A stretch of DNA of 64,000 nucleotides from Bifidobacterium merycicum DSM 6492. Its GTDB lineage: Bacteria; Actinomycetota; Actinomycetes; Actinomycetales; Bifidobacteriaceae. Positions within the stretch are counted from its first letter, which is position 1, and the number at the start of each line of letters is the position of its first letter. Below the pieces are notes generated by a model, which worked only from the letters and a program-made list of their open reading frames with translations, searched no databases and had not been told where the DNA came from. The position numbers were made by a program, and so were the translations under genes. The stretch covers positions 1 to 64,000 of the forward strand of contig NZ_FQTX01000003.1 of assembly GCF_900129045.1 (NCBI RefSeq). The letters are read 5' to 3'. Below are positions 1 through 64,000 of the stretch, piece by piece.

Positions 1-49
1 AAAATGGGGATGTACAACAGCAGACCCCAACCCCGCCTTCCGCCTCCAT

Positions 50-215
50 CCCCAAAATCGGACGGAATCCGGGCAAAATTGTCTGAAAATGGGGATGTAT
101 AGCGGCAGAGTCCACTCCATTCTTGCCTCCGTCCCATTCCCTTCCCGCCCCGCCCGTCCCCACTCTCATCCCCAAAATCGGACAGAATCCGGGCAAAATT
201 GTCTGAAAATGGGGA
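50..215. repeat. 120-bp repeat with imperfect dyad, two full cores
   Basis: A core beginning CCCCAAAATCGGAC and ending GTCTGAAAATGGGG occurs at 50-95 and again at 170-215, exactly 120 bp apart. A third partial copy starts at base 1 (AAAATGGGGATGTA). The core ends are near inverted repeats (CCCCaaaaTCgGAC against GTCtGAaaatGGGG), so each copy could form a hairpin. A related core occurs downstream of the tRNA-Arg at 23870-23910. Function unknown. Confidence 0.7.
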
Positions 216-239
216 AACGCTGCGGGACTTGGAGCTCCA

Positions 240-326
240 GGACAAGACAAGACTGAAGCAAAAGACAAGACTGAAGCAAAAGACAAGACTGAAGCAAAAG
301 ACAAGACTGAAGCAAAAGACAAGACG
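240..326 (+). repeat. 18-bp tandem repeat, about 4.5 copies
   Basis: The unit GACAAGACTGAAGCAAAA is repeated head to tail about four and a half times without substitution, so the array is recent or actively homogenised. Being a multiple of three it keeps a frame open (TRLKQK repeats), but the flanking sequence does not look coding. Confidence 0.85.
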
Positions 327-680
327 AGGACCGGAGCCGCCGCATACGCGGGACTCCGGTCCTCCACACAACCAGCAGGAAGAAAAAGGAAAGATCCTGC
401 GGTTGATCCACATGGCCCGAACATGCGTTCAGGCCGACTGGCCGATCAGCCAGTTGATCGATCAATCGACTACCCGTCCAATTGGGTTGGCAAGCAGACA
501 AAAGCCAACCCAACCGAACAGGCAAGCAGACAGTCGCCGATCAGTCGATCACGAATAATCTGCGCCCATGAATGGGGACATCCGATCCGACGGACATCCA
601 ACCGCCCACGGGCAGACAAGGGACACGCTCACGAGCAGCCCACGGGTACACTCGCAAACATCTTTACGGGCACACCTGCA

Positions 681-763
681 CCGTACCGTACCGTACCGTA
701 CCGCAAACGCAAACCGCAAACCGCAAACCGCAAACGACAAACGGCAAACCGCAAACCGCACCC
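681..763 (+). repeat. Adjacent 5-bp and 7-bp microsatellites
   Basis: Four copies of CCGTA (681-700) are followed directly by seven to eight copies of a 7-bp unit close to CGCAAAC/CCGCAAA (701-763). Such arrays are slippage-prone. They lie just beyond the 3' end of the GH30 gene. Confidence 0.8.
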
Positions 764-791
764 GTGAGCGGCAAGCCCGGGCATAATCCGC

Positions 792-2138
792 TCAGTCCAG
801 CACGAAGGTGTTGAACGATCGCGGAGCAAGCGTTACCTTGAAGCCGCGTTCGGTGGCATCGGGATCGGCGAATTCGAACGGGCGCTCCTCGTCGAGGGCG
901 TTCTGCGCCACGACCACCACCGTGCCGTCCGGGTTGCGGAAGGCGATGGCCATCGAGTTGAAATGGCCAGTGGTGCCGAGCACCTTCGCGCCGGGCCTGA
1001 CGAAATGCGAGAAGTGGCGCATCACGTAGTATTCCGGATTGCGGCGCACCTCATGCGTGTCGGCGGTGATGGTGAACAGGGAGTTCTGCCACCAGCCCCA
1101 TGTGGAATCCTGGTCGTCAAGAATCATGTTCCAGTAGGTGTATGCGGTGGCGCCGTTGCGGAAGTAGTGGTTAATCAGATGGAAGATGTACTCCGCGTAC
1201 TCCCAGCTGTTGTCGCCGGTGCCGCATTCGGACTCCGACTGGATCAGCTCGATCTCCGGCCATGATTCGTGCGTGCGGGCGATGCAGTTCTGGCCGGCCC
1301 ACTGGTAGGCGATGCCCTTGATGTACTTGCGCGCGCCGTCGTCGAAGAGGATGTTGTCGACGAAGCGGTTGTAGTTGTTGAGCGTCATGCCATAGCCGCC
1401 GCCGGTCCAAGCCATGTCCTCCGGGCCGTTGAGGGTGCCCAGCCAGATGTCGGTGTCGAGTCCGGCCTCGTCGAACGCCGGTCCGAGGTAGTCGCGGATG
1501 AACACCTTGAGCGCTTCGGAATCCCACAGGGCGCTCGGGAACTTCTGGTCGGCGAACACCTCGTTCTGCACGTGCAGCTGGTTCACAGTGATGCCGTGCT
1601 CGGCGTAGGCCTGGATGTACTTGACGAAGTATTTGGCGTAGGCTCTGAGGTTCTCCGGGGTCTGCACGAGACGGCCGTAGTTGTAGGCCTTCGGGCGCTT
1701 CATCCACGTCGGCGGGCTCCACGGGCTGGAGAACAGTTGCATGTTCGGCTGCCATCCCTGCGCGCGGTGGATGTACGGGATCAGGGTCTGTTCGTCGTGT
1801 TCGACGGAGAAATGTTCCATCTCGTAGTCGCCGTCGACCTCGTCGTAGCTGTACCAGTGGTCGGCGAAATCGTTGGCTCCGACGGGGGCGCGGTTGAAGG
1901 TGAAGTTCATCTCGTCGGGGCTGAACAGTTCCTTGATGATCTGGTCGCGTTCGGCTTCGCTGACGTTCTGCAGCGGCAGCCAGCCGAGTTCGTTGAAGCA
2001 GCCGCCGAAGCCGCGCAGGGCTTGGTATTCGTTGCCGTCGAGCTGCAGGTCGGCCGCGGTGGTGGCGTTGGTGGATTCGATGTCGGAGGTTCGGTCGGCA
2101 AGCTTGTCGTCTTGCGTCGTTGCAATCCAGGTGGTCAT
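792..2138 (-). CDS. Glycoside hydrolase family 30 enzyme
   Basis: A 448-residue retaining beta-glycosidase of the GH30 clan-A TIM-barrel family; no signal peptide, so cytoplasmic. The N-terminus carries the GH30 entry motif (RGFGGCFNE, residues 42-50) and SPWSPPTWMK (139-148). The likely acid/base is Glu193 in HVQNEV and the likely nucleophile Glu302 in IQSESECG, placed by analogy with glucocerebrosidase. Start 2138 is chosen because AAGGAG lies just upstream (about 2143-2148); the frame stays open to 2249 without a site. It lies 134 bp downstream of an MFS permease on the same strand, a probable operon for uptake and cleavage of one beta-linked sugar. GH30 members cleave beta-glucosides, beta-xylosides, beta-1,6-glucans or beta-1,6-galactans; the substrate cannot be told here, although the nearby GH42 makes galactosides a reasonable guess. 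Confidence 0.9.
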   Translation of the reverse strand: MTTWIATTQDDKLADRTSDIESTNATTAADLQLDGNEYQALRGFGGCFNELGWLPLQNVSEAERDQIIKELFSPDEMNFTFNRAPVGANDFADHWYSYDEVDGDYEMEHFSVEHDEQTLIPYIHRAQGWQPNMQLFSSPWSPPTWMKRPKAYNYGRLVQTPENLRAYAKYFVKYIQAYAEHGITVNQLHVQNEVFADQKFPSALWDSEALKVFIRDYLGPAFDEAGLDTDIWLGTLNGPEDMAWTGGGYGMTLNNYNRFVDNILFDDGARKYIKGIAYQWAGQNCIARTHESWPEIELIQSESECGTGDNSWEYAEYIFHLINHYFRNGATAYTYWNMILDDQDSTWGWWQNSLFTITADTHEVRRNPEYYVMRHFSHFVRPGAKVLGTTGHFNSMAIAFRNPDGTVVVVAQNALDEERPFEFADPDATERGFKVTLAPRSFNTFVLD

Positions 2139-2272
2139 GATGCTCCTTGGTATCGTCGTTGATAATTCGAATATGCGTTGATGTTTGGTATGGATGGGAT
2201 GCGGGGCGATTTGGCCCCGCGGAGGGAGACAGTCTACGAAAACGACCATCTCCCCGGTTTGGAGCAGCTATC

Positions 2273-3598
2273 TTACTTGACCTTCTTGATGGCCATGATG
2301 AAGATACAGCCGATGATGGCCAATGCGATGGCGACCGGGAACGCGAAGTTGTAGCCCAGTGCCACGACGATGGTGGACATGATGACCGGACCGCACATCT
2401 GGCCGAGGGTGGTGGCCATGTTCAGGATGCCCAGATCCTTGCCGGCTTCTTCCTTGTTCGGCAGGACGTCCACGAGCAGGGCCTGGTCGACGGCGGAGTA
2501 GACGGCGTAGCCGAGACCTGCGATGCCGGCGAACAAGTACATGCCCAGCGAAGACGGAATCAGCCACGGCATGGCGATGCCGACGGCGAAGAGCACGGAG
2601 GCCACGACGACCGGAACCTTACGGCGACCGATGAAATCGGACACCGGGCCGGAGATGAAGGAACCAACCAGGGACATGACCATCATGATCATGGACACGA
2701 CGGACACGGTGACGGCGGATTCCTTGACGGACTGGCCGATGTAGTTCTGGATGATGTACAGCTGGTAGACGTTGATCATCTGGTAGCTGATGAGCATGCA
2801 GAAGCGGCCGGCGAAAGCCTTGTAGAAGTCATGGGCGGTGGAGAACTTCGGCGGGCGGAAGGAGACGAGGATGTCCTTGAAGGAGCCTTCGTCCTTCGGC
2901 AGGAAGTCGGCGGACTGCTCCTTCGGCAGGATGATCACGGCGACGACACCGCCGAGGAACATGAGCACGCCGGCGACGGCGAAGCCCGGAACCAGGTTTT
3001 CGATGAACAGGGCGCCCAGCATGGTGCCGATTGGAGCGCCGATGGTGGAGCCGGCGCCGTAGAAGGCGGACATGGTTCCGCGGATGCCGGACGGCACGCG
3101 GTCGGACAGGATGGCCACCAGCGGAGCGATCATGCAGTTGAGACCGAACATGCAGCCGCAGTAGAAGATCGTCAACAGCACGGCGTTATGCGTGGTGCCG
3201 GTCAGGAACAGCATGACGCCACCGAGCACGGCTCCGAAGAGGATCCACGGGGTACGACGGCCGAACCTGGAACGGGAACGATCGGAGAAGTTGCCGAACA
3301 TCAGGTTGGCGACCAGAGACGCGACGGCGGTGAAGGCGTTGACGACGCCCACCAAAGCGTCCGGATTGACGCCCGGGATGGTCTTGTAGTGCATCGGCAG
3401 CAGCACTGCGGAGACGATGCCGAGGCCGGACATCCACAGGAGGCCGAAGACGATGAAGCCGGCTCCGAAGCGGAACATGGTCACCTTGTCCAGCGGTTTG
3501 CCGGTCTCAGGCGATAGACGCGGATCCTTCTCCGCGGCGGCGACGTTGGCGTTGTACGCGGCCAGACGCTCTTCCGTGCTTGCAATTGCCTCACTCAT
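2273..3598 (-). CDS. MFS/GPH-type sugar permease
   Basis: A 441-residue major facilitator protein with about twelve hydrophobic segments. The loop motif DRSRSRFGRRTPW after the second segment resembles the D-R-x-R-x-R-x-G-R-R motif of MFS and glycoside-pentoside-hexuronide permeases. Start 3598 (MSEAIAST) is supported by AAAGGAG just upstream; the frame extends to 3781 but that part looks non-coding and includes the promoter region. It precedes the GH30 gene in the same direction and diverges from a TetR gene, so it probably imports the GH30 substrate and is probably controlled by that regulator through the palindrome at 3687-3708. The substrate is unknown. Confidence 0.88.
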   Translation of the reverse strand: MSEAIASTEERLAAYNANVAAAEKDPRLSPETGKPLDKVTMFRFGAGFIVFGLLWMSGLGIVSAVLLPMHYKTIPGVNPDALVGVVNAFTAVASLVANLMFGNFSDRSRSRFGRRTPWILFGAVLGGVMLFLTGTTHNAVLLTIFYCGCMFGLNCMIAPLVAILSDRVPSGIRGTMSAFYGAGSTIGAPIGTMLGALFIENLVPGFAVAGVLMFLGGVVAVIILPKEQSADFLPKDEGSFKDILVSFRPPKFSTAHDFYKAFAGRFCMLISYQMINVYQLYIIQNYIGQSVKESAVTVSVVSMIMMVMSLVGSFISGPVSDFIGRRKVPVVVASVLFAVGIAMPWLIPSSLGMYLFAGIAGLGYAVYSAVDQALLVDVLPNKEEAGKDLGILNMATTLGQMCGPVIMSTIVVALGYNFAFPVAIALAIIGCIFIMAIKKVK

Positions 3599-3686
3599 GA
3601 AACTCTCCTTTGAATCATGCTTCAGTAGTGAATTTGCTTGTGGTTGTGTATCTCGATTTAGGTCAGGGGGCTGCCTCGCCCCTCCG

Positions 3687-3708
3687 TTAACTACCACTTG
3701 GTAATTAA
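3687..3708. promoter_or_regulatory. Candidate TetR operator upstream of MFS-GH30
   Basis: A 22-bp palindrome, TTAAcTACCA joined to its complement cTGGTAaTTAA-like half, with 20 of 22 positions pairing. It lies about 90 bp before the permease start. Size and symmetry suit a TetR-family dimer. Assignment to the adjacent TetR gene is inference. Confidence 0.55.
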
Positions 3709-3829
3709 CATATCCATAGCGTAAATCATCCTTCCTGAAAACGCAAATCGGTCCGTCACCGACGCGCTCACCGGTTTTCATAAAGGCGATTCACACTGTT
3801 TGATTATCGGACAGCCGCCTTGTTTTTTA

Positions 3830-3852
3830 TTACTTAGTAGCTGCTTAGTTAA
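3830..3852. promoter_or_regulatory. Weaker dyad, possible second operator
   Basis: TTACTTAGTA at 3830-3839 and GCTTAGTTAA at 3843-3852 form a partial dyad and also a direct repeat of CTTAGT. A third CTTAGTAAG lies shortly before the TetR start. These could be autoregulatory sites; symmetry is poorer than at 3687-3708. Confidence 0.3.
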
Positions 3853-3961
3853 ATGATATTACATTTCTATTTTTCTGTCATTTTCGGCGTGTTCCAATGG
3901 TTTTGCACATACTTCCCCACTTCGTCCTGTACCTTAGTAAGCACAAGATAAAGGAGATTGC

Positions 3962-4588
3962 ATGCGTCGCCGCACCGAGAACAGACCCAAGAAACGAATG
4001 AGCGCCGAGGACCGCAGAAAGGCGATTCTCGAAACCACCATCTCGTTCATCTCTCAATTCGGTTTCTGGGGCTTCACCATCCGTGATGTGGCGCAAGCCC
4101 AGAACATCACCGAAGCCGGCCTCCTTTACTACTTCAAATCCAAAGAACAACTGCTTGAGGAAACCCTCAAATACGCCGATCGGACCAATCAGATCGCCAT
4201 CGCCGAACATCTCGGCGTGGAAGGCGTGACCGGCGAAGTCCTTGACGACGGCATCGCATACCATTGCGACCTGGGGCTCAAGGCCATCACCACGGGAACC
4301 GTGGAAACGAACGCCGGCCGTCCGGAAATGGTCCGCCTCTACACCCTGCTGGAAAGCGAGGCGTTGAGCAAGGACCATCCCGTGCACGAGTACTTCGAGC
4401 AGCGCGAGGACAATCTGCTCAAGGAATACGCGGTGGCCGCGGCCCGCGACGGGGTCGACGATCCGGAACGCACCGCACTGCAGGTGCTCTCCGCCATGGA
4501 AGGCCTACAGTTGCGCTGGCTCAACGGTGCCCGGAACGTCGACTTCGTCAACGAATGGAAAGCGCTCGTCGACCTGCTCATTCCCTGA
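3962..4588 (+). CDS. TetR-family transcriptional regulator (first paralogue)
   Basis: A 208-residue regulator with an N-terminal TetR helix-turn-helix at about residues 15-62 (ILETTISFISQFGFWGFTIR, then GLLYYFKSKEQLL). AAAGGAG at 3949-3955 supports the start. The C-terminal ligand domain contains LESEAL..DHPVHEYFEQRED, also present in the TetR protein at 6894-7523, and both end in a ...GLQLRW/GIQLRW segment, so the two are paralogues. It diverges from the MFS-GH30 pair and converges on GH42 with a gap of only 16 bp. Most bifidobacterial sugar loci use LacI or ROK regulators, so a TetR pair is less usual. It likely represses the permease/GH30 operon; the inducer is unknown. Confidence 0.9.
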   Translation: MRRRTENRPKKRMSAEDRRKAILETTISFISQFGFWGFTIRDVAQAQNITEAGLLYYFKSKEQLLEETLKYADRTNQIAIAEHLGVEGVTGEVLDDGIAYHCDLGLKAITTGTVETNAGRPEMVRLYTLLESEALSKDHPVHEYFEQREDNLLKEYAVAAARDGVDDPERTALQVLSAMEGLQLRWLNGARNVDFVNEWKALVDLLIP

Positions 4589-4604
4589 GCCGACCGCCCA
4601 TCGA

Positions 4605-6731
4605 TCAGCCCGCAATCACGGCGAGATTCCACCGCCCGATCGTCAGCTCATCGCCGACCTTCACCACATCGCCCGCCTTGAGCGCGACGCCTGACGTGGC
4701 CTCGCCGTCAACGGTGCCATCGGTGGCGATTACCACCGGCGCGACCACCACGTCGCCAGCCACCGGGCTTGCGACGGTGACCTCGTCGGCGGAATAGTTC
4801 AGCAGATACGTCACCGTCTCGCCCTTGGCATTGACGCCCTGACGCACGGCGACCTTGCCCGCGAGCGCGGCACCGCAGCCGGCGACACCCGCATGGTCGA
4901 CAGCTTCGCGCATCACCTCACGGATCGAATCCGCGTCGAGCAGCGTGGCGATCCATTCGGCGTCGCCCTTGCCGAAGGCGTGGCGGGTGACCGCCGCATA
5001 GTCCTTCCAAGCGTAGTGGCCGTATCCGGCGAGTACCTCGGTGTCTTCGCCGGCGTCCAGCAGCTCGATGAGCGCCTGCGCGTCGGTGGACGGCGTGCCC
5101 GCGAGGGGGCCGGAGAATTCCACGGACACGTGGCCGTTCGGCCTGGTGAACTGGTTGTAGGTCATGCCGAACACGTCGGTCAGATTGTGCGGCGCACGGT
5201 CGGCCCAGACGCTCACTTCGTCATCGCTCACGAAGGAGCGCATGGTGGACACCAGGTGGCCGCCGTCGGCGACGAAGGTGCGCAGGTTGTCGATGGTCTC
5301 CTGCGGAGCGCAGTAGAGGGCCGGCGTCACGATCATCTCGTATCCGGCGATCCGCTCGGCCGATGCGTCGGAAGGGATGAAGTCGCATTCGACGTTGAGT
5401 TCGAACAGCGCGTCGTACATGTTGCGCACCACGTCGTTGTACTTGAGCGTGCCGCCGAACGGGAAACCGGCTTCGATGAGGAACCAGTCGAGGGCCGTGA
5501 GCGATTCGTTGCTCACCATGATGGCGACCTTGTTGCGTTTGCTCAGGTGGACCAGACGCTCCCCCACTTCGGGCGAGGCGACCTCATGTCCGAACACGCC
5601 CGCCTCGCGGTAGGTCGGATTCGGTTCGAGGTCGTGGCTCAGCAGGCCCTTCCAGTAGGTTTCGAAGGAGTTGTGGATGGAGTGCCAATGCCAGTATTCC
5701 ACCATGTCCGCGCCGGATGCGAGGTGCGAGTAGGCCTGCAAGCGCAGCTGGCCGGGGAACGGGACCCATCCGTGCTGGCCTTGCGCTTCGGTTTCGAGCA
5801 CGAGGTAGTTGCGGCCGTTCTTGGTGGAACGGGTCATGTCGCCGCCGAAGGCGATCTCCTTGCCCGTCAGGTCGTCCTCGGTGGAATGGTAGATGTCCAC
5901 GCCGGTGATGTCCACGGCGGTCGCGGCCTTGAAATGGTCGACCGCGGGCTGCACACCGAAGGAGTAGCCTCGCCATTCGAAGTCGAAGTTGTGGGTGATG
6001 AACTGGTCGTCGTGGGCGTATTCGCGCACGATGTCGGTCTGCCACTGTAGGAAGGCGCGCACCTGATCGCGGCGGAACTTGTCGAATTCGCCGCCCAGGG
6101 ACTCGTTGATGGTGGCGGTCACGTCCGGGAAGTCCTCCCAGGAGTCGATGCGGTTGGACCAGTAGTCAAGGCCGAAGTGGTGGTTGAGCTCGTCCAGATC
6201 GCCGTGGAACTTCTCCCGCAGGTACTTGACGAACAGGCGCTGCATGTCATCGGAGACGGAATCGTAGTATTTCGTCTCGTTGTCCACCTGATAGCCGATG
6301 ACGGCCGGATGGTCGGCGACATGGGAGATGAGCTTGCGGATCACACGTTCGCCGTAGAAACGGTAGGTGGCGTTGACGATGTCCATGATCTGGCGCGCGC
6401 CATACTTGCCCTGTCCGTTCGGCGTGACCGCGAGCACGCTCGGGTCGAGTTTGACGAGCCAGCTGGGCACCGCGTAGGTCGGCGTGCCGACGATGACATC
6501 GATGCCGGCACGCTGCGCGGCGTCGAGCGCGCGGTCCACGTAGGTGAAGTCGAATACGCCCGGTTGCGGTTCGCAGGTGCTCCACGTGGATTCGGCGATG
6601 CGGATGACGTTCAGCCCCGCGTCCTTCATCATTTTCATATCCTCATCGATGCGGTCGATGCCTTTCATCATGAGGTATTCGTCATAGTATGCTGCGCCAA
6701 AAAGGATGTGGTCCACTTCGTTGCGACTCAT
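4605..6731 (-). CDS. Beta-galactosidase, GH42
   Basis: A 708-residue GH42 enzyme of typical length for the family (about 690). It starts with FGAAYYDEYLM, as is usual for GH42 proteins (residues 11-21). The acid/base is probably Glu152 in YQVDNET and the nucleophile Glu313 in LVLETEAQGQ. The trimerisation and C-terminal beta domains follow. No signal peptide, so it hydrolyses imported galactosides in the cytoplasm; bifidobacterial GH42 enzymes act on beta-1,3/1,4/1,6-galactosides from plants or milk. Start 6731 has only a weak AGGAAC site. Two candidate operators for a TetR regulator lie in the 160-bp gap before it, downstream of the second TetR gene. Confidence 0.93.
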   Translation of the reverse strand: MSRNEVDHILFGAAYYDEYLMMKGIDRIDEDMKMMKDAGLNVIRIAESTWSTCEPQPGVFDFTYVDRALDAAQRAGIDVIVGTPTYAVPSWLVKLDPSVLAVTPNGQGKYGARQIMDIVNATYRFYGERVIRKLISHVADHPAVIGYQVDNETKYYDSVSDDMQRLFVKYLREKFHGDLDELNHHFGLDYWSNRIDSWEDFPDVTATINESLGGEFDKFRRDQVRAFLQWQTDIVREYAHDDQFITHNFDFEWRGYSFGVQPAVDHFKAATAVDITGVDIYHSTEDDLTGKEIAFGGDMTRSTKNGRNYLVLETEAQGQHGWVPFPGQLRLQAYSHLASGADMVEYWHWHSIHNSFETYWKGLLSHDLEPNPTYREAGVFGHEVASPEVGERLVHLSKRNKVAIMVSNESLTALDWFLIEAGFPFGGTLKYNDVVRNMYDALFELNVECDFIPSDASAERIAGYEMIVTPALYCAPQETIDNLRTFVADGGHLVSTMRSFVSDDEVSVWADRAPHNLTDVFGMTYNQFTRPNGHVSVEFSGPLAGTPSTDAQALIELLDAGEDTEVLAGYGHYAWKDYAAVTRHAFGKGDAEWIATLLDADSIREVMREAVDHAGVAGCGAALAGKVAVRQGVNAKGETVTYLLNYSADEVTVASPVAGDVVVAPVVIATDGTVDGEATSGVALKAGDVVKVGDELTIGRWNLAVIAG

Positions 6732-6776
6732 GGTTTTCTTGTTCCTTACATCTTCGCTGACTACGGTCGAGATTTT

Positions 6777-6796
6777 TATCTAACAAGTATTAGATA
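6777..6796. promoter_or_regulatory. Candidate TetR operator 1 before GH42
   Basis: TATCTAA and its exact complement TTAGATA are separated by six bases, a 20-bp palindrome 46 bp before the GH42 start. The same layout recurs at 6855-6874. Confidence 0.6.
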
Positions 6797-6854
6797 TAAG
6801 AAATATATTATCTGCCCGCACATATGTCAAGAGGCTTGGAAATAAGGCGTGTCT

Positions 6855-6874
6855 TACCTAATAAACATTAGATA
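6855..6874. promoter_or_regulatory. Candidate TetR operator 2 before GH42
   Basis: TACCTAA, six bases, TTAGATA: identical half-site spacing to 6777-6796 with one substitution. The starts of the two sites are 78 bp apart. It lies just after the stop of the second TetR gene, placing it in the GH42 promoter region rather than the TetR promoter. Confidence 0.6.
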
Positions 6875-6893
6875 TACGACCAGCCGCTACTTT

Positions 6894-7523
6894 TTACCGG
6901 TATCCGTCCCATACCGGAGAGGGAAAAATCAACCGTTCGAAGGCGAGCCATTCGTCATACAGGTCGATCGGCGGTTTGCGCATCCACCGCAGCTGGATAC
7001 CGTCCATCGCCTCGATGCATTGCCGTACGATCGGCCGCATATTATCCCATCCGCCGACTTCCGGAGGCAGTTTCCATGCGAACTTTGAGTAATGCTCCCA
7101 CGTCAGATCCGGTCGGTTTTCGAAATACTCGTGCAGTGGATGGTCCGCGTTGAACGATTCGGTTTCCAAAACCATGTACAGCTGCAGCAGACTGCGGCGT
7201 TGCGCATTGTAGCGGACCAGAAACCGCAGATATGCGGGAAACAGCATGCCGTCAGAATCGCTGCCGGGCAATCCCGACTTGGCGAAGTCGGCGGGTGTGC
7301 CCTGCTGGTCGTAGCTATCGGTGACCAGCAGCGACAACAACCGCTCCTTGTTGCCGATGTAGTGCAGCAGTCCGGGCTGGCTCATGCCGATGGCGTCGGC
7401 GATGTCCTTGAGCGACGTGCCGTAGTACCCCTTCTCGCCGATCAGCCTGCCCGCCGCCGCGATGATTTCGCGTTTGCGCTCTTCGGGCGATTTACGAACC
7501 CGCTTTTTCCCCTCGGTAACCAT
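6894..7523 (-). CDS. TetR-family transcriptional regulator (second paralogue)
   Basis: A 209-residue regulator. The helix-turn-helix covers about residues 17-64 (IIAAAGRLIGEKGYYGTSLK and MSQPGLLHYIGNKERLL). The C-terminal domain has LETESF..DHPLHEYFENRPD and GIQLRW, matching the paralogue at 3962-4588. It is directly upstream of GH42 on the same strand with two palindromic candidate operators between them, so GH42 is its probable target. There is no convincing ribosome binding site before 7523; it lies 36 bp after the ligase gene on the same strand and may be translated from a shared transcript. Confidence 0.88.
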   Translation of the reverse strand: MVTEGKKRVRKSPEERKREIIAAAGRLIGEKGYYGTSLKDIADAIGMSQPGLLHYIGNKERLLSLLVTDSYDQQGTPADFAKSGLPGSDSDGMLFPAYLRFLVRYNAQRRSLLQLYMVLETESFNADHPLHEYFENRPDLTWEHYSKFAWKLPPEVGGWDNMRPIVRQCIEAMDGIQLRWMRKPPIDLYDEWLAFERLIFPSPVWDGYR

Positions 7524-7559
7524 ATGGAACAGCGTACCATCGGACGGGCCCTCGGCCGG

Positions 7560-8837
7560 TCACGCCTGGAAGACGTCCGGATGCTTCGGGTCGCCCGGTT
7601 CGTCGGCGAGCACACCCTCAAGGCCGAGAAACTCCTGCCAGAATTCCAGCGAGTTGCCGTATGGGATGGCCTGGCTTCCACGCGCCTGCAGGTTCGCCTT
7701 GGCCTCGAACACGTCCTCCTCGCGGATGCCGTCGAAGTAGCTTTCCAGTCGGTCGAGATTCGTCGGATCGTAGAACAGCGAGCCGATGATTTCAGTAAGC
7801 CGCTCGGCGCGGGCCACCGGCAGCGAATCCCAGTGGCGGAATTCGATGAAGTTCTTCAAACGCACGTCGTTGAAGTGCGTGGAGATCACATGGTTGATCT
7901 CGTACGCGTTGAGCTCGCGGTCCGGGTACACCTCGCCCGCGTTCTCGCGGAAGGCCGCGCGATGCAGTTCCTTGCCGGTGGCGCCGGTCGCCAGCGCTTC
8001 GGGCGTATGGGTCAGGTCGGCGAACATGAGCGGCGTGGAAAGCACGTCACGCGCGTAATCTTCCCAGCCGAACCGCCTGTCGAACAGGCCGGGAATGACG
8101 TTGGTGCGCTGGAAGTCGAGATAATCCCACATGCGCTGGCGCAGCAGCGGATACGTGTTGAGTTTGCCTTCGAAATACGGGCTGTTGCGGAAGAACCATG
8201 CGAGGATCGGACCGATCGCGGTGCCGATGCGCATTTTGGCGATGGAATCGGCCTCATCCACATAGTCGATGCTCACCTGCGTGGAGGCGGAGCAGCGCAT
8301 CATGCACGGACCGAATTCGCCGACCCTGCCGAGATAATCGGTCATGGCATCGTAACGGTCCTTCGGATTGACGGGGATATCCGCGAAACTGGATTTCGGC
8401 TGGTAGCCGTAATGCACGAGTCTGAACCCAAGCTCCTCGACGATGGGATCGATCTGGCTGCGGAATTCGCCGTACAGTGCGTTGAGCTCACGCGGCTCAT
8501 GCAGCACGCCGATGGAGGTTTCTACCTGGCCGCCGGGTTCGAGGGAAATGGACAGGCCTTCGCGCCCGAGACCGACCAGATGACCGTTCTCCCAATATTC
8601 CTTGCTTTCGTCGTAATACGGGGCGATGCGTCTGAGCAGCGTCTCGATGCCGTTCGGCTCGTAATAGCTGACCGCGGTGTCATCGGCGTTATGGACCGGC
8701 AGATGCTCGATCTCCACACCGAAACCGCCCGTGCCGCGCTTGGAACAGCCGTTCTCGAAGAACTTCAGCAGGCTGTCGACATGCTTGGGATTCGGCTCGG
8801 TGAGCAGGTGCGCATAGCTGATTTTCGGTGTAACCAT
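7560..8837 (-). CDS. gshA: Glutamate-cysteine ligase-like protein (GCS2 family)
   Basis: A 425-residue member of the GCS2 (plant/actinobacterial-type) carboxylate-amine ligase family. GFGVEIEHLPV (about residues 39-49) matches the family's G-x-E-x-E metal/ATP-site motif, and SLEPGGQVETSI (about 117-128) matches the conserved E-P-G-G-Q-x-E segment. The known reaction is ATP-dependent joining of L-glutamate gamma-carboxyl to L-cysteine, the first step of glutathione synthesis. No glutathione synthetase or ergothioneine genes are nearby, so the product may stop at gamma-glutamylcysteine, or the substrate may be another amine. A short inverted repeat (8843-8861) sits six bases before the start, and no clear Shine-Dalgarno is visible, hinting at a leaderless message. 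Confidence 0.82.
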   Translation of the reverse strand: MVTPKISYAHLLTEPNPKHVDSLLKFFENGCSKRGTGGFGVEIEHLPVHNADDTAVSYYEPNGIETLLRRIAPYYDESKEYWENGHLVGLGREGLSISLEPGGQVETSIGVLHEPRELNALYGEFRSQIDPIVEELGFRLVHYGYQPKSSFADIPVNPKDRYDAMTDYLGRVGEFGPCMMRCSASTQVSIDYVDEADSIAKMRIGTAIGPILAWFFRNSPYFEGKLNTYPLLRQRMWDYLDFQRTNVIPGLFDRRFGWEDYARDVLSTPLMFADLTHTPEALATGATGKELHRAAFRENAGEVYPDRELNAYEINHVISTHFNDVRLKNFIEFRHWDSLPVARAERLTEIIGSLFYDPTNLDRLESYFDGIREEDVFEAKANLQARGSQAIPYGNSLEFWQEFLGLEGVLADEPGDPKHPDVFQA

Positions 8838-8842
8838 GGCCT

Positions 8843-8861
8843 ATATGGTATTCGACCATAT
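8843..8861. promoter_or_regulatory. Inverted repeat before gshA-like gene
   Basis: ATATGGT, five bases, ACCATAT: exact 7-bp arms ending six bases before the start codon. It could be an operator or overlap the -10 region. Function inferred only from position. Confidence 0.35.
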
Positions 8862-8907
8862 CGCCCAAGCGTGCCGTCAGGCCGCGAATTGGATATACGA
8901 AAAACTA

Positions 8908-8971
8908 ATGGCAGGTGCCACGACGGGCCGTCATGACGTTCATCACGGCGACCGGTCACGACACCTGCCAT
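8908..8971. terminator. Long inverted repeat after the activase gene
   Basis: ATGGCAGGTG at 8908-8917 is the exact complement of CACCTGCCAT at 8962-8971, enclosing 44 bases. It lies downstream of the activase gene (ends 9020, minus strand) and upstream of gshA-like. No T-tract follows, so terminator function is only a guess. Confidence 0.3.
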
Positions 8972-9019
8972 CAACGCACCGGCGGTCTGCAGGCAATTAC
9001 TCGCAAACCCGCTTGGGTC

Positions 9020-12000
9020 TTACTTGCCCTGCTCCTCCTGCTGCTTGCGCATCTTCTTGGCGGCGGCGATCATGAGCTTGATACGGTTGAGCTGGTTCGC
9101 TTCGGACGCGCCCGGATCGTAATCGATGGACACGATGTTCGCCTCCGGATGCAGGCGGCGGATCTTGCCGAACATGCCACGCCCGGTCACATGGTTGGGC
9201 AGGCAGGCGAACGGCTGGGCGCATACGACGTTCGGGCAGCCGGATTCGATGAGCTCCAGGATCTCCGCGGTCAGCAGCCAGCCTTCACCGGCCTGCACAC
9301 CCACCGAAGTCACCTCGCCGGCCTTCTTCACCAGTTCAGGCATCGGCAGATCCTGCGAGAACTTGCCGTGCGCCAGATCGATGGCCTTGTGCACCGGCGC
9401 GAAATACATATCCAAACCCTTACGCATCACGGCATAGCCGAGCTTGTTGCCGCCCATGCCAAGATAGTGCTCGTTCCAGTCGGTGGTGTACGGGCGGGTG
9501 GTCATGAACTCCATGATGCCCGGCACCACGGCCTCGCAATCCTGCGATTCGATGACATCGACCACATGATTGTTGGCGTCCGGCTGGTATTTCACCAGGA
9601 TCTCGCCGACCACGCCCACACGCACCTTGCGTGGAATATCCTTGAGCGGCAACGCGTCGAAGGACTTCACGATCTCCCTGACCAGCTTCGGGTACGGCAG
9701 ATATCCCTTGCCGATGGCCTTCTTCGCGGTCTTGGAATGACCATGATGTTCCAACGTCTCACGCACGATGGTGTCCCACTGGCGGTACAGGCGGTTGGCG
9801 CTGCCCGGCGTGGCCTCATACGGGCGCACGCGGTACAGGCATTTCATGAGCAGATCGCCGATGATCAACGCCTTGATCGCACGGTGCAGCAGCACCGGCG
9901 TGACCTTGAAACCGGGATTGTCCTCGATGCCCTGCGTGGAGATGGCGATGACCGGGATCTGCGGGTAGCCGGCATCCACCAAAGCCTTGCGGATCAGGCC
10001 GAAATAGTTGGTGGCACGGCACATGCCGCCGGTCTGCGTGATGGCGAGTGCGGTGTGATCGGGATCGTACTTGCCTTCCAGAATCGCGTCCACCAACTGG
10101 CCGATGACCATGATGGCCGGATAGCAGGCGTCGTTGTTCACGTACTTCAGGCCGGTTTCCACGTCCTCACGGCTCGCATGTTCGAGGATGTCGAACTTGT
10201 AGCCGCCGGAACGGATCACGGATTCGACCAGGGAGAAGTGGATCGGGCTCATCTGCGGGGCCACGATGGTGTAATCCTTCATATCCTTGCCGAACGGCAC
10301 GCGGTTCGCGTACTTGGACATGGTGGCCGTGTTGTGCGCGGACGCCGAGCCCTTGCCATTGGCGGCGGCGCGACGGGACGCCTCCTTGGCGGCTTCGGTG
10401 AGCTTCGGATTGGCTTTCATCACCGTGTCGAGCATGACCTGCCGGCCCGGGGTCGGGGCCTGGGAGCCGGTCTTGCGGAATTCGCCATGCTTGACGCCGG
10501 ATTCGGCGCCGGCCTTGGCACTAGCCTTGGCTTTGGCGGATTCAAGCTGGGCCTTGGCTTCGGCGAGCTGCGCCTGAGCCTCCTCCAGCTTGGCCTTCGC
10601 TTCGGCCACGGCATCCGATTGCACCGGACGGTCCTGCTTGCCCGGCACCGCATCGGACAGGGCGCGGCGGTGATTGCGCTCGCGCTCCTCCACCGCGGCC
10701 TTGAGCGAGCGCAGACGGATCTTCGCCGCGCCCAGGTTCGAAACCTCATCGATCTTCAGCATGGTGTACACGTCGGCCTTGTCCGCCAGGATCTCCGACA
10801 CCTGATCGGTGGTGATGGCGTCGAGACCGCAGCCGAAGGAGTTGAGCTGCACGAGTTCGAGGCCGGGGTACGAGGCGACGAAATTGGCCGCCGCATACAG
10901 GCGGGAATGGTAGGCCCACTGGTTGGTGACACGCAACGGCATCTTCGTGACTTTGCGGTCGCCCACATGGCGGAAACCGTCGGCGTTGCGCTTGCGCGGA
11001 TCATCCTCGCCTTCGGCGAGATATTCGCTCAGGTTGAGCTTCTCCCCCGGTTGCAGTTCGCAAATGGAATCCTCGGACAGCACCACCATGCCCAGCGAAC
11101 AGATGGTTTCGGGGATGCCGTGGTTGATCTCCGGGTCGACGTGGTACGGGCGTCCGGCGAGCACGATGCCACGACAGTTGTGTTCCTTCATGTACGCCAA
11201 CGCGCGCAGACCCTCCTGCTGCACGTCATGCTTGAACACCTTGTCTTCGGCATACGCGGCCTTGACCGCGGTTTCGGCCTCCTCACGGCTCACGCCCGCC
11301 CATGCGAACTCCTCGACGATGCGGTCGACCATGAGCTCATGGTTGGCGAGGTTGAAGTACGGGCGCATGTAGCGCACGCCTTCCTCGCGCAGTTCCGGCA
11401 TGTTCGCGCCGATGACCACCGGATAGTTCGCCACGACCGGGCAGTTGTAGTGGTTGTCGGTGTTGGGCACGAGGTTCTCCTCGTAGCTCACGCACGGGTA
11501 GAAGATGGTTTTGATGCCCTTGTTCAGCAGCCATTTGATATGGCCGTGCACCAGTTTGGCCGGGTAGCAGATGTTCTCGGAGGCGATCGATTCGATGCCC
11601 GTCTCGAACAGTTCGTGGGAGCTGCGGCCCGAGATCACGACCTTGAATCCCAGCGAAGTGAGCAGCGTGAACCAGAACGGGTAGTTCTCGTACATGTTGA
11701 GCGCACGCGGAATGCCGATCTCACCGCGCGTGGCTTTCTTATCGGTCAGACGACGGTAGGCGAAGCAACGCTTGTACTTGTAGTCGTACAGGTTCGGCCT
11801 GTCGGAACGCTTGCGCTTCGCGTCGCCGCCGCGCTCGCAGCGATTGCCGGTGACGTAGCGTGCGCCGTCGGCGAACGTGGTGATGGTGAGCTTGCAGTGG
11901 TTCTGGCACAGCTTGCACACGTCGCGTTCGGTGGTCATGGTCATGGAGTCGAGCGCTTCGCCGGTCAGGATGGAGCTGGCGGTGTGCTTCACGCCGTCGA

Positions 12001-13915
12001 CGACCACGGTGTTCGTGGTTTCGCCGTCCGCTTCCGCGTTCTCCGCGCTTTCCATGCTTTCCGCATCGTCGGCGATATCCGTGTAATGCATGCGGGCGGT
12101 GAGGGCCGCGCCGTACGCGCCCATCAGACCGGCGATGTTCGGACGGGTCACCTTGCGTTCGGTCAGCAGTTCGAACGCGCGCAGCACGGCGTCGTTGAGG
12201 AACGTACCGCCCTGCACGACGACGGTATCGCCCAATTCGCCGGAATCACGCAGTTTGATGACTTTGTACAACGCGTTGCGCACGACCGAATAGCACAGGC
12301 CCGCCGCGATGTCCTCGATGCTGGCGCCTTCCTTCTGCGCCTGCTTGACGGACGAGTTCATGAACACGGTGCAACGCGAACCCAAATCGACCGGATGCGT
12401 GGAGGCGAGCGCCTTCTGCGTGAACTCCTCGATGCTCAGCCCCATCGACATGGCGAAGGTCTGCAGGAAGGAGCCGCAGCCGGAGGAGCATGCCTCGTTC
12501 ACGGCGATGGAGTCGATCACGCCGTCGGTGATGGCGAGGTATTTCATGTCCTGACCGCCGATGTCGATCACGGCGGTGACGCCGGGGCTGACCATTTCGG
12601 CGCCACGGTAGTGGGCCATGGTCTCGACCACACCCTCATCGAGGTGCAGGCCGGTGGCGATCAGGCCTTCGCCGTAGCCGGTGGCGCAGGAGCGTGCGAT
12701 CCATGCGCCTTCGGGCAGTTCGGATTGGATGCGCTTGGCGATGTTGATGGCCGCGGTCAGCGGGCTGCCCTCATTGTTGGCGTAGCTGGACCATACGATT
12801 TCACGGTCGTCGTTCACCAGCGTGGCCTTGATGGTGGTCGAGCCGGCGTCGATGCCGAGGAAGTGCGGGCCTTTCGCGCCGTCGAGCGTGCCGATGTGCA
12901 CGTGTTCGCGGTGGTGACGCTCGTTGAACGCCTTGCGGTCCTCCTCGGTGGGGAACAGCGGCGGCATGGTGGGCGTGTTGGAGGGCAGGTTCTCCAGTTC
13001 CTCCAAACGCTTGAGGATGGCGTTCACCGGCTTGGCTTCGAAATGGTTGCCTTCGTCGTCGGTGTCCTGTTCGGCCTGCAATGCCGCGCCGTACGCCACA
13101 TACAGGTGGGCGTCGGTGGGGACGATGAACTCGTCGACCTTGCCGTCGAGCGCACGCTTGAACGCCGCACGCAGTTCGGACATGAAGAACAGCGGGCCAC
13201 CGAGGAAGATGACGGTGCCGTGGATCGGACGACCGGAGGCGAGGCCTGCGATGGTCTGCGTGGCGACGGCGGTGAAGATGGATGCCGCCAGATCGGGCTT
13301 CGCCGCGCCGTCGTTGATGAGCGGCTGCAGATCGGTTTTGGCGAACACGCCGCATCGCGACGCGATCGGATACAGGTTCTCGTAATCCTTCGCCATCTCG
13401 TTCAAACCGGAAGGATCGGTGTCGAGCAGCGTGGACATCTGGTCGATGAACGCACCGGTGCCGCCCGCGCACGAACCGTTCATGCGCTGTTCCGGCGTGG
13501 GCTTCAAATAAGTGATCTTGGCGTCCTCGCCGCCGAGTTCGATGATCACATCGGCCTGCGGGTATTCCTTGTCGATGGCTTCGGTTTCGGCGATGACCTC
13601 CTGCACGAACGGCACGTGCAGGCTGTCGGCGAGCGCGAGACCGCCGGAACCGGTGATGGCGAGACGAATCGGCTCGTCGCCGCGCCCCTGCTCTTCGAGC
13701 ATCGTATGGATGTCGGCGAGCAGTCCGGCCACGGTGGCACGAACGTTGGCGTGATGGCGGCGGTAGTCGGAGAACAGCGTCTCCGACAGGGTATCGGACT
13801 GGTCGAGGACCACGGCTTTGACGGTGGTCGAGCCGATATCCAATCCGACGCGCAACGGTTTCGCATCTGGTTTCGCGGACTGCGGTGTGCTCACGATGGG
13901 TGCGGTGTCAGCCAT
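9020..13915 (-). CDS. Fused 2-hydroxyacyl-CoA dehydratase activase / HgdB-like Fe-S protein
   Basis: A very large (1631-residue) member of the BcrA/BadF/BcrD/BadG activase superfamily. Start 13915 has AGAGGAA upstream. Two tandem actin-fold ATPase modules are seen: GLDIGSTTVK near residue 24 with NGSCAGGTGAF, and GIDAGSTTIK near residue 360 with NEACSSGCGSF, whose Cys residues match the bridging [4Fe-4S] ligands of activases. A CKLCQNHCK segment (about 668) and a DUF2229-like region follow, then an Ala/Lys/Glu-rich coiled linker (about 1100-1140), and a dehydratase-subunit-like C-terminal part with NDACYP and GGMCRATNY. Activases use ATP to drive very low-potential electrons into a partner Fe-S protein; here activator and acceptor appear fused, as in double-cubane-cluster-type proteins. 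No hydroxyacyl-CoA pathway gene is nearby. Substrate unknown. Confidence 0.85.
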   Translation of the reverse strand: MADTAPIVSTPQSAKPDAKPLRVGLDIGSTTVKAVVLDQSDTLSETLFSDYRRHHANVRATVAGLLADIHTMLEEQGRGDEPIRLAITGSGGLALADSLHVPFVQEVIAETEAIDKEYPQADVIIELGGEDAKITYLKPTPEQRMNGSCAGGTGAFIDQMSTLLDTDPSGLNEMAKDYENLYPIASRCGVFAKTDLQPLINDGAAKPDLAASIFTAVATQTIAGLASGRPIHGTVIFLGGPLFFMSELRAAFKRALDGKVDEFIVPTDAHLYVAYGAALQAEQDTDDEGNHFEAKPVNAILKRLEELENLPSNTPTMPPLFPTEEDRKAFNERHHREHVHIGTLDGAKGPHFLGIDAGSTTIKATLVNDDREIVWSSYANNEGSPLTAAINIAKRIQSELPEGAWIARSCATGYGEGLIATGLHLDEGVVETMAHYRGAEMVSPGVTAVIDIGGQDMKYLAITDGVIDSIAVNEACSSGCGSFLQTFAMSMGLSIEEFTQKALASTHPVDLGSRCTVFMNSSVKQAQKEGASIEDIAAGLCYSVVRNALYKVIKLRDSGELGDTVVVQGGTFLNDAVLRAFELLTERKVTRPNIAGLMGAYGAALTARMHYTDIADDAESMESAENAEADGETTNTVVVDGVKHTASSILTGEALDSMTMTTERDVCKLCQNHCKLTITTFADGARYVTGNRCERGGDAKRKRSDRPNLYDYKYKRCFAYRRLTDKKATRGEIGIPRALNMYENYPFWFTLLTSLGFKVVISGRSSHELFETGIESIASENICYPAKLVHGHIKWLLNKGIKTIFYPCVSYEENLVPNTDNHYNCPVVANYPVVIGANMPELREEGVRYMRPYFNLANHELMVDRIVEEFAWAGVSREEAETAVKAAYAEDKVFKHDVQQEGLRALAYMKEHNCRGIVLAGRPYHVDPEINHGIPETICSLGMVVLSEDSICELQPGEKLNLSEYLAEGEDDPRKRNADGFRHVGDRKVTKMPLRVTNQWAYHSRLYAAANFVASYPGLELVQLNSFGCGLDAITTDQVSEILADKADVYTMLKIDEVSNLGAAKIRLRSLKAAVEERERNHRRALSDAVPGKQDRPVQSDAVAEAKAKLEEAQAQLAEAKAQLESAKAKASAKAGAESGVKHGEFRKTGSQAPTPGRQVMLDTVMKANPKLTEAAKEASRRAAANGKGSASAHNTATMSKYANRVPFGKDMKDYTIVAPQMSPIHFSLVESVIRSGGYKFDILEHASREDVETGLKYVNNDACYPAIMVIGQLVDAILEGKYDPDHTALAITQTGGMCRATNYFGLIRKALVDAGYPQIPVIAISTQGIEDNPGFKVTPVLLHRAIKALIIGDLLMKCLYRVRPYEATPGSANRLYRQWDTIVRETLEHHGHSKTAKKAIGKGYLPYPKLVREIVKSFDALPLKDIPRKVRVGVVGEILVKYQPDANNHVVDVIESQDCEAVVPGIMEFMTTRPYTTDWNEHYLGMGGNKLGYAVMRKGLDMYFAPVHKAIDLAHGKFSQDLPMPELVKKAGEVTSVGVQAGEGWLLTAEILELIESGCPNVVCAQPFACLPNHVTGRGMFGKIRRLHPEANIVSIDYDPGASEANQLNRIKLMIAAAKKMRKQQEEQGK

Positions 13916-14247
13916 GTATTCCTCTACAACTCGGTTTTCGGCTTCATGCCGCCCTTCATGCCCTTCACGCATCCAGCCGAATATGCGGATGCCGGTGACG
14001 GCGGCGCCGACTTGCTGGAGAACCAGCTTAGTCCGACCACTCACCTAACACATTCGATGTCAAGTGATTTTGCTCACGGAATACGCGACCCGCAATGTCG
14101 GCACCATTTGGCCCATAGCGAATTCCGCGGCGGGCGTAAGGCTCGCCCCGGACGCGACACACGGCGCGATCGGCTGCGAATACGTACTACATCCTAGAAG
14201 GTGTTGCGGCGACTGCGTCCGCTTCTCCCCGTAATCCGTATTCCCGC
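13916..14247. other. Promoter region of the activase gene
   Basis: A 332-bp stretch between the activase start and the end of the zincin gene. On the minus strand TTGACA (14059-14064) could be a -35 box, but no matching -10 at 16-18 bp is evident. The open frame upstream of 13915 lacks its own binding site. Nothing else stands out. Confidence 0.35.
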
Positions 14248-14616
14248 TCAGTACCCGTGCGCGTGCAGATAATCGTCATCGAATCCGAAATAATGGCCGA
14301 TCTCATGGATGACGGTTTTGCCGATCTGCTCGACCATCTCCTGATGCGTGGCGCAGACGCGCTCGTGCGGTCCTTTGAAAATGGTGATGATGTCGGGCAT
14401 GACGCCGCTATACGACGTGGTGCGCTGCGTGATGGGTACGCCGGTGTACAGGCCGAGCAGTTCGCCGTCGGAGCAGCGCAATCCGCCAAGCTCGCCCGCG
14501 GTGGGCTCGTAATCCCAGGCGATGGCGATGTTGTGCAACGCTTCGGTGAACCGTGTGGGGATCGCGGCCAGGGCCTCCTCGATGACGCCCTCGAATTCCT
14601 GATCGCTCATATGCAT
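14248..14616 (-). CDS. Small zincin-like metallopeptidase
   Basis: A 122-residue protein of the 'minimal zincin' (MMP_TTHA0227/DUF1025-like) family. It carries the zinc motif HEIGHYFGFDD near the C-terminus (HExxH plus a downstream acidic ligand), after an N-terminal helix (SDQEFEGVIEEALAAIPTRF). These proteins are cytoplasmic and mostly uncharacterised; they are thought to be small peptidases. The start is ambiguous between Met codons at 14616 and 14610; neither has a strong ribosome binding site. It is divergent from the Gln/Pro-rich membrane protein at 14790. Confidence 0.82.
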   Translation of the reverse strand: MHMSDQEFEGVIEEALAAIPTRFTEALHNIAIAWDYEPTAGELGGLRCSDGELLGLYTGVPITQRTTSYSGVMPDIITIFKGPHERVCATHQEMVEQIGKTVIHEIGHYFGFDDDYLHAHGY

Positions 14617-14789
14617 GGTTCGAGAGTACCTGATTGCCGCGGCATCACGGTACAACGGCGCAGTGCGAACGTTTGCTGGAAGTGCGGACGTTTACGGAAG
14701 TGCGGATGTTTGCGGATACGGGCGCGTAGGTAGTATGGGACGATACGGAACGGGAAGCCGGGAACGCAATAGGTAAGGAGATCCAGCCC

Positions 14790-15989
14790 ATGGACGAGCA
14801 GGACGATCAGAGGACACGGCCGATGACGGCATCCTTCCCCGCACCGGAAGCTTCGCGGGGAACCGCAAACGGCGGATGGGCCGATACGCAGACGCCAGGC
14901 GACGAACGGATACCGGACACCCAGGCGATACCGACCACGCAGGCGATGCCCGCCGCACAGCCCATCCAGCCTGCACAGCCCGTCCAGCCCGCGCAACCCG
15001 TCCAGCCCGCACCGGCACAGCGAATCGTATACGGCGACACCCGCAGACCCTCGGGATATACCAGCGCACAGCAGACCGTGCAATACCCCACCGAACAGTA
15101 CTCGGCAGAACAGTTCGCGACCGCGCAATACCAAACCCCGCAGTACGGCGACACCCCGCAATATGCGCAATGCGACGGGGAATCCAACCAATACCCGCCT
15201 TATCAGGGCGATTCCGGCGATCCCCGGAAACACCACAAACGCTGGCCCATCGTGGTCGCGATCATCGCGGTGATCGCCATCGTCGCCGGCGCGGTCGGCA
15301 TCTACGTCTACCACGACCGGCACGAGCAGGCGCTCGCCGCATGCCGTGACGCGGTCAGTTCCTTCTCCGAGGCCCGCAAGGAACTGCTGGACACCGGCGG
15401 CTCCTCGTCGCAGGTCCAAAAGCTGCTGCGTGAAGTGCTGGGCGTGGACGGTATTCTGGATGCGGCCGCCGATGCCTCTTCCAAGGCCGAACAGACGGTA
15501 GGAAGCGAAGGATGCGCGGCGAACGCGACGATCACACAGCTCAATCTGGTCAAGGACACGTTGAACAGCGCCACCGCGTCGTTGCGCGAATCCGTCGCCA
15601 ACATCAAGAAGGATGCGGCGAAACTCGAACAGGACGGCTCCTCGTCGAACAACGACGGCTCGTCGGGCAACGATTCCACGAACGACGACACTTCGACCGA
15701 CGGCAACGATTCGTCGAACAGCGACACGTTGGAACAGCGGAAGCAGGAACTGCAGAACACCATCGATTCCGCACGCGGACTGCTCGACCAGCTCAAGAAC
15801 AGCGAAACGACCAACACGCTGAAACAGCTTGCCGGCAACGCGCTGGAACAGGCCATCGACGGCGCGCAGAAACTCGCGGACAACCCTGACATCAAGAATT
15901 CGCAAACCCTCGAAGCCGCCAAGAACGCGCTGGCGCAGGCCATCGACACGGCGCAGCAATGGTTCAGCAAACAGACCGACGGGCAGTAA
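14790..15989 (+). CDS. Gln/Pro-rich single-pass membrane protein, unknown function
   Basis: A 399-residue protein with AAGGAG at 14775-14780. The N-terminal 150 residues are low complexity, rich in Gln, Pro, Thr and Tyr, with short QPxQPA repeats and YxTEQY/QYGDTPQY-like repeats. A single membrane helix (WPIVVAIIAVIAIVAGAVGI, about residues 152-171) is followed by a predicted extracytoplasmic helical region, a Ser/Asn/Asp-rich linker (about 282-312) and a second helical region. The layout suits a cell-envelope protein with a disordered cytoplasmic tail. No catalytic motif is recognised. It is convergent with nrdG, with a strong bidirectional-type hairpin between. Confidence 0.75.
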   Translation: MDEQDDQRTRPMTASFPAPEASRGTANGGWADTQTPGDERIPDTQAIPTTQAMPAAQPIQPAQPVQPAQPVQPAPAQRIVYGDTRRPSGYTSAQQTVQYPTEQYSAEQFATAQYQTPQYGDTPQYAQCDGESNQYPPYQGDSGDPRKHHKRWPIVVAIIAVIAIVAGAVGIYVYHDRHEQALAACRDAVSSFSEARKELLDTGGSSSQVQKLLREVLGVDGILDAAADASSKAEQTVGSEGCAANATITQLNLVKDTLNSATASLRESVANIKKDAAKLEQDGSSSNNDGSSGNDSTNDDTSTDGNDSSNSDTLEQRKQELQNTIDSARGLLDQLKNSETTNTLKQLAGNALEQAIDGAQKLADNPDIKNSQTLEAAKNALAQAIDTAQQWFSKQTDGQ

Positions 15990-16050
15990 CGGGCCGCAGG
16001 CCGCAGCCTGCAATAACCATGCCGTCCGCCTCCAACCGGGCGCAAGCATA

Positions 16051-16097
16051 ACGGGCGGGCGTCGACCCCCTGAACCCGGGAGTCGACGCCCGCCCGT
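16051..16097. terminator. Hairpin terminator between convergent genes
   Basis: Exact 16-base arms ACGGGCGGGCGTCGAC (16051-16066) and GTCGACGCCCGCCCGT (16082-16097) enclose 15 bases. The position between two convergent genes suggests a bidirectional terminator, although no long T-tract follows on either side. Confidence 0.7.
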
Positions 16098-16125
16098 CAC
16101 ATTCGCGTATCCCCGGCGTATCAGT

Positions 16126-16890
16126 TCAGGAGGCTTGCGCGCCTTCGCCCGCACCGCGATCCTTGAGATAGATTTCGGACACCTGACGTTCCTGATCGTG
16201 CAGCTTGCCCCAAATCACCGGCTCGCCCGCCTCAAGCGATTTCGGCACGTCGAGGATGCGCTGGTTGCGTGACCCGCGGAACTGCAGCAGTGAATCATGC
16301 TGGTCCTTGAGATACCGGCCGTCCACCAGAATGTCGATGAGCTCCAGCAGTTCGCGCTTGTCGGGCGTCTCCCCCGGCCGCATGAGCTCCTCCCACGTGT
16401 AGCCGGTCCAGCTCCAAATATCCTTGTCATGCCCGAACTCGCGCCTGATACGCCGCGCCAACGGGATCAGCACCGGCGTGGCGAGCATCGGTTCGCCGCC
16501 CAGGAACGTGATGCCCTGCACCCACGGCGCACGCAGATCCTCGATGATCTTGTCCTCCAGACGCTGCGTGTACTCATGGCCCGCTTGGAAATCCCAGATG
16601 GAAGAGTTGAAGCATTCGACGCAGTGGAACGGGCAGCCCGACACGTAGAGGGAATTGCGCACGCCCTCGCCATCGGTGACGATGAAGGTCTTGTAGTCGG
16701 CGATCATCCGCTTCGACATGCGCCTGCCGTCCCACTGGCCGGCACGCGGGTCGTTGGCGAGCCCCCGCGACGGGATCGACGGCCCGCGCCCCGTCTCCCC
16801 CGCGGCGAAATCATGACGTTTGGGCTCGTTCGCCGCCTTGGAACCGGCCTTGGCCCCCGCTTGAGACTCCGCCTTGCGAAACTCACTCAT
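16126..16890 (-). CDS. nrdG: Anaerobic ribonucleotide reductase activating enzyme
   Basis: A 254-residue radical-SAM activase. Cys86, Cys90 and Cys93 (CPFHCVEC) form the CxxxCxxC [4Fe-4S] site used to cleave S-adenosylmethionine and put the glycyl radical on NrdD. FLGGEPM (SAM-binding GGE) follows. The N-terminus up to about residue 57 is an Ala/Lys/Gly-rich extension not usual for NrdG; an internal Met at 16719 (MSKRMIADYK) would give a more standard length, but 16890 has GGGGAGAG just upstream and is preferred. It lies 215 bp downstream of nrdD on the same strand, the usual pairing. Confidence 0.94.
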   Translation of the reverse strand: MSEFRKAESQAGAKAGSKAANEPKRHDFAAGETGRGPSIPSRGLANDPRAGQWDGRRMSKRMIADYKTFIVTDGEGVRNSLYVSGCPFHCVECFNSSIWDFQAGHEYTQRLEDKIIEDLRAPWVQGITFLGGEPMLATPVLIPLARRIRREFGHDKDIWSWTGYTWEELMRPGETPDKRELLELIDILVDGRYLKDQHDSLLQFRGSRNQRILDVPKSLEAGEPVIWGKLHDQERQVSEIYLKDRGAGEGAQAS

Positions 16891-17105
16891 ATTCTCTCCC
16901 CTATCCGCTGCCGAACATCCCGGGCCGAACGCCTACGCCCATCGGCATCCATCATCATCAACCATCACACGCGTGGGGGCGGTCGGCGATTCACAACCGA
17001 CCGCCCTCATCCCGCGATCACAGGCATCCATGCACACTCACACGCATCGCATGACGCCCGGCTTGCCCTCGCCCGCCCGGACCTTCATCCAAGCGGCGAA
17101 CCGTA

Positions 17106-19496
17106 TTACCTGGTCTCCTCGAACCATTCGCGTTCGGAACCATCGCTCAGCGTCACATGGCCCGTTTCGCCACTCATATGCTTGACGCGATGCGCGATCT
17201 CCTCATGACGGCCATGCACCATCGGACGCTGCACCGGATTGCCCAGGTAGCCGCAGGTACGCTTGGTCACATTGCACTTGTCCGGGTCGGAATTGCCGCA
17301 CTCCGGGCACTTGAAGCCCTCATCGGTCGGCTCGAAGTCGCCCTGGAAGCCGCACACGAAGCAGTGGTCGATCGGCGTGTTCGTGCCCAGATAGCCGATG
17401 CCGATGTTGTAGGCGTAATCCCACACGGCCTCCAGCGCCTTCGGATTATCCTGCAGGCACGGGTACTCGCAGTAGTTGATGAAACCGCCGGACGCATAGT
17501 ACGGGAAGTCCTTCTCGAAGGCGAGCTTCTCCATTGGGGTGGGCTGCAGCCACACCGGGTAGTGGAAGGAGTTGGTGTAGAAGTCGTGGTCGGTCACGCC
17601 CTCGACCTTGCCGAACTTCTCACGATCCATGCGGTTGAAACGATCCGTCAAGGATTCGGCCGGCGTGGAGTACACCGAATAGTGGTAGCCCTCCGCCTTG
17701 CTCCACTGCTTGCACAGCTCGTTCATGCGCTTGACGATGGACAGGGCGAACTCCTTGCCTTCCGGATCCCAGCCGTGGTCGCGGATCCAGTTCTTGCCAT
17801 AGAACACGGAGGTCGCCTCGGCCAAGCCGATATAGCCCAGCGACACAGTGGCACGCTCGTTCTTGAACAGCGCATCGACGTTGTCATTGGCGCCCAGACG
17901 GCCGAACGCGCCGTAACGGAACAGCGTGGGGGCGTTCACCGGCGTGGCCTGCTTGCAGCGCATGATGCGGAACTGCAACGCCTGATGGGCGACTTCCATG
18001 CGCTCGTCGAACAGCTTCCAGAAGCGCTCCTTATCGCCATGCGATTCCAGGGCGATACGCGGAACATTGACGGAGACAACGCCGAGGTTCATACGACCAT
18101 CCTCCTCATCCTTGCCGGTCTCCGGGTTGACCCAGCCCTGCAGGAAGGAACGGCAGCCCATCGGCGCCTTGAAGGAGCCGGTGATCTTGACGATGTTCTC
18201 GTAGAACACCACATCCGGGTACATGCGCTTGGTGGCGCACTCCAACGCAAGCTGCTTGAGATCGTAGTTCGGATCCTCCGGATCGCAGTTCACGCCATGC
18301 TTGATGGTGAACACGAGCTTCGGGAAGATGGCCGTGTGATGGTCCTTGCCTAGGCCGCGGATGCGGTTGAGCAGGATAGCACGCTGCACCTCACGGGCGA
18401 ACCAGTCGGTTCCCAGACCGAAACCGACCGTGACGAACGGCGTCTGGCCATTGGACACACGGTTCGAATTGATCTGGTATTCCATGGTCTGCATGGCATC
18501 GTAAATGGCCTTACGCGTACGGATCTTGGCCAGAATCTCGCGCTCCTGCTCCAGCTCGTCCACATCGTCATGGAACGGAGTATCCATGGGCAGCGGCTCG
18601 CGGGAACCGAAATGCAGCTTGCTCGGCTCGTTCTTCTTGGCGTTCTCCACCTGACGGCGGGCGAACTCCACCGGCATGCCGTCGGGGATGTTCTCACGCG
18701 CTTCCTCAAGGAACTTCTCGTAATCCTTACGCGCATAACGGGCGAGATGCTCGTCGGCGCGGTTCGCGGTCTGGCCGCCGTACTGGCTGGACGCCACATC
18801 CTTCATGATCTGGGTGATCTGTGTGGCCGCGATGGCAATGGATTTCGGGGATGCCATCGGCGCGTTGCCCAAGGTGAAGCCATTCGCCAGCATGTCCCAG
18901 AAGTTCGGCAGGGAACAGTTCGACTGCGCGGTGAAGGGCGAATAATCGGCGTCATGGAAGTGAATCTCGCCCTTCATATGGGCGTTGGCGACCGCCGGGG
19001 GCAGCATGTTCAGCGCCGCTGCCTTGCTGACGGCGCCCGCGAGCAGGTCGCGCTGGGTGGCGTAGACATTGGAATCCTTGTTGGCGTTTTCGTGGATGAG
19101 CGTCGGATCGTTGTTGATGAAACGGGACACCGCTTCGTTCACATCCGTGGCCTTGGCACGCTGGATGTCCTTGTCGAGACGGTAGTTCGTGTAGTTACGG
19201 GCCACGTCGTACAGATGATCCTCGATGAGCGCATGCTCGACGAGATTCTGGATGTCCTCGATCTTGGCCGGACCCGCGTAACGCTCCTTGATCTCGCCTT
19301 CCACCTGATTGGCGAGATCACGGATCAGCGCCTCCTCCTCCGGGCCGATCTTCTTGTCGAGATCGGCGAACGCGGACTTCACTGCAGCGATGATGTTGAT
19401 CGGATCAAAATCCACGATACGACCGTCACGCTTCTCCACCTGCACCGTGCTGGTGGAGGTTTTGCGCGTTGTCGTGCCGACTGTTTCCATCGTCAT
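17106..19496 (-). CDS. nrdD: Class III anaerobic ribonucleoside-triphosphate reductase
   Basis: A 796-residue glycyl-radical enzyme that reduces ribonucleoside triphosphates to deoxyribonucleotides without oxygen. The N-terminus has an ATP-cone (VEKRDGRIVDFDPINIIAAV). The C-terminus has a zinc-site pair (CFVCGF ... CPECGN) and the radical motif KRTCGYL, with the radical glycine about residue 749. Start 19496 (MTMETV) has GGAAGAGG upstream; the frame is open to 19610, and a Met at 19571 is possible but would place translation start nine bases from a NrdR-like box. It is upstream of nrdG, and two NrdR-type boxes at 19580-19626 suggest repression by NrdR according to ATP/dATP state. Confidence 0.95.
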   Translation of the reverse strand: MTMETVGTTTRKTSTSTVQVEKRDGRIVDFDPINIIAAVKSAFADLDKKIGPEEEALIRDLANQVEGEIKERYAGPAKIEDIQNLVEHALIEDHLYDVARNYTNYRLDKDIQRAKATDVNEAVSRFINNDPTLIHENANKDSNVYATQRDLLAGAVSKAAALNMLPPAVANAHMKGEIHFHDADYSPFTAQSNCSLPNFWDMLANGFTLGNAPMASPKSIAIAATQITQIMKDVASSQYGGQTANRADEHLARYARKDYEKFLEEARENIPDGMPVEFARRQVENAKKNEPSKLHFGSREPLPMDTPFHDDVDELEQEREILAKIRTRKAIYDAMQTMEYQINSNRVSNGQTPFVTVGFGLGTDWFAREVQRAILLNRIRGLGKDHHTAIFPKLVFTIKHGVNCDPEDPNYDLKQLALECATKRMYPDVVFYENIVKITGSFKAPMGCRSFLQGWVNPETGKDEEDGRMNLGVVSVNVPRIALESHGDKERFWKLFDERMEVAHQALQFRIMRCKQATPVNAPTLFRYGAFGRLGANDNVDALFKNERATVSLGYIGLAEATSVFYGKNWIRDHGWDPEGKEFALSIVKRMNELCKQWSKAEGYHYSVYSTPAESLTDRFNRMDREKFGKVEGVTDHDFYTNSFHYPVWLQPTPMEKLAFEKDFPYYASGGFINYCEYPCLQDNPKALEAVWDYAYNIGIGYLGTNTPIDHCFVCGFQGDFEPTDEGFKCPECGNSDPDKCNVTKRTCGYLGNPVQRPMVHGRHEEIAHRVKHMSGETGHVTLSDGSEREWFEETR

Positions 19497-19579
19497 CTTT
19501 CTGCCTCTTCCTGGGCGCTCAAGCGCCGGTTTCACGCCTTGCTCACAAGGGTTTCGTTTTTGTTGACTCATGTACTGTA

Positions 19580-19595
19580 CCCCTACATATAGTTT
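19580..19595. promoter_or_regulatory. NrdR box 1 (proximal)
   Basis: CCCCTACATATAGTTT matches the NrdR-box consensus ACACTATATATAGTGT at 12 of 16 positions. It starts exactly 31 bp from box 2, the canonical three-turn spacing of paired NrdR boxes. Confidence 0.65.
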
Positions 19596-19610
19596 CGCCA
19601 CGCCGGCCAA

Positions 19611-19626
19611 ACACTAGGGGTAGTGT
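19611..19626. promoter_or_regulatory. NrdR box 2 (distal)
   Basis: ACACTAGGGGTAGTGT has perfect outer arms of the NrdR consensus (ACACTA / TAGTGT) with GGGG in the centre; the arms extend by one more base on each side (AAACACTA / TAGTGTTT). Paired with box 1 at 31-bp spacing. Confidence 0.65.
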
Positions 19627-19972
19627 TTTTTGGCGTAATACCGCCGAAAAGAGAATTGTGTGATACACGTAACAGCCCGTCGCCGAAACCCCTCCGACAG
19701 CCCCAACCGCAAGGCGTCGGAACGCGACACGCGGTACGCGCCCGGCACTCCGAGCCACCGGGGCGATTCGCTCCCGGCTGATTCCCCTTGACAACCATCG
19801 AAACACCCGCGCGAATCGATTCCGTCACATCGACGCACCGCGCCGCCCCGCCTCCCCCACCATGTCGCCGCGTCACCTCACCACCATGCCATCACCCATC
19901 ACGTCAGCCATATTGCGATTCACCATCACCTCACCCCCCATCTGATTCGACCCCGCACCTATAGTGGAGCCC

Positions 19973-21268
19973 ATGAGCGAAGACCAGAACACGACGGGCA
20001 TGCAAATACCGCGCCCATTCGAACAACTGCCGCGGCTGGCACGCGAAACCACCGCGGACAACCCCTGGCCGGTAAGCGTACTCAGCCAGAAATTCCACAC
20101 TGCCGTGGAAAAATGGCCGGCAGCATGGATCTGCGGGCAAATCACCGAGATCAACACACGCCGCGCCGGTTCCGCCTACCTCACCGTGCGTGACGACTTC
20201 GAAGACATCGCCATCTCCGTCTCCGGATGGCGCGCATTCGCAGCCGCAGCCTCCCAATTCCGCCAAGGCGACCGCGTGGTCATCCACGGGCATGCCGACA
20301 TCTGGGTCAAGCAGACACGACTGAGCTTCATCGGTGACGACATCCGCAAAATCGGCGCCGGCGGTCTCAAGGAACAGATCGACGAACTGCGCAAAAAACT
20401 CAAAGGCGAAGGACTCTTCGACACGGACCGCAAAGTGCCGCTGCCCGAATTCCCCAAGTGCATCGGCCTGATCTGCGCCCCGCAGGCACGCGCGGAAGGC
20501 GATGTGATCACCAACGTGAACCTGCGTTGGCCCGCCGTGCGTTTCAAGGTACTGCACGCACACGTGCAAGGCACACAATGCCCGCCAGACATCATCGCGG
20601 CGATCCGGCAATTGGACAACGATCCCGAAGTGGACGTAATCATCGTGGCACGCGGCGGCGGCGCCTTCGAAGACCTCGTCGGATTCTCGGATGAAGGCGT
20701 GGTACGCGCGGCAGCCGCATGCCGCACGCCGCTGATTTCCGCCATCGGGCACGAGGACGATTGGACGCTTATCGATCTGGCGGCCGACCTTCGTGCTTCC
20801 ACGCCAACCGACGCCGCGAAGAAAGTGGTTCCGGACGTGCGCGAACAATGGCAGCTCATCAGCAACGCCATCAGGCAGATGCGCATGCGCATCTCCGGGC
20901 GCGTGGACGCGGAACTCCGCCTCATCGAAGGCTATGCGAACCGCCCCAGCCTCACCCAGCCGCACACCATGCTCGACCCGCACCAGCGTCTGATCGACGA
21001 GGCACGCAGCCGCATGGATATCGGCATGCGCCGCATCATCGACGACGCGTCCCTCACCATCGAGAAGGCGCACGCCTCCCTCACCGCGCTCAGCCCGCAA
21101 TCCACGCTGAACCGCGGCTACGCCGTCGTCCAGGATGCCGGCGGACATGTGGTGGACGACGTCACGCTTCTTTCCCCCGGCGACAAGCTCACGCTCACCC
21201 TGAAGAAGGGTGTGGTCACCGCGACCGCCGATGAGATTGCGTCGGACGGCGGGGATGACGGCCAGTAG
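19973..21268 (+). CDS. xseA: Exodeoxyribonuclease VII large subunit
   Basis: A 431-residue XseA. It has the N-terminal OB-fold nucleic-acid-binding domain (about residues 20-125), and the exonuclease VII core with IIVARGGGAFEDLVGF near residue 225, followed by the helical region and ALSPQSTLNRGYAVV near the end. With XseB it degrades single-stranded DNA in both directions to oligonucleotides. Start 19973 is chosen for GTGGAG immediately upstream; the GTG at 19964 is less likely. xseB follows after 149 bp on the same strand. Confidence 0.95.
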   Translation: MSEDQNTTGMQIPRPFEQLPRLARETTADNPWPVSVLSQKFHTAVEKWPAAWICGQITEINTRRAGSAYLTVRDDFEDIAISVSGWRAFAAAASQFRQGDRVVIHGHADIWVKQTRLSFIGDDIRKIGAGGLKEQIDELRKKLKGEGLFDTDRKVPLPEFPKCIGLICAPQARAEGDVITNVNLRWPAVRFKVLHAHVQGTQCPPDIIAAIRQLDNDPEVDVIIVARGGGAFEDLVGFSDEGVVRAAAACRTPLISAIGHEDDWTLIDLAADLRASTPTDAAKKVVPDVREQWQLISNAIRQMRMRISGRVDAELRLIEGYANRPSLTQPHTMLDPHQRLIDEARSRMDIGMRRIIDDASLTIEKAHASLTALSPQSTLNRGYAVVQDAGGHVVDDVTLLSPGDKLTLTLKKGVVTATADEIASDGGDDGQ

Positions 21269-21417
21269 GCGCTTTCTTCGGGCGATTGCGTGCGCGGGTG
21301 ATTACGCGCGCGGGCGGAATGGCGCGGGCGAGCGGAACACACTCGGGTGAAACGGCACAGTTAAAACAGCATAATTAGACCAGCACATCAAACCAGCACA
21401 CAGTAAAGGAACACACC

Positions 21418-21702
21418 ATGGCAGATCAGAACACCGCAGCATCCACCCTTACCGATGACGAGCGCAAGGCCATCGCGCAGATGCCTTACGAGGAGGCGCG
21501 AGACAAGCTTATCGAAGCCGTGCAGGCGCTGGAGGCAGGCGGTCTCAACCTCGACCAATCCATGCGACAGTGGGAGATCGGCGAAGCACTGGCCCAGCGT
21601 GCGCAGACACTGCTGAATGAGGTGCGCGCCAAGCTCGACGCCGCCCAGGACGCGCAGGCGGCCACCGCGGATACCGCCGGCACGCAGTCCAACCTGAACT
21701 GA
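21418..21702 (+). CDS. xseB: Exodeoxyribonuclease VII small subunit
   Basis: A 94-residue XseB with the family core MPYEEARDKLIEAVQALEAG and LDQSMRQWEIGEALAQRAQTLL, two helices that wrap the large subunit. AAAGGA lies seven bases before the ATG. The C-terminus is an Ala/Thr-rich tail. It forms a pair with xseA. Confidence 0.94.
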   Translation: MADQNTAASTLTDDERKAIAQMPYEEARDKLIEAVQALEAGGLNLDQSMRQWEIGEALAQRAQTLLNEVRAKLDAAQDAQAATADTAGTQSNLN

Positions 21703-21720
21703 GATTCCCTCGGCGTAACC

Positions 21721-22050
21721 AAACGGCGACAGCACCCCGCATAGCGACGCTGAGCGCCCGCCAACGTAGACAGATGGAGACGGGTTCTCCGTTTGGCTAC
21801 GCCCACGGCCGCTCAACGCAGCCAAACGGAGACGGCATCCCCGCATAGCTACGCCGAGCGCCCGCCAACGTAGACAGATGGAGACGGGTTCTCCGTTTGG
21901 CTACGCCCACGGCCGCTCAACGCAGCCAAACGGCGACGGCATCCCCAAATAACTACGCCGAGAGCTTGCCAGCGTAGACAAATGGAAATGGGTTCGCCAA
22001 ATGGCTACGCCTACGGCCACTCAACGTAGATAGACGGAGACGCAGTCGCC
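21721..22050. repeat. 104-bp tandem repeat, about three copies, each with a hairpin
   Basis: Units start at about 21721, 21824 and 21928 with AAACGGNGACNGCA; the first two are nearly identical and the third has diverged. Each unit contains exact 10-base inverted arms CCGTTTGGCT and AGCCAAACGG separated by about 21 bases, so each can fold. A further partial copy trails to about 22050. Confidence 0.75.
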
Positions 22051-22067
22051 AAATGGCCTCGCTGGGA

Positions 22068-22262
22068 CTAGGGGGAATAGAGGTAAAGAAACAAGGATAA
22101 AGACGAAGGGGTAAAGAAACAGGAATAAGGGGGTTAAGAAAGAAACAAATAGGGAAATAAGAAACAGGAATAGGAGGAAATACGAAACAGATAGGGAAAT
22201 ACGAAACAGATAGGGAAACAAGAAACAGATAGGGAAATACGAAAGAAACAAAGAAGAACAGA
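22068..22262 (+). repeat. Purine-rich tract with 19-bp repeats
   Basis: Almost entirely A and G on the plus strand. It contains repeated words such as GAAATACGAAACAGATAGG (four related copies from about 22165 to 22240) and GAAACAGGAATA. On the minus strand it forms the pyrimidine-rich 3' flank of the EEP gene. The composition is unlike any neighbouring sequence. Confidence 0.7.
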
Positions 22263-22276
22263 AGGCGGGAGATCGA

Positions 22277-23431
22277 CTAGCGGCCTACATCGATGGTGGC
22301 GAGCAGGGCCGCATGATCGGAACCGGTGATCCGCTTCACCTGAACCTGACCGGCGGTCATATCGGAATCGACCACCACATGATCGACCGCGGCCACGGCC
22401 GGTACCGCGAACAGGTTCGTCGGACTGGTGAACGCGAACCCATGACCCGAACCATACGCGGCATCACGGAATCGCGCACCAAGGAATTCACGCATCGACG
22501 CGTGATCCATCGTCGCGTTGAAATCGCCCATGAACACGTATCGGGTCCCCTCATCGCCCCGCTTCAATCCCAGCTCATCCAACGACCGCTTCCACTGCCG
22601 CCAATCGCCCTGCCTCGGCGACGTGGTGTGCACGGACACGAAGCGCACCGCCTTTTGCCCGCCGGAGAACTGCACCGTGCCGCCCGGCATGAACGACGCG
22701 CTCGAATTCACCGCATCATCCACGGGCTCGGCCAATGGGGTCGCCGACCACAGTCCGTTGCCGTACGCGCCATCCATCGTGGAAACCTGGGAATACGGCA
22801 GATATGTTTCGATATGCGCGTTCTTCAACTGCTCCACGAAATCGTTGGTTGTTTCCTGCAACGCCAGCACCTCGACGCGCTCCTCACGCACCAAGTCGAC
22901 GATGGTCTGCGCGTCGGCCTCACCCTTGTACACGTTCAACGTCATCACACGCGCGTACTGATCGTCCGTGTCCGCGATGGAATGCGCCACTGCGGAGGTC
23001 GCCGCCACCGACAGCGGATGCGTGGGAGAGAAGAACGGGTACTGCCACCAGCAGTTCACGCCCAGACAGGCGAAAGCGAGCAGCGCCACCACGGGCCGCC
23101 GCGAGAACACCGCAAGTCCCGATGCCAGCGCACCGACGAGGATGAACCAGGGAACGAACAGCAGAATGATCGGTATGTATGGCAGCGCCTGCAGATCGGC
23201 GGACAGTAGACGCAATACGATTTCGGCGATCATGACGACTGTCAATAGCCCTGCCAAAGCACCGGTCAGCCTGCGTTTCTTCCGCAACGCCTTGGCGCTC
23301 ATGCCTTTGGAGTTGCCATTCGACTTGCCTGTTTTGACGCTCGGCTTGGTCATCTTGTTCCCCGATTTGGTACCGGTCTTCCGCCCAGCGGACTTCCCAC
23401 CGCTTTTTCCGTTGTTCCGAGAGGAGGCCAT
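22277..23431 (-). CDS. Membrane-anchored endonuclease/exonuclease/phosphatase-family protein
   Basis: A 384-residue protein. The first 50 residues are Lys/Ser/Gly-rich (likely cytoplasmic, nucleic-acid- or membrane-charge-binding). Three hydrophobic helices follow at about 55-76, 83-109 and 112-133. The C-terminal EEP fold has the ordered motifs MTLNVYKG, LALQETT, VSVHTTSP, MGDFNAT, DHVVVD and GSDHAALLATI, all expected catalytic residues being present. EEP proteins hydrolyse phosphodiesters or phosphomonoesters; membrane versions could act on lipids or extracellular DNA. Start 23431 has AAAGGGAA upstream. The substrate is unknown. Confidence 0.86.
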   Translation of the reverse strand: MASSRNNGKSGGKSAGRKTGTKSGNKMTKPSVKTGKSNGNSKGMSAKALRKKRRLTGALAGLLTVVMIAEIVLRLLSADLQALPYIPIILLFVPWFILVGALASGLAVFSRRPVVALLAFACLGVNCWWQYPFFSPTHPLSVAATSAVAHSIADTDDQYARVMTLNVYKGEADAQTIVDLVREERVEVLALQETTNDFVEQLKNAHIETYLPYSQVSTMDGAYGNGLWSATPLAEPVDDAVNSSASFMPGGTVQFSGGQKAVRFVSVHTTSPRQGDWRQWKRSLDELGLKRGDEGTRYVFMGDFNATMDHASMREFLGARFRDAAYGSGHGFAFTSPTNLFAVPAVAAVDHVVVDSDMTAGQVQVKRITGSDHAALLATIDVGR

Positions 23432-23664
23432 GCTTCCCTTTCACTCCGACCGCTGCTTCATCCGGCACACGTGTAACGCCTTGCACCGCGTAGATACTTT
23501 ACCCGCGTCAACAATCAGGAACCGCGCCACGCCGACCATTCCCACCAACGATTCACGCGCAGCCACCTCGCCGTTACGCCCTAAGCGTAACGACTTTACG
23601 CTGATTTTCGCGAGCGCCGACAGACGGAAAACGCGGAACGTCATCGAATCAGCCGTGATGCGTG

Positions 23665-23670
23665 TACAAT
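23665..23670 (+). promoter_or_regulatory. Likely -10 box of tRNA-Arg
   Basis: TACAAT lies 12 bases before the mature tRNA 5' end, a suitable distance for a tRNA gene promoter. The -35 region (near 23642) is poor. Confidence 0.4.
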
Positions 23671-23682
23671 ATAAACGCTGTT

Positions 23683-23755
23683 GCCCCAGTAGCTCAGTGG
23701 ATAGAGCACTTCTCTCCTAAAGAAGGTGTCGTAGGTTCGATTCCTATCTGGGGCA
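23683..23755 (+). tRNA. tRNA-Arg (anticodon CCT)
   Basis: A 73-nt cloverleaf. Acceptor arms GCCCCAG and CTGGGGC pair fully, with discriminator A. D arm GCTC/GAGC, anticodon stem CTTCT/AGAAG with loop CTCCTAA giving anticodon CCT (reads AGG), and T arm GTAGG/CCTAT (one G-T pair) with TTCGATT loop. CCA is not encoded. Confidence 0.96.
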
Positions 23756-23869
23756 CTTTTTATGCCTTTTGCGCTTTATCCGACTTCTTGAGCTTTCTCG
23801 CGCCTTCTCGAGCCTTATCCTTCTTAAGCTTTTTCATGCCCGTCGGATTCGGCCAGTCCAAACCGAAGT

Positions 23870-23896
23870 CAGACAGAATATGCCGGATTCTGTCTG
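23870..23896. repeat. Hairpin element related to the 1-215 repeat
   Basis: Exact 10-base arms CAGACAGAAT and ATTCTGTCTG with a 7-base loop ATGCCGG, followed by AAAATGAGGATG. The words GACAGAAT ... GTCTGAAAATG and GGATG match the repeat at 50-215. It lies downstream of tRNA-Arg and of the 3' end of lacI, so it may act as a terminator, or be a dispersed repeat. Confidence 0.6.
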
Positions 23897-24004
23897 AAAA
23901 TGAGGATGGGGGGATACGAAGGAAACGGAAGATAAGGAACGGAGAGCCAGCCAAGCCTCCCCCGAAATCAGACGAAACGGACGAAACGGCACGACACGGA
24001 CAGG

Positions 24005-25048
24005 TCAGGCCTCGTCCCGCGTCGCCCGGCCAGTGGTGTCACGCAGCACGAGCACCGGTTCCTGCGCTTCGTGCGGATCATCCACCGGCTCGTCTTTGAG
24101 CAGCTGCAACGTCTTGCGTGCGGCGGCGCGTCCGAGTTCGAGCGGATTCTGGCGGATGGTGGTCAGATCGGCCGCCTCGGCGATATCCGCATCATCGAAG
24201 CCGATGACCGAAATATCCTCCGGCACGCGCAGATGCTGATGCTTCAGCTCCTTGACAAGCGCGATCGCCACCTGATCGGTTTCCACGCACACCGCGGTCG
24301 GCCGCTGCGGCAACGACAGCAGTTTGGCGACCAATTCGGCGGCAAGCTGCGGCCTGCTCATCGACTGCGGATGCTCATCGGCCGAAACGATGGCGGCACC
24401 ATCCTCGCCGTACCCGTTCTGCTCGACGGCTTCGAGGAAGGCTTCCGTACGCTGGCTCGTGTTGTAGACCATGTCCTGCGGAATGTAGTCGATGGCGAAC
24501 GCGATGCGTTCATGCCCCAGCGATTTCAGCAGCCGCACGGCTTTGGACATACCGTCGAAGTTGTCGATGCCGACGGATGCGTCACAGGAGGATTCCGAGG
24601 GGATGTTCACGCCGATGGTGGGCATGTCGATGGCCTTGAGCCGTTCACGCATGGCCGCATCGAGTTGGAAGGACGAGATGATGATCGCGTCGGCGTTGCG
24701 GTTCTTGGGAAGTTCGGCGAAATAGTGGTCCGCCTCATCCTTGCCGATGATGGAGGCCGGGGAAACGTCGTAGCCTTCTGGCGTCAGCACCTCGTACGCG
24801 CCTTGCAGCACGTTGGAGTTGAACCATTCGTTGAGTTTGCCCGAGCTGAGCAGGATGATGCGCATGGTTTTGCCGGACGCCAAGGCCGAAGCGCTTTTAA
24901 GCAGCGTGAAATTGAGACGGTCCGCCGCGTCCAGCACCTTCCGGCGAGTCGCTGGCGTGACCTTGTCGATGCCGCGCAATGCGCGGGACACCGTCGCCTG
25001 GGACACACCCGCCAGTTTGGCCACATCCGCGATCGTAGCTCGTGCCAT
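24005..25048 (-). CDS. LacI-family transcriptional regulator
   Basis: A 347-residue repressor with an N-terminal LacI helix-turn-helix and hinge (TIADVAKLAGVSQATVSRAL, residues 4-24) and a periplasmic-binding-protein-like sugar domain ending in VPEDISVIGFDD. A near-perfect GGGAGGTGA site precedes the start. It diverges from the GH13 alpha-glucosidase, with two LacI-type operators in the 239-bp gap, so it most likely represses GH13 and perhaps the binding protein further on, responding to an alpha-glucoside. Confidence 0.93.
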   Translation of the reverse strand: MARATIADVAKLAGVSQATVSRALRGIDKVTPATRRKVLDAADRLNFTLLKSASALASGKTMRIILLSSGKLNEWFNSNVLQGAYEVLTPEGYDVSPASIIGKDEADHYFAELPKNRNADAIIISSFQLDAAMRERLKAIDMPTIGVNIPSESSCDASVGIDNFDGMSKAVRLLKSLGHERIAFAIDYIPQDMVYNTSQRTEAFLEAVEQNGYGEDGAAIVSADEHPQSMSRPQLAAELVAKLLSLPQRPTAVCVETDQVAIALVKELKHQHLRVPEDISVIGFDDADIAEAADLTTIRQNPLELGRAAARKTLQLLKDEPVDDPHEAQEPVLVLRDTTGRATRDEA

Positions 25049-25145
25049 ACCGTCACCTCCCGTATTTTGTTTACCGCTTCCATAATACAGAAAACATTGA
25101 TTTCATTGGAAAACACGCCGAACAAAAAGCTGATTGCATGCAAAA

Positions 25146-25163
25146 AATGTAAGCGCTATCATT
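25146..25163. promoter_or_regulatory. LacI-type operator O1
   Basis: AATGTAAGCGCTATCATT is an imperfect palindrome around the AGCGCT centre typical of LacI-family sites. It lies between lacI and GH13. Confidence 0.65.
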
Positions 25164-25237
25164 CATATCAACACAGAACCCACAACGGTAGCCTGCATCA
25201 CCATCAGCAAGCACCGATTCAACAAGTTCACAAAGCG

Positions 25238-25254
25238 AATGTAAGCGTTGTCAT
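25238..25254. promoter_or_regulatory. LacI-type operator O2
   Basis: AATGTAAGCGTTGTCAT repeats the left half of O1 exactly and differs in the centre and right half. Starts of the two sites are 92 bp apart; O2 is 34 bases before the GH13 start codon. Confidence 0.6.
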
Positions 25255-25287
25255 CAACATGCGCCGAAGCATGGAAAGGAGCCTTCG

Positions 25288-27078
25288 ATGGCAAGCACCG
25301 ATCAGAGAATCCCGAACGCGGCCGATCCGTCCCTGTGGTGGAAGCAGGCCGTGGTCTATCAGGTCTACCCGCGTTCCTTCAAGGACACTACCGGTTCCGG
25401 CCTCGGCGATATCGCCGGCGTGACCGAGAAGGTCCCCTACCTGAAGAAGCTGGGCGTGGATGCCATCTGGCTGAGCCCCTTCTACCCGTCCCAGCTCGCC
25501 GACGGCGGCTACGATGTGGACGACTACCGCAACGTCGACCCGAAGCTCGGCACCATGGACGACTTCGACAAGCTCGCCCGCACCGCGCATGAGGCCGGCA
25601 TCAAGGTCGTCGTGGACATCGTCCCCAACCACTCCTCGAACCAGCACGAGTGGTTCAAGGCCGCGCTGGCAGCAGGCCCCGGCTCCCCCGAACGCGACCG
25701 CTACATCTTCCGCGACGGCAGGGGCCCGAACGGCGACCTCCCCCCGACCGACTGGATCGCATGCTTCGGCGGCTCGGCCTGGACCCGCGTGCCCGACGGC
25801 CAGTGGTACCTGCACATGTTTACCGTCGAACAGCCGGACTGGAACTGGAAGAACCCGGAGGTTCGCGCCGACTTCATCAAGACGCTGCACTTCTGGCTCG
25901 ACCATGGCGCGGACGGCTTCCGCGTGGACGTGGCGCACGGTCTGGCCAAGGATCTCGACCGCGATGATCTCGACAAGTTCAAGATCATCGGCGACGAGAT
26001 GTCCGCCACGGACGGCACCCACCCGCTGTACGACCGTAATGAAGTGCACGACATCTACCGCGAATGGCGCAAGGTGTTCAACGAGTACGATCCGCCGGCA
26101 TTCGCCGTGGCCGAAGCCTGGGTGCATCCGGACCGCCAGTATCTGTACGCTTCGCCGGACGAGCTGGGCCAGGTGTTCAACTTCGAATTCGCGAAGAAGG
26201 ATTGGATCCGCGACGATATGCACCTCGCCATCGAGGAGGGGCTTGCGGCCGCCGAGCGTTCCGGCTCCACCTCGACATGGGTGATGAGCAACCATGATGT
26301 TCCCCGCCATGTATCCCGTTACGGCCTGCCGCAGGTGCCCGCCTCGTCGCACCACCAGCTCGCCAAGGACTGGCTGCTGCGCGACGGCACGAGCTACACC
26401 GAGGACCGGGAGAAGGGTTCCCGTCGTGCACGTGCCGCAATCCTGATGGAGCTCGCGCTGCCCGGCTCGGCCTACGTGTATCAGGGCGAGGAACTCGGGC
26501 TTCCCGAAGTGGCCGACATTCCGTGGGATCAGCTGGAGGATCCGACCGCGTTCAACAGCGCCCGCAGCCACACGGAGAAGGGTCGCGACGGTTGCCGCGT
26601 GCCGTTGCCTTGGGTCGCCTCGGACAAGGCGGAGAACGGCGGATCCTTCGGATTCTCCCCCGCGGCCAAGCATGCCGGTGCCGGTGTGATGGACGCCGAG
26701 GCGGGAACGCCTTCGGAGAAGCCGCATCTGCCTCAGCCGGCGTGGTTCGCCGACTATGCCGCCGACGTGGAGGACGCTAACCCGGACTCCATGCTCATCT
26801 TGTACCGCAAGGCGTTGGAGCTGCGTCACAAGATGATGCCCGCCGATACGACGCTGACATGGCTTGACGAGGACCGCGCCTCCGATCTGCCGGATGGCGC
26901 CGACGGCCAGCATGGCGGTGTGATCGCCTATCGTCGTTCCAACGGCTGGGCGTCCATCACCAACTTCGGCGCGACGCCCGTCGATCTGCCGAACGGCGAG
27001 ATCCTGCTGGCATCCGCGCCGCTCACCGATGACGGAAAGCTGCCTCAGGACGCCACCGTCTGGCTGTCGCTCGACTGA
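25288..27078 (+). CDS. GH13 alpha-glucosidase / oligo-1,6-glucosidase type
   Basis: A 596-residue cytoplasmic GH13 enzyme; AAAGGAG precedes the ATG. Conserved regions: DIVPNHSS (110-117), GFRVDVAHG with nucleophile Asp214, AEAWV with acid/base Glu276, and SNHD with Asp337. It opens with VVYQVYPRSFKD, as in exo-acting alpha-glucosidases. It hydrolyses maltose, isomaltose-type or sucrose-like alpha-glucosides; linkage preference cannot be told without alignment. It is under two LacI operators and followed, after 456 bp, by a sugar-binding lipoprotein. Confidence 0.93.
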   Translation: MASTDQRIPNAADPSLWWKQAVVYQVYPRSFKDTTGSGLGDIAGVTEKVPYLKKLGVDAIWLSPFYPSQLADGGYDVDDYRNVDPKLGTMDDFDKLARTAHEAGIKVVVDIVPNHSSNQHEWFKAALAAGPGSPERDRYIFRDGRGPNGDLPPTDWIACFGGSAWTRVPDGQWYLHMFTVEQPDWNWKNPEVRADFIKTLHFWLDHGADGFRVDVAHGLAKDLDRDDLDKFKIIGDEMSATDGTHPLYDRNEVHDIYREWRKVFNEYDPPAFAVAEAWVHPDRQYLYASPDELGQVFNFEFAKKDWIRDDMHLAIEEGLAAAERSGSTSTWVMSNHDVPRHVSRYGLPQVPASSHHQLAKDWLLRDGTSYTEDREKGSRRARAAILMELALPGSAYVYQGEELGLPEVADIPWDQLEDPTAFNSARSHTEKGRDGCRVPLPWVASDKAENGGSFGFSPAAKHAGAGVMDAEAGTPSEKPHLPQPAWFADYAADVEDANPDSMLILYRKALELRHKMMPADTTLTWLDEDRASDLPDGADGQHGGVIAYRRSNGWASITNFGATPVDLPNGEILLASAPLTDDGKLPQDATVWLSLD

Positions 27079-27534
27079 CGTTCCGATGGTCGATTCCGAC
27101 TGACATTCCGAACGTCACCGACGGTCACTGATTGCGACCGACCGTCATCGACCGTGACCGACCGCCGGCTCCGCGGGTGATGTCACCCAACCGATATCAC
27201 CCGGCATACGTCCCATCCCCGCCCCGCGTTTCCTCCACACGGGGCGGCCACACAACAACCCCACAGGAGGAACCCGAGGTCGAGGCATCGCAATGATGCG
27301 TGCCCCGATCTCACCCACCATCATCCACCCACCCGGTCTCACGAGATTGCACAAGCTCGCTCGACATTCCACAACATCGTGCGAGATCTCGCAACATCCC
27401 ACGGGACCGTCTGGAGTCATCGAAACCACCGGAACCGTCGAAACCGCGTCCGACCGCACCGCAACCCGCGATCAAGCCGGATACGGCATCGTCGCATCCA
27501 TTCCAACGAAGGAAGAAAGAACAAGGAGATAACA
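27079..27534. other. Intergenic region between GH13 and the binding protein
   Basis: A 456-bp stretch without a supported gene. It has inverted repeats after GH13 (CGGTCAC 27122-27128 with GTGACCG 27154-27160; GGGTGAT 27175-27181 with ATCACCC 27196-27202) that could end GH13 transcription. Further right, a 14-bp perfect palindrome (27380-27393) probably regulates the binding-protein gene. Confidence 0.5.
27380..27393. promoter_or_regulatory. Palindromic candidate operator before binding protein
   Basis: TGCGAGATCTCGCA is a perfect 14-bp palindrome 142 bp before the start codon. A related half, CACGAGATTGCAC, occurs near 27337. It does not match the two LacI sites before GH13, so a different regulator may be involved. 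Confidence 0.45.
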
Positions 27535-28899
27535 ATGAACCGCAATATCACCAGGATCGTCGCCGTGGCGGCATCCCTCGCCATGGGCTTCTCGCTCGCC
27601 GCCTGCGGGAGCAACAGTGCCGACTCCGACAAGGGCCACGTGTACTTCATGAACAACAAGGCCGAAGTCGTGGACCAGTACAAGGAACTCGCCTCGATGT
27701 ACACCAAGAAGACCGGTATGAAGGTCGACGTGCAGACCGGCGCGGCCGGCACCTACGACGCGACCATGACCTCCGAACTGGCCAAGTCCAACGCGCCGAC
27801 CATGTTCAATGTGTCCGGCTTCGACCAGTTCGCCAAGTATCAGAAGTACGTCGAGCCGCTGCAGGACACCGACGTGTTCAAGATGCTCAACGACGAAGGC
27901 AAGGCCTACTCCTACACCATCGACGGCAACTCCTACACGTTGCCGTACGCGGCCGAATGGTACGGCATCATCTACAACAAGAAGATCATCAAGGACTACG
28001 CCGCAAAGGATTACGCGGTGATCAAAAGCGCCGACGACATCAAGGATTACAAGACTTTGAAGGCCGTCGCCCAGTCCATCCAGCAGCATAAGGACGATCT
28101 CGGCCTCGACGGCGCCTTCGCCACCCCCGGCCTTGACTCGTCCGACACCTACCGTTTCACCGCGCACATGGGTCGCATCCCGCTGTACTACGAGTACAAG
28201 GATATGAACACCACGTTCTCCAAGACCATCAAGGGCAAGTATCTCGACCAGTACAAGGACCTGTTCGACCTTGAACTGAAGAACAGCCCGACCGACGCAG
28301 GCCTGATCAGCTCCAAGACCTACGACGATGTCACCTCCGAGTTCGCGCTCGGCAAGGTCGCCTTCTACCCGAACGGCGTGTGGGCCTACTCCCAGATCAA
28401 GGGCAATGATGTGGCCGATGATGACCTCGGCATGCTCCCCTACTACATGGGCATCAAGGGCGAGGAGAACAGCGGCCCCGCAGGCGTGTACGACGCCAGC
28501 TGGGCGGTGAACAAGAACGCCTCCGAAAAGGACAAGAAGGCCACGCTCGACTTCATCAAGTGGATGGTGACCGACGATTCCGCCAAGAAGATCCTCTCCC
28601 AGGACATGGGCTTCTCCGTGCCGTTCACCACTTTCACCGACAAGTTCCAGCCGAACAATCCGCTGACCGCCGCCGCCCGCGCCTACACGGAAGCCGGTAA
28701 GACCGAGGTCCGCAGCTTCACGATCCCGGACCAGCAGTGGCAGGATGATCTCGCTTCGGCACTCGTCGAATACGCGCAGGGCACCGGCAAGTGGGACAAG
28801 GTCAAGTCCGCATTCGTGGACGGCTGGGCCACCGAATGGGCGAACAACGAATCGTCGCTGGGGTCCGTGCCCGAAGCGCAGAAGTTCGACACGAAGTGA
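27535..28899 (+). CDS. ABC-transporter sugar-binding lipoprotein
   Basis: A 454-residue family 1 solute-binding protein. A lipoprotein signal peptide ends in the lipobox LAAC with the acylated Cys24, followed by a Ser/Asp-rich linker. The mature part has the usual oligosaccharide-binding layout (PTMFNVSGFDQF, AAEWYGIIYNKK, GPAGVYDASWAVNK). AAGGAG at 27523-27528 fixes the start. It would capture an oligosaccharide outside the cell and deliver it to membrane permeases, but none follow: a terminator-like hairpin and an opposite-strand gene come next. GH13 upstream suggests an alpha-glucoside ligand; this is inference. Confidence 0.92.
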   Translation: MNRNITRIVAVAASLAMGFSLAACGSNSADSDKGHVYFMNNKAEVVDQYKELASMYTKKTGMKVDVQTGAAGTYDATMTSELAKSNAPTMFNVSGFDQFAKYQKYVEPLQDTDVFKMLNDEGKAYSYTIDGNSYTLPYAAEWYGIIYNKKIIKDYAAKDYAVIKSADDIKDYKTLKAVAQSIQQHKDDLGLDGAFATPGLDSSDTYRFTAHMGRIPLYYEYKDMNTTFSKTIKGKYLDQYKDLFDLELKNSPTDAGLISSKTYDDVTSEFALGKVAFYPNGVWAYSQIKGNDVADDDLGMLPYYMGIKGEENSGPAGVYDASWAVNKNASEKDKKATLDFIKWMVTDDSAKKILSQDMGFSVPFTTFTDKFQPNNPLTAAARAYTEAGKTEVRSFTIPDQQWQDDLASALVEYAQGTGKWDKVKSAFVDGWATEWANNESSLGSVPEAQKFDTK

Positions 28900-28939
28900 G
28901 CAGCTCCACCGGACTCGGCAAAGCCTAATAGATAGCAAC

Positions 28940-28987
28940 ACAGGCGTGCGATGGGCCGACCGTAACAACGGCCCATCGCACGCCTGT
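28940..28987 (+). terminator. Strong hairpin after binding protein
   Basis: Exact 19-base arms, 28940-28958 (ACAGGCGTGCGATGGGCCG) and 28969-28987, with a 10-base loop. It follows the stop by about 40 bases. No strong T-tract is present. Confidence 0.75.
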
Positions 28988-29133
28988 TCGCATGATCGCC
29001 TCTGGCTGCCGCCGACCGCTATCGGCGGGCGTCCGCATTCAGCTTGTCCATGGCAGGCAACCGCACGCGTGCGAACGGACAGCACAGGCGACTACGCAAA
29101 CGGCTGCACGGCCAAATCACACGGCGAATCGAT

Positions 29134-29547
29134 TCAGGCGTCGATCCTCTCCAACGCCTTATACGGAACAGCGCTCCTATCAACGCATTTCCAGATCAAA
29201 CCACGACGGCACTGCACCACGGAAACATAACCACCCTGCCGCAAAGCCTTACCGACTTTGGCATGCAACGGCAGCGTGCACACCTTCCGCCGCCCCTCAC
29301 CATCGTAGACAACCAGATCACGCACATGCGCAACACGCCCCGCCGCAGACTTCACAACAGGCTCCACCCATTTGCCGCCACGCCGTTGCACAACCACACG
29401 GTTCCGCCCCTCGCCAGCCCAAGACTCGTCCACCAAAGCATAATAGGTCTCGCCACCATACTGGTACTTCGTCCACTGATACCCGGCGAACACCACGCCC
29501 GCCATAATCGCCAACGCAATCGCCAACGCGGAAAAAGCCTTCTTCAT
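29134..29547 (-). CDS. YxeA-like (DUF1093) secreted or membrane-anchored protein
   Basis: A 137-residue protein with an N-terminal hydrophobic helix (AFSALAIALAIMAGVVFAGY). The rest resembles the YxeA/DUF1093 OB-fold family: YYALVDES, a V-Y-D-G-E-G-R-x-K turn, KALRQGGYVSV and VPYKALERI near the end. The start at 29547 is preferred over the adjacent Met at 29550 because GAGGA would directly abut the latter. YxeA proteins are secreted and of unknown function, best known in Firmicutes. No operon partner is obvious. Confidence 0.7.
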   Translation of the reverse strand: MKKAFSALAIALAIMAGVVFAGYQWTKYQYGGETYYALVDESWAGEGRNRVVVQRRGGKWVEPVVKSAAGRVAHVRDLVVYDGEGRRKVCTLPLHAKVGKALRQGGYVSVVQCRRGLIWKCVDRSAVPYKALERIDA

Positions 29548-29769
29548 CATTCCTCGGTTCGCTCACAGGAACGCCATCAGACGCCCCACCATCACCGTCG
29601 TTACCGACGTATTGATGTGAACAGTACCGAGAATCACCAGCGACCATCATCAGTCAACGGAACGATTCGCCCCGCAAGACTCATCCCCAAGAACGAGACA
29701 GGGTGCAGCGCACGGAACAAACCACGCGCCACACCCTCATAACCGAATCACAACCGGCTCGCAACCGGC

Positions 29770-30966
29770 TCACAGCGTAGGCAGCCAGCGACCCAAACGA
29801 TCAAGCCCCTCCCTCAACGCCTCCTGGGAAGCGGCATAACTCAACCGCACATGCGTGTCAGCCGTCGCAGCACCGAAATCACGCCCCGGCGTCAACGCCA
29901 CATGCGCCTCGGCCAACGCGCGCTCGCAGAACGTCCACGCATCCAAACCAGTGGACGTGATGTTGAAATACGCATAGAACGCACCATTCGGCTCCACCTC
30001 CACCGGCAGTCCGATGCGCTTGAGCCCGTCGACCACAATGCGCCGACGGGTCAGCAGCTCCTGGCGGCGGCGCTCGCATTCATCCAGACTGTCTTGGGTG
30101 AAGCAGGCGAGCGCAGCGTGCTGCGTGGGGGTGTGCGCGCATAGGTAGTAGTTGGTGGCCAGGTCGTCCACGGCTTCGAGCACGTCGTCGTCATCGGGCA
30201 TGACGACCCAGCCGAGACGCCATCCGGTCATGCCGAAGAACTTGGAGAAGCTGTTGCACACAATCGCCTCATCATCACATTCGAGCACGGATTTGACTTC
30301 GCTGCCATCCGGTTCGCGATCGGCCAGGTCAAGGTAGGTTTCGTCCACGATGCGCCACATGCCATGCTCGCGCGCATACTCGCACACGCCCTTGAGCACA
30401 TCGAAGTCGATGGTGGTGCCGGTGGGATTGGACGGCGAGGTGATCATAACCGCCTTGGTGCGGTCGGTATGGTATTGGGCGACGAGTTCCGGGGTGAGGT
30501 GAAAGCGGGTGGCGGCGCTGGTGGGCACGTCCACCACGGTTCCCTCGAAGCTTTTCACCAGCTCGCGATTGCAGGGGTATGAGGGGTCGGCGATAAGCAC
30601 CTCATCGCCGGAATCGACGGTGAGGGCGGTGGCGAGCAGCAGTGCCGCCGAGCCGCCTGAGGTGATGACGATACGCTTGGGGTCGATGGTCAGATCGTGA
30701 CGCTCACGGTAGAAATCCGCGATGGCCTGGCGTAGTTCCGGCAATCCCATGGCCGCGGTGTACGGCAGGGCGCGACCGTCATATTGTTCGCGCATGGCGT
30801 CTCGAACGGCTGGTGGCGCGCCGAAATCAGGTTCGCCCAGGCTGAGTTTGACGACATCGATGCCATTGGCGATCATTCGATCGGCTTGTTCGCCGAACAC
30901 CATGGCGCGGAAGGGTTGCACCTCACGGGCGCGACGAGACATAACAGGCTGCATTGCTTCACTCAT
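29770..30966 (-). CDS. PLP-dependent class I/II aminotransferase
   Basis: A 398-residue fold-type I aminotransferase. Seen are SLGEPDFGAP near residue 45, SGGSAALLLA (cofactor phosphate region), SPSNPTGT, and SFSKFFGMTGWRLGW with Lys242 as the likely PLP lysine and the conserved C-terminal arginine region (DTHVRLSYA). It transfers amino groups between amino acids and 2-oxo acids; aspartate, alanine-valine or MalY/PatB-like roles are all possible. Start 30966 (MSEAMQ) is chosen by homology to the usual N-terminus; a weak GGGA precedes it. It is transcribed divergently from the oxidoreductase gene. Confidence 0.88.
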   Translation of the reverse strand: MSEAMQPVMSRRAREVQPFRAMVFGEQADRMIANGIDVVKLSLGEPDFGAPPAVRDAMREQYDGRALPYTAAMGLPELRQAIADFYRERHDLTIDPKRIVITSGGSAALLLATALTVDSGDEVLIADPSYPCNRELVKSFEGTVVDVPTSAATRFHLTPELVAQYHTDRTKAVMITSPSNPTGTTIDFDVLKGVCEYAREHGMWRIVDETYLDLADREPDGSEVKSVLECDDEAIVCNSFSKFFGMTGWRLGWVVMPDDDDVLEAVDDLATNYYLCAHTPTQHAALACFTQDSLDECERRRQELLTRRRIVVDGLKRIGLPVEVEPNGAFYAYFNITSTGLDAWTFCERALAEAHVALTPGRDFGAATADTHVRLSYAASQEALREGLDRLGRWLPTL

Positions 30967-31222
30967 AGTCCCGTTGTATCCACACCATGCGACACCGAAC
31001 CCCGCTTTCCCATGCCGCTTTCCCATGCCGCTTGCCGCTCCGGGCCGCCGGTATCCGCAGACTATCCGCATGACTATCCACATGACGAAGCGAACGCAAC
31101 CGCACTACGTGTGAATACGTGATGATGGCACGGCGGATCGCAGCACACACAGGTAGCCATGCATCGGCGAATCCTCATACAATAATCAGAGCATCGGCAT
31201 CCATTCGTACAGGAGGAACACC

Positions 31223-32275
31223 ATGAGTATGCTCAACGGCAGACGCGACGAGGCGGAACGCACCGGCAGAAAAGTGAATGTCGCCATTCTGGGCGCAGGT
31301 TCGATTGCCAACACCATGGCCACAACGCTGGTGAAAATGGCGGAAGACAGCCGGTATTCCAGCTGGATCCACCCGTATGCCGTGGCGGCGCGCGACAAGG
31401 GGCGAGCCGAGGCATTCGCCGCGAAATACGGATTCGATACGGCGTATGGATCCTATGCGGATATGGCCGCGGACGACAATGTCGACCTGGTGTATATCGC
31501 CACGCCGCACAATTTCCATGCCGAACAGGCGATCATGTGTCTCAAGGCCGGCAGGAACGTGCTGGTGGAGAAGGCGTTCACTGCCAATGCCGCGCAGGCT
31601 CGGGCACTGCTCAATGTGGCGGAGGAGACCGGACTGCTTGCCACGGAGGCAATCTGGACACGCTACCAGCCGAGTCGTGATCTTATCAACGAACTGGTGC
31701 ATAGCGGCGAATTGGGCACCATACGATCAGTACGCGCGGAACTCAGCTATGAGCTGCATGGGCGCGACCGTATCACGAATCCGGATCTCGCCGGAGGCGC
31801 ACTGCTCGATGTGGGCGTGTACGCATTGAATTTCATCGACATGGCGGTGGGTGCCGACCATGGACGTTCCATTGCCGACATCGTTACCACGATGGTGCCG
31901 TACAGCACCGGCGTGGATGCCACGAATACCACGGTATTGACCTATGACGATGGCCTGTTGGCAACCGCGACCAGTTCCAGAGCCGTGGCGTCGGACCGTT
32001 CCGGCGTGATCTGCGGCGATAACGGGTATGCGGTGGTGACGAATATCAACAATCCGGAACGCATCGACGTGTACAACACGGATCATTCCCCTCGCCATAG
32101 CATCGCGGTGCCCGAACAGCTCACCGGGTACGAGTATGAGGTTGCGGCTGCGGCCAACGCGATTCTTGATGGCCGGACGGAATGCCCGGAAATGCCTCAC
32201 GCCGATACGCTGCGCATTATGGAGCTTATGGATGAGATCCGTGGGCGTTGGGGGTTGAAGTACCCGTTCGAATAG
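31223..32275 (+). CDS. Gfo/Idh/MocA-family oxidoreductase
   Basis: A 350-residue NAD(P)-dependent oxidoreductase. The N-terminal Rossmann fold has GAGSIAN (25-31) and the conserved VEKAFT with Lys117. The C-terminal domain contains GGALLDVGVYALNF, as in dihydrodiol/glucose-fructose dehydrogenases. AGGAGG (31211-31216) supports the start. The substrate is probably a sugar, polyol or cyclic diol. A hairpin terminator follows. Confidence 0.9.
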   Translation: MSMLNGRRDEAERTGRKVNVAILGAGSIANTMATTLVKMAEDSRYSSWIHPYAVAARDKGRAEAFAAKYGFDTAYGSYADMAADDNVDLVYIATPHNFHAEQAIMCLKAGRNVLVEKAFTANAAQARALLNVAEETGLLATEAIWTRYQPSRDLINELVHSGELGTIRSVRAELSYELHGRDRITNPDLAGGALLDVGVYALNFIDMAVGADHGRSIADIVTTMVPYSTGVDATNTTVLTYDDGLLATATSSRAVASDRSGVICGDNGYAVVTNINNPERIDVYNTDHSPRHSIAVPEQLTGYEYEVAAAANAILDGRTECPEMPHADTLRIMELMDEIRGRWGLKYPFE

Positions 32276-32284
32276 AACGCCAAT

Positions 32285-32326
32285 GGCTGTGGGCGGCAAT
32301 CGCAACGGCGATCGCCGCCCACAGCC
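32285..32326 (+). terminator. Hairpin terminator after oxidoreductase
   Basis: 19-base arms GGCTGTGGGCGGCaATCGC (32285-32303) and GCGATcGCCGCCCACAGCC (32308-32326) pair with one mismatch and a tight 4-base loop. It stands between convergent genes and could serve both. Confidence 0.75.
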
Positions 32327-32389
32327 ATGCTGTCATGTGTTGTCCCGACGGCAGGATCATCGGCATTCCGAACCGTTCGGCATCCCGGG

Positions 32390-35300
32390 CTAGTCATCGT
32401 CCGACACTTGCGGAATACCTGCCCCCAATTCGGCGATGATGGCGTTGCGAGGCTTCATTTCAGCATGCAACTCGCGTAACGACTCGTCGGCTTCGCTCAC
32501 GTAATACAGCGTGGCATCGATGGCTTCCAACGGTATGTTCTCGATTTCGGCGAGCAGCAGACGGTACATGTCGAGTTGGAGGAGTTTGCGGGCGGTGTCT
32601 TCACTACTGGTCGGGCGATGCCCCGTCTTCCAATCGACGATGGTGAACCGTTTCGTCCGATCCTGCGGGTCGAGCCCGCCAAAGAACACGGCGTCCAGCT
32701 TGCCGTTGACCACCTGACCGTTCAGATCGCCTATGGATACGACGATCTGGCGTTCCGCCCAGACCGGCACGCGTTGTGCCCAAGCCGACGAGGCAAGGCG
32801 ACGCTCCCATTCCAGCACGGACGAATCCGCGTCGCCGCCTTGACAGGCTTGTATGGCTTTATCCAGCTCCTGCAGCATGCCGCTTCTGGATTCTCCGCTT
32901 TCCTCTGGGTGCATGGCGTTCATGAAACGCTCCGCCCAGGCGTGGAATCGCGTGCCGGCCGAGGCCGCGGGGGACGCCACGGATGGTATCGGGCGGATAA
33001 TGCCACGCCAGAACCGTGTCTCATCCCGACCGCTCAACCCGCCGGCGAGCGCCTGCAATCCGGTTACGCTCTGCCTGGAAGCGGCCATGACGCGTTGGGC
33101 TTTCCGTCTGACCGCCGCATCCAGGGCGTCACCGTCCAGCATGCCGGTCATCAGGTCCTCATCCGCTACCAGCATGCGGGCCTTGTCGTATAGGCTCTGC
33201 CCATTGTTTTCAGGATTATGGCAATCCGCACCCGATATGGCATTGGATGCGGCGTCGTCTGCATCGGCTCCGGTCATGGCCTGCCGCACCTGTTTTGCGC
33301 TTTGCAGCAGCGAGTCGCCCACTTCCCGGCTGAGACGCGCCGGCCAGGGAAGACTGGTTTGGGCATCGTGCGTTTCGGGTTCTTCCAGCCAGGCCGCGCC
33401 AACGACCATATCCTCGTATTCGCGGGCGTGATCGCCCACAAAGTACCCTTCCGGCAAGGCGATCTGCTCATCGGCCCCTTCCGGCAGGTTCGATGGGGCT
33501 GCCGCGATATCGTTATGGATGCGCAACGAGTCATGCACTTCCTGCCAGAACACCGACGGCTTGGATTTTCGCGTTTTGGCGCCCAATACGCGCGGGTCGC
33601 GCCCTTCCTCTCCGGTCTGGCAATAGGTGAGCAGCAGATCCCTGCGAGCTCGGGTGAGCGCCACGTAGGCGAGTCGTCGTTCATCGCAATGATAGCGGCG
33701 CCCGTATTCCTCGACCTGTGTAAGGTACAGGGAATCCGGATCCATGGCTCCGATCTCATCGTCGAAGGCACGCAGTGTGCCGAACACTTCGTCATCGATG
33801 GTTTCCGCCGCATCCAGCAGTTCCAAGGACTCGATGGGATCCGCTTCTCCGGGCGCATCATGCGGGAATCGTGGCAGAATGCCGGCATCGGCGCGCACCG
33901 GCACGGGGACCGTGTCGATTGTCGTCAGCCATGACGTGGCCGTCTCGCAGTATTCCGGAGCTTCCCACACGCCGTCGTGCCACCCGCCCGGATGGCGTTC
34001 GTCGACCTTGACGGCAAGCGAATCGCCTTGCTTGCTGGGGAACACGCCTTCGCCGAGTTCCACCACCGCGACCGCATCCCATTCAAGCCCTTTGGACTGG
34101 TGGATCGTCATGAGTTCGACATCGGCACCGCTATCGGCGTTCAGGGTGGACGTCTCGTCTTCGATGGTTCGCAGCGTATCCGTCCATGCCATGAATCCGC
34201 GTAATGTCGGCGCCTGACCGGCCGCGATCTCCGATAGGTACGTGTCCACCAGATCAATGATGGCTTCCACGGGGATTCGGGCGACAGTGGGGTTTACCGT
34301 GCCGTCGCCATGCAACGCCTGCGCGACCACGGCATCCACGTCCAGTTCCAGCTCCTGCGTCGCGGTACGCACCACATCCGACAAAGGCCTGCCGATCGCA
34401 TCGCACACCGTGCGCAGCACGGCACCGGCGCGGATGATCGTCCGAGCATCGTGTTCGTCGATGCGGGAGCAGCGTTCCAACTGTTCCGGCAGATCGTCGC
34501 GCAGCAGCAGATCGGCTACGAACACGCTGTTGATCACGCTATCGCGATGTTCTCGGACCAGAGCGTCCCATTGCCCGCGCGGCGCATCCGCCGGGACCAG
34601 ACCGGCCATGACCAGGGCTCGATATTGGGATTCAAGATTCAGCGTATTGGCAATACCGGCAAGAGCGGCCAGGGCCGTGGCTCCCAGTCCGAAGCGTGGG
34701 GTGGCGAGCAGCCGCATCAGCGAGGCGCTGTCGCTATGGTCGCAGGCTACGCGCAGCAGAGAGAGAATATCGCGCACTTCGGGGCGTTCGAGCATTGCGG
34801 AATATCCGACCGCCACAGCGCTCAGACCGGACTGCTCCAGCGCCTGCTGGAACAACGGCATTTTTGCCTTCGAACGGAACAGCACCGCAACGCTTCCCTT
34901 ATGCTCGCCACTCTGGCCGGCATGGGTGTTGCGCGCGATGGCTTCATGACAGAATCGCACCACACCGTCGATCTCCTGTCCCAAGGTCTCGTAGCCGAGC
35001 ACGCCAACCGTGCCGGATGGGGCATTGTCTAAGGGGGCGAGCTCGTTCACGTCCACTTCCCGCATCGGCGAACTGCTGGGACGGCTTGGCGTGCCACGCA
35101 ACGGCATGGTGAGATTGTTCGCGGCTTCCAGTACCAGCCTCGCATTGCGCCGGGTAACGCTTAGGGAGTACGGCTTGCGTTCGGCTGGCAGATGAAAATC
35201 GCGTTGGAACATGCGGAAAGCGCCGGGGCTTGCTCCTCGCCAGGCATAGATCGATTGGAAGGGGTCGCCCACCGCGCTCACAGCGGTGCCTTCGCCTCGG

Positions 35301-36256
35301 AACAGGGTGGCGATAAGCGCCGCCTGCGTGGTGGATGTGTCCTGGTATTCGTCGAGCAGCACATGGCTGAACCGTTTGCGATAGCGGGCCCCGATGGAGG
35401 GGAAACGAGTGACGAGCTGGTATGCGGCGATGGTGAAATCGCTGAATTCCGCCATATTCATCCGTCGTTTCTCCGCGGCATAGGCCTCTACCAGATCGAG
35501 CATCACGTTGCGTTGTTCGGCGGTCTGCACAAGCGAGGCGCACGTGTAGACGCAGGCCGCATGCGCGTCACGCTGATATGAGGCGACCTTCTGCGCCCAG
35601 CTTTCGTCCGTGTCTTTCTTCAACCGCTTCTGACGCTTGAGTTTCACCGCTTGTTCGGGAATATCCTCGCCCTCGATGACGGATCGCACCTGCTTGACGA
35701 AAGCGTCATCCCAGGCGCGCACTTTCGCTATGGCCGAAGGCATGTCGGCGACATCGCCGCCGATCATGGAACTGGCGATGGCATCGCTTAGCGCGCGAAC
35801 ATGCGCCGTGACCTGACTGAATGAACCGAGTCCCTTGCCCTGCAGCATATCCATATGACGCTCGACCGTATTGGCTGCCAGCTGCAACGCCCCGGCCTCG
35901 CTCAACGGCTGTGTGTTCTGGTCGAAGCCCACGAGCAGACCGTACTGGCGCACAATGGATTGGAAGAACGCGTCATAGGTGAACACCGCAGGTTTGAGGA
36001 ACATGCGATCCTGATCATGCTCGTCATCGGCAAGCACCGCCGCGGAGACCCTGGACAGCAGCTCGCCCGCTGCCTTGCGGGTGAAGGTGAGGCCGAGAAT
36101 ACGTTCGGGAGCCACGCCATGCTCGATGAGCGACACGATGCGACGCGTCATGGTGTAGGTTTTGCCTGATCCCGCACCGGCGACCACGAGCACGTCGCTG
36201 CCGACCGGAGCGTTGATGACTTTGGCTTGTTCCGGACTATCGGTGAATGTGCTCAT
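32390..36256 (-). CDS. UvrD/RecB-type helicase-nuclease (AdnB-like subunit)
   Basis: A 1288-residue SF1A helicase with a C-terminal RecB-type nuclease. Motifs in order: Walker A AGAGSGKTYTM (about residues 27-37), LTFTRKAA, DEYQDTS (motif II), PFQSIYAWRGA (III), HQSKGLEWDAV (V) and VALTRARRDLL (VI). The nuclease carries GKLDAVFFGG and FTIVDWKTG (PD-(D/E)xK). The ATG at 36256 overlaps the TGA of the upstream helicase gene by four bases, so the two are translationally coupled. Actinobacterial AdnAB is the RecBCD/AddAB equivalent that resects double-strand breaks; the intact motor makes this the AdnB-like half. Confidence 0.9.
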   Translation of the reverse strand: MSTFTDSPEQAKVINAPVGSDVLVVAGAGSGKTYTMTRRIVSLIEHGVAPERILGLTFTRKAAGELLSRVSAAVLADDEHDQDRMFLKPAVFTYDAFFQSIVRQYGLLVGFDQNTQPLSEAGALQLAANTVERHMDMLQGKGLGSFSQVTAHVRALSDAIASSMIGGDVADMPSAIAKVRAWDDAFVKQVRSVIEGEDIPEQAVKLKRQKRLKKDTDESWAQKVASYQRDAHAACVYTCASLVQTAEQRNVMLDLVEAYAAEKRRMNMAEFSDFTIAAYQLVTRFPSIGARYRKRFSHVLLDEYQDTSTTQAALIATLFRGEGTAVSAVGDPFQSIYAWRGASPGAFRMFQRDFHLPAERKPYSLSVTRRNARLVLEAANNLTMPLRGTPSRPSSSPMREVDVNELAPLDNAPSGTVGVLGYETLGQEIDGVVRFCHEAIARNTHAGQSGEHKGSVAVLFRSKAKMPLFQQALEQSGLSAVAVGYSAMLERPEVRDILSLLRVACDHSDSASLMRLLATPRFGLGATALAALAGIANTLNLESQYRALVMAGLVPADAPRGQWDALVREHRDSVINSVFVADLLLRDDLPEQLERCSRIDEHDARTIIRAGAVLRTVCDAIGRPLSDVVRTATQELELDVDAVVAQALHGDGTVNPTVARIPVEAIIDLVDTYLSEIAAGQAPTLRGFMAWTDTLRTIEDETSTLNADSGADVELMTIHQSKGLEWDAVAVVELGEGVFPSKQGDSLAVKVDERHPGGWHDGVWEAPEYCETATSWLTTIDTVPVPVRADAGILPRFPHDAPGEADPIESLELLDAAETIDDEVFGTLRAFDDEIGAMDPDSLYLTQVEEYGRRYHCDERRLAYVALTRARRDLLLTYCQTGEEGRDPRVLGAKTRKSKPSVFWQEVHDSLRIHNDIAAAPSNLPEGADEQIALPEGYFVGDHAREYEDMVVGAAWLEEPETHDAQTSLPWPARLSREVGDSLLQSAKQVRQAMTGADADDAASNAISGADCHNPENNGQSLYDKARMLVADEDLMTGMLDGDALDAAVRRKAQRVMAASRQSVTGLQALAGGLSGRDETRFWRGIIRPIPSVASPAASAGTRFHAWAERFMNAMHPEESGESRSGMLQELDKAIQACQGGDADSSVLEWERRLASSAWAQRVPVWAERQIVVSIGDLNGQVVNGKLDAVFFGGLDPQDRTKRFTIVDWKTGHRPTSSEDTARKLLQLDMYRLLLAEIENIPLEAIDATLYYVSEADESLRELHAEMKPRNAIIAELGAGIPQVSDDD

Positions 36257-39200
36257 GCCTGCCTCGTTTCGAATACGGTATCGATCTGTCCCGCGCATGC
36301 AGGGCATACATCCGTCATACGGCAATGCCCCTTATGCTGCTTTGTGGGATGCGCGACGATCACATGCGAGCGGCTCGCCGCAGCCGCGTAGAATACGCGT
36401 GCGATCATGGTCAGCGACCACATGGCCTGTGTGCCGTTCCATGAGAGGAACCCCTGCCATGCATTGTCGTCCACCGCATCCAGCGCACTCGGCTTGCCCG
36501 CGGGCAATGGGGGAATATCCGTGAACTTGTCCAACCGCGGGTAGTGGTCACGCGCCACGAATCCTTCGGCGTTCAACGCCCCGTTGAGGAACAACGGCGG
36601 CTGGAAGGCGCTTTCCGGTGAATAGCTGGAGGCCGGAGCGGCGTCATCCTGCACGTAGAACAGGCCGCTTTGCGCGATATGAGGCCGCTCCCCCGCCCTG
36701 CCATGCTCGGGGAACATAAGCCCCAACTGGTAGCAGACCAGCTGAAGATCGTTGAAGATCTCCGCAAGCTGGCGTTTCCGCCCTGTTTTGTAGTCGATAA
36801 GACGGATGGTCTGGCTGCCATCGCGTAGCCGCCGCGTCTCCTTGCGGTCGATTCGGCCGGACAATCGTACCGTCAGATCCTCACGCATGCCCTCCGGCCA
36901 TCCGCCGACCAGTATTCCCATAAGCTGCATCAATGCGGTTCTGCCTATAGGGCTCATGCCCGGCAATGCATTGTAGGCCATGCAGATATCATCAAGCCCG
37001 AAGCGCGCGGAGAACTCCTCCTCGCATGAGGCGCTTTCCAACGTGCCGATGTCGAATTTCCCCTCGTTCTTGTTCAGGTAGCCGCTTGCATTGCTTTCCA
37101 CGAAATACGATGCCAGATTATGCAGGGTCGTTTTGGCCTGTTCGTCCTTGAGCATGGCGGTATACCGTTCGGCGGCCTTGGCGATGCTGCTGAAATCCGG
37201 TTTGATCGCGTCGTAGATGTCGACAAGCCTGTGGGCGACGGCATCGACCGCGCCTTCGACGGACGAACCCGCCACGGCGCCCGGAAGGTCAAGACCCTCC
37301 GCGCTGCCCTTCTGCGCGACGGCATGGATGAGCGTGCCGAAGCTTGTGGCGGCGGACCCGATGCGCGGGCCTGCAAAACGATTCTCCAGCAGCCAGCACA
37401 CCGGGCAGGCCCAGAGGTTGTCCACTGCGGACGGGGACAATGTGACGACAGGGCTGCCGTTGTCGTCCAGGGTTTCCTCGACGCTTCTCGATGTGATGCC
37501 GGCCTTCCGCGCAGCATCCGCCGTGTTCTGTGCGCCGTCCTGCCTTTCGGCGCTATCCGCGCCGTCGAGGAACGGCCAGTAATCGGGATCGGCGACATCG
37601 ATGCCATGCTCGGCAAGCAGCGCGAGCGTCTTCCTGGCATCGCACGCCTGCGGCGAATGCTCCGGATAGCGGGCAAGCATGACGCGCGCCTGGGCGACCA
37701 GTCCGCGCGGATCGGCATCCAGACCGGCAAATTCACCGTTATCGCCGGACTCCCCCACCGTGGCGAATGTCACGGCATCGATGTCACGTGGGCAATGCTC
37801 CGGCAAATAGCCGTACATGAAATCCGATGGCGTCGTATCGTCGCTCAACACGGCGCTGACCATCACCGAGGCACCGCGGGTGATCGCCACCAGAAAGCTT
37901 TTCTTCTCGCTGGCGAGAACCGTTTCCAACCGCGCATCGTGCCCGCTGCTGCAAGGTTGCGCCGCGGCGTCGCCATGAAGAACGACATCGGCAAGATCCT
38001 CGCCGCCGAACAGTGTGGCGCGTTCGGCAAGATTCGGCCACACATCCTGTTGCAACGCGGGAATCCACACGCACGCCCAATGCCTGCCCGAGGCGCCGGC
38101 CGGCGTGGTCAATGTCACGGCCTGTTCTACCGGCCCGGTCTTCGCCAGGGAATCCGCTTCGATCTCCATGGAACGCACCTGGTCGATGAACCCGTCAATA
38201 TCCGTTCCTATCATGCCGCCCTGCGCATATTGGAACAGTCTCATGGCCGCGTCCAACCTGTCGTTGGCGGCACGACCCTCCGGCGTGTTCTTCAATGCCA
38301 TGCGCTGCCAGTGCTCGGCCACGCCGGTAACATCCCATGCCAAAGCCAGCACGAACTGAGGTTCCTTCGACGGCAGGGCCCGCATTCCCTCCGCCACGCG
38401 GTCGATCAGGCGGAACACCCTTTGGAACGCCTTAAGATGCGGGCCGCCCCCTACGACGCTGCCGATCACCCCCAGCATGTCGGCGCATGGAGCCGCCTTC
38501 TCGTCCAGGGCGAGCATGGCGTACTGCGACAGCACACTGAACGCCGCAGGCCGCTCTTCGCCTGTACCGTCGGCCACATCGGCAATCTGAATCGTCGTAT
38601 CGGCACCATTGCGCCGCTCGGACTCCTTCAGAGCCTCCCATTCACGCACAATGCGCGCAAGTTCACTGCCATCGACCGCGCGCCCTGCGGTTTCGTCGGT
38701 GGGCTCGTCTGCAACCGCATGCCCGTTGGGATCGTCGGCCACCCCTTCGAGCCCCGCCAATGATTCCAATGAGCTCATGGCGGATTCGATCGGTTCGATA
38801 CGCGCAGGCGCCCCCTCGCCGGGCTTTCCACCGGTGGTGATCAACGCACTGCCCATAAGCGCGGCGATACGCGAACGGGCGAACGCGCCGATGTTTTTCA
38901 GGCTCATATCGGTACCATCAAGTCCTTGCTCGCGCAGTTGGGCCAATTCGATCAACGCGAACAATCCCTGCACAAACGGTTCGGATTTCAACGGTCGGGT
39001 TGCCGACGAATACCGGACCGGCACCCCGTCGCGCCGAAGTCGTTCGCCGAATTGGCGCACGGTGGCATTGTCGTGGGCGATGACGGCCATGTCGTTCCAT
39101 TCGGTTCCCCTGTCGAGGTGGGAGCGTTTGATGCGCCACACCACATCGTCAAGCTCCTCGCGTGCACTGCGGTAGATGGCGGTTTGCAGCGAGTCGTCGG

Positions 39201-40419
39201 TATGCTTCACTGCGGAAACCGGCCAAGCGCCTGGACATACCGGCATTTTGCCGGGACGCTGCGGCATGGGCGGTGCATTGCGTTCGGGGGATGTGATGGA
39301 CAGCGATACGCGCGTGGCCACAAGCGTGCGATAATCCGGCGCGTCGCGGTCTCGCCGATCCTTTTCCAGCTCGATAAGCCGAGCCTGCAGATCCCCGTGT
39401 TGTGCACGATCGAACAGGTATTCAGGGTAGGACCCGCGGAAGGTCTGTACGGATTCGTCGGGATTGCCCGCAAGCACAATGGCCGTTCCCCGGTTGTGCA
39501 ATGTTTCGATAAAACGCAGTCCGGCAAGTGTGGTGTCTTGGAAATCGTCGACAATCAGCATTCGGGGCACCATATCGGCAAGCCGACCGTCGTCGGACCC
39601 ATCCGGACGTTCCAGCACCGCGGCTCCTTCGACCAGCAGTTTGGAGGCGTCAAGACGGTACTCGCCGGAATAGGTGTCGGCAAGAGCGTGAGCGTATTCG
39701 CCACGCAGCGCGAATGCGAGACGCCATTGCACCGTCAGGCGTTCCTCATCTCGCCAATCGCCTTGCGGGAAATGCCGCGGAGCTTCCAGCAGATCGCCTT
39801 CGCGCTCCGGTGTCACGCCAAGCTCATCCATGCGGGCAAGCATGTCTCGCAGTTGGCTGACGAATGAGGCGGAAATGCCGTTTTCGAATATCGCGGCGGT
39901 GGAACCTGCGCCGATGTTCCCGCCATTCGAAGCGGTCCCGGCGTTCAATGTCGGGGCCACGGCGTTCGCCCAATCATCCTGTGCGAAGTAATACCTGAGC
40001 AGATGACAGGTGTCGCATAGATCACCACTGACCGCATGCCGCAGGTGCACAGCCAGCACCTGACGCAGCAACGCGTCCTGTTCGGCACCATTGAGCAGTT
40101 TGGGCATCGGCAGTTTGCGGAACGACCGGTTGGCCGCGATGATGCGGAACGCGACCGCCGATAACGTGGTGACAGGCCTGGCCTGGGCGAGCGCTCCGAG
40201 TTCGCGAATGGCCATGTCGGAAAGGCTGCTGGCCAGATTACGGTTGGGAACGCACATGATGGCTCCGTTGTCACCGAATCTGCGCAGCGCGGACAGCAAC
40301 GACCGATAGCACAGCGTGGTTTTCCCGCCCCCGGGCATACCGGCGATCAACAACGGTCTCGCCGTTTCCCCGTTGATCAGCGTTTCGATTGCATTCGTTG
40401 CATTCCCTAAATCACCCAT
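36253..40419 (-). CDS. Helicase-nuclease family protein (AdnA-like subunit)
   Basis: A 1388-residue partner of the downstream helicase. It has Walker A GMPGGGKTTL (about 27-36), a degenerate motif II VDDFQDTT, and FRGSYPEYL. The C-terminal nuclease has LSGRIDRKE and IRLIDYKTGRKR near residue 1205. CPVCWLLENRF before the nuclease and CRMTDVCPAC close to the C-terminus could together ligate an Fe-S cluster, though the Cys spacing (x5 then x2) is the reverse of the common RecB-type order. In the AdnAB complex this subunit guides and cuts the second strand. It is divergent from the kinase gene at 40589. Confidence 0.85.
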   Translation of the reverse strand: MGDLGNATNAIETLINGETARPLLIAGMPGGGKTTLCYRSLLSALRRFGDNGAIMCVPNRNLASSLSDMAIRELGALAQARPVTTLSAVAFRIIAANRSFRKLPMPKLLNGAEQDALLRQVLAVHLRHAVSGDLCDTCHLLRYYFAQDDWANAVAPTLNAGTASNGGNIGAGSTAAIFENGISASFVSQLRDMLARMDELGVTPEREGDLLEAPRHFPQGDWRDEERLTVQWRLAFALRGEYAHALADTYSGEYRLDASKLLVEGAAVLERPDGSDDGRLADMVPRMLIVDDFQDTTLAGLRFIETLHNRGTAIVLAGNPDESVQTFRGSYPEYLFDRAQHGDLQARLIELEKDRRDRDAPDYRTLVATRVSLSITSPERNAPPMPQRPGKMPVCPGAWPVSAVKHTDDSLQTAIYRSAREELDDVVWRIKRSHLDRGTEWNDMAVIAHDNATVRQFGERLRRDGVPVRYSSATRPLKSEPFVQGLFALIELAQLREQGLDGTDMSLKNIGAFARSRIAALMGSALITTGGKPGEGAPARIEPIESAMSSLESLAGLEGVADDPNGHAVADEPTDETAGRAVDGSELARIVREWEALKESERRNGADTTIQIADVADGTGEERPAAFSVLSQYAMLALDEKAAPCADMLGVIGSVVGGGPHLKAFQRVFRLIDRVAEGMRALPSKEPQFVLALAWDVTGVAEHWQRMALKNTPEGRAANDRLDAAMRLFQYAQGGMIGTDIDGFIDQVRSMEIEADSLAKTGPVEQAVTLTTPAGASGRHWACVWIPALQQDVWPNLAERATLFGGEDLADVVLHGDAAAQPCSSGHDARLETVLASEKKSFLVAITRGASVMVSAVLSDDTTPSDFMYGYLPEHCPRDIDAVTFATVGESGDNGEFAGLDADPRGLVAQARVMLARYPEHSPQACDARKTLALLAEHGIDVADPDYWPFLDGADSAERQDGAQNTADAARKAGITSRSVEETLDDNGSPVVTLSPSAVDNLWACPVCWLLENRFAGPRIGSAATSFGTLIHAVAQKGSAEGLDLPGAVAGSSVEGAVDAVAHRLVDIYDAIKPDFSSIAKAAERYTAMLKDEQAKTTLHNLASYFVESNASGYLNKNEGKFDIGTLESASCEEEFSARFGLDDICMAYNALPGMSPIGRTALMQLMGILVGGWPEGMREDLTVRLSGRIDRKETRRLRDGSQTIRLIDYKTGRKRQLAEIFNDLQLVCYQLGLMFPEHGRAGERPHIAQSGLFYVQDDAAPASSYSPESAFQPPLFLNGALNAEGFVARDHYPRLDKFTDIPPLPAGKPSALDAVDDNAWQGFLSWNGTQAMWSLTMIARVFYAAAASRSHVIVAHPTKQHKGHCRMTDVCPACAGQIDTVFETRQA

Positions 40420-40588
40420 GCTCCCAGACTAACCGCTTACGCACGCCGGCTGGTACCGGCCTTACGGATTTCCATGCCGTTTCATCGCGTGTTCCAACGG
40501 ATGAGATACGACTCGCCGTGCTGTTCCGTTTCCCCCGTCCATGCCGTCACGCAGAATGCTTACACCCTCAATGTGGAAGGAACGAATC

Positions 40589-41719
40589 ATGATCAAGAAC
40601 ACCTCGCCTCCGTTAGGCTCCGAGCCACCGACCATCGACGGATTCACGTTCGTCCGCCCGATTGGTTCAGGCTCCACCGCGAACGTATACCTCTACCGAC
40701 AGCTGGACCGGAACCGCCCGGTGGCCGTCAAGGTGGGCAATGTCGCCCGCCACCCGCAGGCTTCGGCTCGCATCGCCCATGAAGCCCACATTCTGGGGCT
40801 GCTGCCGCAGCACCCTCACATTCTTCCCTTGCTTGCGATGGGGACCGCAGGCCCTGGCTTGAACTACCTTGTTTTCGAATATGCATCCGGCGGCAACTGC
40901 CATAGTCTGCTGCGCACCCGCGAAACCTCTTGCGCCGACATGCTTCGTCTCGGCGTCAAATTGGCGGATGCGCTCTGTGCGGTGCACCGCGCGGGTATAG
41001 TGCACCGCGACATCAAACCCGGCAACGTGCTGATCACCGCGGCAGGCGAGCCCATGCTGGCCGATTTCGGCACCGCCTGCAGCGTTTACGGGGCAGACGA
41101 CGCCTGCTATTCGATCCCCTGGTCGGCACCGGAATCGCTTGCGCATCGCAAGCCATGCGAAGGCACCGACATGTATTCCCTAGCCGCATTGCTGTATGCC
41201 TTGCTTGCCGGGGCGTCACCGTTCGAATACGGGTATCGCCCACGGTCCAGTGCGCAGCTGCGGAGCATCATTCTCTCCCAGCCGGTACCCCCGCTCAACC
41301 GCCCTGACGTTCCTGAACCCGTCGAACTGCTGTTGCGGCGGGCAATGGCGAAGAATCCATCGGACCGATTCCCCTCCATGACGGATTTTGCATTGGAGCT
41401 GCGGCGCGCAGATCTACTGGTGTCCTCCAAGCGCACGATGCTCTCCCCGGTCGCGGAAGCACCCACCGGCATGGCAATCTCCTCACCGCGATCAGCCGTT
41501 CCACCGAGAGGACGATCCACCACGCGGCCTGGCCGTGCAGACCGGAATCGGCGCTCGCCTTGGCACAAAACGCCTATGGCGGCACTCTCCGCGATTCCGC
41601 TGCTGCTGTTCCTGATCGTGCTAGCCGGCACGCATACGGATTCGGTGCAGATGCCGGAACCGGTTCACATCCTTGATGCCGAGGAGTCGAACGTTCAGGC
41701 GCGGATGCGGATCTCCTGA
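40589..41719 (+). CDS. pkb2: Membrane Ser/Thr protein kinase (Pkb2-like)
   Basis: A 376-residue eukaryotic-type kinase. Glycine loop IGSGSTANVYLY (25-36), Lys48 in VAVKV, catalytic Asp141 in HRDIKPGN and Asp159 in DFGTA are all present, so it should be active. A basic juxtamembrane region precedes one hydrophobic helix near residues 331-346, leaving only about 30 residues outside; no PASTA domains. Start 40589 has AAGGA seven bases upstream; in-frame ATGs at 40541 and 40571 are less good. It heads a kinase / Fn3 / MoxR / DUF58 / transglutaminase-like cluster of the type called PFNA in bifidobacteria, where the kinase is named Pkb2. Its substrates may be the products that follow. Confidence 0.88.
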   Translation: MIKNTSPPLGSEPPTIDGFTFVRPIGSGSTANVYLYRQLDRNRPVAVKVGNVARHPQASARIAHEAHILGLLPQHPHILPLLAMGTAGPGLNYLVFEYASGGNCHSLLRTRETSCADMLRLGVKLADALCAVHRAGIVHRDIKPGNVLITAAGEPMLADFGTACSVYGADDACYSIPWSAPESLAHRKPCEGTDMYSLAALLYALLAGASPFEYGYRPRSSAQLRSIILSQPVPPLNRPDVPEPVELLLRRAMAKNPSDRFPSMTDFALELRRADLLVSSKRTMLSPVAEAPTGMAISSPRSAVPPRGRSTTRPGRADRNRRSPWHKTPMAALSAIPLLLFLIVLAGTHTDSVQMPEPVHILDAEESNVQARMRIS

Positions 41720-41997
41720 CTTCGGCCGACGCCATGACACGCCTGTAGCCGGACGGATGCCGGAAGACCTGGCTGCGCCCATGCCGATTCGGCGCAGATG
41801 GCGACGCAGATCCATTTCCGTTGCCTGCCGTTACATGCCGTTGCATGCTTTCGTCTGCCAAAATCCGCTGGAGTCTGCCTGAGCTTGCCGGATGGCGTTT
41901 CCATAGCGCTTCGCCTTACCGCCATCGCACCGTATTCGTCCTCACTGCGAGTCCCTGCCCTCATAATCCCCTCCGCCACTTCACCGAACGGATCATC

Positions 41998-44900
41998 ATG
42001 CCTTTGCCTTCACCTCGTCTATGGCGCCGCATACGCAACGCCGATGCACCATCTTCTTTCCCCATGCCGCCGCACATACGCCGGCGCATTCCCCCAGCGC
42101 TCATCCTCGTTATGCTGCTGGCCTTCATAGCCGGCGTGCTGGTGGTGCAGTCCGTAGTCAGACATCAGGTGCACTGCGACGATGGCAGCGTATGGGTCAT
42201 GTCGCAGAGCCACGGCAAGGCGGTACGGTTCAATGCGGACATCGAAGAGCCCACAGGAGCGGTGCGCGCCATGAAGGGTCGCTTCGACATCCTGCAATCC
42301 GGAGACGATGCGCTGCTTGCCGGAAGCACGCATATCGCTTCCATAGACGCACCGACGTTGAACATCACCGACTATGACGTTTCCACACGCGACAGCATCA
42401 TGCTGCTGGGCGGCGGAACCGTGGCAATGGTTTCCCGTCGCAGCGGCGACCTGCACACCGGCTCCCTGGAACGCATCGGTGAACTTGCCAAGGCGAGCGG
42501 CACGCCGGTCATGCGATTGGGAGCCGGAGGCAAGGCGGTCGTCGATTACAAAGGCACCGTATGGGGGTACCGGCCGAGCGACGGCACGGTATTGTCGTTC
42601 ACACGTTCAGACCGACGAGCGGCATCGGTCTGCTCCCTATCCGGCGGTGAGCGCCTGGCTGTTTCAGCATTCACCGTAGTCGACGGTGTTCCCGTCGTAT
42701 TGTCAGGCAATCGGCTCGTGTTCCCGGGAGGCGAAACCACCATCGATGATTCCGGGCGCATGCTCTTGCAGTCGACGCCGACCGATGACAGGCAATCCGG
42801 ATGGGTTGCGATTGCTCTGCCGGGCAAACTCGCCCTGATCAGCCTTCGGACGCAGTCGCCCAAACCCGTGCTGTTGGATTCCCTAGGCTCGGGAGCGCCG
42901 GCGCAACCGGTTTCGGCTGGCGGATGCGTGCATGCGGCGTTCGCGCAGCATACCGATAATGCCGTCCAAGCGTGCTCGCCGTCTGCCGAGCATGCGGATT
43001 TCATATCGCTCGCATCGGTGACGCCTTCCTCGGAGCTGGTGTTTCGGGCCAACCATCGTCATGTTGTGCTCAACGACGTTGCAAACGGCACCATCTGGAA
43101 CCCGCAGCGTTCGCCTGAGACCATCGCGCTGCAGTGGAACGCCCTGCAACCGGATCGCGACCAGCAGCGCGAGGATTCCTCCACAGCCTTGGAAGCCAAG
43201 CATTCCGTAACGCCCGACTGTGATTCTTCGTCCTCGTCCACCGGCCATATACGGGCTGTGGATGATGAATTCGGCATTCGCCCGTCAAGCCGCATGACGC
43301 TTGACGTGCTACGTAACGACGAAAGCACCGGCTGTTCCGCGCTTCGTATCGACCGGATCGGCGCGCCGACAGGCGGCGCTGTGCGCATCACGCCGGTTCG
43401 TCATGGGCGATATCTGCAGGTCGATGCTTCCGAATTGCCAAGCGGCACCATACGGTTCACCTACAGCGTTTCGGACGGGCACGGCCAAAGCGCTTCCGCC
43501 TCCGTACGCCTGAACGTCGCCGAGGCCAATCGCAATCAGCCGCCGGTGCAGACCGACGTTCCTGCGGATATCCCCGTCGAACGGGGCGCATCCTACACGG
43601 CAAGCGTGCTGGATTCCTTCACCGACCCGGACGGCGATCCGCTGACGTTGGTATCGGCAAAGCCCCAGAACAGTGGCACACGCCTCTCCGCCCGCGCGGA
43701 TGGGCGGCTGACCTTCGACGCCGGAACGGTGGAATCAGGCAGGATCGGTGTTGAGCTGACCGTTTCCGATGGAACCGCCGCCACGACGGGAATCGTGTTC
43801 TTCGCCATTCACGCCGCGGATAGTCTGGGCGCGCAGATCGACCCGATATCGCAGGATGCCATCTCGGCGGTTCCCGTCACCGTCGACCTGTCGCCCTACA
43901 TTCATGCCACTGGCACGCATACCCCGTTATTAGCCGACGTCACGGCACCAGAGAACACGAGCGCGACGGCGAACGGATCGGATATGGCCGTCTCGTTCAC
44001 CGCGGCCTCGCCAGGCACCTACCACGTGCCGTTCACGGTGCGACAGGGGCGACAGCAATCCACAGGAACCATACGATTCAACGTCAGTCCGCCTGCCACG
44101 GAACGTTCCACGCCCATCACGACAAACGATGTCGTCGTATTAGGAGCCAACGGCACCGCCATACTCGAGCCGTTATCCAACGACCTCGACCCGATGGGCG
44201 GCGTGCTTTCCCTCGCTTCCGCTTCGGCACCGCCCGATACCACGATCCGCACGACCGTAGTGGCACGAAACAGAGTGCATCTGGAAGCCCGGCACCCGTT
44301 GGACGCTCCGATCACCATCACCTATACCGCAGTGAATGCGGTCGGCACCTCGCAGGGAAGCATCATCGTGCATCCGGCAAGCACGGTTTCAGGCCCGGCA
44401 CTGATACGCGCCGAGGACTTCACCGTCCCCGTGCGATGCGGCGGCACCCGCACCGTGGATGTGCTGAGCCATATACGCTATGACGAGGATGCCGGAATGA
44501 TGCTGGAAGGCAGGCTGAACACCACGGCATCCTTTCAGGGCACGGTGCACGCATCGGAACATGCTATCCGCTACCAGGCGCCGGACCGCCCCGGAGAATA
44601 TTCGGCCGTCTACACCGTCGGCAACGACTACGGCGAAACCGTGTCCGCAACCGTGACCTTTGCCGTGCACCAGCGTGATGCCGACGGCAAAAAACCACCC
44701 AAACCGCGCGATATCCAAACCCGAGTCGCCCCAGGCGGCACGGTACGCATTCCCATCGCACTTGGCGGCGTCGACGATGCCGACGACGTGATGCTGTTGG
44801 GATTGGGCAACGAGACTCCCGCGCGCGGGCGAATCGTGGAAACCGGCGCGGATTACATGATCTACGAGGCCTATACCGATGCCAACGGTACCGACAGCTT

Positions 44901-47900
44901 CTCCTATGCGGTGGAGGATTGGTCCGGACGCAAATCCCAAGCCACGATCCGGGTAGGCATATCCGCGGCATCCTCACCCAGCGGCGTAACGGCCCGCGAC
45001 GATGATGTAACAGTACGCCCCGGAAGCACACTCGCCGTGCCCGTCACCGCCAATGACCTATCGCACGACGGCGCGAATCTTACGCTGCTGCGCAAACTGG
45101 AGGTCCACGGGCGAATCGACGCCCGCGTGACCGGCAGCGCAATCACCTTCACAGCGCCAGAGCACGAAGGCACCTACTACATCATCTATACCGTGCGCAA
45201 TCAGGCAGGTCTTGAAGACACTGCCACACTGAGCGTACAGGTCAGCAGAACCGCCAGAATCAGACCCCCGCAAGCCTACGACCACAGGATTGCGGCGCAT
45301 ACGACGCTCGGCAAACGCAAGGTGACGGTGAATATCGCGGACCGGATCGCAAACCCTTCCGGCCCGTTCAGCGAATTATCCGTGCACGTGGACGATGCGG
45401 CCCGGCGACAAGCGCACGGCAGCGTGCAGGGTACCGTCATCACGTTGGAACTCGCGCAGGAGGCGTACACGATTCCATACACCGTTACGAATACCGTGCA
45501 TGGACTCAGCTCCACCGCCTTCATCCATGTACCGGCATACGGGGCCTTTCCACCGACGCTGCGACCCGATGCACCGGAACTGACCGTACCATCGGGGAAA
45601 ACCATCACCTTCGCCCTTGCCGATTATGTACGCGTCGGCGCAGGGAAAACGGCCTATGCCGACAGCCGCGAACCCATCGCAACCGCCAAAGGCGGGGACG
45701 GCATAGCGCTTGACGGCGGGAAAACCATACGATTCACCGCCCCGAACGATTATGCCGGCCCGGCTTCGATCGCGCTCACCGCCACGGACGCCGATCCCAG
45801 AAGCGGAAAGCCTGGCGCATCCGCAACGATCATGGTGCCCGTCACCGTTACGGGAGGGCGGCAATCACTGCCCACGTTCCCCACGACGACAATCGATATG
45901 GCACCCGGCGATACCGATCGCCTCATCGACCTGCATGCATTGACCGTATCCACCCGCCATCGCGAGTCTTCGGAGCGTTTCACCTATTCGGGGGGACTGA
46001 CCTCTCAAGCCATACAAGCCACCGTGTCGAACACCGGGCAGTTGCGGATACGCGTCGCCGATGAGGCCAGTCCCGGCGCAACCGTCAGCATTCCGATTCG
46101 TATCCATGCCGGAACGGATACGGTGGAAGCGGGATTGAGCGTGCGCATCGTGGCCTCGTCGCGTCCGCTCGCCCGCATCGCGGAACGGACCATACGGTTG
46201 CACGCCGGCGCAACACAGCATGTCAACATACTGGCCGACGCCTATAACCCCTTCCCCGGCACTCCGCTTACGGTAACGCAATGCACAGGCACAGACACTG
46301 GCACAGCCACAGGAGAGTCCGTCACGATACGATGCGACGAATCAGGCGACATCGCAGTACGCGCCATCAATGGCAGCGGCTCGTATGATGTCGCCGTTAC
46401 CGTCGCGGACGCGACCCGGGCGAAGGACCGCATGGTCACCGGCATACTGCATGTGACGACAACGGACGTTCCCGACGCCCCGTCACTGTCAATCATGCGC
46501 GCGCAATCGCAGGATGGAGCCGTTACCCTAGTCTGGAATCCCGGCAGGAACAATGGTGCTGAGATTCTTGAATACGAGGTGCATGCCACCGGCCATAACA
46601 CGGTATCGTGCGGAACCGATACGGTGTGCACCATCGATGGATTGTCCAATGGCAGGCAATACACGTTCACGGTGCGAGCCAGAAACGATATCGGCTGGTC
46701 GGCGTATTCCAACACCGTCACCGCCACTCCGGACGCTCCTCCGGGAACGCCGTTGCGACTCCAGGCGACCGGCGGAAGGAACGCTTTGCACGTCACGTGG
46801 CAGCCTCCTTCCGGCAGCGGCACGGCGTTCAGCGCACCGACGTCCTACACCGTCACGCTCACCGGTTCCGACGGCAGCCGCCATGAACAGCAGATCGAAG
46901 CCGATGCTTTACAAGCCTCATTCCAGATCTCGGACGCCATGCTATCCGCTTCCCTGTCGTTCACCGTTGGCGTCCGCGCCGCGAATGCCGTCGGATCCGG
47001 AAATCAGGCCAGCCTGACCGTGAACGCCGGTGAAATCTACGGCATCCCCGACCGTCCTGTCATCACCATGCGCCAGGATGCCAGCGACCCGAATATCATC
47101 AGGGGATCGATCGCCCTAGGCGACATGCGCGGCAATTCCTGCACCAGCATTACGGTGAATGGCCACGCACTGAGCAGGGAGCCGACTTGCACAAGCACCT
47201 CGTTCGCATTCGACATCGCAGATGGCGAGTTCTTCTCACAACTGTCGATAAACGCCACCATGGAGACGAATCATGGTCTGCGGATGCGTTCCGAATCGGC
47301 ATCGGTCACTCCCGTCACGCCCATAGGGCGCGCCGAATTCACGAACGCGGACGGTTCGGATGCCGTTTGTACCATGCGATGGCGTATTACCGGCAAAGCC
47401 GATTCCGTTATGGCCCAATTGCATGGCATGACCAGTTCCCGGAAAACCGGTGTATTGGAATACACGCCAGCCCCCTGGACCCCATGCGAAACGGGGACCG
47501 TCACCGCTCTGCTGAACGGCGAATCCGGAGCCACCATGATCGGGCCCGCCGATCTCAGTATGAACAAGCCTGCCGCGAATATCACGCCACCGACCTCCAT
47601 CCGATGGGATGGACGCAACCACATCATCGTGCGTGGCGGCCGTATAGACACGTATGGGCAACCAGCCACCATTCGTCTGCTCATCAATGCGGTTCCCTTC
47701 GTATGGGAACCATCAGTCGCCCAACGCATCGACGTGTCCTCGCTGCCGGATGCCGCCTCATACCGTTGGACGGTTCACGTCACCGCCAACGGCGGCGACC
47801 ACCGGCTTGACGCAGTGCATGAGTCCACGGGGAATCTTGTGGAGGGCGCACGCGCCGTCATTCCCTCTTCCATGCCGGCGATGCTGCGAAGCCGGCGCGA

Positions 47901-47982
47901 CACGAATTCCGGACATGCAATAGCACCATCAAACAACCACTATTCAGGAGACGCCTATGAATTGCGTACGTATTCCCGGTAG
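41998..47982 (+). CDS. fn3: Giant surface protein with Ig-like repeats and two Fn3 domains
   Basis: A 1994-residue protein anchored by an N-terminal membrane helix (ALILVMLLAFIAGVLVVQSV, about 33-52) after an Arg/Pro-rich cytoplasmic start. Residues of about 60-420 have a beta-rich, propeller-like pattern; then come many Ig/cadherin-like repeats, each with a V-x-N-D or D-x-D-G-D-P turn; two fibronectin type III domains occupy about 1494-1680 (GLSNGRQYTFTVRARNDIGW); a further beta-rich tail follows. No LPxTG signal. It is the Fn3 member of the PFNA-type cluster; Fn3 domains of the B. longum homologue have been reported to bind TNF-alpha. The Shine-Dalgarno is weak (ACGGAT). Its 3' end overlaps the MoxR gene by 26 bases. 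Confidence 0.85.
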   Translation: MPLPSPRLWRRIRNADAPSSFPMPPHIRRRIPPALILVMLLAFIAGVLVVQSVVRHQVHCDDGSVWVMSQSHGKAVRFNADIEEPTGAVRAMKGRFDILQSGDDALLAGSTHIASIDAPTLNITDYDVSTRDSIMLLGGGTVAMVSRRSGDLHTGSLERIGELAKASGTPVMRLGAGGKAVVDYKGTVWGYRPSDGTVLSFTRSDRRAASVCSLSGGERLAVSAFTVVDGVPVVLSGNRLVFPGGETTIDDSGRMLLQSTPTDDRQSGWVAIALPGKLALISLRTQSPKPVLLDSLGSGAPAQPVSAGGCVHAAFAQHTDNAVQACSPSAEHADFISLASVTPSSELVFRANHRHVVLNDVANGTIWNPQRSPETIALQWNALQPDRDQQREDSSTALEAKHSVTPDCDSSSSSTGHIRAVDDEFGIRPSSRMTLDVLRNDESTGCSALRIDRIGAPTGGAVRITPVRHGRYLQVDASELPSGTIRFTYSVSDGHGQSASASVRLNVAEANRNQPPVQTDVPADIPVERGASYTASVLDSFTDPDGDPLTLVSAKPQNSGTRLSARADGRLTFDAGTVESGRIGVELTVSDGTAATTGIVFFAIHAADSLGAQIDPISQDAISAVPVTVDLSPYIHATGTHTPLLADVTAPENTSATANGSDMAVSFTAASPGTYHVPFTVRQGRQQSTGTIRFNVSPPATERSTPITTNDVVVLGANGTAILEPLSNDLDPMGGVLSLASASAPPDTTIRTTVVARNRVHLEARHPLDAPITITYTAVNAVGTSQGSIIVHPASTVSGPALIRAEDFTVPVRCGGTRTVDVLSHIRYDEDAGMMLEGRLNTTASFQGTVHASEHAIRYQAPDRPGEYSAVYTVGNDYGETVSATVTFAVHQRDADGKKPPKPRDIQTRVAPGGTVRIPIALGGVDDADDVMLLGLGNETPARGRIVETGADYMIYEAYTDANGTDSFSYAVEDWSGRKSQATIRVGISAASSPSGVTARDDDVTVRPGSTLAVPVTANDLSHDGANLTLLRKLEVHGRIDARVTGSAITFTAPEHEGTYYIIYTVRNQAGLEDTATLSVQVSRTARIRPPQAYDHRIAAHTTLGKRKVTVNIADRIANPSGPFSELSVHVDDAARRQAHGSVQGTVITLELAQEAYTIPYTVTNTVHGLSSTAFIHVPAYGAFPPTLRPDAPELTVPSGKTITFALADYVRVGAGKTAYADSREPIATAKGGDGIALDGGKTIRFTAPNDYAGPASIALTATDADPRSGKPGASATIMVPVTVTGGRQSLPTFPTTTIDMAPGDTDRLIDLHALTVSTRHRESSERFTYSGGLTSQAIQATVSNTGQLRIRVADEASPGATVSIPIRIHAGTDTVEAGLSVRIVASSRPLARIAERTIRLHAGATQHVNILADAYNPFPGTPLTVTQCTGTDTGTATGESVTIRCDESGDIAVRAINGSGSYDVAVTVADATRAKDRMVTGILHVTTTDVPDAPSLSIMRAQSQDGAVTLVWNPGRNNGAEILEYEVHATGHNTVSCGTDTVCTIDGLSNGRQYTFTVRARNDIGWSAYSNTVTATPDAPPGTPLRLQATGGRNALHVTWQPPSGSGTAFSAPTSYTVTLTGSDGSRHEQQIEADALQASFQISDAMLSASLSFTVGVRAANAVGSGNQASLTVNAGEIYGIPDRPVITMRQDASDPNIIRGSIALGDMRGNSCTSITVNGHALSREPTCTSTSFAFDIADGEFFSQLSINATMETNHGLRMRSESASVTPVTPIGRAEFTNADGSDAVCTMRWRITGKADSVMAQLHGMTSSRKTGVLEYTPAPWTPCETGTVTALLNGESGATMIGPADLSMNKPAANITPPTSIRWDGRNHIIVRGGRIDTYGQPATIRLLINAVPFVWEPSVAQRIDVSSLPDAASYRWTVHVTANGGDHRLDAVHESTGNLVEGARAVIPSSMPAMLRSRRDTNSGHAIAPSNNHYSGDAYELRTYSR

Positions 47983-49354
47983 CCCCGAACACCCGCCCAT
48001 TGAGGGACGGATACCAGACGAGAATCGGATACCGGACGAAACCCGGATATCTGACGCCACGCGCATATCGGACGCCACATGCATATCGGACGCCACATGC
48101 ATATCGGATGCCACACGCCAATCGGCCACCGCCCGAACCGCGAGCGCATACCCCGTCACCGTGCCGCTTCATATGCCTGATGCGGGGCGGAACCAGCCAC
48201 GCCCCCATACCGATGCCCATGCCGATGCCGATGCCAATACTCTGTTGGGCGCAATCCCCGCCACCGACCGCAGCTCATATGCCAGTCCTGATGGCAACGG
48301 CGATATGCCGCCCGCTGCAGCACCGGAAAACGTCGAGGCGTTCCGACGGGTATTCGCCGAACTTTCGGAACGCATAGCGGCCGATATCATCGGCAAGCCG
48401 ACTGCGATCAGGCAGCTGCTCACGGTATTGTTCGCCGGCGGGCATCTGCTGTTGGAAGACGAGCCCGGCACCGGAAAAACACGATTGGCCCGCACCACAG
48501 CGCACACAATCGGCTCGACGTTCGGACGCATCCAGTTCACACCGGATCTGCTGCCGTCCGATGTGCTGGGCGTCACGTTGTATGACCAGAGCACCGGCAT
48601 GTTCTCGTGGAGGAAGGGGCCGGTATTCGCCTCGCTGGTGCTGGCCGACGAGATCAACAGGGCCTCACCGAAAACGCAGTCGGCCCTATTGGAAGTAATG
48701 GAGGAGGAACAGATCACCGTCGATGGAACGACATATGACGTGCCGCAGCCTTTTATGGTGATCGCCACGCAGAATCCTTCCGGCCATCTTGGCACCTATG
48801 CCTTGCCGGAAGCGCAGATGGATAGGTTCATGATGCGTATATCACTGGGGCATCCGGAACGTGAATCCGCACTGCTGATTCTGCGCAATGCCAGTCATCG
48901 CAAGTGCGTCGAGACGACCGGCTCGGATGGTTTTCGCCCATCGGATAACCAATCGAGCGGACCGGGATCGCCATCATCCGATGTCCCGGCGCATGCATCG
49001 TCATGGATGCTTGCCATGCGCGGCATTGCCGAGCGCGTACACGTGGATGATGCCATTGGCGAGTACATCGTCCGACTGGTTGAGCAGACGCGTTGTGACA
49101 GTCAGGTGGCGTCCGGCGCGTCCATGCGCGGCGCGCTGGCGTTGTTGCGCTGCGCACGTGTTGCCGCTGCAGCGAATGGCCGCGATTATGTGCTGCCTGA
49201 CGATGTTATGGAGCATGTCGTCGCCGTACTTGCGCATCGTCTGGCACTCACCGATGAAGCGGCATGCGCCGAAATACGTCAGGAGGATGTTGTGCGACGC
49301 ATCAGCGAACAGGTTCCGGTACCGTCAATGGGCGGGGAAAGGACCCTGCCATGA
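47957..49354 (+). CDS. MoxR-family AAA+ ATPase
   Basis: A 465-residue ATPase. AGGAGA eight bases upstream supports the ATG at 47957, inside the end of fn3. The core has Walker A EDEPGTGKT (about 168-176), Walker B LVLADEINRA, sensor-1 ATQNP and the MoxR lid. The first 120 residues are an unusual disordered extension with six hexapeptide repeats of the type R/C-I-P/S-D-E/A-N/T encoded by an 18-bp DNA repeat. MoxR ATPases act as chaperones that assemble partners, usually together with DUF58 proteins as here. It overlaps the DUF58 gene by four bases (ATGA). Confidence 0.93.
   Translation: MNCVRIPGSPEHPPIEGRIPDENRIPDETRISDATRISDATCISDATCISDATRQSATARTASAYPVTVPLHMPDAGRNQPRPHTDAHADADANTLLGAIPATDRSSYASPDGNGDMPPAAAPENVEAFRRVFAELSERIAADIIGKPTAIRQLLTVLFAGGHLLLEDEPGTGKTRLARTTAHTIGSTFGRIQFTPDLLPSDVLGVTLYDQSTGMFSWRKGPVFASLVLADEINRASPKTQSALLEVMEEEQITVDGTTYDVPQPFMVIATQNPSGHLGTYALPEAQMDRFMMRISLGHPERESALLILRNASHRKCVETTGSDGFRPSDNQSSGPGSPSSDVPAHASSWMLAMRGIAERVHVDDAIGEYIVRLVEQTRCDSQVASGASMRGALALLRCARVAAAANGRDYVLPDDVMEHVVAVLAHRLALTDEAACAEIRQEDVVRRISEQVPVPSMGGERTLP
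48011..48118 (+). repeat. 18-bp coding repeat in MoxR N-terminus, six units
   Basis: Six consecutive 18-bp units encode hexapeptides such as RIPDET and CISDAT. The last four (48047-48118) are ATATCGGACGCCACATGC with one to three changes, two of them identical. The array lies outside the ATPase core. Confidence 0.85.
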
Positions 49355-50667
49355 CAGCGCGATCCCATTGGCTTCGTCGTCCTGCGTTGGCACCGGCATT
49401 GGCACGCTCACCGTTCGCCGCCGTCAAATCCTTTGCCGGCGTGCTGGCGGCGCGAGCACGCTCTTTGACTCCATCGGTTTCGCAACATCGTGCCAGAAGT
49501 ATGTGCCTGCGACGTCTGCCCGGCATCACCCCATCAGGCAGACTTGCCGGATTGTTCGGCATGGTTCTGATTCCGGCTTTCGCCCTGTTGGGTTGGCACG
49601 AACTGCTGGTGTTCGCAGTCGTAGTACTGAGCGTGCTGGGTGCGGCACTCATACTCCCCACACCGTGCAGCAGTATCACCGCAGCACTGAGCGTCGACGC
49701 CCTGCATGTGGTTCAGGGGCATGATGTCGGCATTCAGATGATTCTGCATACCCCGGTTTCCGTAATGCTTCCCTCCGCTATGGTTCTGCATATCGACGGC
49801 ACCCCGCACCATATTCCCGTTCCTCCACTCCACGCCGGGCAGGAGCATCGGATCGGCCTGAGTCTGAACGCTCCGCCACGCTCACGGATCACCATCGAAT
49901 CATTGTCGATACAGCAGGCAGGACCGTTCGCCCTCACTTGCCATGAGCAACGGCTCTGTACAGGACCAACCGTCCACATTCATCCGAGAACCGTCTCCCT
50001 GCCATACTCGCTGACAGGGCGTTTCCAGGATCTTGACGGCGACGACCTGCCCGGTATCGCGGATGATGGGATTTCCTTTCAGGGGTTACGCCCCTATGTT
50101 CCAGGGGATGACATGCGCGGCGTGCATTGGCTGAGCACGGCAAAAACAGGTGTTCCGATGATTCGTCAATATGATCGCACCCGTTGTTCAACGACCCGGC
50201 TGTGCTTCGATTCGAATGCCTCGGACTATTCGGACAGGGAAGAATTCGAACTGGCCGTATCCGTGGTCGCGTCGATCGGAGTGCATTGTCTGAACCGGCA
50301 TGATCGCCTATACGTCGATGCCGTTTCAGGTCGGATCGGCATTCAACGCGTGGCGGATCTGCTCGACCTGTGCAGCGGCTTCACCCCGCAGACCAACCGG
50401 ACCGCCCAGCCATGCGACACCGCTTCCCCACCACAGCACGGCATCTCGATGTACTGCCATGTGATCGGCTCCCGTCATGACGCCCATACGCTGCGATCGC
50501 AGATCAAGAGGCGTTACCCACAAGCCACTCGCATCGTCATAGTGGCGAGCGCCGATGCCGAACCATCCATCGCTCCCCACGCGGACGAGACGATACTTAC
50601 CGTTGGCTCGCTCGATCAGCTTGCCCAGCTGTGGAAGGCGGTGAGCCGCTATGGGCGCATGGCCTGA
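49351..50667 (+). CDS. DUF58 membrane protein
   Basis: A 438-residue protein with two hydrophobic helices near residues 68-100 (LIPAFALLGWHELLVFAVVV...) and the DUF58 signature GLRPYVPGDDMRGVHW..TAKTGVPMIRQY about residue 248, followed by a von Willebrand A-like fold. AAAGGA precedes the ATG, which overlaps the MoxR stop. DUF58 proteins are MoxR partners; the biochemical role is unknown. It overlaps the next gene by 17 bases. Confidence 0.92.
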   Translation: MTARSHWLRRPALAPALARSPFAAVKSFAGVLAARARSLTPSVSQHRARSMCLRRLPGITPSGRLAGLFGMVLIPAFALLGWHELLVFAVVVLSVLGAALILPTPCSSITAALSVDALHVVQGHDVGIQMILHTPVSVMLPSAMVLHIDGTPHHIPVPPLHAGQEHRIGLSLNAPPRSRITIESLSIQQAGPFALTCHEQRLCTGPTVHIHPRTVSLPYSLTGRFQDLDGDDLPGIADDGISFQGLRPYVPGDDMRGVHWLSTAKTGVPMIRQYDRTRCSTTRLCFDSNASDYSDREEFELAVSVVASIGVHCLNRHDRLYVDAVSGRIGIQRVADLLDLCSGFTPQTNRTAQPCDTASPPQHGISMYCHVIGSRHDAHTLRSQIKRRYPQATRIVIVASADAEPSIAPHADETILTVGSLDQLAQLWKAVSRYGRMA

Positions 50668-53476
50668 CACGCCAACACGTCATTCGTCGACCGCATCATC
50701 CGCATCGACTGGCACGCCAACATCGCCCGTCACAGCGAAGGCATTGGTCATGGCGGCACACGCACTCCCATCCAGGGCAGTCCGGCGGGACGTCCCCGAA
50801 TGGGCTCGCACACGCCCCGTCACCGTCTCCATCCAGTCGACGCGGCAGTCGACGCGGCAGTCCGCGACGGCAGCGTCATGCCCTGCTCCCCCACGCGCCT
50901 TGGCGTCCGAAACAGCGGATTCGCGCGGGTTTGCGTCCGTCACCGTCAATCTGGCGTGCGTGTTTGCACTCACCGTGTTGGCATGCGGCAATCTTGTCGG
51001 AGCATACGACCATCCAACCGCATGGGCAATCAGCGTGCTGACGGCAACGGCATGCGGATGCCTGCCGGCGATCTGTTCATCCGTATGCCGGCGTTCCAGC
51101 CGGTCGAAGCCCGTCATCCGGTGGATGGCGACGCTGGCGTTCATGATGCTCTGTCAGTTTCTTATCGGGCCGGCGCTCGTTTTCCCCGGCGTGACCGGTG
51201 ATACGGCAGCGTTTGCCGTCGGCACGATCACCCAACGATGGAATCAATTGCTTGCCTCCTACAAGTATCTGATCTCCGCCACACCACCGGTCGGCACGGA
51301 TGCCATGTCGTTGCCGGCGGTATGGACGATGGCGCTCTGGTGTGCGCTGGCCGCCTCCAGCGCCGCCCTGAGCCGCATCGCCGGATTCGGCGTTGCACCC
51401 GCAATCCCCATTCTCGTCACCTTCGCCCTGTCCGCCCTGTTGGGCACCAAAGACGGCTGGCATGCCGGCCTGTTGGGAGCCGCCGCCATCGCCATGCTTC
51501 TCCCCTGGACCGCCGCGCGATGCGGATGGCGCCGGCCACGACGCTGGCTGGCATCGCTGTTGGTGCTGACACTGGCGCTTGGCGCCGGCTTGGGCTCATG
51601 CAGGCTCATGCCACATCATCGATTCGTACTGCGCGACCATTACGAGCCGCCGCTCATCATGAGGGACACCACCAGTCCGCTTGCCGGCATGCGCACATTT
51701 GTCAAGGAGCATCGTAACGATACGATTCTCACCGCATACGATCTACCTGCCGCCACTCCGGTGCGTATGGCTGTCATGACCTGTTTCGACGGCAATGTGT
51801 GGAATGTCGCCGGGTGCGCCGACGAGCGCGGGACCGCCACCTACCGTGTTATGGGATCGGGCGCTTCCGACACCGCCAAGTACGACACCGCCAAGTCCAG
51901 TACCGCCAAGTCCGATACAACGGCATATAGCGCCGAAACCGGTACGGCCAGCGGCAACGGCACAACCGTCACCTTCGCCATAGGCAAAGGGCTTTCCGGC
52001 CATAGCTGGCTGCCCGTCGCCGGCACGCCAAGCGGCATAACCATGCAGGGCCATGCGGATCGGCGCAATCTGTTCTACAGTGCGGAAACCAACGCGGCCA
52101 TATATCCGACCGGCATGGAGGAGGGTATGGTCTACACCGTCGGTACCATGCTTCGCCCCCTTCCGAAGAATACGGATATCGCAGCGGCAGCGGGCGCCGA
52201 AGCCACCGTATCGTCGGCTGACAGTGTTCCTCGTGAAATAGGCGCGTTGGCTTCGGGCATCGCCGGCGGGCAGACCACCGGAGGGGCGATGGCTCTGGCA
52301 CTGTCTACATGGTTGCATTCCGAGGGATGGTTCTCGCATGGCTTGCAAGGCGAGCATCCCTCGATGGCCGGGCATGGCAGTCATCGTTTGCTCTCGATGC
52401 TGCAGGGAAGCGGCATGGTGGGCGATGGCGAGCAATATGCCTCCCTGATGGCGTTGATGGCTCGGGAACTCGGTTTGCCCAGTCGCGTAGTCCTCGGCGT
52501 TATTCCCAAGGATGGTAACGGCATGCTGTCGTCAACGCGCGCGAAGCAGATCGACGGCCATATGGTGACCGAATTCACGGGCAATGATATTGAAGCGTGG
52601 GTGGAGATCGAACTTGAACGGTTCGGGTGGGTGCCGTTCTTTCCCACTCCGAAGGAGACGAAAACCCCTGACAAGTTGCAGGATCTTACTCCTACGAGCG
52701 TTGAATCCCCTTTGGTGCGGTCATCGCCTTCGCTTGCCGACCCGCTCCGTGAGGAACGCGATCCTCCAGACCAGGCGCAGCAAAGGGAACGGAATGCCTC
52801 GGCATCGGAAAAGCCTCGGGCGTGGCATGCGTTTCTTCGTATTGCTGGCGTTGTGGCGCTGTGTCTCGGCCCTGTATGGCTGGTAGGGACCGCGGCAGGA
52901 TCGGCGTTGCTCTATAATGCATTTCGAGTGCGACGTGCCCGGCGCATACCTGTTCCACGACTGTGCATGGCGGCGGGATGGCGGATGCTGGTCGAGCACC
53001 TTCGCCATACCGATCTGGTTGACGTTCCCCTCAACCGTACTCGGCGTATGCAGGCGTCAATCATCGAAGGGCAATGCCCCGCCATCGCCGGTATGGTCCG
53101 CCAGCTGGCCGATGCCGCCGATGCCGCGGCATTCGCGGATGCGCAGGCGACTGCGACCGATGCCGTGGCGTATTGGCGGCAGCTCGATCAGGTGCGTTCC
53201 GCGGCTTCGGCGTCACTGACCCCTGCACACCGTTGGCTGGCCCTGACCACGCCTCTGCCTTTGCGGCCGCAGCGGTTTGCACGGTCGGTTGCGCAACGGC
53301 TTCGTCGACCAGCTGCCCAATCACGCATCGTACAAGCTCAACGGCGGGGGTTCCGAACGCGCCGGCAAGCAAACGCAACGGAACACACCGACAAGCCCCC
53401 GACAAACACCGACAAACGAACGGCATCAGCGGACACGGCATGCATCCCTGATCGCGCATTCCCGATAATGCCCTGA
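50651..53476 (+). CDS. Transglutaminase-like membrane protein, catalytic triad lost
   Basis: A 941-residue TgpA-type protein. A disordered N-terminus is followed by about six membrane helices, an extracytoplasmic transglutaminase-like domain (about 530-690), a last helix (FLRIAGVVALCLGPVWLVG) and a C-terminal cytoplasmic region. The domain reads GDGEQYASLMALMARELGLP where active enzymes have G-x-C-E-x-F/Y-A; IEAWVEI where they have HAWVEV; and PFFPTP where they have xxDPT. Cys, His and Asp are thus Gly, Glu and Phe. A short DTAKY/STAKS repeat lies near residues 405-425. The start at 50651 overlaps DUF58; a Met at 50750 is possible. It is likely a structural or binding member of the cluster rather than an enzyme. 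Confidence 0.85.
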   Translation: MGAWPDTPTRHSSTASSASTGTPTSPVTAKALVMAAHALPSRAVRRDVPEWARTRPVTVSIQSTRQSTRQSATAASCPAPPRALASETADSRGFASVTVNLACVFALTVLACGNLVGAYDHPTAWAISVLTATACGCLPAICSSVCRRSSRSKPVIRWMATLAFMMLCQFLIGPALVFPGVTGDTAAFAVGTITQRWNQLLASYKYLISATPPVGTDAMSLPAVWTMALWCALAASSAALSRIAGFGVAPAIPILVTFALSALLGTKDGWHAGLLGAAAIAMLLPWTAARCGWRRPRRWLASLLVLTLALGAGLGSCRLMPHHRFVLRDHYEPPLIMRDTTSPLAGMRTFVKEHRNDTILTAYDLPAATPVRMAVMTCFDGNVWNVAGCADERGTATYRVMGSGASDTAKYDTAKSSTAKSDTTAYSAETGTASGNGTTVTFAIGKGLSGHSWLPVAGTPSGITMQGHADRRNLFYSAETNAAIYPTGMEEGMVYTVGTMLRPLPKNTDIAAAAGAEATVSSADSVPREIGALASGIAGGQTTGGAMALALSTWLHSEGWFSHGLQGEHPSMAGHGSHRLLSMLQGSGMVGDGEQYASLMALMARELGLPSRVVLGVIPKDGNGMLSSTRAKQIDGHMVTEFTGNDIEAWVEIELERFGWVPFFPTPKETKTPDKLQDLTPTSVESPLVRSSPSLADPLREERDPPDQAQQRERNASASEKPRAWHAFLRIAGVVALCLGPVWLVGTAAGSALLYNAFRVRRARRIPVPRLCMAAGWRMLVEHLRHTDLVDVPLNRTRRMQASIIEGQCPAIAGMVRQLADAADAAAFADAQATATDAVAYWRQLDQVRSAASASLTPAHRWLALTTPLPLRPQRFARSVAQRLRRPAAQSRIVQAQRRGFRTRRQANATEHTDKPPTNTDKRTASADTACIPDRAFPIMP

Positions 53477-53482
53477 ACTATG

Positions 53483-53522
53483 CGAATGGCCCGGAACCGT
53501 TCTACCGGTCCCGGGCCATTCG
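53483..53522. terminator. Bidirectional hairpin between transglutaminase-like gene and rpoC
   Basis: CGAATGGCCCGGaACCG and CGGTcCCGGGCCATTCG pair with one mismatch around a short loop. It separates convergent transcripts from the PFNA-type cluster and from rpoBC. Confidence 0.8.
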
Positions 53523-53569
53523 TTCTAGGCGTTGCGGTTTGTCATGCAAACCGGCCGCTGTTCAGCGGA

Positions 53570-56500
53570 TCAGACGGTTTCCCCGCCAAGATCACCGAGG
53601 TCGCCCTCGTCGTTCAGGAACTCATCCGGGTTGAAGTCCTCGCCCAGCTTGAGATCGCCGAAGTCGATGTTGGAGAAGTCCACATCGGACATGTCGGTAT
53701 CGCCGAAGTCAACGCCTTCACCCATGTCGCCACCCAGACCGAAGTTCGGGTAGATGGTGTCGCGGATGGCCTTGTCAGGCTCCACCACCGCGTTGCGGTA
53801 GCGGGCCAGACCGGTGCCTGCCGGGATGAGCTTACCGATGATGACGTTCTCCTTGAGGCCCTTGAGGTCATCGACCTTCTCGTTCAAGGCGGCGTCGGTG
53901 AGCACGCGGGTGGTCTCCTGGAAGGAGGCCGCGGACAGCCAGGAATCGGTGGCCAGCGAAGCCTTGGTGATGCCCATGAGCTCCGGACGGCCGGAAGCCG
54001 GCTTCTTGCCCGCCTTCACGGCAGCCTTGTTGACCTCGCGGAAGCGCTGCTGGTCGATGAGTTCGCCGGGCAGCAGATCGGTTTCGCCGGAGTCGACCAC
54101 GGTGATGCGGCGGCTCATCTGGTGCACGATGACCTCGATGTGCTTGTCGTGGATATCCACACCCTGGGAACGGTACACGTTGTGCACTTCCTCCACGATG
54201 TTCATCTGGGCGGCACGCTTGCCGATGATGCGCAGGATCTTCTTCGGGTCGACGGAGCCTTCGATCAGCTGGGTGCCGGTCTCGACATGCTCGCCGTCCT
54301 GCACCAGCGCCTTCACGCGGCGGGACACGGAGTAGACGATCGGCTTGATCGCGCCATCCTCGGTCGGAGCGCCGGAATCGGCGTCCGGGGTGAGGATGAT
54401 CTGACGGCCACGGTCGGTGTCCGTGATCTTGATCGTGCCGGCGAATTCGGTGATCGGGGATTCGCCCTTCGGGGTACGAGCCTCGAACAACTCGGTGACA
54501 CGCGGAAGACCCTGGGTGATATCGGAAGCCGAAGCAACGCCACCGGAGTGGAAGGAACGCAGCGTCAGCTGGGTACCAGGCTCACCGATGGACTGGGCGG
54601 CCACGATACCAACGGTTTCGCCGACGTCGACAAGCTTGTTGGTGGCCATGGACCAGCCGTAGCACTTGGCGCACACGCCGCGCTTGGACTCGCAGGACAG
54701 CACGGAACGGCACTTGACGTATTCCACGCCGTGCGCGACCAGGTCGTTGAGCACGTCCATGGACAGGGCGTCGTTACGCTTGTACAGCACGGTCTTGCCG
54801 TCGGCCGGGTCGATGACGTCGGCCGCGAGCAGACGGGAGTACGGGCCACCGTCGGCGTTCTTGACGAGCACGAGTTCGCCGTTCGCGTTGCGCTCGGCGA
54901 CCTGCACGTCGATGCCGGCCTTGGTGCCGCAATCCTCTTCGCGCACGATGACATCCTGGGAGACGTCCACCAGACGACGGGTCAGGTAACCGGATTCCGC
55001 GGTACGCAGTGCGGTATCGGCCAGACCCTTACGCGCACCGTGCTGGGAGATGAAGTACTCCAGCACGGACAGGCCGTCGCGGTAGTTGGACTTCACAGGA
55101 CGGGGGATGATCTCGCCCTTCGGGTTCGCCACAAGGCCTCGCATACCTGCGATCTGGTTGATCTGCATCATGTTTCCTCGTGCACCGGACTGCACGATGA
55201 TGGCGAGGTTGTTCTTGGCGTCGAAGTGCTTCTCGACGGCCTTCGAGACTTCGGCGGTGCACTCGGTCCAGAGCTTGATGAGCTCGTTACGGCGCTCCTC
55301 CTCGGTCATCAGACCCATTTCGAAGTTCTCGTTGACCTGTGCGGCCTCGTCCTCGTACTTGGCGATGTACTCCTCGCGCTCCGGCGGCTCGATGACGTCG
55401 GAGAAGGCGAAGGAGACGCCGGACCACGGTGCGCGGGTGAAGCCCATGTCCTTCAAGGCGTCCAGGGATGCGGCGACCTGAGCGGTGGTGTAACGCGTCG
55501 CGATGTCGTCGACGATCTTGGACAGCTGCTTCTTGCCGACCGGCACGTTCACGAACGGGTAGTCGACAGGCAGGGTCTCGTTGAACAGCACGCGGCCGTA
55601 GGAGGTGGCGAACAGCGTGGTGCCGTCGTGGAAGCGCTCTTCCTTGACGGTTTCGAGATCGTCCTGGCCGTCCTTGTCGACGACCTTGATCTCACGCGGC
55701 TCCCAGCCTTCCGGCAGCACGAAGTCGGCGGGCATGCGGATCAGCACTTCGGCCTGCATGTTGATCTCGTGCAGGTCGAGTGCCATTTCGGCTTCGGCCA
55801 GCGAGGAGAACACGCGGCCCTGGCCCTTGGCGCCGTCCATCACGGTGGACAGGTAGTACAGACCGAGGATCATATCCTGGGACGGCATGGTCACGGTGTG
55901 GCCGTCGGCCGGCTTCAGGATGTTGTCGGATGCCATCATCAGCGAGCGGGCTTCGGCCTGGGCTTCGGCGCTCAGCGGCAGGTGGACTGCCATCTGGTCG
56001 CCATCGAAGTCGGCGTTGAAGGCGGCGCAGGCCAGCGGCGGCAGGTGGATGGCCTTGCCTTCGACCAGGATCGGCTCAAAGGCCTGAATGCCCAGACGGT
56101 GCAGCGTAGGCGCACGGTTCAGGAGCACGGGATGCTCGGAGATGACCTCCTCGAGCACGCCCCACACCGCGGAATCGCCGCGATCCACAAGACGCTTGGC
56201 GCTCTTCATGTTCTGGGCGAAGCCCTGATCCACGAGACGCTTGATCACGAACGGCTTGAACAGCTCCAGCGCCATCGGCTTCGGCAGACCGCACTGGTGC
56301 ATGCGCAGTTCCGGACCGACGACGATCACGGAACGGCCGGAGTAATCCACACGCTTACCCAACAGGTTCTGACGGAAGCGGCCCTGCTTACCCTTGAGCA
56401 TGTCGCTCAGGGACTTCAGCGGACGGTTGGAGGCGCCGGTGACCGGACGGCCACGACGGCCGTTGTCGAACAGGGAGTCGACGGCTTCCTGGAGCATGCG

Positions 56501-57616
56501 CTTCTCGTTGTTGAGCATGATCTCCGGGGCGCCGAGCTCGATGAGTCGCTTCAGACGGTTGTTACGGTTGATCACGCGGCGGTACAGGTCGTTCAGATCG
56601 GAGGTGGCGAAACGACCGCCGTCGAGCTGGACCATCGGGCGCAGATCCGGCGGGATGACCGGGATCACGTCGAGCACCATGGCCTCCGGCTTGTTGCCGG
56701 TGGTCAGGAAGGCATTGACGACCTTGAGACGCTTGAGCGCCTTGGTCTTCTTCTGCTCGGAGGCGTCCTTGATCTCCTCCTTGAGCTGCGCGGCGATCGC
56801 CTCGAGGTCGAGGGACTGCAGACGCTTCTTCACGGCCTCCGCACCCATGCAACCTTCGAAGTAATCCTCGTAACGGTCCTGCATTTCACGCCACAGGTCC
56901 ACGTCATCGATGATGTCGCCGGGCTTGAGCTTCTTGAACTTGTCGAACACGGCGTTCAGACGGGCGATCTGCTCGTCGTAACGCTGGCGGATGGCCGCCA
57001 TCTCACGTTCGGCGGAGTTGCGCAGCTTGGTCCTCGCCGGGCCCTTGGCCTCGCCGATGGCTTCGAGTTCGGCCAGATCGGATTCGACCTTCTTGGCACG
57101 CTCCTCGATCTCGTTGTTGCGGCGCTTCTCGAGGTTCGCGATCTCATGGTCAAACTCGTCCTGCAGGTCGGGCAGGTCCTGGTGACGCTGCTCCTCGTTG
57201 ACGGCGGTGACCATGTAGGAGGCGAAGTAGATGACCTTCTCCAGGTCCTTCGGGGTCACGTTGAGCATGTAGCCCAAACGGGACGGCACACCCTTGAAGA
57301 ACCAGATGTGGGTCACCGGGGCGGCGAGCTCGATGTGACCCATGCGCTCACGGCGCACACGGCTCTTGGTGACTTCGACGCCGCATCGTTCGCACACGAT
57401 GCCCTTGAAGCGCACGCGCTTGTACTTGCCGCAGGCGCACTCCCAGTCGCGGGTCGGACCGAAGATCTGCTCACCGAACAGACCGTCCTTCTCGGGCTTG
57501 AGGGTACGGTAATTGATGGTTTCAGGCTTCTTGACCTCGCCGTGGCTCCAGCCGCGAATATCGTCCGCGGTGGCCAGGCCGATCTTCAGCTTGTCAAATG
57601 CGTTGACATCCAGCAC
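53570..57616 (-). CDS. rpoC: RNA polymerase beta-prime subunit
   Basis: A 1348-residue RpoC. It has the N-terminal zinc ribbon (CACGKY ... CERCG, about residues 60-78), the catalytic NADFDGDQM near residue 530 with the three Mg-binding Asp residues, and the second zinc site (CGTKAG ... [13 protein letters not shown]). The start codon is GTG at 57616 with AAGGAAAC upstream. The C-terminus is an acidic tail (about 70 residues rich in Asp, Gly, Phe). It lies 26 bases after rpoB. Confidence 0.98.
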
Positions 57617-57642
57617 TGTGTTTCCTTATCTTCCGTTCGCTA

Positions 57643-61209
<3,567 letters not shown>

Positions 61210-61408
61210 TGGACGTTCCTTATCGCTCGCTCATTCGTATCGATACTAAAATTCCCGGGGGAACGCCGGCATGGCCACCATATGCCTATGCGGGCGTCTC
61301 ATCGTTGTGGCGGTATGCCCGCAATATGACATACCTTACGCGAAATTGAAATACTAGTCCACGGTACGGACGTGACGCCACATGGCACGCTGCGATGTGA
61401 TTGACTCG

Positions 61409-62041
61409 TCAGTTCACCACAACGGTGACCGGGTCGCTGGTGACATCCTTATCACCCTTCAGGGAAAGCTGGCCCACATACGTGCCCGCATCGATCTTGG
61501 GCAGCGCATCGTCCTGCACGCACTCCTGACCGCTGCGATTGGCGTTCCACGTCACCGTACGGATCTTCCTATCCCCCTTCGCCATCAGCAGCAGATCGCT
61601 GTCGGCTGGGCAGGAATCGGAACGCCAGATCGTGTCATCGCCCGACGTGATGGTGAGCACCACCGAGGAGTCGGAAACGTCGATCAGACAGGACTTGTCG
61701 CCGTCATGCGTGATCGTCTCCGTCCACTCGAGGGAACCCCCCACGGGAATCGAAGTCGTCTTCGGGGAAAGCTGCATGTGCACGCTCGATGAATCGCAAT
61801 TCCTGATGCCCGTGGTGCGATGCGGCTGCGGCACGACTTTACGGCTCACATCCACACGGCTCGCCGCACGGCTTTCCATACCCTGCCCCACCGCGCCGAT
61901 GCCACGACCGATGCTGTACACGCAGAACACGGTCAGGGCGACCGCCAATGCCAAGGCGACGCCGACGACGATGCGCCTGCGCCGGTACATCGCCTGCTGC
62001 CGTTTGCTGAGTTTGCGCTTACGCTTCTTCCCCTGTGCCAT
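61409..62041 (-). CDS. Single-pass membrane protein with extracytoplasmic beta domain
   Basis: A 210-residue protein not recognised by name. A strongly basic cytoplasmic start (GKKRKRKLSKRQQAMYRRRR) precedes one hydrophobic helix (VVGVALALAVALTVFCVYSI, about 25-44). The outside part has four Cys (IRNCDS, KSCLID, DSCPAD, QECVQD), probably two disulfides, and ends in GTYVGQLSLKGDKDV..VTVVV, an Ig-like/DUF4232-type pattern. It lies 16 bases after mutY on the same strand and before rpoB, so it may share the mutY transcript. Confidence 0.8.
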   Translation of the reverse strand: MAQGKKRKRKLSKRQQAMYRRRRIVVGVALALAVALTVFCVYSIGRGIGAVGQGMESRAASRVDVSRKVVPQPHRTTGIRNCDSSSVHMQLSPKTTSIPVGGSLEWTETITHDGDKSCLIDVSDSSVVLTITSGDDTIWRSDSCPADSDLLLMAKGDRKIRTVTWNANRSGQECVQDDALPKIDAGTYVGQLSLKGDKDVTSDPVTVVVN

Positions 62042-62057
62042 AACGTCACCAGTCTAC

Positions 62058-62951
62058 CTATTCGGGAAGGCGCAACGAGCCGTCCGGCAGCATCTCGACA
62101 AGACCGTCATCATCCAACGACGCCACGCACGCATCGAGCTGCACCCGATCCTCCCACAGCCGCTCAACCCGCGCACGCTCCAACGTACCGCCGGAAGGCA
62201 ACCCACGCAACGCTTCCAACACCAGCCCGCGCACCTGGCGATCAGTGCCTTGGAAACGCTGGCGGGGCCTGGTACGCCGCTGTCCCAATCCGGGCCTTCC
62301 GTTGCGCAGGAACGCGCATTGCCCCGCGATCGGGCAACTCTCGCACAACGGTGCTTTCGCCATGCACACCGTCGCGCCAAGCTCCATCACCGCCTGATTC
62401 CACACCACGGACACCTTGTCGGATTCCGGCAGCAATCGACGTGCCATCTCACGCTCCACCTGACTCGCCGAACCGCCTAACGACTCCTCACCACGGAACG
62501 CGCGCGCCAGCACGCGCCGAATATTCGTATCGATCACGGCGATACGCTCGCCGAAAGCGAAACTCATCACCGCGCTCGCGGTGTAATCGCCCACACCGGG
62601 AAGCGCCACCAGCTCGTCATAGGTGCGCGGCAGTTCGCCGTCATACCGTTCGGCCACGGTACGCGCGCACTCCTGCAATCGCAATGCGCGCCGCGGATAG
62701 CCGAGCCTGCCCCATGCGGTGATGACCTCCGCCTTCGGAGCGGCGGCGAGCGCACGCGCATCAGGCCACCGTTCCATCCAAGCCGTCCAATACGGCACGA
62801 CGCGGCTCATCTGGGTCTGCTGGCTCATCACTTCGGAAACGAGCACGCCCCAGGCGGTGGCCCGTCCGAAGCGCCACGGCAGGTCACGGGCGTTGCTCTC
62901 CCACCATGCGGCGAGACGCAAGGCGATATCGGTATCGGTGTCGTTCATCAT
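62058..62951 (-). CDS. mutY: A/G-specific adenine glycosylase
   Basis: A 297-residue MutY. Catalytic Glu40 in VSEVMSQQT, helix-hairpin-helix LPGVGDYTASA (117-127), Asp141 in VIDTNIRR, and the Cys196/203/206/212 cluster (C-x6-C-x2-C-x5-C) for [4Fe-4S] are all present. It removes adenine mispaired with 8-oxoguanine. The length is short compared with the 350 or so residues of E. coli MutY, so the C-terminal 8-oxoG-recognition domain is truncated or minimal. It is divergent from trmL with only 17 bases between start codons. Confidence 0.95.
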   Translation of the reverse strand: MMNDTDTDIALRLAAWWESNARDLPWRFGRATAWGVLVSEVMSQQTQMSRVVPYWTAWMERWPDARALAAAPKAEVITAWGRLGYPRRALRLQECARTVAERYDGELPRTYDELVALPGVGDYTASAVMSFAFGERIAVIDTNIRRVLARAFRGEESLGGSASQVEREMARRLLPESDKVSVVWNQAVMELGATVCMAKAPLCESCPIAGQCAFLRNGRPGLGQRRTRPRQRFQGTDRQVRGLVLEALRGLPSGGTLERARVERLWEDRVQLDACVASLDDDGLVEMLPDGSLRLPE

Positions 62952-62954
62952 TCA

Positions 62955-62960
62955 TATTCT
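62955..62960 (+). promoter_or_regulatory. Likely -10 box giving a leaderless trmL message
   Basis: TATTCT ends eight bases before the trmL ATG and no Shine-Dalgarno is present, so transcription probably starts at or next to the start codon. Confidence 0.4.
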
Positions 62961-62968
62961 TAGCATCT

Positions 62969-63610
62969 ATGACTAACGATGCAGCAAATCCCGAAGACCA
63001 AGTCGAGAAGATGTTCGAATACGGTTACCGCAAGTCCAATTACGGACCCGACGAGCTGGTGACCGACGCGCACGGCAACCCCATTTCCGTAGTGGACGCC
63101 ATGCTGAGCGCCGAAGACGCGGCGAAGGCGGAAACCGCCACACCGCACCTGTGCTACTACTCCCCGCGCATTCCGGGCAACACCGGTTCCGCAATCCGCC
63201 TGTGCGCGGTGACCGGCACAATCCTGCATTTGGTGGAGCCACTTGGATTCAATCTGCGCGATACGAAGCTGCGCCGCGCCGGATTGGATTATCACGATAT
63301 GGCGCACGTGGTATTACACCCGAATTTTGAAAACCTAGTGGAATCCATGCCGAATTCACGCATCATCGCGTTCACTGCACACGCCACCAAACTGTATACC
63401 GATATCGAATACAAACCGACCGATATTCTATTGTTCGGCCCGGAGCCGGGCAATATTCCCGATCCGATGGATATTATGGCCGGTCCGCATGTGGCCGAAC
63501 AGGTGCGATTGCCAATGCGCCCGAGCCTGCGTTCCCTGAACCTCACCAACTGCGCATCCATCGCCATCTACGAAGCATGGCGCCAACTAGGCTTCGCCGG
63601 CGGCCAGTAA
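62969..63610 (+). CDS. trmL: SpoU-family tRNA 2'-O-methyltransferase (TrmL-like)
   Basis: A 213-residue SPOUT methyltransferase. Motif 1 is YYSPRIPGNTGSAIRLCAVTG, motif 2 LLFGPEPGNIP, and motif 3 RSLNLTNCASIAIYEAWRQL, forming the trefoil knot that binds SAM. TrmL methylates the ribose at the wobble base (position 34) of tRNA-Leu species. An N-terminal extension of about 60 residues precedes the core (MTNDAANPEDQVEKMFEYGY...), longer than in E. coli TrmL (about 157 residues). Start 62969 has no ribosome binding site and is probably leaderless. Confidence 0.9.
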   Translation: MTNDAANPEDQVEKMFEYGYRKSNYGPDELVTDAHGNPISVVDAMLSAEDAAKAETATPHLCYYSPRIPGNTGSAIRLCAVTGTILHLVEPLGFNLRDTKLRRAGLDYHDMAHVVLHPNFENLVESMPNSRIIAFTAHATKLYTDIEYKPTDILLFGPEPGNIPDPMDIMAGPHVAEQVRLPMRPSLRSLNLTNCASIAIYEAWRQLGFAGGQ

Positions 63611-63675
63611 TCCATCCCCTGCCTGCCAACTTCTAGGTTTTTCAATAATTTATTTACTTTTGTATAGCAAGTTCC

Positions 63676-63768
63676 GCGGGAGAGGCGGCGGGGGTCTATT
63701 CCCGACACGCTCCAGGCCGCTCAGGCCAAGTCTTTACGGTCTGAAACAGACCCCGCCGCCTCTCCCGC
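63676..63768 (+). ncRNA. Structured element E1 (hairpin with conserved core)
   Basis: A 93-nt element closed by about 21-base GC-rich arms, 63676-63698 and 63748-63768 (one bulged G). The interior carries a core shared with element E2: TCTATTC, CGACAC, a small GGCC/GGCC hairpin, GGCCAAG, TTACGGTCT and GAAACAGA. It could be a structured RNA, a complex terminator of trmL or a REP-like repeat. No T-tract follows the right arm. Confidence 0.5.
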
Positions 63769-63837
63769 TATGCTGAGTTCAACTTAAGTAAGTTTTCTTT
63801 TCTTTTATGCAAGACACAACGAAATGTACGAAAGCGA

Positions 63838-63924
63838 GCAGAAGAGCGGGATATTCTGTTCGAGACCGTAAGCTTGGCCGAACGGCCTTGAGTGTGTCGC
63901 GAATAGAATATCCCGCTCTTCTGC
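63838..63924 (-). ncRNA. Structured element E2 (hairpin with conserved core)
   Basis: An 87-nt element with 25-base arms (63838-63862 and 63900-63924, one mismatch). Read on the minus strand its interior aligns with that of E1 (CGACACACTCAAGGCCG, then CGGCCAAG, TTACGGTCT, GAACAGA), although the outer stem sequence is mostly different. It faces E1 with 69 bases between them. Confidence 0.5.
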
Positions 63925-64000
63925 GACCTCCCTATTACAGCAGCTTATGCACCCAACGCAAGCACAGATCGCAAGAATGAATCGTACGCGACGCATGCAT

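Follow-up and report, generated by a model that had tools for sequence, protein, structure and literature searches.

E1 and E2, two hairpin elements that lie near the end of the window (the whole 64,000-nucleotide stretch of Bifidobacterium merycicum DSM 6492 DNA analyzed here), are one pair of a dispersed repeat family in Bifidobacterium and some close relatives. We give a probability of about one-half to the reading that they form a single <E E> unit (left copy on the minus strand, right copy on the plus strand) of an old, dispersed, structured DNA repeat family in the Bifidobacteriaceae, in which hairpin heads are exchanged between copies.

The E1/E2 Pair

The pair sits where two genes converge, a SpoU-type methylase gene on its left and a DUF711 gene on its right (Table 1), and four close relatives have nearly the same pair in the same gap. 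The initial annotation had described two look-alike, facing hairpins with a common interior and differing outer stems, self-complementary over 20 to 25 bases. Their positions were confirmed, and both elements fold far better than expected by chance, with z scores against dinucleotide shuffles of −7.4, −10.6, −8.2, and −11.8 for both strands of E1 and E2, and 0 of 200 shuffles folding as well in each of the four strand tests. Comparing both copies also showed that the core is common and the outer stems are unlike. The stems are indeed self-complementary, but longer than stated (the E1 arms measure 28 and 27 nt), and the two elements do face each other, but when read on the strand with the G.U wobbles (GACCGTAA...GAGYGTGTC), E1 is on the minus and E2 on the plus strand.

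Table 1. Coordinates of the E1/E2 pair, its parts, and the neighboring genes in the window
Feature	Position	Strand	Remarks
E1, type A hairpin element	63676..63768	minus (GACCGTAA...GTGTC strand)	model R1 match 63674-63770, 89.4 bits, E value 9.6e-18
E1 first stem arm, 27 nt	63742..63768	minus	
E1 conserved core, 38 nt	63704..63741	minus	GGCC/GGCC hairpin at 63724-63727 and 63715-63718
E1 second stem arm, 28 nt	63676..63703	minus	one G more than in four close relatives
Spacer between E1 and E2, 69 nt	63769..63837	none	
E2, type B hairpin element	63838..63924	plus	model R1 match 63835-63927, 88.6 bits, E value 1.5e-17
E2 first stem arm, 26 nt	63838..63863	plus	A precedes at 63837
E2 conserved core, 35 nt	63864..63898	plus	GGCC/GGCC hairpin at 63876-63879 and 63884-63887
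E2 second stem arm, 26 nt	63899..63924	plus	G follows at 63925
Left neighbor, SpoU-type methylase gene	62969..63610	plus	stop 65 nt before E1
Right neighbor, DUF711 gene	ends ~64022, beyond the window	minus	

The Element Is a Long Covarying Stem Capped by a Conserved Core

Each copy is ~90 bases long and consists of a stem capped by a conserved core of 35 to 38 nt, with the layout A, stem, core, stem, G. The stem is usually 25 to 27 bp (22 to 33 bp among the 60 copies that were tabulated, and 18 to 19 bp in loci L002 and L003), and the foot is well defined since, among copies with 25- to 27-bp stems, an A precedes in 71/74 and a G follows in 71/74. The core is closed by GAC/GTC, its internal loop is asymmetric and conserved, and its apical hairpin is of the form GGCC/GGCC. 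Five core types (A to E) were distinguished using patterns that we wrote ourselves, with 4 of 118 comparisons including an unassigned type.

That the stems covary had been proposed from two copies, and it holds in 54 aligned copies. In this alignment, 97.0% of the stem cells are paired vs. 64.5% in shuffles, all 26 outer pairs show two-sided changes, and all four Watson–Crick types are present at 19 of these 26. Two-sided cells total 554, compared to 142.5 ± 11.2 in shuffles and to 51 to 159 when the partner was slid by one to three columns as a control. The strict-core copies L071 and L077 (plus strand) show no stem by simple extension, and the L071 copy does pair in the covariance model (83.5 bits). 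In three places, namely L011 (~300-455; C8 of the B. merycicum genome), L206 (1579-1755), and the left part of L211, the apical loop is split by a palindromic repeat, whose GCTGAGCCGTTAA... leads into a variable-stem hairpin of its own, giving the impression that one repeat was inserted into another.

Outside the foot, little is shared. The lack of a T-tract behind the stem, which the initial annotation had pointed out, extends to 74 copies, where T is found at +3 to +10 in only 5 to 21 of them. In the same number of copies, every column of the 50-nt flanks other than −2 to +4 stays at or below 0.33 bits, and there is therefore no shared promoter or terminator signal beside the element.

The Family Is Dispersed in Bifidobacterium

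The further homologues that could be expected of such an element exist, as a covariance model built from 54 copies detects the family in 71 of 112 Bifidobacterium genomes. The core pattern was found in 60 of these 112, while the same pattern read backwards, used as a control, gave one match in each of nine genomes. Across the Bifidobacteriaceae, the model detects the element in 82 of 189 genomes from 5 of 16 genera, one of which is represented by a weak match (E value 5.6e-4). Of 296 genomes drawn from the class and searched with stricter filters and with 14 candidates scored per genome, only that of B. merycicum DSM 6492 itself gave a match. The latter genome has seven model matches at an E value ≤ 0.001, plus one further copy identified by eye (L011, with its interrupted apical loop). 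Match counts per genome include opposite-strand re-hits. The matches listed comprise at least 143 distinct copies in six genomes, at least 53 copies in one incomplete genome, and at least 29 distinct copies in one single-contig genome. Loci, copies, and ortholog comparisons take in related species and are not independent.

One contig scan, with a pattern too restrictive to capture core types A and B, returned 20 Bifidobacterium stretches and one match in a Porphyromonadaceae metagenome-assembled genome (MAG), which has no stem, lies inside a called gene, and was left out of later counts. No match was found in viral contigs, with the narrow pattern and a second search, or in the plasmids searched. 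Phage records yielded a single 37-nt match that is 94.6% identical to the type B core (MT837054.1, 9088-9124), in a 9-kb "Bacteriophage sp." record that has no annotation and comes from human feces. On the single contigs of genomes G082, G087, and G088, the copies listed are mostly in the middle half (20/21, 18/24, and 23/29, respectively), a concentration that is absent from G001 (3/12).

In Rfam, a tRNA was the only match at gathering score in the 64-kb window, and the hairpin matches for five loci of the family at an E value ≤ 10 were all below threshold and mostly to plant or animal miRNA precursors, the best being MIR844 (36.4 of 70 bits, E value 9.6e-5). No published description of the element was found in the literature searched, where the supplementary tables of PMC8040213 could hold it unnamed.

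Copies Lie behind Genes and Pair Mostly in One Order

None of 109 loci is inside a called gene; 90 lie between codirectional, 17 between convergent, and 2 between divergent genes, in a count that omits copies with stems shorter than 18 bp and loci with no called gene on one side. The statement that copies avoid genes rests on a codon-usage gene caller, which replaced longest-ORF calls that had put 40 copies inside ORFs, most of them judged to be false antisense ORFs. The control for divergent gaps consists of the 18 gaps of one window (nine codirectional, six divergent, and three convergent). In the 90 codirectional loci, the upstream stop codon is the closer landmark, at a median of 41.5 nt from the element, with the next start 128 nt away (Wilcoxon P = 1.3e-5), and single copies between codirectional genes are sense in 34 cases and antisense in 35.

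When neighbors less than 600 nt apart were considered among the matches listed in six genomes, 26 of 28 were <E E>, one was tandem, and one was E> <E. In a wider set of two-element loci, 22 of 24 were <E E> and two were tandem, with further tandem neighbors in G030 and G059. The sole E> <E pair among the matches listed is in G001 (L073, C1:1919572-1919779), with its elements 19 nt apart. By its pair order, its absence from genes, and its rarity between divergent genes, the family has the BIME-like arrangement that had been proposed from the E1/E2 pair.

Stem Mismatches Are Biased on One Strand

In 130 copies, the stem mismatches read on the GACC strand comprise 155 G.T cells and 26 A.C cells, next to 113 other mismatches and 3,086 Watson–Crick cells. 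As many as 85 of the 155 G.T cells sit at three inner positions, corresponding to a shared wobble, and the ratio elsewhere is 70:26. When copies were divided by the direction of the neighboring gene, the G.T:A.C ratio was 72:7 in sense and 50:10 in antisense (Fisher P = 0.20). Since the bias is on one strand whatever the direction of the gene, it seems to be the folding of a single strand that counts, although not as part of the neighbor's mRNA, and the even split between sense and antisense copies likewise speaks against action in the neighbor's transcript. From this polarity and the flank data we infer that a DNA hairpin is the simplest fit. Tolerance of G.T is, however, also what an RNA would show, and either a DNA hairpin or a structured RNA may be at work.

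Hairpin Heads Differ at Some Shared Sites

Many loci appear to be old. Of 70 locus groups, 29 carry the element in more than one genome, and in nine of the 29 the flanking proteins have a mean identity no higher than 84%. At least two of the 29 involve one genome under two names. At shared loci, stems vary between species without loss of pairing. Some orthologous sites of the G082/G087/G088 clade have the same outer stem and flanks but a different inner stem together with a different core type, as in L174 (type A) vs. L194 (type B) and L184 (type E) vs. L198 (type C). In L180 (type A) and L203 (type D), the outer 9 bp are identical. Across 60 orthologous comparisons with a flank identity of at least 0.6, which include one locus compared twice and 20 comparisons from five near-identical genomes with the window pair (all of the same type), the core type is the same in 41 and different in 19, or in 15 without the four differences between the similar types A and C.

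Where copies have similar flanks, the two-sided changes that separate them comprise 36 transitions and 48 transversions, 8 of the latter coming from a register shift. Compensation via G.U steps alone would favor transitions. In one close trio, there is a matched one-base difference in both stem arms, and in G055, two loci have identical elements flanking a diverged spacer. We read these observations together as head exchange between copies and arm-to-arm templating. Rapid point compensation may nevertheless account for many loci, since single-step G.U intermediates occur in the stems and 41 of the 60 comparisons keep their core type. No empty site was demonstrated at the one locus compared in three genomes, whose flanks are too diverged.

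A fuller scheme is possible but rather doubtful. In it, the hairpin head (inner stem and core) would be swapped between copies as one symmetrical cassette with the outer stem and locus kept, covariation would come from hairpin-templated conversion as well as point compensation, a putative protein would read one folded strand, and inverted pairs would be gene-end boundaries. A core variant, CGTATGACTTGGCC, is found at several unlinked sites in G087 (L195, L197, L198, L202, L207, and L209) and is absent from the G088 loci compared, as expected of concerted evolution.

Candidate Partner Genes Do Not Follow the Element

The initial annotation had also suggested looking for copies near Y1/REP-associated transposases, and such a link was not supported. 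Y1 (PF01797) is present in only 7 of 112 genomes, five of which have the element, and there is none in the B. merycicum genome, so mobilization by Y1/RAYT was rejected on distribution. In G055, an amplified module consists of a small helix-turn-helix (HTH) gene followed by the element (L155, L156, and L163 to L172), and the stems differ between module copies yet stay paired. By tblastn, this gene was found in 12 of 20 G055 stretches and at no other locus examined, with relatives in 73 of 112 genomes. It was discarded as a partner because its distribution does not follow that of the element: G082 and G083 are listed with no relative, and neither G087 nor G088 appears among the matches listed, while all four are rich in the element. 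Pfam gave a below-cutoff HTH_Tnp_2 match for one of two versions of the HTH gene, and NCBIfam gave no match. The distributions of Y1 and the HTH gene in 112 genomes revealed no binding protein or mobilizing enzyme for the element.

Discussion

How does this family compare with known systems? REPs and BIMEs are, according to PMC3733652 and PMC2817692, intergenic palindromes found after genes, rarely between divergent genes, and often in inverted pairs, all of which the element shares with GTAG REPs, BIMEs, and REPINs. It differs from GTAG REPs by its stem, which is twice as long (REP stems are 5 to 13 bp), its structured core, and the rarity of GTAG at its foot, which is found on the left in 7/74 and on the right in 5/74 copies (1 and 2 of 59, respectively, in G082/G087/G088); a Y1 (RAYT) gene is also missing from its own genome. 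CGTC-tagged REPs have, according to PMC3733652, a stem of 8 to 9 bp, a loop of 4 to 5 nt, no known dedicated transposase, and pairs mostly in one inverted order. The element is similar to them in its predominant pair order and in that no transposase was found for it, but its stem and loop are longer, and its foot is mostly CGGT or CGGA. CGTC forms the right foot of 10 of the 74 strict-core copies and of 19 of 59 model matches in one clade. The terms "Bifido" and "Actinobacteria" are absent from the main text of that paper. Like an intrinsic terminator, the element is a GC-rich hairpin after a stop codon, but it has no T-tract, a very long stem, and both orientations equally often. Integron attC sites are one-strand hairpins with a variable stem and conserved recognition features. 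The element resembles them, as they are generally described, in all three respects, but its conserved part is the tip. In its layout it works like a BIME, but the hallmarks tested for GTAG REPs, for CGTC REPs (lengths of stem and loop), and for intrinsic terminators are lacking.

Other explanations were weighed. That the element might act in cis as an RNA hairpin near the 3' end of the neighboring mRNA (a noncanonical terminator, an RNase III site, or a 3' stabilizer) agrees with its position soon behind stop codons, its rarity between divergent genes, and its very stable folds. Such a role might also be reflected in the transcript ends of Bifidobacterium breve, which according to PMC5746004 are often at GC-rich stem-loops without poly-T. 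We nevertheless find this unlikely, in view of the even sense/antisense split, the G.T bias of the same sign in both settings, and the missing T-tract. A small RNA expressed on the GACC strand from a dedicated promoter would fit the G.T bias, which is independent of what neighboring genes do, and the strong covariation, but the lack of a common signal in the flanks and the subthreshold Rfam matches make it very unlikely.

Ends or remnants of mobile elements, similar to MITEs and moved by a putative transposase, would account for the many dispersed copies, the defined foot, the inverted pairs, and the repeated G055 module with its HTH gene upstream of the element. We regard this as distinctly improbable because Y1 is scarce, the HTH gene does not track the element, many loci are common to several species, and no precise empty site was found at the one locus inspected. 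Least probable of all, in our judgment, is a passive palindrome without function, kept perfect by template switching alone. Although this would explain the many transversions and the matched difference in the close trio, the conserved core and foot, the predominant pair order, and the gene-end placement need more than a mutational process.

According to the reading we prefer, that of an old, structured DNA repeat family, the acting form would be the hairpin of one strand, more likely as single-stranded or cruciform DNA than as RNA. A putative host protein would recognize it via the core and foot, and the <E E> pair may work like a BIME, as a structural boundary behind genes. Heads would be copied between elements, with one arm able to template the other through gene conversion or template switching, and selection would remove badly paired forms. 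The one E> <E pair in G001, the several tandem pairs, and the L071 and L077 plus-strand copies without a simple stem count against this explanation, as do the failure to find a binding protein or mobilizing enzyme in the searches above, the scope for rapid point compensation, the G.T tolerance that an RNA would share, and the absence of a demonstrated empty site.

Bifidobacteria are heavily studied gut bacteria, and no description of the family was found in the literature searched. The family provides a natural setting in which to test how the stems of long palindromes stay perfect, it warns that covariation alone need not mean functional RNA, and it predicts a putative hairpin-binding protein. 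Should the element mark transcript ends and be present in B. breve, it could also help to account for the transcript ends that PMC5746004 places at poly-T-less hairpins in that species.
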